DNA of 21,529 bases from a virus: positions 1-21,529 of the IMG/VR virus record IMGVR_UViG_3300001213_000220; one strand, written 5' to 3'. Numbering within the stretch: position 1 is the stretch's first letter; each line of letters opens with the position of its first letter. Shown here piece after piece: positions 1-21,529 of this stretch. A program made the position numbers and the translations under genes. The notes beneath the pieces are model-generated. The model saw only the letters and a program-made list of their open reading frames with translations. It ran no database searches and was not told where the DNA came from.

Positions 1-344
1 ACCGCTGTTGAACCATTAACATATAATTGACCAGTACTAGCATTTGTGGGATCTACTGCATTGTTTACACTAATTCCCGACAGTGTTGATGCACCATTTG
101 GTAGCACTTCAACAATAGTATTGCCGTTTGTTGTCGATGATTGAAATGCAGTACGATTTGAGATGGTAGCGTTACTAAAATCGCCTTGAATTCTTGTACC
201 AGTGCCAGACAGGGTGATATTCCCTGTGCTGGATACAGTCACAAAATTTAATAGATTCTTAAGATTGGCGTACAGCCCATTTATCCAGGTTTTCCACTGG
301 AAAGACCATTCTGGCGATTGAGGTGGTGGGCTATATTGTGTCAT
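1..344 (-). CDS. Tail fibre or fibre-adaptor protein, N-terminal part (3' end beyond the window)
   Basis: The reading frame starts at an ATG at 344 and stays open to the window edge, giving 114 residues. It begins MTQYSPPPQSPEWSFQWKTW and then becomes rich in Ser, Thr, Asn and Gly, in the style of beta-structured fibre shafts (for example VSSTGNITLSGTGTRIQGDF). It is the last gene visible in the tail/ejection module, directly after the large ejection protein. This is where P22-like phages often carry a receptor-binding fibre or spike. No enzymatic domain is visible in the part present. The Shine-Dalgarno match is weak, and the leader has a degenerate copy of the GAGAC hairpin seen before other virion genes. 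The role is inferred from composition and position, and the receptor-binding end is not in the window. Confidence 0.7.
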   Translation of the reverse strand, partial: MTQYSPPPQSPEWSFQWKTWINGLYANLKNLLNFVTVSSTGNITLSGTGTRIQGDFSNATISNRTAFQSSTTNGNTIVEVLPNGASTLSGISVNNAVDPTNASTGQLYVNGSTA

Positions 345-406
345 TAGATTCTAGTCTCTATACTGTGGTTATGGACCCAATCCTGTTAGGATATTTTATT
401 GCTTAT

Positions 407-2596
407 TTAATTGTCGTCTGGCTTTTCAGATAACAAGTAAGGCAGCAGCGCGGTAGGAAATTTTAAATTTTCCTTTGTTATCTTGTTGACAGGTATTTTA
501 GTTAGATTACCGGCTTCTATATTTGTCGCTACACCTTTTACTGGATTTCCGACAAATGCTGCCCCATAAGGAAATTTTCTTACAAACGGACTATTTCCTA
601 TTTTATCCAATACAGTGGCTATAGCTGTTGTCGCTGTATTTGAGTTATTAACGGCTGATCCCGTTGGCTGAAATTGCTCATAGCTAGCAACTCTACCGAT
701 TGCCTTAATAGCCTTAAATTCCTGATCGTTAAAAAACATTCTAAGTTTATCATCGCCGATATTTTGCAGCATCCTGTTGTATCCGGCCTGTGAAAAGTTC
801 CCAACCTCATCAGAGCTAGATCCTAATGCAGCCTTTTTGAGAAACTGAGCCAAGCTATTTTTTACTGCTTGACCTGCCTCTGGGTTAGTTTTTAATGCCT
901 CCGCTAATTTTTTAACGTTATTCAAAGAGGCGGTATCTGATTTGCCAGTGATAAATGTTGGTATAAATTTATCTGGTTCAACGCCTTCATATACAGCTTT
1001 CAATGCTGGTATTGATTCAATTTTGTCCATCATCGCTTTATTAGCTTGACGTGCCAGAGTAAAATTTTTAATGGTCTCGGATCCGATACCCTGACCTGGT
1101 AATAGTTTAGTATTATCAAGAGCTTCCCTTATGCTGCCTAATGCGTTTCGTATATTCCCGTCAGATGAGCTTCTTTGCGCGGTTCCTATGATTGTTTTAA
1201 ATTGCTCTGCTGTATCGACAGTTAAAGGGGCCTTACCCGATGCGAAATCATTTAGCATCCCCTTTATTTCGGGAGGTAAGAAAGCGTTTAAGTTTTTTTC
1301 CCTGAGTAAGATATCTGCTTTTTCTGAGAAATGACTAGGATCTAGCGCGGCACTTCTGCCGCTCGAATTTCTTGCCGCCTTATACAATAAGTCAATATTG
1401 TTTTTCTGATCATCAAGGCTATTTTTTAGCGTGCCGATTACTTTCTGACCGGCTTCCGGTAATGTGGTCGGGCTATTAGCTCCCAGATCGTTAACGTTTT
1501 GTATTAATTTTTGATTATTTTGATTTTGGATCTGGGCAAGTTGTTGTAATTTTGGATCCTGGCTGGCGGCACCTAATTTAGTTAGGTTCTTTTGACGCGT
1601 CACCACGCCGGGATCTAATGTTAACGGGCCAGCCGTCGGGGTTAATCCTGTCATCCTATAATCAGCCAGGCGTCGCACAACGTCAGGTGAAACGTCACCT
1701 GATTTCATGGCTTTAGCCATATCATCTCGTAACTGTCTTCTAATGTTATATTCTAAATCTCCCAAAGAAACACCTTTTTCCTTTAAGGCCGTATTTAAAA
1801 TAATATCTATTTTTGCAGGGGCCTGTGGGTCTTGCATAAAGCGATCATAAACACCCTTTCCTAGCTGATAGGTTTTTTGTGTTCCGGCAATAGTTAATGG
1901 CGCAGCAACCCCACCTATAATAGATGCAATAGTCTGCTCTAATGGAGTCCCACCCTTCTCCTTAACATATCCGCCAGAAAGTCCAGCGCCAGCCGCCGAC
2001 TGAAGCTGGATATCTGGCCTTGCCGCCATTGCTTGTAATGATTTTTGAGCTATTCCGCCAGGTTCCGCAAGACCAGCCGCAACTTTTGACAATCCTATCA
2101 TTCCTCCGCTACCTGCTATTATTTTTTGCCCTTCGCTTAGGATTTTATCTGAGGGCATTTCCGCCTGGGGTAAATTTAAGTAGTCGGCCAGGGCTTTCCC
2201 ACCGCCACGCGGATCATGCCCGGTAGCTGCCATTCCAGCAGCTAGAGGCGTTCCCAGGAAATCAACAGTATTACCAATACCTTCAAGCGTATTCCTTAAT
2301 GTTAGACCCGCGCCCCTTGGGATATCGCGCAATATATGTAAGGCGCGTTCACCAACACCAAGCTTGCTTAAATCTTGGGAATTATTCGCGGACGGGGTTT
2401 GAGTTGCATTTTCCCTGCTCATCATAGACGTTATTAAATCCTGATTTAATGCCGTTTTTTCTGTATTAGATGATCCTTGGTCTTGCGATCCTAGCTGTTT
2501 TTGTAAAATCTGAAATGCCTGCTCTTTCGTCGCACCTTCTGGACCGGTGACGTTATAGGTTTTCCCTTCTGGGCTGGTGAATTTAAAAACAGGCAT
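407..2596 (-). CDS. Large DNA ejection / internal virion protein (P22 gp16 position)
   Basis: This 729-residue protein is probably carried inside the virion and ejected with the DNA to help it cross the cell envelope. Its first 35 residues (MPVFKFTSPEGKTYNVTGPE and following) match the style of a short N-terminal module common in phage internal proteins: a beta hairpin ending in G-A-T/S-x-x-x-A. Gly/Ala-rich hydrophobic stretches lie near residues 157-176 and 219-237, which would suit membrane interaction. The rest is mostly helical, with many Lys, Asn and Gln. The start overlaps the previous gene's stop as TAATG, so translation is coupled. It is the third gene of a triplet in the position of P22 gp7-gp20-gp16 and is longer than P22 gp16 (about 600 residues). 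No lytic transglycosylase motif was recognised. The assignment rests on position, size and composition. Confidence 0.65.
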   Translation of the reverse strand: MPVFKFTSPEGKTYNVTGPEGATKEQAFQILQKQLGSQDQGSSNTEKTALNQDLITSMMSRENATQTPSANNSQDLSKLGVGERALHILRDIPRGAGLTLRNTLEGIGNTVDFLGTPLAAGMAATGHDPRGGGKALADYLNLPQAEMPSDKILSEGQKIIAGSGGMIGLSKVAAGLAEPGGIAQKSLQAMAARPDIQLQSAAGAGLSGGYVKEKGGTPLEQTIASIIGGVAAPLTIAGTQKTYQLGKGVYDRFMQDPQAPAKIDIILNTALKEKGVSLGDLEYNIRRQLRDDMAKAMKSGDVSPDVVRRLADYRMTGLTPTAGPLTLDPGVVTRQKNLTKLGAASQDPKLQQLAQIQNQNNQKLIQNVNDLGANSPTTLPEAGQKVIGTLKNSLDDQKNNIDLLYKAARNSSGRSAALDPSHFSEKADILLREKNLNAFLPPEIKGMLNDFASGKAPLTVDTAEQFKTIIGTAQRSSSDGNIRNALGSIREALDNTKLLPGQGIGSETIKNFTLARQANKAMMDKIESIPALKAVYEGVEPDKFIPTFITGKSDTASLNNVKKLAEALKTNPEAGQAVKNSLAQFLKKAALGSSSDEVGNFSQAGYNRMLQNIGDDKLRMFFNDQEFKAIKAIGRVASYEQFQPTGSAVNNSNTATTAIATVLDKIGNSPFVRKFPYGAAFVGNPVKGVATNIEAGNLTKIPVNKITKENLKFPTALLPYLLSEKPDDN

Positions 2597-3873
2597 TATT
2601 CCACCTTCCAGCCAGCGGGGATTCCATTGCTTGGCTGTGGTTGTCCCATCTTGCCACCGGATTTTTCATATAATTGCTTTTGTATTTTCTGCAATCCTTT
2701 CGGTGCTTCAGGTAAGTTGATAAATTGATCCGAAGATTCACCGGCTGATTTTTGTAGCTTCTGAAACCCTCTAGCCACCCAGTATTTATATTCCGATAAT
2801 GCTTCTTTAAACGCAGTCGGAGATTGTGCATTTTGCGCTCTTAGCCTTGAATCTTCCGCTTTTTTCCCTTCATAATCAGTGATGGATCCGCCACCTTTTA
2901 GCATCTGGCGAGCATCAACGAAAACGCTGCTTTGTAACGTTTCTCGTCTTGCGTTGAAATCTGCCACATCTGGATTAACCATCTGTGTGACACCGGATAC
3001 CTTTGAGGCAATAGGCCCAACCGCTGAATTCAAGCCAGGATGACTAAGTAATGCGTCTACCTGCTGTAATCCATATTCAAGATCAAGTTTCTTTTGGGGT
3101 AAATCTACTTTTGCTTGTTCTTTGTTGGTCGTTTGGATATCCGCTGTTTTCGTTGCTTCTGTCTGAGCCGCTTTAACGTCTGGCCGTTCATTAGGAGCGA
3201 GAGTTTTAGGCATTACAACCATTCCCCTAGGGGCAGAAAGCGTATTTTGTGATATTCCAGCCTGAGACTGCTGACCTGTAGGCACATTTTGCGGCCGACC
3301 AGTTAAAGCGTTTTGACCTCCTCCGAATATCTGGTTTGGTAAAGCTACTACATTGGATCCGCCTTGATTTAATACAATCGGTGCTCTTACTGTAGTATCA
3401 AAACTCTGGCGCATTTCAGGCCCGGCGGCATTATATAGGAGCGCCGTTTTCCAGTTATTAGGGAGGTTATCCTTCGGGTTCGTCATTTGATACGACATTA
3501 ATGCGGCATGAGTCGCATTATAAGCCTTGGTGGCATTTTCCTTAATTTGCTCAGGTGTTAAGCCTTCAATGCTAAAATCAGTTTTAACAATCCCCCGTTT
3601 CTGTAAATCAGGAATTAATAATTTTGCTGTGCTGGGATCTTGGGATATTTGCGCCATATAAGCATTCATTAATCGCGTATTTTCAAATTGTTGGTTAATA
3701 TCTCCGGCATTAACCGATTGTTTCGCTTGTAATAGCTGCTGCTGTTGCAGTTGATTTTCAGTGCTATTCGGATCGAGCCGCTGGCGTGCAAGCGCATTCT
3801 GGGCCTGCGCGTTTTGTATGTTCGCGCCCTGAGCGATTGCGTTACCGTAGTTAAAAGGCTGTAAAGGTTCCAT
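2596..3873 (-). CDS. DNA ejection / internal virion protein (P22 gp20 position)
   Basis: This 425-residue protein is the middle gene of the putative ejection triplet. The N-terminal 70 residues are rich in Asn, Gln and Ala (NAQAQNALARQRLDPNSTEN) and probably form a long helix. A central low-complexity part around residues 190-240 is rich in Gly, Gln and Pro. The C-terminal third contains QMLKGGGSITDYEGKKAEDS (about residues 320-340), a segment that resembles a recurring motif of phage internal and structural proteins. The gene starts seven bases after the preceding gene's stop and shares a TAATG overlap with the following one. No catalytic motif is visible. By order and composition it most likely serves with its two neighbours in forming the DNA delivery channel, but it could be another internal head protein. 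Confidence 0.6.
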   Translation of the reverse strand: MEPLQPFNYGNAIAQGANIQNAQAQNALARQRLDPNSTENQLQQQQLLQAKQSVNAGDINQQFENTRLMNAYMAQISQDPSTAKLLIPDLQKRGIVKTDFSIEGLTPEQIKENATKAYNATHAALMSYQMTNPKDNLPNNWKTALLYNAAGPEMRQSFDTTVRAPIVLNQGGSNVVALPNQIFGGGQNALTGRPQNVPTGQQSQAGISQNTLSAPRGMVVMPKTLAPNERPDVKAAQTEATKTADIQTTNKEQAKVDLPQKKLDLEYGLQQVDALLSHPGLNSAVGPIASKVSGVTQMVNPDVADFNARRETLQSSVFVDARQMLKGGGSITDYEGKKAEDSRLRAQNAQSPTAFKEALSEYKYWVARGFQKLQKSAGESSDQFINLPEAPKGLQKIQKQLYEKSGGKMGQPQPSNGIPAGWKVE

Positions 3874-3880
3874 GATTACC

Positions 3881-4687
3881 TCAGTATTGATATCCGGGCG
3901 ATAATGGGCCGGAATACGTAGGCGGCGGGGTTTTTTTATTTAGATAATCATACGTTAAATAATTACCTATGCCACCTTGTATGGCGTTATTAATGCTGCC
4001 TGCTCCGTAATAACCGGCATTGGCTTGATTGCTCGCATTATTCATATTGATATTACCAATGTTATTGGCGGCATTCGCCCCCATCGATCCCACCTGATTC
4101 GCCGATGTCTGGCCGATACCAGCAAGCGAAGCATAGCGGTTTAATACGTTCTGTTGTCTACCATAGGCGTCCTGATTCGCGCCAATGTTCACGTTATAGT
4201 TTTGTAAATTTTGACCAAAGGCATTTTGCTGCTGTCCCATTTGGCGCGCGTATTCTTGGCCATAGGTTTGATCGGCAAGGCCTTGGCCGAACTTCTGAAG
4301 CTCTAACAATCGCGCGCCTGAGTTTAAATTCCCACCCCTTGCGGCGGATGCATCAATTGCATTAACCCCTTGCTGAAGTTGGAACTGATAACCCGGTGTA
4401 TTGGCTAACTGAGAGGGGTCGAAATTAAATGCAGCTGTCGGGGTATATTGGGGTAAAGGCGTTCCTGTATCCCCGATGTTATTCCCGAGATAACTTAACG
4501 CATTTCTGCCCGCCTCTAAATAGGGCGCTTGATTGGCTTGATTAATATCAAACTGACGCCGCTGTTCGGCAATGCTAGCCGCGCTAGCGGCGCTTGATGC
4601 GTCAGCGGCATTACTGGCAGCGTCTGCACCCAATGCCCCACTGATTAATGCCCCGCCTAATATTGCTCCACCAGTAATCCACGGCAT
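3881..4687 (-). CDS. DNA transfer / ejection protein with hydrophobic N-terminus (P22 gp7 position)
   Basis: This 268-residue protein opens with a glycine-zipper-like hydrophobic segment (residues 2-22, WITGGAILGGALISGALGA). An Ala/Ser-rich helix follows, then a long region dominated by Asn, Gln, Ala and Gly. The shape, a membrane-active N-terminus with an N/Q-rich body, is typical of phage DNA-transfer proteins that insert in the cell envelope. It leads the three-gene ejection set. The ATG at 4687 is supported by GAGAGG six bases upstream. A perfect five-base-pair GNRA hairpin (4701-4714) stands immediately before that Shine-Dalgarno site. P22 gp7 matures by proteolysis, but no cleavage site is obvious here. 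The role is inferred from context and composition. Confidence 0.65.
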   Translation of the reverse strand: MPWITGGAILGGALISGALGADAASNAADASSAASAASIAEQRRQFDINQANQAPYLEAGRNALSYLGNNIGDTGTPLPQYTPTAAFNFDPSQLANTPGYQFQLQQGVNAIDASAARGGNLNSGARLLELQKFGQGLADQTYGQEYARQMGQQQNAFGQNLQNYNVNIGANQDAYGRQQNVLNRYASLAGIGQTSANQVGSMGANAANNIGNINMNNASNQANAGYYGAGSINNAIQGGIGNYLTYDYLNKKTPPPTYSGPLSPGYQY

Positions 4688-4700
4688 ACATAACCTCTCT

Positions 4701-4714
4701 ACGTCTCGCGACGT
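4701..4714 (-). promoter_or_regulatory. Leader RNA hairpin with GNRA tetraloop before the first ejection gene
   Basis: The minus strand reads ACGTCGCGAGACGT, a perfect five-base-pair stem closed by a GCGA (GNRA) tetraloop. It fills most of the 30-base gap between the cupin gene and the ejection gene and ends 13 bases before the ATG, just 5' of the AGAGAGG ribosome-binding site. It shares the core GTC-GNGA-GAC with hairpins before the portal, scaffold and coat genes. It has no following T-run, so it does not look like a terminator. Confidence 0.55.
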
Positions 4715-4717
4715 TGT

Positions 4718-5065
4718 TTAATTATTTTCCTTGATCATAACATGATCGAGTTTCTCTAAATCCGTCTCATCGGTTGCATGGATACAAAACCATATGCTAT
4801 CTGTAATAGCCAGGATAGAATGATGCAAAAATGCTTTAATCGTTATACAGGCTGGCGCCTCATAAATCGTCTCCTTGTCTTCCACCTTCACGATAACTTT
4901 ACCCTTGGCTAAAATACTTAAATGATCGTAATTATGCGCATGAGTCACCGCCATGTTATTAGCAGGTAATTCCATTTGCCTTGCGTACACACCAGCGCTA
5001 AAGTGGTGAACTGTTTTACAGTCCGTCTGTGGTAAAGCCTTTAATTGGTCGATTAATTCTTGCAT
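4718..5065 (-). CDS. Cupin-fold virion-cluster protein
   Basis: This 115-residue protein carries a clear small-cupin signature. HAHNYDH at residues 42-48 has His42, His44 and His48 placed as metal ligands. It is followed by L-x-x-G-K-V-x-V, a Y-x-A-P-x-x-I-x-I strand pair, His81/His82 and His97. The start chosen is the ATG at 5065, which overlaps the fibre gene's stop as TAATG. A longer frame extends to 5155 but would run inside the fibre gene and has no ribosome-binding site. It lies between a fibre gene and the ejection genes, so it is probably translationally coupled to the fibre. Cupin proteins recur in phage structural clusters but their job is unsettled. Sugar binding, a structural trimer or dimer role, or an enzyme acting on surface glycans are all possible. 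The fold is well supported and the function unknown. Confidence 0.75.
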   Translation of the reverse strand: MQELIDQLKALPQTDCKTVHHFSAGVYARQMELPANNMAVTHAHNYDHLSILAKGKVIVKVEDKETIYEAPACITIKAFLHHSILAITDSIWFCIHATDETDLEKLDHVMIKENN

Positions 5066-6141
5066 TAAGTAATTACCCAGGTAACGCGATCCGCTCCGCC
5101 ACCAGCGGTATGAGCCCCCCCGTTCGCCTGGCTCTGCACATAGAACACATGCCATCCTGATATAGCAGATATCGTCAATGCGCTATCTGTTGCTATCCAG
5201 GTATAACTGGTAACGCTGGTTGATACTGTTGGGGATGAGTAACCTACTGTAGTGTGATGAACTCTCTGTGCGGAGGAATAACCGCCCCCAACTTGATCTT
5301 TGGCGTGAAATCGAAAGGTGATCGTTGTCGCCGTGGGGGGGATATAAACATAGAGAGAGGCGAGCACATCGTCGCCAGTCCATACAGTATCAGCCCCGCT
5401 ATTGGCTAGCGTGATATCACATGTTCCTTGAGTGATCCCAGCGCCATTAGCCCAATCAATTTGGGTTTCCTTTACTGGGCTTGCTGTTAATGCTGCGGCA
5501 AAGGTGGTGTATCCAGTCCCGCCCTGCCCTGCCGTTAAGGGTGTAGTTAATCCAGCCAAGCTGGTAATGTCAGAGTTAGCGCCTTTGGCGGCCTTGGCGG
5601 TGATTTGCGTTTGAATGGCCGAAGTAGCCCCACTCAAATAACCAATTTCTGCGGCTGTCGTTGTCGCGGGAGTTAAAATACCACTGGCGGTGGTAACGAT
5701 AGCTCTTGATGCAGTGAGAGAATGCAGGCCGTTAATCTCGGAGCTCGTTGAAGTAACACTACCAAAGCCTTTTGATATAGAGTTATACCCAGTTCCTGCG
5801 GCATTAACTTTAAGCGTAACAGAATTGTACTGCTCGATGGTAAGACTTGTTGACCCGCCATCTATCGTATTACTTCCCGCCCTAGCAACCGTCACCGCTC
5901 CCGATCCAATATTAGAGACAGTTACCTCATAGTCCCCCGTCTCGGCGGCGGCCATCGTGGCGGCATCACCCAGGGTAACGGTAAAGGGAGTTGCACTATT
6001 ACATTCAATTTGTGATCGATTATCCCCCACTAAACAACTGTAAGTTGTCGTCTTGGCCGACACCGTGCGCTTAAAGTTCGTATCCGCTTCCGTCGGAGTA
6101 AGGTCGGTTCCTTTCGATGCTCTGGTGCGTAAAGTAGGCAT
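5065..6141 (-). CDS. Tail fibre / appendage protein
   Basis: This 358-residue protein has a low-complexity beta-rich composition (Thr, Ser, Ala, Gly). It includes the motifs EINGLHSLTASRAIVTTASG (about residues 135-154) and AEIGYLSGATSAIQTQI (about 163-180), which recur widely in phage fibre shafts. A GQGGTGYTT segment near residue 205 is another fibre hallmark. The C-terminal 120 residues lack these repeats and probably form a receptor-binding or trimerisation head. The N-terminus (MPTLRTRASKGTDLTPTEAD) is likely the virion-attachment end. The ATG at 6141 shares one base with the stop of the gp10-like gene, and the stop shares one base with the cupin start. In P22 the needle gene 26 follows gene 10, but this protein does not look like the gp26 coiled-coil needle, so it may replace it or add a side fibre. 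Confidence 0.75.
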   Translation of the reverse strand: MPTLRTRASKGTDLTPTEADTNFKRTVSAKTTTYSCLVGDNRSQIECNSATPFTVTLGDAATMAAAETGDYEVTVSNIGSGAVTVARAGSNTIDGGSTSLTIEQYNSVTLKVNAAGTGYNSISKGFGSVTSTSSEINGLHSLTASRAIVTTASGILTPATTTAAEIGYLSGATSAIQTQITAKAAKGANSDITSLAGLTTPLTAGQGGTGYTTFAAALTASPVKETQIDWANGAGITQGTCDITLANSGADTVWTGDDVLASLYVYIPPTATTITFRFHAKDQVGGGYSSAQRVHHTTVGYSSPTVSTSVTSYTWIATDSALTISAISGWHVFYVQSQANGGAHTAGGGADRVTWVIT

Positions 6142-7670
6142 TATTTAATCCCTGCAATAATATCGCCCTCTAAGGCGTAGATTTTCAATCGTTCTGTACC
6201 TGCATATTCTAGCTCAAAATTCCGCTTTCTGAACGATCCGCTTGCATTAATCCGCTCAAAAACAGACGTATCAATAGTGCGGTCAGACCCAAAAGAGGCG
6301 TTGTTCTCATTAGCCCATCGGATCGTTAGGGTATTTGCATTCGCCGTTTTATCAATTACCGGGACCATGTTAGTGATTTTTTTCATTTTCGACGTACCGC
6401 CATCATAAAGGCCGGTCCGTGTTTTTATCGTAATCGGGTAAGCGTTTGAGCCGGCGGCAACAGCGGCAACAACCCACCCCGTGGCCACCCATCCGGACTC
6501 AACCCAGCCCTTGCCTCCTAAAGTATCCCGGGGTATTTCATTGTCAATGACGGTAAAAAGATCGCCATTCGCAAAAATCCCCTCGCCCGTTCTTGGAGTG
6601 GTTCCCGTGCGAATCGTCCAGCTGACAAGAGGAAAATAGGACTGTCCTCCCACGTTCGTGGACCATGATGACCACATACCAGAGGCTGGGTCATAACATA
6701 AAGAAGTCTGTATTTGATCTGTTCCTGACAATAGATAGACGCTCAAAATATACAGAGTTCGCCCATCCCCGGAAAGACCAGAACCGACCAGACTATACGA
6801 GTCATTAATAACGGATTTAGTCAGGAAGGCATCTAGCGTGGGGGTGGATATTTTCGCGGGAGCGAAGTTATTTAAAACATAAACACCCAGTGATCCAGAA
6901 GCGTCACTGCCTACAAAATAGATTGTATCCCCATCGACATGAACTGACTCCCCGGAGGCGCAGCCCATCGAGTAGTAAACATCCTGCCGTCTAGTTAATG
7001 GGCTCGCTGGAGAGGCAATACTAGCGTCGTAGAAAAACTCCATCGAACGAGGGCCAAAAACCACTAAATGATCATGATGTTTGGCTAAATAGACCCCACC
7101 ATCGGGTTCGCGTTCGGCGGTGAGGTAAGCCAAAGCGTTGAATGATCCCGCAGTGGAAAGGTCGCTATTATAAATAATCCCCGTCTCACCCAAAACGAAA
7201 AGGTAGCTGTCAAGAATCGCTCCGCCGAATGCCAAGCCTATCGCTGGGGTCTGTTTCGGGGGAAAATCGACATCTGTAATCTGAGTAAGTGTGCCACCGG
7301 TTGAAATAGTCCAGCCTTGATCGTTCTGTGGATCAAGTAAAATCAATAATGTTCCCAATTCAAGAAAATAGCATTTTTGAGTGCCTGCAGTGATTGTTCC
7401 TATCACGGTTCCGTAAGTGCCTTTGTAAATCGTATTGTTGTTAACGAAATATAAAGCGGAATTGTAGGCCCAGTAATAAATCGCCCGGCCTTTCTGATCG
7501 GTTACTGTTAAAGAGGCGTCTTCAAACACATCAATAGAGGGTCGTTGAGTTAAATAAGGGCCCGATGCGCTTTTAATGACAATACCATTTGTTACGCCAG
7601 ACTCCATGTCGGTAATAGACCCAGAGGAGAAAGCATTTATATGCAAATCCTGAGCAAGGGGGATTCTCAT
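6141..7670 (-). CDS. P22 gp10-like packaged-DNA stabilisation / tail accessory protein
   Basis: This 509-residue protein resembles the P22 gp10 family (packaged DNA stabilisation protein, about 470 residues in P22), which forms the hub below the portal-gp4 ring and holds the needle and tailspikes. The opening MRIPLAQDLHINAFSSGSIT and the downstream pattern support this. That pattern includes a GPYLTQRPSI segment near residue 35, repeated short beta strands such as ALYFVNNNTIYKG, and HDHLVVFGPRSMEFFYD near residue 205. Together they suggest a beta-propeller-like protein. It directly follows the gp4-like gene with a TGATG overlap, the same order as in P22. It is likely a structural component with no enzymatic role. 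The family call is fairly secure by order and motif style. Confidence 0.82.
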   Translation of the reverse strand: MRIPLAQDLHINAFSSGSITDMESGVTNGIVIKSASGPYLTQRPSIDVFEDASLTVTDQKGRAIYYWAYNSALYFVNNNTIYKGTYGTVIGTITAGTQKCYFLELGTLLILLDPQNDQGWTISTGGTLTQITDVDFPPKQTPAIGLAFGGAILDSYLFVLGETGIIYNSDLSTAGSFNALAYLTAEREPDGGVYLAKHHDHLVVFGPRSMEFFYDASIASPASPLTRRQDVYYSMGCASGESVHVDGDTIYFVGSDASGSLGVYVLNNFAPAKISTPTLDAFLTKSVINDSYSLVGSGLSGDGRTLYILSVYLLSGTDQIQTSLCYDPASGMWSSWSTNVGGQSYFPLVSWTIRTGTTPRTGEGIFANGDLFTVIDNEIPRDTLGGKGWVESGWVATGWVVAAVAAGSNAYPITIKTRTGLYDGGTSKMKKITNMVPVIDKTANANTLTIRWANENNASFGSDRTIDTSVFERINASGSFRKRNFELEYAGTERLKIYALEGDIIAGIK

Positions 7671-8389
7671 CAGCCACCTTCGTAAATAGATCGGCCAGTA
7701 CTATGGCTGTTACGGATGCTGATCGCCGCAGCTGTCTCCGTCTTTGAGTAAACAGGGGCATGGTTCATCGACTCTAGCCTACGTAAGGAGTTAGCCGCCT
7801 CCCGGACAACGCCCGGGGGAACAGCGAGAGAGAACATGGGACTAAGGGCTATCGCCATATTATGTTCAATCGCCCATTGATACCCGGGTGGAAGGGAAAG
7901 GGTGTCTGTCGTCGCCGTTATCGTCTGAAGTGGGGCCTGATAGTTTAGGAAAAACGTCAGGCTTGAATCATGGATCGGATATTCATAAATCGTACCCAAT
8001 GGGTATCCGGGATCGTAAAAGATCACATCAGGGATGCTGGTAGTTTGAGTTTTGCTCGAATAGGAATCGTAACTTTCTCTATTTTGTAGAATATCCAGCG
8101 GAAAGTCGGTATTAGTTGAATTCCTGAAAAAGGCGGACAATATTTTGTCCGGGCGTGTTCCGTTTAAATCTCCACCTGATCCTATCGTTCTGCTGACGCT
8201 GTTAGCCGCCCAGGTATATGAATCCTGCGCAATGCGAAAAATCAGACTTGAATCTACCCCCCACGAATCCAGCATGGAAATGATGATTCTCAGCGCTTCC
8301 GCGCTTTCATTTGCGGTTAGACTCCCACCGGGCTCTTTCGCGCCAAGTTTAATAGCTGCGCTAAGCAGGATATCAGATATTGCTGCCAT
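7670..8389 (-). CDS. P22 gp4-like packaged-DNA stabilisation / head-completion protein
   Basis: This 239-residue protein matches the P22 gp4 style. The N-terminal helical segment (ILLSAAIKLGAKEPGGSLTA, then EALRIIISMLDSWGVDS) is typical of the proteins that bind the portal's lower face and plug the packaged head. The middle has the Y-D-P-x-Y-P-L-G-x-I-Y-x-Y-P region near residues 123-137 seen in this group. The C-terminus has a helical PPGVVREAANSLRRLES stretch. It is longer than P22 gp4 (166 residues). P22 gp4 also has peptidoglycan-hydrolase activity, but no catalytic motif is clear here. It overlaps the preceding HeH/LEM-like gene by 17 bases and abuts the gp10-like gene, as expected for the P22 neck module. 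Confidence 0.8.
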   Translation of the reverse strand: MAAISDILLSAAIKLGAKEPGGSLTANESAEALRIIISMLDSWGVDSSLIFRIAQDSYTWAANSVSRTIGSGGDLNGTRPDKILSAFFRNSTNTDFPLDILQNRESYDSYSSKTQTTSIPDVIFYDPGYPLGTIYEYPIHDSSLTFFLNYQAPLQTITATTDTLSLPPGYQWAIEHNMAIALSPMFSLAVPPGVVREAANSLRRLESMNHAPVYSKTETAAAISIRNSHSTGRSIYEGG

Positions 8390-8669
8390 TTAAGAACGCC
8401 TTGATTGAGTCGATACCCAAACGATGATGCGGCTTTTTACCGGTTATTTCTTCATAGCGTGCGGCGAGTGCTTCTCTGTCTTCATTTTCTTCCAGGGCAA
8501 TTTTTTGAGTTTTTGCTTCAGGAATGACTTTTTGCGCTTCTGTGACTTTCAACGAATAGAACTCCGCTTCCGTAACTGTTTTCCATCCTGACTTTTCGTT
8601 TAAGATTGCCTCAGTATGGTTATTCGCCATGTGTCGACCGTGTTTTTCGTGTATTTGAAAAATAATCAT
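8373..8669 (-). CDS. Small HeH/LEM-like structural-module protein
   Basis: This 98-residue protein has a charged, helical middle. Its C-terminal segment LAARYEEITGKKPHHRLGID, followed by SIKAFL, matches the HeH/LEM pattern: a short helix, the 'Y-x-x-x-T-G-K-K-P-H' turn and a second helix. Such motifs occur at the ends of many small phage head-tail proteins and may bind DNA or another virion part. An AGGGG ribosome-binding site precedes the ATG at 8669, two bases after the upstream gene's stop, and the 3' end overlaps the gp4-like gene. No enzyme motif is visible. It is probably a minor head or connector protein. The motif recognition is moderate and the role is inferred. Confidence 0.6.
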   Translation of the reverse strand: MIIFQIHEKHGRHMANNHTEAILNEKSGWKTVTEAEFYSLKVTEAQKVIPEAKTQKIALEENEDREALAARYEEITGKKPHHRLGIDSIKAFLNGSNI

Positions 8670-8670
8670 T

Positions 8671-9924
8671 TCATCCCCTAATAAGTGCGGATCGCTCTAT
8701 AAAATCAATTCTTTTCCCTGAATTCTGACACCATTTCGATAGGGAATCCGCGTAACCCGGATCGTCCGCATCATCGCAAATGATCGTTTTGGTCCCTCCG
8801 AAGTGGTCAAAAAAACCCATCCGTGACCCAATGACTCGTGGTGGACCATCGTTTAATCCCAAGGAAAATTCACTTGGAATATCGTTTGGTAAAACATACC
8901 ATCCGTCCTTAATATCGCACAATTTGACCTCGATGTTTTTAAGTCCCGATTGTTGGATCATCCCATTAATAGTGTTAAACCAATCTTTATGATGCTCTAA
9001 ACAATAAACCTTTTGATCGGTGGAGGCGGCCAGAACTAGCGTGGTCAAACCGCTGCCGGTTTCAATAATTGGGCCATCGGCTTTTTTCCCCATTATGGCG
9101 CATAACATTAGCACATCCTCAAGTGCGCCCCATTGATTACCGATAAATCTGCGCGCCTCGGAAAAAAGCGTCGGATCGAACTCATTGGTCTTGATTCGGT
9201 CAATCATGTACGTTAAGGTTTCTTTACCTTGACGACGCAGGGCTGCGCTTAAACTGTCGTAGATAGTTGACACGGCGATATGCCCCAAATGCAAATCGGC
9301 CGCCGCGTGAAGCTTTCCACCTTTAGCGACCCACTTTTTGCAGAAACTTAAATCTCCTCCCCATCTGGCACCATTATCAAATGTTCGCTCGAAAAGGATC
9401 GGTATTTTCATCCTACGATCATTTCGCGCCCAATATTGATTCGCGTCAATAGCAAGCGTCTCTATTACGTGTCGTTTGATCTTCATGAATCCCGTGGGAA
9501 GACCGGCGACTTCTAAAAGGCCGTTTTCAGGTTCAACCACACCAGGGATGGTAATAACTGGCATGATTTCTTTCGATGCTTCGCTGTCTTTGCGATAGGG
9601 ATAGATCCCGCCGACAATATCAACATCAAATTGACATAATTTAATTAATTCCGATGGCTCCCATGCAACGTCGGCATCTAAAAAAACTAACTCAGTGCAA
9701 TCGCTTAACAAAAATTCCTGTACAAGTGAGTTTCTCGCATCGTCGACATGACAATTGCCCGTTAACAAAAAATAGGCAGACTCTATCCCATTTTCGGATA
9801 AAGCCTGCCTAGACCTCTGGATTGAAAAAACATAACCAGGAGATGGAGAGTCATAAACAGGGGTACATAAAGCCACCTTCTGTCCGTTCGTCTCCCTACC
9901 CTGGTCTATATAGAGCTGGCTCAT
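8671..9924 (-). CDS. Glycosyltransferase-methyltransferase fusion protein
   Basis: This 417-residue protein has two apparent domains. Residues 15-220 look like a GT-A glycosyltransferase: DDARN (61-65), then VFLDADVAWEP (80-90) carrying a DxD metal-binding motif (Asp83, Asp85), GGIYPYR (105-111), the acceptor-side GGDLSFCKKW (189-198) and LHLGHI (211-216). Residues 255-417 look like a class I S-adenosylmethionine methyltransferase: the glycine-rich loop IIETGSGLTTLVLAA (286-300), an acidic residue after strand 2 (CLEHH, Glu310), NDGPP (358-362) and IICDDADD (381-388). It sits inside the structural operon between the coat and neck genes. It might therefore glycosylate and methylate virion proteins, or modify host surface glycans. 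No ribosome-binding site is strong, and its ATG sits directly after the preceding stop. Domain calls are fairly secure and the substrate is unknown. Confidence 0.75.
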   Translation of the reverse strand: MSQLYIDQGRETNGQKVALCTPVYDSPSPGYVFSIQRSRQALSENGIESAYFLLTGNCHVDDARNSLVQEFLLSDCTELVFLDADVAWEPSELIKLCQFDVDIVGGIYPYRKDSEASKEIMPVITIPGVVEPENGLLEVAGLPTGFMKIKRHVIETLAIDANQYWARNDRRMKIPILFERTFDNGARWGGDLSFCKKWVAKGGKLHAAADLHLGHIAVSTIYDSLSAALRRQGKETLTYMIDRIKTNEFDPTLFSEARRFIGNQWGALEDVLMLCAIMGKKADGPIIETGSGLTTLVLAASTDQKVYCLEHHKDWFNTINGMIQQSGLKNIEVKLCDIKDGWYVLPNDIPSEFSLGLNDGPPRVIGSRMGFFDHFGGTKTIICDDADDPGYADSLSKWCQNSGKRIDFIERSALIRG

Positions 9925-10152
9925 TTAGCCGCCCGTATTAATTAATCCAAGCGTCCGCAGCGCCGCATAAAGACGATTGATCTTTGTTTCATTAAGTGTC
10001 GTTGTTGCGGTCGCAGTTGTTACTGCGGTGATCGCAACTTGTACGACGGGAGTTGCTCCAAAAAAGCCCACCTTTTCTGTCGCTGATTTACCTACTTGCG
10101 CACCGGTTGGCGAATTGTAGGTAGCCTGTTCATATTCAGTTGGTTGCGTCAT
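9925..10152 (-). CDS. Small head-fibre / decoration-like protein
   Basis: This 75-residue protein follows the coat gene. The ATG at 10152 (MTQPTEYEQATYNS) is preceded by AGGAG six bases upstream. A longer frame reaching 10224 has no ribosome-binding site and overlaps the coat gene in full. The VGFFGATPVVQ segment (about residues 28-38), a Thr/Ala-rich stretch and a C-terminal helix (KINRLYAALRTLGLI) form an architecture common in small phage structural proteins. In that architecture the helix may trimerise and the 'FFG-x-x-P-x-x-Q' part is a small beta unit. Its place right after the coat gene, with overlapping ends, suggests a co-expressed virion component. The role is inferred. Confidence 0.65.
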   Translation of the reverse strand: MTQPTEYEQATYNSPTGAQVGKSATEKVGFFGATPVVQVAITAVTTATATTTLNETKINRLYAALRTLGLINTGG

Positions 10153-10162
10153 GTTGATCTCC

Positions 10163-11371
10163 TTAGCTTGTGATCCGGCAGGCCCATTGAGGACGAATCG
10201 CCGCGTAACCGTACAACATATCAATACGAGTTAACATCTCATCATTTCGGATGTCGCTCGCTTGCCAGACGCGTACCGACAGGCCATCCTGCGTCTTAAT
10301 AACGCATTTAGCGGCATCAGACATCAGAGGCAGCTCGGCGGTGGCGAACGTGAACGCATCTTTATGATACATTAGGTTTTGAACGTAGCTTGTTGAGGCC
10401 GCGCCGATAAAAACCAATGCCGCAGTGGTCAGGCCAGAGGGTACAATATCAGCACCATTAGACGCTGCCACATTCTTGCGTGCGCCAGTAATATATATCG
10501 TTGGGGCAATAAGCAAGTTGGTAGAGGTTGATCCAGACAGAATCGTGAATTGTTTCAGATTGCTGTAGGCCGCTTTTGTTTCTGGATGGCAATCATACAC
10601 TCCGGCAATCGTAAAGACCTGCCCAGCGGTTGGAGTTGCAAAACCCGTTACCGTTAAATCCGCATCACCGTCAACAATGGTGTACGTATTCAGGGTGACC
10701 GAGGTCACGTCCGAGTTGTTGGTCATGGTCCAAACGCGCTCGTTCTCATAAAAGTCCGCCATACCGGTACGACCGATCATACCCTCGCGATACTGTTCTT
10801 TGATTTGAGCCGAATCTTGAAACAGACCTTTCAAGCCATTCACCAATCCGCCCATGGTAACGGAGTCCATCTGTACAAACCGTTGGCCGTCTTTTGGGGC
10901 GAGCTGTTGATTGAGTTTTGCGCGGGCAGCGCCGATTGCTGCTAAATCAGCAGGGGGTGTTCCGGCTGTGCCGGCGACGTTATAGACCAGTTTAGAGCAG
11001 CCCTGGATAACGTCCGATTCGATACCGGAAATCATCGAGGCCATCGCGGGCTCTAAATGGATTTTAACGAAGTCTTGCAGATCTAACGCCAACTCACGCG
11101 AGTTAAAACGCATATCAACGCCATCCTGTGTTGCGGTAACCAGGGATGTACTTTGTTCGGTAGCATCCTGGACATCCATAACACGAGAACCTTGGCGACG
11201 GGTATATTGAGACGGCAGACGGATACGGAGCGTATCCCCGATCTTACCGTTGCTTTGTCCAAACGAGGAGTCGAACTCCCGGTTAATAGTACCAATAAAT
11301 GACGCTTTCTCATGCGCAAGCGCTAAAGCGGCATTTCCGATCTTGTCAATAGTCAGTAATGAATTAGCCAT
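10163..11371 (-). CDS. Major capsid (coat) protein, P22 gp5-like
   Basis: This 402-residue protein has the P22 coat family appearance. The N-terminal arm MANSLLTIDKIGNAALALAH leads to a segment with REFDSSFGQSNGKIGDTLRI (about residues 31-50). A helical spine follows around 105-140, then an inserted beta-rich domain around residues 210-285 (VTSVTLNTYTIVDGDADLTV and following), in the place of the telokin-like I-domain of P22 coat. The C-terminus has YGYAAIRPQWACRI. P22 coat is 430 residues. It follows the scaffold gene, as expected. The ATG at 11371 is preceded by a hairpin (11378-11389) whose GGGAG is the best Shine-Dalgarno site, about nine bases from the start. Assembly presumably involves HK97-fold subunits built around the scaffold. 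The assignment is strong from order and sequence. Confidence 0.88.
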   Translation of the reverse strand: MANSLLTIDKIGNAALALAHEKASFIGTINREFDSSFGQSNGKIGDTLRIRLPSQYTRRQGSRVMDVQDATEQSTSLVTATQDGVDMRFNSRELALDLQDFVKIHLEPAMASMISGIESDVIQGCSKLVYNVAGTAGTPPADLAAIGAARAKLNQQLAPKDGQRFVQMDSVTMGGLVNGLKGLFQDSAQIKEQYREGMIGRTGMADFYENERVWTMTNNSDVTSVTLNTYTIVDGDADLTVTGFATPTAGQVFTIAGVYDCHPETKAAYSNLKQFTILSGSTSTNLLIAPTIYITGARKNVAASNGADIVPSGLTTAALVFIGAASTSYVQNLMYHKDAFTFATAELPLMSDAAKCVIKTQDGLSVRVWQASDIRNDEMLTRIDMLYGYAAIRPQWACRITS

Positions 11372-11377
11372 ACTCTA

Positions 11378-11389
11378 TGTCTCCCGACA
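11378..11389 (-). promoter_or_regulatory. Leader RNA hairpin with GGGA tetraloop holding the coat gene's ribosome-binding site
   Basis: The minus strand reads TGTCGGGAGACA, a four-base-pair stem with a GGGA (GNRA) loop. The GGGAG that should pair with 16S rRNA spans the loop and the first stem base, nine bases before the ATG. Fourteen bases (ACTGTCGGGAGACA) are identical to the site before the portal gene. It lies in the 38-base gap between scaffold and coat genes. Confidence 0.6.
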
Positions 11390-11409
11390 GTGAGCAATAT
11401 GTTATACCT

Positions 11410-12192
11410 CTAGCGGCCTCTGAGCTTATTCCATTTTTTTAGGAATTGATCGTAAGGTTCGCTGTCCTGAATCTCATCGCTGCTAGTTTTTTTACCACCA
11501 ACAGGTTTAATGGGTTCAGGCGCTTTAGAGGGCCTAATCGTTCCCTCACGCTTTGCTTCTAATTTTCCGGCAATGCGTGTGATTTCAGCCACCTGCCTTA
11601 CAAGGGAGAGTTTTGCGATACGCGCAGCCTCTTTGGGATTGCTGCCCAAGTAGTACGTGGTATCAACCTGGATACCCGGATCATCGAGTTCAAATATTGC
11701 TGACGCCATCTGTGGGGTAATCTGGATGTGATTACCTGATACCACATCCTCGAAATCAGGATGCTTAGCGATACCATTGGAAAATAATTCATCACGGCTT
11801 GATTCAAAATCCGCCTGCGTGACAACCGGCTGCACGTTGTTTTGTGCGTTTGATTGTTGTGTAGGCTGCCGCTGCTTTTCATGGTATGCCAACTTCGCGT
11901 CGAAATATTCGTCGATACCTGGAAAATCATCCAGCTTTGGCGGTTTAGGTGCTTGCTGTATTGCTTGTGCTTGTTGCTGCTCAAGCATGGACATCAAGCG
12001 CGCATTTTGCCGCCTCAGTTCTCGTTCCTTGTAAGCAATTTCTGCGAGTTTGCGATCTTTAGGATCAGGTTTAGTTACTGGTTCTAAGGGCGCAGCGATC
12101 GACGCATCCGTTGATTCGGTAGGTGTCGATACGGGATCGACGGGAGAAATATCGCCGGGTTCGGCTGGCGTTGCCGTTGCTATATCAGTCAT
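11410..12192 (-). CDS. Scaffold protein (P22 gp8-like)
   Basis: This 260-residue acidic-then-basic protein lies just before the coat gene, the normal place for a scaffold. The N-terminal third is Pro/Ala/Asp/Thr-rich and likely disordered. A Gln-rich helix follows (REL-RRQNARLMSMLEQQQAQAIQQ, shortened here). The C-terminus (SEPYDQFLKKWNKLRGR) is a short basic helical tail, the part that in P22 scaffold binds coat. The ATG at 12192 is preferred because AGAGG stands five bases upstream. A longer frame to 12234 has no ribosome-binding site, but a hairpin and part of the leader lie in it. A promoter candidate at 12272-12299 and the leader hairpin at 12211-12222 would give scaffold and coat their own control. 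The function is inferred from order, composition and the basic tail. Confidence 0.8.
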   Translation of the reverse strand: MTDIATATPAEPGDISPVDPVSTPTESTDASIAAPLEPVTKPDPKDRKLAEIAYKERELRRQNARLMSMLEQQQAQAIQQAPKPPKLDDFPGIDEYFDAKLAYHEKQRQPTQQSNAQNNVQPVVTQADFESSRDELFSNGIAKHPDFEDVVSGNHIQITPQMASAIFELDDPGIQVDTTYYLGSNPKEAARIAKLSLVRQVAEITRIAGKLEAKREGTIRPSKAPEPIKPVGGKKTSSDEIQDSEPYDQFLKKWNKLRGR

Positions 12193-12210
12193 TCGTACCT
12201 CTAATAGGGG

Positions 12211-12222
12211 CGTCTCTCGACG
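12211..12222 (-). promoter_or_regulatory. Leader RNA hairpin with GAGA tetraloop before the scaffold gene
   Basis: The minus strand reads CGTCGAGAGACG, a perfect four-base-pair stem with a GAGA (GNRA) loop. It lies 18 bases upstream of the chosen ATG and upstream of the AGAGG ribosome-binding site. The same core GTC-GNGA-GAC precedes the portal, coat and first ejection genes, with an outer pair of C-G here and T-A at the portal and coat genes. Confidence 0.5.
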
Positions 12223-12271
12223 GGCCATCTGCATGCGGGCGTCATCACGACGAGCCTTGCAGTTATTAATG

Positions 12272-12299
12272 ATATTAGCATATCAGGGTGTAGTGTCAA
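12272..12299 (-). promoter_or_regulatory. Candidate sigma70 promoter for scaffold and coat genes
   Basis: On the minus strand a perfect -35 box TTGACA (12294-12299) is followed by a 16-base spacer and a -10 box TAATAT (12272-12277). The base triplet TGC just upstream of the -10 gives an extended -10 (TGnTAATAT). The -35 overlaps the last codons of the preceding gene. Transcription would begin near 12265, giving a leader of about 70 bases that includes the hairpin at 12211-12222. This could supply extra scaffold and coat mRNA. Confidence 0.5.
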
Positions 12300-12742
12300 T
12301 TTAACGTCAAGAGGGCCACAATTAACACGTCCTCTTCCCTTCTTCTGCGCCGTTTTGCGATCAGCCTTTGTTCTTCGGCTATTTTCTGTATCTCTGCTTT
12401 TTTCTGTTCGGCTTGTTTTTTTATCCATTTAAGGTACAGCGATTTATAAATAAGGTGCTGTTCCCTAAGCCTTAACCGTAAGATCAATTCAAAATCTGAG
12501 GATGTTTCGTTGACCGGATCGAGGCTTTCGGCCATATCCTCCAAGATAGGCTTGGCTTTTTCTTCCTCTTTATCTGTCGCGCGGAACTTTTTTAGTTTTA
12601 TCCTGGGGCGATCCAAATCATAACCAAAATAACCCCCCGAATAGGTTTCCGTGACCGGAGTTATCGGGATTACTTCGGCGCGACCTGAGAATGATCCATA
12701 ACGCCGACCGCTGTAACCACTGCCGGTTAATTGGGTGATCAT
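12296..12742 (-). CDS. Unknown coiled-coil protein of the head module
   Basis: This 148-residue protein is of unknown function. Residues 1-45 are Gly/Tyr/Ser-rich (MITQLTGSGYSGRRYGSFSG). The C-terminal two thirds form a highly charged long helix, rich in Lys, Glu and Arg (KKQAEQKKAEIQKIAEEQRL), with a run of five Arg just after it. The protein ends in a hydrophobic DVLIVALLTLN tail. It overlaps the previous gene by four bases (ATGA), so it is translated with it. Its position before the scaffold suggests a head-associated role such as a second scaffold-like or internal protein. I recognise no domain. The basic helix could contact DNA or the scaffold, but this is a guess. Confidence 0.6.
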   Translation of the reverse strand: MITQLTGSGYSGRRYGSFSGRAEVIPITPVTETYSGGYFGYDLDRPRIKLKKFRATDKEEEKAKPILEDMAESLDPVNETSSDFELILRLRLREQHLIYKSLYLKWIKKQAEQKKAEIQKIAEEQRLIAKRRRRREEDVLIVALLTLN

Positions 12743-14460
12743 ACAATCGTAAAGGTGTCACCACTTACGGGGGCCGTGGTCAAGGCGGTGACAGTCAGCA
12801 CACCAAGGGCTGTGCTGGCGGTGATATCAGTCGCCTGACCGCGTAAGTTGGCTGTCGTAGTACCTTGACTAAATATCACAATCCGGCCCTTGAACTGATC
12901 GATGACAGCTGCTGCTGGATCAATGGCGCTAGTTACGATGCTGGTAGTGCTGGATGCATCCCCGACTGTTCCGGTGACGATCCCTTGGGTGCTGAGTGCT
13001 AAACGTGCCGCTGCAGTGGCCACGCCGTTAATCTGATCGGCATTGGCCGTAACTCTCGCGGTAACACTGCCGACAGCGCCGGTAACGGAACCAACCGCCC
13101 CAGTTACAGAACCAACCGATCCAGATAGGCTTCCTGTTATGTTCATGGTTTGATCGGGTAGATTAATATTGGTCAGACCTGCCCCCGCTACACCTATTTC
13201 CGTCGTATCAGTCAAGATGCTTTGGGCCGTAGCCTCCAACGCCAAACCGGATTGTATTTGCGTAATAGGGTGGATATGGGTGGCTTTAATCACAAACGCC
13301 ACGCCATCTACCGGCGCGGAAGTTAATGCCTCATCAAGAGTAATCGTGCCGTTTGTGCCTGAATATGACAATATCGGCTTGAATTGCCCCGATAATGCGC
13401 CACTCGTAAAAATCAGCAATCCATCGTTCCAGAAATTACTTACCTGAGTAAGATTTGTTTTAAATACAGTTGTCGTGGCCGTCGCATCTTGAACGACACC
13501 TGCTGTGTATTGATACTCCTGACCCGTTGAGTATGACACGAATATCTGATCAACCCGTAGAGTGGCGCTGGTCAATGCGGCGCTATAGAACCGGATGCGA
13601 ACCTTACCAATATTGGCCCCTGTCCCAACATGACCGGTAAATAGGGTATACGTACCCGTGTCATAGGTTGATCCGGATTTTCCAATAATCGTCCCGACCG
13701 TCTGCCAGGCCGAACTTACCCAGTTGTACGCCTGGATACTCACGTCATCACTTGCCCCGTTGGAATAGGCGGTAATACCGACGGCCGAAGGCAGTCCTTG
13801 TACTCCAATGTCAAATTGATAATACAAATCCAGCGTGCCGGCGGTGTCAGTATGTGTGTGCGGCGTCGCATCAAGCAATGCCGTGCTTGCGTAAGTACCC
13901 GATGTCTGGGTTCCAGTCGTTAAAACATAGGATTCGGCTACCACGTTAACTAGTGTGCCCACGGCAGCGATATTGCTAATTTGCTGCGCCATCCCATCGA
14001 GATTAAGCGCGCCCGCGGTCGATATCGGCAAACCGCCAGCGGCATTGGCCGCGGCATTAGGCATAGCCGTCAGCCCAAGACGTACAGTGTCTTGAGGGTC
14101 ATAGGCAACCAGGTCAACCTCAAGCACCACGGGTACCATATTGGCGGCACCTTTGAGCATGATCACAACGCTATTCACTCCCGTGGCAATCGCCGCATCA
14201 GGGATGTCAAACCGATACAAGCCAGGTGTATTAGTTGCATCGACCTCCACAAATCCGCCTGATGAAAATGCACCGGTTACCGTTTGCGTGGCCAATGTAA
14301 TGGCGGACCTAGCAGCAAGTGGTCTAACGTAGGACGCGACCAAACTTGCGGTATTGTAGGCCAACCCCGTCAACCCCGCCCCGGTAGTGACGGAGCTATC
14401 CTGTACAAAAACATACAGCGGGATACTCGTTGATGCCTTTTTAATCGTTAATTTAGCCAT
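12739..14460 (-). CDS. Virion appendage or decoration protein with GSVTGAV repeats
   Basis: This 573-residue protein is Thr/Ala/Gly/Val-rich and predicted to be mostly beta. The first 130 residues (MAKLTIKKASTSIPLYVFVQ, then GGFVEVDATNTPGLYRFDIP) resemble the beta-sandwich N-terminal module found in several phage baseplate and head fibres. The middle (about 165-320) resembles a carbohydrate-binding or jelly-roll domain, for example WVSSAWQTVGTIIGKSGSTY. Residues 447-467 contain three tandem GA/SVGSVT units that could form a narrow trimeric stalk. A final domain has TASTALGVLTVTALTTAPVS. It overlaps the previous gene by eight bases and the next by four. The product is probably a surface structure of the head, but a role in glycan binding is only inferred. 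Confidence 0.6.
   Translation of the reverse strand: MAKLTIKKASTSIPLYVFVQDSSVTTGAGLTGLAYNTASLVASYVRPLAARSAITLATQTVTGAFSSGGFVEVDATNTPGLYRFDIPDAAIATGVNSVVIMLKGAANMVPVVLEVDLVAYDPQDTVRLGLTAMPNAAANAAGGLPISTAGALNLDGMAQQISNIAAVGTLVNVVAESYVLTTGTQTSGTYASTALLDATPHTHTDTAGTLDLYYQFDIGVQGLPSAVGITAYSNGASDDVSIQAYNWVSSAWQTVGTIIGKSGSTYDTGTYTLFTGHVGTGANIGKVRIRFYSAALTSATLRVDQIFVSYSTGQEYQYTAGVVQDATATTTVFKTNLTQVSNFWNDGLLIFTSGALSGQFKPILSYSGTNGTITLDEALTSAPVDGVAFVIKATHIHPITQIQSGLALEATAQSILTDTTEIGVAGAGLTNINLPDQTMNITGSLSGSVGSVTGAVGSVTGAVGSVTARVTANADQINGVATAAARLALSTQGIVTGTVGDASSTTSIVTSAIDPAAAVIDQFKGRIVIFSQGTTTANLRGQATDITASTALGVLTVTALTTAPVSGDTFTIV
13060..13122 (-). repeat. Three 21-bp tandem repeats coding GA/SVGSVT units
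   Basis: Three consecutive 21-base units (13060-13080, 13081-13101, 13102-13122) encode GAVGSVT, GAVGSVT and GSVGSVT. Most differences are at third codon positions, so the repeat is old and kept at protein level. It lies in the stalk-like part of the appendage protein. Confidence 0.7.
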
Positions 14461-15070
14461 TTAGTCCACCGTTTAGTTGCTGCATTCCGCCGGACATATT
14501 TACCGGGATGATAGTTCCTCCGGTCGACGCGCCATTGGTCCAGTCCTGTACGTCTAAATCCGCATCGTTTGTCGCCTGAGCCCAGGTATAAAACCCGTCA
14601 TACCCACCGGTTAAGGGAGTTCCATCCGAATAGCTGAGCACGTTAACCCCGGCCACATCGCCATAGATGGTGCTACCGGTACGACGTACAGTAATCGTAT
14701 GGGCGCTACCGTAGGCCTGTGTGTAAGCCGACGAGCTTGCCGAATAAGATCCATTTTTCTCCAGATTCGCGCCAGTAAAATTAGCCCCGGACGAGGTGTT
14801 ATGGTAAAAATTATATCCTTCATTTGCTGATCCGGCGTTAATTCTCACGCCTCGATTACCCGGCTGAACGCTGGTTTGTGGCGCTAGCGTGACCTGTGAG
14901 TATTGCTGAGTTGATCCATTGTAATAAGCGGCGCAGTAATTGTAGGTGCTATTAGGGCGGGCATTATTGCTCTGGATTTGTCCAATAGCATTGCCATTTA
15001 TGGAGGTCCAGTTCGCATCGTGGGTGCTCCATGATGTGCCGTTTGTGTCTGTGAATGTTTCGGTCGTCAT
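14453..15070 (-). CDS. Jelly-roll (concanavalin/LamG-like) surface protein
   Basis: This 205-residue protein has the composition and pattern of a lectin-like beta-sandwich: MTTETFTDTNGTSWSTHDAN (which recurs as the start of such phage domains), then W-T-S, RGVRINAG, TITVRRTGSTIYGDVAG and DGFYTWAQATNDADLDVQDW near residues 157-178. This resembles the laminin-G/concanavalin fold used to bind glycans. It ends in a short Gly/Asn/Met tail. It overlaps its upstream neighbour by four bases (ATGA) and its downstream neighbour by eight, which implies tight co-expression. It and the 573-residue protein may form a capsid-surface glycan-binding structure. Fold confidence is moderate; role is inferred. 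Confidence 0.6.
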   Translation of the reverse strand: MTTETFTDTNGTSWSTHDANWTSINGNAIGQIQSNNARPNSTYNYCAAYYNGSTQQYSQVTLAPQTSVQPGNRGVRINAGSANEGYNFYHNTSSGANFTGANLEKNGSYSASSSAYTQAYGSAHTITVRRTGSTIYGDVAGVNVLSYSDGTPLTGGYDGFYTWAQATNDADLDVQDWTNGASTGGTIIPVNMSGGMQQLNGGLNG

Positions 15071-15510
15071 GCGGGGATCGTCTCAGTCAACCCGGTGGCT
15101 TGAGATAGGTCGATGTTCTGGCCTTGCAGCCAAAGCAATAAACGTTGCTCGATGGCTTTTAACGGAGTAGTTAAGGTTAATCCCGTGGTATTAATTCCCA
15201 GCGCCTGGAGTTTAGTGATATTCGCCACCAGCACGGCCCTGGTGAGCCGAATGACATCGGTTCTTGCATCGAGCTGAGTAAAATCAGTCGCATCGATACG
15301 TAGGATATAAAACTGTTTCAGCCATTGGCGATTACCCAGCGCATCCCGTGCTATCTCGGCAGGCAACCAGCCCATCATGCTAGTGATATTGCCGGTAGGG
15401 ATATTGGCTTCCAGAGCGGCCAGATATTTTGGCTCAATGCCGTATTCGGTCGCGGGGAGGTCGGGCTTTACTCGTGCGACCGCTGGGATTAGGTAGTATC
15501 TGACTGTCAT
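15067..15510 (-). CDS. Unknown structural-module protein
   Basis: This 147-residue protein has no domain that I recognise. It begins MTVRYYLIPAVARVKPDLPA and has a WLPAEIARDALGNRQWLKQF segment (about residues 48-67) followed by a strand pattern (FYILRIDATDFTQLDAR). The C-terminal 60 residues look helical. It overlaps the portal by four bases (ATGA) and the lectin-like gene by four. Coupling in both directions suggests that it works with the portal or with the appendage proteins, perhaps as an assembly or attachment factor. Confidence 0.6.
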   Translation of the reverse strand: MTVRYYLIPAVARVKPDLPATEYGIEPKYLAALEANIPTGNITSMMGWLPAEIARDALGNRQWLKQFYILRIDATDFTQLDARTDVIRLTRAVLVANITKLQALGINTTGLTLTTPLKAIEQRLLLWLQGQNIDLSQATGLTETIPA

Positions 15511-17879
15511 AAAACATTACCCATGTCGGCGGCTTGCAATCCGATCAGATTTCCCTGGGCATCGCGTTGGGCCATCATATCGTTGATGTTGACGATATCT
15601 CCATTAGCGTCTCGCTGGATTCTGATCGTTTTAGATTTCCTTGCGCTGTCATTTAATCCCTGAACGTTAATGGCAAGATTATTAATCATCTCGGCCAACA
15701 CTTCGGCATTAGGCTTGCTAACGAGTCCAGCTTGATATTCCTTTAATGCCATTTCTCGGTAAAAACGGGCATCGGCATGCTCTTCTTTCATCTTCGCGAT
15801 GATGATTTCTTTCTCGGCTAGCATTTCTGGTTCGGCGCTGTCATTTTGTTGCATTTCCATGGCCTGGAGTCGTAGATTCGCCGACTGTTCCTTGACTTCG
15901 GCCTGGAAGACTTTCTTTGCCGCTTCGAGTTCTTTTCTCGCAGAGTCGACAGCCTGTTTATCCGCGCCGACCTGCTGAGCGACTTGATTAAGCTGTTGCT
16001 CATGTTGGGCTAATTGCTGTCCTTGAGCTTGTATTTGTTGTGCGGCTTGTTGTACTTGCATCATCATGGCTTGGACTTTCGGGTCTTGGCCCTGTTCTTT
16101 GCTCATTTCCATTTGTTTAATCTCGGGCAAGAGCGTGACTTTCATGCGTTCGGCTAAAGCGTCGGCACCGGGGAAATCGCTATATTTGAATGCTAGATCA
16201 CCGATGACGTTCATCAATCCCGGTGCTCCGCTTAGGAGTTGCATGAAATTCGCAGCCGCCTCCATTCGTTTGGACGAGTAGCTCGGTCCAGTTGACACGG
16301 AAACATCGTATTTACCCACGTTGAGATTGTAGATTTTTCCGATCTCGCGGTTAAACTCGTCCATATTGGGTTGTACGGCATTTTGCTGATCAGGATTAAG
16401 ACTCACCATTTTATGCTCGCCGCCTTCTCCCAGCATTCGCACAATACGGGCGGTGTCGAAATATACCGGTATCCACTCCAGTAAAATTCTTCCGCATTGT
16501 TGAATGGAGCGGGCCAGATTATCGGGGTAATGGTAATTGCCTACCGCCCCCTGTGATTTTTGCTCCTGTAGAGCGATTCCGGATTTTTCTTGTGAGCGAG
16601 CCCCAACAGTAGGCCCATACATTCCGGCGGATGCCTCGATCCCATGTTCGGTGTTTTGTAGCATTTGCTGCCAACCTGGCGCAATTCCTGCCGGCGGGGT
16701 GCGCTGCGGTGCGGGGAGTGGATTACCTGCGTCATCCAGGTGGTTGTAGCTCAGCAAAGTAATGCTGTCCCGATTCGCTCGGGCGTAATCACTCTCAAGT
16801 CCTTTGGTTGCATCAATCGCCGCAACCCATGGCGCTCTTGGAGCAAGGGCGACGTGCTCGATAAATCCAGCGTGGGCATAATTATGCAAACGTTGAGGGT
16901 CCATCATTGCCTCAAGCGCGCCAGACAATCGGATGCTTCCATCCGGCATGACAATCTCATTCCCTATGACCTTAATGACCGGGATGTACTGACCAGGTAA
17001 TTCTTTCTCATCCAAAATTTCCTTGGAGCTTAGCTTGTACCATTTCACTTTTTTGATCGTCGAATCCCTGGATTTAACCGGGGGAGGAACGGGAATACCT
17101 TGGGCTATAGCTTGTTTTGAGACTGCCTGGTAGTCCTTATCTGTCATGGTAGATCCATCTTGAAATTGATGGATCGTGATCGTTTCCGGGATGATACAGA
17201 AATATTCGGCAATACGTATTGCATCGCTATCAGACCAACTGTCGGAGTTATCAAAGCCAACTTCTTCCGCGTCGGGATATTCGATCTTAAAGTCTTTACG
17301 GGGAATGTCTTCCCAGATCACGACTTCTTTTACATCCGCTCCGTCACCTTGGGTATGTGGGCCCATGGCCACGGAGAAACGGTTGTGAATTCGGCGGATC
17401 TTGATGTCTTGGTCGAAGGACAGCGGATCAGAATACTCCGCCAGAACCCGAAAATACCCAAAACCCCCATCGACAGCTTGCTCACCGGCGGAGGTATAGA
17501 CCATTGTCGCCTCTGACTGGTCCTCGATGTGCCGGATGATTCCGGTAAAAATTTCCGCCGTATCGGGATCGGCGATATCATCCACCGGCCGAATCTTGAT
17601 TGCGGCGCGGTTTTGGCGTTCCTCGTTGACGATTTGACGGATGTACTGGTTTGTTTTATCTAGGACGGGGCAAGCTCGGGTTCCGCCGTCCTGGTTGGGG
17701 TTCTCACGATCTTTTTTTATCGCATCTGGCCACTGCTCTAAAGCGCGGAACTTGATCGCTTCTTCAGCGCGGTGGATATTATCGTATTCCCGCTGCTGAT
17801 AGTCTTCTAGGCAGTCTTTCGCGGCCTGGATGATTTTGGCGGGATCGTCGGAATAGTTTTCGTCTTCAGTGTCTGCCAT
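15507..17879 (-). CDS. Portal protein, P22 gp1-like
   Basis: This 790-residue protein matches the P22 portal family (P22 gp1 is 725 residues), the dodecamer through which DNA enters and leaves the head. It has the acidic N-terminus, the RQIVNEERQNRAAIKIRPVD motif (residues 81-100), the AGEQAVDGGFGYFRVLAEYS stretch (about 131-150) and a wing region with YFCIIPETITIHQF near 228-241. Further on are AGMYGPTVGARSQEKSGIAL (about 423-442) and the clip/stem part. The C-terminal region, residues 600-675, is Gln/Ala-rich helix (QVQQAAQQIQAQGQQLAQHE). It may be a longer version of the P22 portal barrel, the helical tube that reaches into the capsid. A hairpin containing the GGGAG ribosome-binding site precedes the ATG. 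The identity is strong. Confidence 0.9.
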   Translation of the reverse strand: MADTEDENYSDDPAKIIQAAKDCLEDYQQREYDNIHRAEEAIKFRALEQWPDAIKKDRENPNQDGGTRACPVLDKTNQYIRQIVNEERQNRAAIKIRPVDDIADPDTAEIFTGIIRHIEDQSEATMVYTSAGEQAVDGGFGYFRVLAEYSDPLSFDQDIKIRRIHNRFSVAMGPHTQGDGADVKEVVIWEDIPRKDFKIEYPDAEEVGFDNSDSWSDSDAIRIAEYFCIIPETITIHQFQDGSTMTDKDYQAVSKQAIAQGIPVPPPVKSRDSTIKKVKWYKLSSKEILDEKELPGQYIPVIKVIGNEIVMPDGSIRLSGALEAMMDPQRLHNYAHAGFIEHVALAPRAPWVAAIDATKGLESDYARANRDSITLLSYNHLDDAGNPLPAPQRTPPAGIAPGWQQMLQNTEHGIEASAGMYGPTVGARSQEKSGIALQEQKSQGAVGNYHYPDNLARSIQQCGRILLEWIPVYFDTARIVRMLGEGGEHKMVSLNPDQQNAVQPNMDEFNREIGKIYNLNVGKYDVSVSTGPSYSSKRMEAAANFMQLLSGAPGLMNVIGDLAFKYSDFPGADALAERMKVTLLPEIKQMEMSKEQGQDPKVQAMMMQVQQAAQQIQAQGQQLAQHEQQLNQVAQQVGADKQAVDSARKELEAAKKVFQAEVKEQSANLRLQAMEMQQNDSAEPEMLAEKEIIIAKMKEEHADARFYREMALKEYQAGLVSKPNAEVLAEMINNLAINVQGLNDSARKSKTIRIQRDANGDIVNINDMMAQRDAQGNLIGLQAADMGNVL

Positions 17880-17884
17880 CTTTG

Positions 17885-17898
17885 CTGTCTCCCGACAG
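17885..17898 (-). promoter_or_regulatory. Leader RNA hairpin with GGGA tetraloop holding the portal gene's ribosome-binding site
   Basis: The minus strand reads CTGTCGGGAGACAG, a perfect five-base-pair stem with a GGGA (GNRA) loop, five bases before the portal ATG. The purine-rich GGGAG that should act as the ribosome-binding site is in the loop and upper stem, about nine bases from the ATG. Fourteen bases are shared with the coat gene leader. Confidence 0.6.
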
Positions 17899-17912
17899 TA
17901 ATATATCGTAAC

Positions 17913-17926
17913 GTTCCCCGTGGAAC
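17913..17926 (-). promoter_or_regulatory. Small hairpin right after the Cys-rich gene stop
   Basis: The minus strand reads GTTCCACGGGGAAC, a five-base-pair inverted repeat with a four-base loop. It begins immediately after the TAA of the Cys-rich gene and sits 14 bases upstream of the portal leader hairpin. No T-run follows, so it is not a standard intrinsic terminator. It could protect the 3' end of the packaging mRNA or separate it from the portal leader. Confidence 0.35.
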
Positions 17927-18370
17927 TTAATCTCTCTGTTTATAGCACGACTGACTCATGCAGTCCTCCGGAGAAAAGAGGATATTATCCCCGCCTTGCG
18001 GATAGAGCGGTTTTCTATGTTTGTTCAAGCATTTTCCCGGCATGAGCCCGCTGGATTTCCAGTCTTTCCTATCAAAATCCACTCTCTGGAGATACTGACA
18101 GGTATTGCAGTTTTGTTCCATCTCGTTAAACGCGTGGATCGATTCATTGCGTGACCCTACTGCGAGAGGATGGCAGAGGTACGAAATGGCGGCTTGAGGG
18201 ATAATGGCGCCCAGAATAATAGACTCGTTTCGGGAGATTAAAGCACCGGTGTACTCACAGACGCACAAATCATATTGATCGTCAGACTCCGGGTAGGGCG
18301 TTTCTAGGACGCGAGCGCGGACAAGTGACCGTGATGTACGGTAATCGTAAAACGTGCTTGCTGTCATCAT
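17927..18370 (-). CDS. Cys-rich protein of unknown function between terminase and portal
   Basis: This 147-residue protein is unknown. The ATG at 18370 overlaps the terminase stop (ATGA) and has GGAG nine bases upstream; a TTG at 18379 is possible but less likely. The C-terminal half holds CNTCQYL (about 89-95), MPGKCLNKHRKPLYPQG and FSPEDCMSQSCYKQR, a spread of six cysteines that suggests a zinc-binding unit. Two more cysteines occur as CVC near residue 36. The 'MPGKC...SPEDCM..CY' layout recurs in small proteins beside phage terminases. Its place between terminase and portal suggests a packaging-related job, but I would not name one. Confidence 0.65.
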   Translation of the reverse strand: MMTASTFYDYRTSRSLVRARVLETPYPESDDQYDLCVCEYTGALISRNESIILGAIIPQAAISYLCHPLAVGSRNESIHAFNEMEQNCNTCQYLQRVDFDRKDWKSSGLMPGKCLNKHRKPLYPQGGDNILFSPEDCMSQSCYKQRD

Positions 18371-19650
18371 CCCATCCAACTCCCTGCACCGGTGTATCTC
18401 GTACGTAGAGAATCTTTCTTTTTCGGCGGGTTCTTTTCTTCGGCAATGCCGACGGCCAGCTGTCTAAACGCGTCCGCGCCGTGAATATAAATACTGGGTT
18501 CTGGATTTTTGCTTCTCAATCCGGTGTCCTCGTCGATTTTGTACCCATACCGATTGAGACATTGTAGCAGATCAGCGCATTTTCGGCGATCGATCCAGAT
18601 TTGACCAAAAATAGTCCTGGCCGCGTTAATGTCTGCATTGACGTTTGCCGTCCTCTCCAGCACCCGGACCTTACGCCCCAGTCCCAGCATAATCTTCTCA
18701 ACCGTCCTGCCACCAGCGGCGAGGTTGGTACTTTTTGCGTCGTGTGGTAGGTAATCAGTCCCCCACACATATCCTTTTTTTTGCAACTCGGCCACGTACC
18801 AATCGACCGTATGCTCTGCATCCTCCAGATAATCAATGATTCTGTAGGTAGAGTTGACGGATTGCGCCATGATAACTGCCGTCCTACCGCTAACCGAATT
18901 CCAACCCAAATCCCAAAATGTATGCACAGGCTTGGTTTGATCGTACGGTACGTCTGTAATACGATTTTCTAATTTCGCCCGTCTGAGTTCGGCAGCGAAA
19001 ATCGCGCCATCCAGGACCTGTTTGCAGTGGCCCTCCCAGATGTGCAAATAATCGTCTTCTGATCGTTTCCTGGTCTGGGCCATTTCCTGTTTTAGCACAT
19101 CGGGGAACCAGGGATTGTCCTGCCAGTTTAACGGGATGATGACCGAATTATCCGGGGGTGAGATGACAAAACGCTGGTAGGTTTCGTCATCCTCCAACTC
19201 GGGGTTAAAGGTAAGCCAAATCTCGGAATTTTCTTTGCGAATGGTCGGGGTCAGGATTTCCCAGGACTTTTTACTCACCGCTTGGGCTTCTTCGACCCAG
19301 ACGATATCAGCCCCCTCATAGGATTTAATCTCGGTGATGTTGTGTCTCAGGCCAGCAAAACCGAATGAGGACCCGTTTTTACCAATGATTGATTGATTTT
19401 GTATCGTGTAAAACCCATGCAGTTCCATTGCGGTGATCCGGTCTGACAAAAGCTGATGGACCGAATCTTTGATTGATTTTTGCAGTTCTCGGGCGCAAAG
19501 GATTCGGGTAGGTCGTTCGGCGGCTCGGACAAGTAGGGCGGTGGCGAATGACCAGGACTTGGCTGATCCCCTACCGCCATACGCGCCTTTGTATCGGGCG
19601 GACTTCCCGAGGAGAAAGTTAAGTTTTTTGGGGAGTGCCGCCTGGGCCAT
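18367..19650 (-). CDS. Terminase large subunit
   Basis: This 427-residue protein is the packaging motor and nuclease. The ATPase domain has Walker A GGRGSAKS (residues 25-32), Walker B IVWVEEA (116-122; Glu120/Glu121 are the catalytic candidates) and motif III WLTFNPE (145-151). The nuclease domain has acidic residues at Asp247 (FWDLGW), Asp304 (YLPHDAK) and Asp393 (HGADAF), the pattern of the RuvC-like fold. The layout fits the PBSX/Terminase_3-type group. The ATG at 19650 lies inside the small subunit gene (32-base overlap) and has no good ribosome-binding site, so translational coupling is likely. It would pump DNA through the portal and cut concatemers. The identity is very strong. Confidence 0.95.
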   Translation of the reverse strand: MAQAALPKKLNFLLGKSARYKGAYGGRGSAKSWSFATALLVRAAERPTRILCARELQKSIKDSVHQLLSDRITAMELHGFYTIQNQSIIGKNGSSFGFAGLRHNITEIKSYEGADIVWVEEAQAVSKKSWEILTPTIRKENSEIWLTFNPELEDDETYQRFVISPPDNSVIIPLNWQDNPWFPDVLKQEMAQTRKRSEDDYLHIWEGHCKQVLDGAIFAAELRRAKLENRITDVPYDQTKPVHTFWDLGWNSVSGRTAVIMAQSVNSTYRIIDYLEDAEHTVDWYVAELQKKGYVWGTDYLPHDAKSTNLAAGGRTVEKIMLGLGRKVRVLERTANVNADINAARTIFGQIWIDRRKCADLLQCLNRYGYKIDEDTGLRSKNPEPSIYIHGADAFRQLAVGIAEEKNPPKKKDSLRTRYTGAGSWMG

Positions 19651-20005
19651 CGAGATAAGATACCGTTAGGTTTAATTGTATCGATCCGTTTTCCCCTGCG
19701 CCGGTAAGCTCTGCTTTGTCTTTCCAGCCATGGCGGTTTTTCATGTTCATGTACCAGAGGGTTGCGGAAAATTCTTTGTTTTGCAAATTCACCCTTCCCT
19801 GTTTTAGCCACCAGGCCTCAGATAAAGCCTCACCCTCTTTTATGGCGACAGAAAAAACTTGATTACTTTTTGTCCACTCGTTTAGTGTCTCCCTGCTAAT
19901 CCCTAGTTCTGCGGCCACTTCGGCTTTGCTCGCGCCCTCTGCCATCAGATCGACAACCGTCTTACACATCTCTGGTCTGTACTTTGTGAGTCTTCCCGAT
20001 GGCAT
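19619..20005 (-). CDS. Terminase small subunit
   Basis: This 128-residue protein should recognise the phage DNA start site and load the large subunit. Residues 14-48 form a helix-turn-helix (VVDLMAEGASKAEVAAELGI, then SRETLNEW). A helical oligomerisation part follows (FSVAIKEGEALSEAWWLKQG). The end is short and basic/polar. The layout, an N-terminal HTH then helices and a gene position directly before the large subunit with overlap, is typical of small terminases. The ATG at 20005 has no clear ribosome-binding site; it is six bases after the previous stop, so coupling is likely. Phage small subunits differ widely in sequence, so subfamily is uncertain. Confidence 0.85.
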   Translation of the reverse strand: MPSGRLTKYRPEMCKTVVDLMAEGASKAEVAAELGISRETLNEWTKSNQVFSVAIKEGEALSEAWWLKQGRVNLQNKEFSATLWYMNMKNRHGWKDKAELTGAGENGSIQLNLTVSYLDGPGGTPQKT

Positions 20006-20011
20006 ATTAGA

Positions 20012-20227
20012 TTATGCTAATGCGTTTAGTTTAGGTATTTTTGCCACTTTTTCCCCGCGCTTCCGGGCCTGAGAAATATTCACCGCCGCCGCCTGGGCTT
20101 GGGCGGATTTTTCAGAAGAATGACCTCCGCCATCTATTGGCGTTCCTGCGGCATTCATGGCGATTTTTCCGGTCTTGACTTCGGTCACCCGGTATTTATC
20201 TTTGATCTTTTTGGTGGTTAGTGGCAT
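20012..20227 (-). CDS. Small basic protein of unknown function with a triplicated start
   Basis: This 71-residue basic protein starts MPLTTKKIKDKYRVTEVKTG and contains HSSEKSAQAQAAAVNISQAR (about 35-54), a pattern like the 'K-x-Y-R-V-x-x-x-x-G ... A-x-A-Q-x-x-A-I-N' small phage proteins. It may bind nucleic acid, but no function is known. The start codon lies at the end of a tandem repeat that supplies two extra in-line ATG codons, each opening a six-codon reading frame. No Shine-Dalgarno is visible in front of any of them. It is the gene directly before the small terminase. Confidence 0.65.
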   Translation of the reverse strand: MPLTTKKIKDKYRVTEVKTGKIAMNAAGTPIDGGGHSSEKSAQAQAAAVNISQARKRGEKVAKIPKLNALA

Positions 20228-20249
20228 TTTAGTGGCATTTTAGTGGCAT
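20218..20249 (-). repeat. 11-bp tandem repeat that triplicates the start codon
   Basis: On the minus strand ATGCCACTAAA occurs twice in a row (20239-20249, 20228-20238) and a third partial copy, ATGCCACTAA (20218-20227), begins the basic protein gene. This gives ATG codons at 20249, 20238 and 20227 in three different frames. The first two open a frame of MPLKCH followed by TAA. Confidence 0.9.
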
Positions 20250-20259
20250 TAACGTCTGC

Positions 20260-20316
20260 TTAACACTTTTTTCCTTTGCCTTTTCCGCCTGCTTTACCGT
20301 TTTTGTCTTTTTTCAT
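20260..20316 (-). CDS. Microprotein of 18 residues, Lys/Gly-rich
   Basis: A frame from the ATG at 20316 to the TAA at 20260 encodes MKKDKNGKAGGKGKGKKC. It is preceded by CGAGG five bases upstream of the ATG, a good ribosome-binding site that is better than those of the next genes. The product is strongly basic (nine Lys) with a single C-terminal Cys. Its stop is 10 bases upstream of the first of the three ATGs that precede the 71-residue gene, so translation could pass to the next gene. Whether the peptide itself is useful, for example as a nucleic-acid-binding peptide, or is simply a leader that starts translation is unknown. Confidence 0.5.
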   Translation of the reverse strand: MKKDKNGKAGGKGKGKKC

Positions 20317-20352
20317 GTGAGCCTCGATTAACGTTTAGAGTTAGACGCCCAA

Positions 20353-20361
20353 AGTATAGCA
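20353..20361 (-). promoter_or_regulatory. Candidate extended -10 promoter for the packaging genes
   Basis: The minus strand has TGCTATACT, an extended -10 element (TGn plus TATACT) at 20353-20361. Transcription would begin near 20346, about 30 bases upstream of the microprotein start. No good -35 box is seen at the usual spacing, so the element would depend on the extended -10. Confidence 0.4.
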
Positions 20362-20371
20362 GGTTTTTAAT

Positions 20372-20409
20372 TACGTTATACGATCAAATATACGTTATAC
20401 GATCAAATA
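20372..20409 (-). repeat. Tandem duplication of 19 bp overlapping a stop codon
   Basis: The 19 bases TATTTGATCGTATAACGTA (minus strand) occur twice in direct succession (20391-20409 and 20372-20390) with no mismatch. The ribbon-helix-helix-like gene ends inside the second copy. With one copy the frame would end in ACG TAA. The duplication changes this to ACG TAT ATT TGA, adding two codons. Confidence 0.92.
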
Positions 20410-20587
20410 TTAGATCGTCATGAGCCGCGAGCAAGGCCGCCTCGATGATCCTCGATTGTTTCTCCGGCTGCGCCCGCAGCCAGTTGACCTGCCATTGAGG
20501 TAACTTGATCGTGATAGCAACGCGTTTTAGGTGTGGGGCCTTTTTAGGGGCCCCGCGATTGCTCGTTTTAGTTGTTATAGCTGTCAT
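20384..20587 (-). CDS. Small ribbon-helix-helix-like protein
   Basis: This 67-residue protein has a basic N-terminal 21 residues (TKTSNRGAPKKAPHLKR), then RVAITIKLPQWQVNWLRAQP and KQSRIIEAALLAAH. This is a beta strand followed by two helices, as in ribbon-helix-helix (CopG/MetJ-type) DNA-binding proteins. Such proteins bind DNA as dimers through the strand (here VAITIKL). It follows the 107-residue gene by nine bases and has a weak ribosome-binding site. Its last two codons are contributed by the 19-bp duplication. It could regulate the nearby promoters; there is no direct evidence. Confidence 0.55.
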   Translation of the reverse strand: MTAITTKTSNRGAPKKAPHLKRVAITIKLPQWQVNWLRAQPEKQSRIIEAALLAAHDDLIFDRITYI

Positions 20588-20596
20588 ATTGGACCA

Positions 20597-20920
20597 TCAA
20601 TAGTCAGTTTCCTGAAACCTAACCAATTCCACATAATCACACAATGTGCCGATCCGTTTGTTCGGCGCCGTTGCGTAAAATTTTCTGATTCCCGCTGCGA
20701 TCGGTCGATATTCACGACGAGAACCGGACAGACTACGAGCCGAATCGTTATTGAGGCTGTAATAGGCCAGGCCTATACGCAAATCGTTATTCGAGGCCAG
20801 GTCACTGGACGGCGCAACGTAGAATCCATCGTCCATGTTCCAATACACAGTTGGGTTAGATATATTTTTGATGTACGCCTGATCGCAGGCTGCCCGATAG
20901 TCATTATGCGATAGTTTCAT
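20597..20920 (-). CDS. Unknown small protein
   Basis: This 107-residue protein has no domain I recognise. It has a strong ribosome-binding site (AGGAG nine bases before the ATG) and is directly downstream of a near-consensus promoter and operator-like palindrome. The composition (many Asn, Tyr, Arg, Asp) is balanced and probably soluble. There is no membrane segment or Cys cluster. As the first gene after the promoter it may be a regulated early or accessory gene. Confidence 0.6.
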   Translation of the reverse strand: MKLSHNDYRAACDQAYIKNISNPTVYWNMDDGFYVAPSSDLASNNDLRIGLAYYSLNNDSARSLSGSRREYRPIAAGIRKFYATAPNKRIGTLCDYVELVRFQETDY

Positions 20921-20944
20921 GTTTGCGATCTCCTGGGTTGCTTT

Positions 20945-20960
20945 GTTACTGTGATGTAAC
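20945..20960. promoter_or_regulatory. Operator-like palindrome at the promoter start
   Basis: GTTACTGTGATGTAAC is an inverted repeat with perfect five-base arms (GTTAC/GTAAC) around a six-base centre. It covers the expected transcription start and overlaps the -10 box by two bases, where a repressor would block the polymerase. GTTAC occurs once more at 21027-21031, upstream of the promoter. Confidence 0.5.
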
Positions 20961-20987
20961 TATAGCCCTGCTCTGATTAAACGTCAA
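20959..20987 (-). promoter_or_regulatory. Sigma70-type promoter for the 107-residue gene
   Basis: On the minus strand TTGACG (-35, 20982-20987) and TATAGT (-10, 20959-20964) stand 17 bases apart, close to the ideal. The likely transcription start is near 20952, about 30 bases upstream of the ATG at 20920. The region lies in the 113-base gap that follows the 87-residue gene. Confidence 0.65.
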
Positions 20988-21033
20988 TACTTTTTATCGA
21001 CTATCCGACGAACGGTATACAGTAGAGTTACAG

Positions 21034-21297
21034 TCAAATATTTGACACCTTCTCGATATCCGCCAAAATGTCCTCTTTTTTGGCATGATGATTATACGTA
21101 CCCACGAAGTCATACCGGGCGGGCCATCGTAGGTAGCGATCAACCATCACCCCATCAGGGTAGGACGTTAAAAAGCACCGCGTCTGCATATCAAAAAATA
21201 CAATCCTCGGCTTGCGTTTGAATTGGGTGATGATCTGAGACGCGACACGGGCTGGATCGTCGTCGTGAATTTTATTTGTGCGCGGGCCTATGGACAT
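21034..21297 (-). CDS. Unknown small protein
   Basis: This 87-residue protein is unknown. It has a KPRIVFFDMQTRCFLTSYPD segment (residues 29-48), a beta strand and turn, then YDFVGTYNHHAKKEDILADI (62-81) with two adjacent His. It overlaps the preceding gene by 10 bases and uses GAGG within that gene's last codons as its ribosome-binding site, so the two are coupled. No catalytic motif is clear. Confidence 0.55.
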   Translation of the reverse strand: MSIGPRTNKIHDDDPARVASQIITQFKRKPRIVFFDMQTRCFLTSYPDGVMVDRYLRWPARYDFVGTYNHHAKKEDILADIEKVSNI

Positions 21298-21515
21298 GAC
21301 GCCTCAGTTTCCCTAGACGAATCGAGCAATAGACGATACCGAGAACCTTTTCGGTTGATTATTTTATAAACAGTATATCGGCTACAGCCATACTTAATGG
21401 CGATATTATCGGCGTTCATCGGTTTGGTATCGCGGCGTCCTGCGGCGATATGTGCGTTATGCAGCCGCTTTTCTTCCGCTATGTCGATAATTTGACTATC
21501 TGACAATCTTGGCAT
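21288..21515 (-). CDS. Small helix-turn-helix DNA-binding protein
   Basis: This 75-residue protein carries a helix-turn-helix (NADNIAIKYGCSRYTVYKII, about residues 33-52), as in Hin-like recombinase DNA-binding ends and small regulators. The first 32 residues (MPRLSDSQIIDIAEEKRLHN) are a charged helix. The chosen start is the ATG at 21515 with GAGG about eight bases upstream; a GTG at 21518 is also possible. The end of the gene overlaps the next by 10 bases. It is the most upstream gene seen, so its promoter is not in the window. It may regulate the module or act in DNA recognition. Confidence 0.6.
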   Translation of the reverse strand: MPRLSDSQIIDIAEEKRLHNAHIAAGRRDTKPMNADNIAIKYGCSRYTVYKIINRKGSRYRLLLDSSRETEASCP

Positions 21516-21529
21516 CACAAACCCCTCAA

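Follow-up and report, generated by a model that had tools for sequence, protein, structure and literature searches.

The described elements closest to the one reported here are the coat operators of the RNA phages MS2, PP7 and Qbeta, which are likewise short hairpins at a ribosome-binding site with fixed loop bases. Those operators occur as one site per RNA genome and are bound by one cognate coat protein, whereas here a hairpin with a GNGA loop occurs at many sites per DNA phage, before genes of many types and in unrelated phages. Hairpins recognised by CsrA/RsmA resemble it in that their loop is conserved, rich in purines and placed at the Shine-Dalgarno site of a leader, but CsrA needs GGA in the loop, while the common loops here were GTGA, GAGA and GCGA (GGGA was found at only 7 distinct sites) and no csrA was found in carriers. 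GNRA loops that contact the minor groove of a helix constrain their third and fourth positions but leave the second free, the same pattern that we observed; such contacts are known from rRNA, from introns and from RNase P, but not between mRNA and ribosome. The RegB and RegA sites of T4 are also a case of phage post-transcriptional control at many ribosome-binding sites (PMC3014915), but they are unstructured GGAG or A+U-rich sequences, mostly in early genes, in contrast to structured sites in the leaders of virion genes. Lambdoid boxB is a five-bp hairpin with a GNRA-like loop that is present more than once per genome; however, its loop has five bases and it acts on transcription with boxA, whereas the GNGA hairpin abuts start codons and it was the four-base GNGA loop that was enriched, a five-base variant (12240–12252) being an extra. 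No Rfam 15 family matched at gathering score (the sole weak match, SorX at 22.4 bits against a cut-off of 46.6, lay elsewhere in L245), and no description of the element was found in the open-licence papers searched, in agreement with the preliminary description of this locus, whose author knew of no described element of this form in P22-like phages. The GNGA hairpin before virion genes looks like an undescribed control signal.

The stretch of DNA analysed (the window), an IMG/VR virus record of 21.5 kb, carries a late operon of P22-like type on its minus strand, comprising terminase, portal, four open reading frames (ORFs) without a PHROG, scaffold, coat, tail genes and ejection genes. The portal gene (15507–17879, −) matched phrog_156 (E 8e-109), the scaffold gene (11410–12192, −) phrog_8865, and the first DNA-ejection gene (3881–4687, −) phrog_598 (E 4e-26), while the major head (coat) gene (10163–11371, −), which is P22 gp5-like, was assigned by phrog_283 and a coat-protein search. 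No PHROG or Pfam match was obtained for the four ORFs that separate portal from scaffold (148, 573, 205 and 147 aa; 12296–15510, −). The most likely scaffold start is 12192, rather than the longer ORF start at 12234, and the scaffold hairpin therefore falls within the leader.

Within the window, GTCGNGAGAC had exactly four matches (4703–4712, 11379–11388, 12212–12221 and 17887–17896), all on the minus (coding) strand and none on the other, whereas 100 shuffles averaged 0.09 matches and never gave more than 1. These matches are the loops and inner pairs of the four GTC-GNGA-GAC hairpins reported in the preliminary description, and RNAfold predicted all four stems in their sequence context. In the portal leader, CTGTC-GGGA-GACAG (17885–17898, −) carries the sole Shine-Dalgarno sequence (GGGAG) within its loop, and its stem ends 5 nt before the ATG. 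The coat leader has TGTC-GGGA-GACA (11378–11389, −), with the sole Shine-Dalgarno spanning the loop and 3' arm and 6 nt from stem end to ATG. Separate Shine-Dalgarno sequences follow the other two stems, AGAGG downstream of CGTC-GAGA-GACG in the scaffold leader (12211–12222, −; its stem ends 18 nt before the ATG at 12192 that is the likely start) and AGAGAGG downstream of ACGTC-GCGA-GACGT in the first ejection gene's leader (4701–4714, −). The motif scan and RNAfold identified all four, and those of the portal, coat, scaffold and ejection leaders also have counterparts in relatives. This placement of the Shine-Dalgarno sequences, and the pair outside the core (T-A at portal and coat, C-G at scaffold and ejection), were as first described; the loop types had been named correctly but listed in the wrong order, the order of the sites being GGGA, GAGA, GGGA and GCGA. 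The statement that the core is seen nowhere else held for exact matches, the one-mismatch site at 9890 being intragenic and incompletely paired. No further Y-GNGA-R hairpin was found on the coding strand of the window, and each of the four gaps of 20 nt or longer in the operon, counted from the portal leader on, holds one of the hairpins.

Two other hairpins were observed in these leaders. CGTC-GTGAT-GACG (12240–12252, −; from sequence and RNAfold), a look-alike of the GNGA element with a five-base loop, is positioned upstream of the scaffold GAGA hairpin, and two hairpins are also frequent in the scaffold leaders of relatives. In the portal leader, a GTTCC-ACGG-GGAAC hairpin was predicted upstream of the GNGA hairpin (17913–17926, −).

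Relatives were obtained with a coat-protein search, which returned 80 viral contigs; a portal search run directly against viral contigs gave no match. The coat leaders of seven of them (L009, L010, L011, L012, L014, L017 and L024) have kept a GGGA-loop hairpin 12–14 nt before the ATG, although the leader sequence around it differs among them. Sites precede the scaffold, coat and first ejection (phrog_598) genes in three near-complete relatives and also a tailspike-like gene in two of these three, and in L050 (G011) and L008 a site precedes the portal gene. One exact match in relatives lay inside a lysis-region gene and looks like a chance occurrence. The exact sites of each related virus record searched were all on a single strand, which was the late-gene strand in the records whose genes were read. 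Leader scans of relatives and gene-by-gene reading thus support the earlier claim that the sites are restricted to virion-gene leaders; gene calls were mechanical, and some counts of sites within ORFs may reflect wrong starts. The preliminary description would also have the hairpin recur in the same leaders of close relatives, which was true of many but not of L005, whose coat protein is 81% identical, or of L007. On a coat-protein tree of 75 rows, presence of the hairpin was only mildly clustered and needed 14 gains or losses, at least 11 of which were forced by supported branches. Its history is one of repeated gain and loss, not simple inheritance, and its absence from many close relatives indicates that it is not essential.

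The general form of the element was A-N-G-Y-Y-[G-N-G-A]-R-R-C-N with a stem of 4–6 pairs, within a wider consensus GYY-GNGA-RRC whose outer pairs covary. The closing and second pairs are either C-G or T-A, G-C is almost invariable at the third pair, and the fourth is C-G, T-A or A-T. Y-GNGA-R hairpins were present in 21 of 75 coat leaders, compared to 0.44 in dinucleotide shuffles and 1 on the reverse strand, and in 17 of 73 scaffold leaders, compared to 0.62 in shuffles and none on the reverse strand. Over the whole set, the coding strand had 57 leader sites and the opposite strand 2. Part of the covariation in the first four pairs follows from the search itself, which required four-pair stems, but the fifth pair, which was outside the search criterion, formed in 25 of the 46 distinct cores, where 27% would be expected (p 1e-4). 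With no stem requirement, GNGA tetramers in leaders gave 43 four-pair stems compared to 2.2 when the 3' arms were shuffled, while GNAA tetramers gave 8 compared to 2.0. Pairing was preserved through base changes in relatives, and scans of shuffled sequence did not yield the sites. The selection on RNA structure that had been proposed is well supported by the leaders of relatives, the shuffles and the covariation counts.

Specificity for the loop was evident when GNGA was compared with GNAA. Coat leaders contained no GNAA hairpin (0/75, against 21/75 for GNGA), and GNAA, GNYA and other loop classes were at background level in coat and scaffold leaders; an element consisting of generic GNRA hairpins was rejected because the same leaders showed no GNAA enrichment. 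In viral contigs, we used a matched control in which the third loop base alone was changed (GNGA to GNAA): TAACGCY-GNAA-RGCGCYGG, with four versions pooled, was found in 13 contigs at 9 distinct sites, none of them in a leader, whereas the long form with a G[ACG]GA loop was found in at least 120 contigs (54 of 79 distinct sites were read in leaders) and that with a GTGA loop in 57 contigs (45 of 51 distinct sites in leaders). Distinct long-form sites among the matches listed numbered 51 for GTGA, 37 for GCGA, 35 for GAGA and 7 for GGGA. Across 33 other whole phage records, CGYYGNGARRCG (CGYY-GNGA-RRCG) had 102 sites, 85 of them complementary and 84 of these 85 on one strand per record, compared to 29 sites for its GNAA counterpart CGYYGNAARRCG, of which 9 were complementary, about the chance share. 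For hairpins that had not been used to fetch the contigs, there were 53 coding-strand leader sites and 6 reverse sites with GNGA, compared to 11 and 8 with GNAA. Loop positions one, three and four (G, G and A) are fixed and position two is free. Because GNGA is fixed and GNAA is excluded although it should fold equally well, these results mean that the loop is read and is not merely stabilising.

Exact-pattern scans covered 2.9 million viral contigs and returned 33 stretches with CTGTCGGGAGACAG-N2-6-ATG, for which a rough chance estimate was about 20, and 57 stretches with TAACGCYGTGARGCGCYGG, for which it was about 2; most TAACGCYGTGARGCGCYGG sites directly precede an ORF. The proteins encoded downstream matched portal, tail tube, tail spike and ejection families and major head families of several types (P22, SU10, epsilon15 gp7 and Mu gpT). 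In G417, G420, G429, G439 and G442, sites stand before genes for portal, scaffold, major head, ejection, tail fibre and terminase proteins, and also before some short family-less genes. One inovirus-like contig, with a zot-like gene and a phrog_7106 coat gene, has the hairpin before the coat gene. G420, with six sites, had no detectable protein in common with G003, G004 or G006. The hairpin is therefore not limited to P22-like phages but recurs in unrelated phages, so that its earlier framing as an element of P22-like phages was too narrow; inheritance within the P22 lineage alone was rejected on the basis of these unrelated carriers and the patchy presence on the coat tree. In the inovirus-like contig (L370; 4338–4600, −), the coat gene is preceded by a CGCT-GGGA-AGCG hairpin and its leader also has a second hairpin, GGTGC-AATTTC-GCACC.

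Isolate phages, covered by short BLAST queries and by a small number of fetched genomes, yielded no clear carrier. No leader sites were recognised in P22, epsilon15, BPP-1, BcepC6B, P26218, PAE2, MW202573, DSL-LC05, KT1, phi3LM21, EBPR podovirus 1, MW202691 or Stevie (some scanned in part), and the matches of 30-nt BLAST queries to named phages that were inspected were intragenic or covered the Shine-Dalgarno alone. The long form was present in 0 of 398 Pseudomonadota genomes, where only ~2 were expected at viral density (an estimate), so that this absence carries little weight, and the short form in 8 bacterial genomes had 19 sites, 2 of them complementary, which is no enrichment. Use of this signal is accordingly not known for any host gene, but the bacterial genomes sampled may not be those of the carriers' hosts.

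We favour, with some reserve, the reading that these sites are one cis-acting RNA hairpin that is read via its GNGA loop at translation initiation by a factor that unrelated phages share. The hairpin would stand directly before, or be wrapped around, the Shine-Dalgarno of virion genes with their own leader; the loop would be read by a shared host RNA-binding factor or the 30S subunit, the most likely readers; and this reading would allow virion genes to be started in coordination with one another, without dependence on the gene upstream. A role in translation initiation is suggested by the constrained distance to the start codon, which from the stem end peaked at 11–12 nt for the long form and was commonly 2–6 nt for hairpins with the Shine-Dalgarno in the loop; distances were not uniform, some hairpins lying 20–60 nt upstream and some having another hairpin between. 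Carriers include genes for an abundant protein (coat) and a low-copy protein (portal), so the hairpin is not simply a high-expression signal. As G420 shares no detectable protein with G003, G004 or G006, and as searches of 20 carrier records found neither a bS21 gene nor csrA (0/20, with positive controls detected), a host-supplied reader, or the ribosome, would be the simplest candidate. A search for a single-subunit RNA polymerase, which bears on the idea of an N4-type hairpin promoter, found none and did not detect its positive control either.

A narrower and less probable form of this reading is that the GNGA hairpin beside the Shine-Dalgarno might be a further determinant of bacterial translation initiation, its loop contacting a host initiation factor or the 30S subunit, and might have been acquired repeatedly by unrelated phages to drive the synthesis of virion proteins. 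Crystal structures of groove-docked GNRA loops distinguish the GNGA type from the GNAA type (PMC3494683), which makes an RNA receptor as possible as a protein. The hairpin resembles helix 36 of 16S rRNA, whose loop at 1077–1080 is listed in the same work (PMC3494683); this likeness is no more than a lead, as the loop in question is already docked within the ribosome.

The sites could instead be operators at which a phage-encoded regulator, such as the scaffold protein, controls translation. When unassembled, the P22 scaffold protein represses its own synthesis, and such a regulator would fit the sharing of a site by several virion genes of one phage, the frequency of two hairpins in scaffold leaders, and stems that cover the Shine-Dalgarno in the portal and coat leaders. 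We nevertheless consider it unlikely, given that carriers include phages without a detectable shared protein as well as an inovirus, that a single coat lineage gained or lost the hairpin at least 11 times, and that csrA and bS21 were absent from the 20 carriers. The shared RNA-binding regulator suggested in the preliminary description is thus possible, but a phage-encoded one common to all carriers was not detectable.

Somewhat more doubtful is a role in mRNA stability or processing, with a 5' hairpin protecting or defining transcript ends in the late operon. Short hairpins in the intergenic gaps of long operons, before separately expressed genes, are in keeping with such a role, but GNAA loops, which are structurally equivalent stabilisers, were avoided on the same stems, the position of the hairpin is tied to the start codon, and stems of 4–5 bp are too short for RNase III; the plain stability element offered at first is accordingly disfavoured. 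We consider a boxB-like signal for transcription antitermination or pausing, as in lambdoid nut sites, very improbable: although the short stem, GNRA-type loop, Y-R closing pair and recurrence along one transcription unit are shared with such signals, the hairpin adjoins the start codon of each gene and is not near a promoter, its loop has four bases and not five, and no boxA was evident by eye in the leaders. Ordinary stable hairpins or chance resemblance, conceivable for a core of only 10 nt, can practically be dismissed because the GNAA and shuffle controls contradict them.

If the hairpin is read by a shared host factor or the ribosome at translation initiation, it would help to explain how portal, scaffold and coat proteins are made in differing amounts from polycistronic late operons, and the difference between GNGA and GNAA on the same stem would bear on a host-read code for translation control in phage late genes. 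The signal is compact, follows a sharp sequence rule, is common to phages with unrelated capsids and is absent from Rfam, and it could serve to mark virion genes in unannotated phage DNA.

A second type of hairpin was also observed in scaffold leaders, with a stem of 5–7 pairs and loops such as CGNYT or GGTTTT, often preceded by TAC and located ~25–35 nt before the scaffold start. It was present in 24 of 73 scaffold leaders (among others those of L005, L015, L018, L029, L041, L057, L060, L063, L065 and L084), whereas the reverse strand gave 5 and the coat leaders 4 of 75. This second type lies directly upstream of a GNGA hairpin in L034, L042 and L067.
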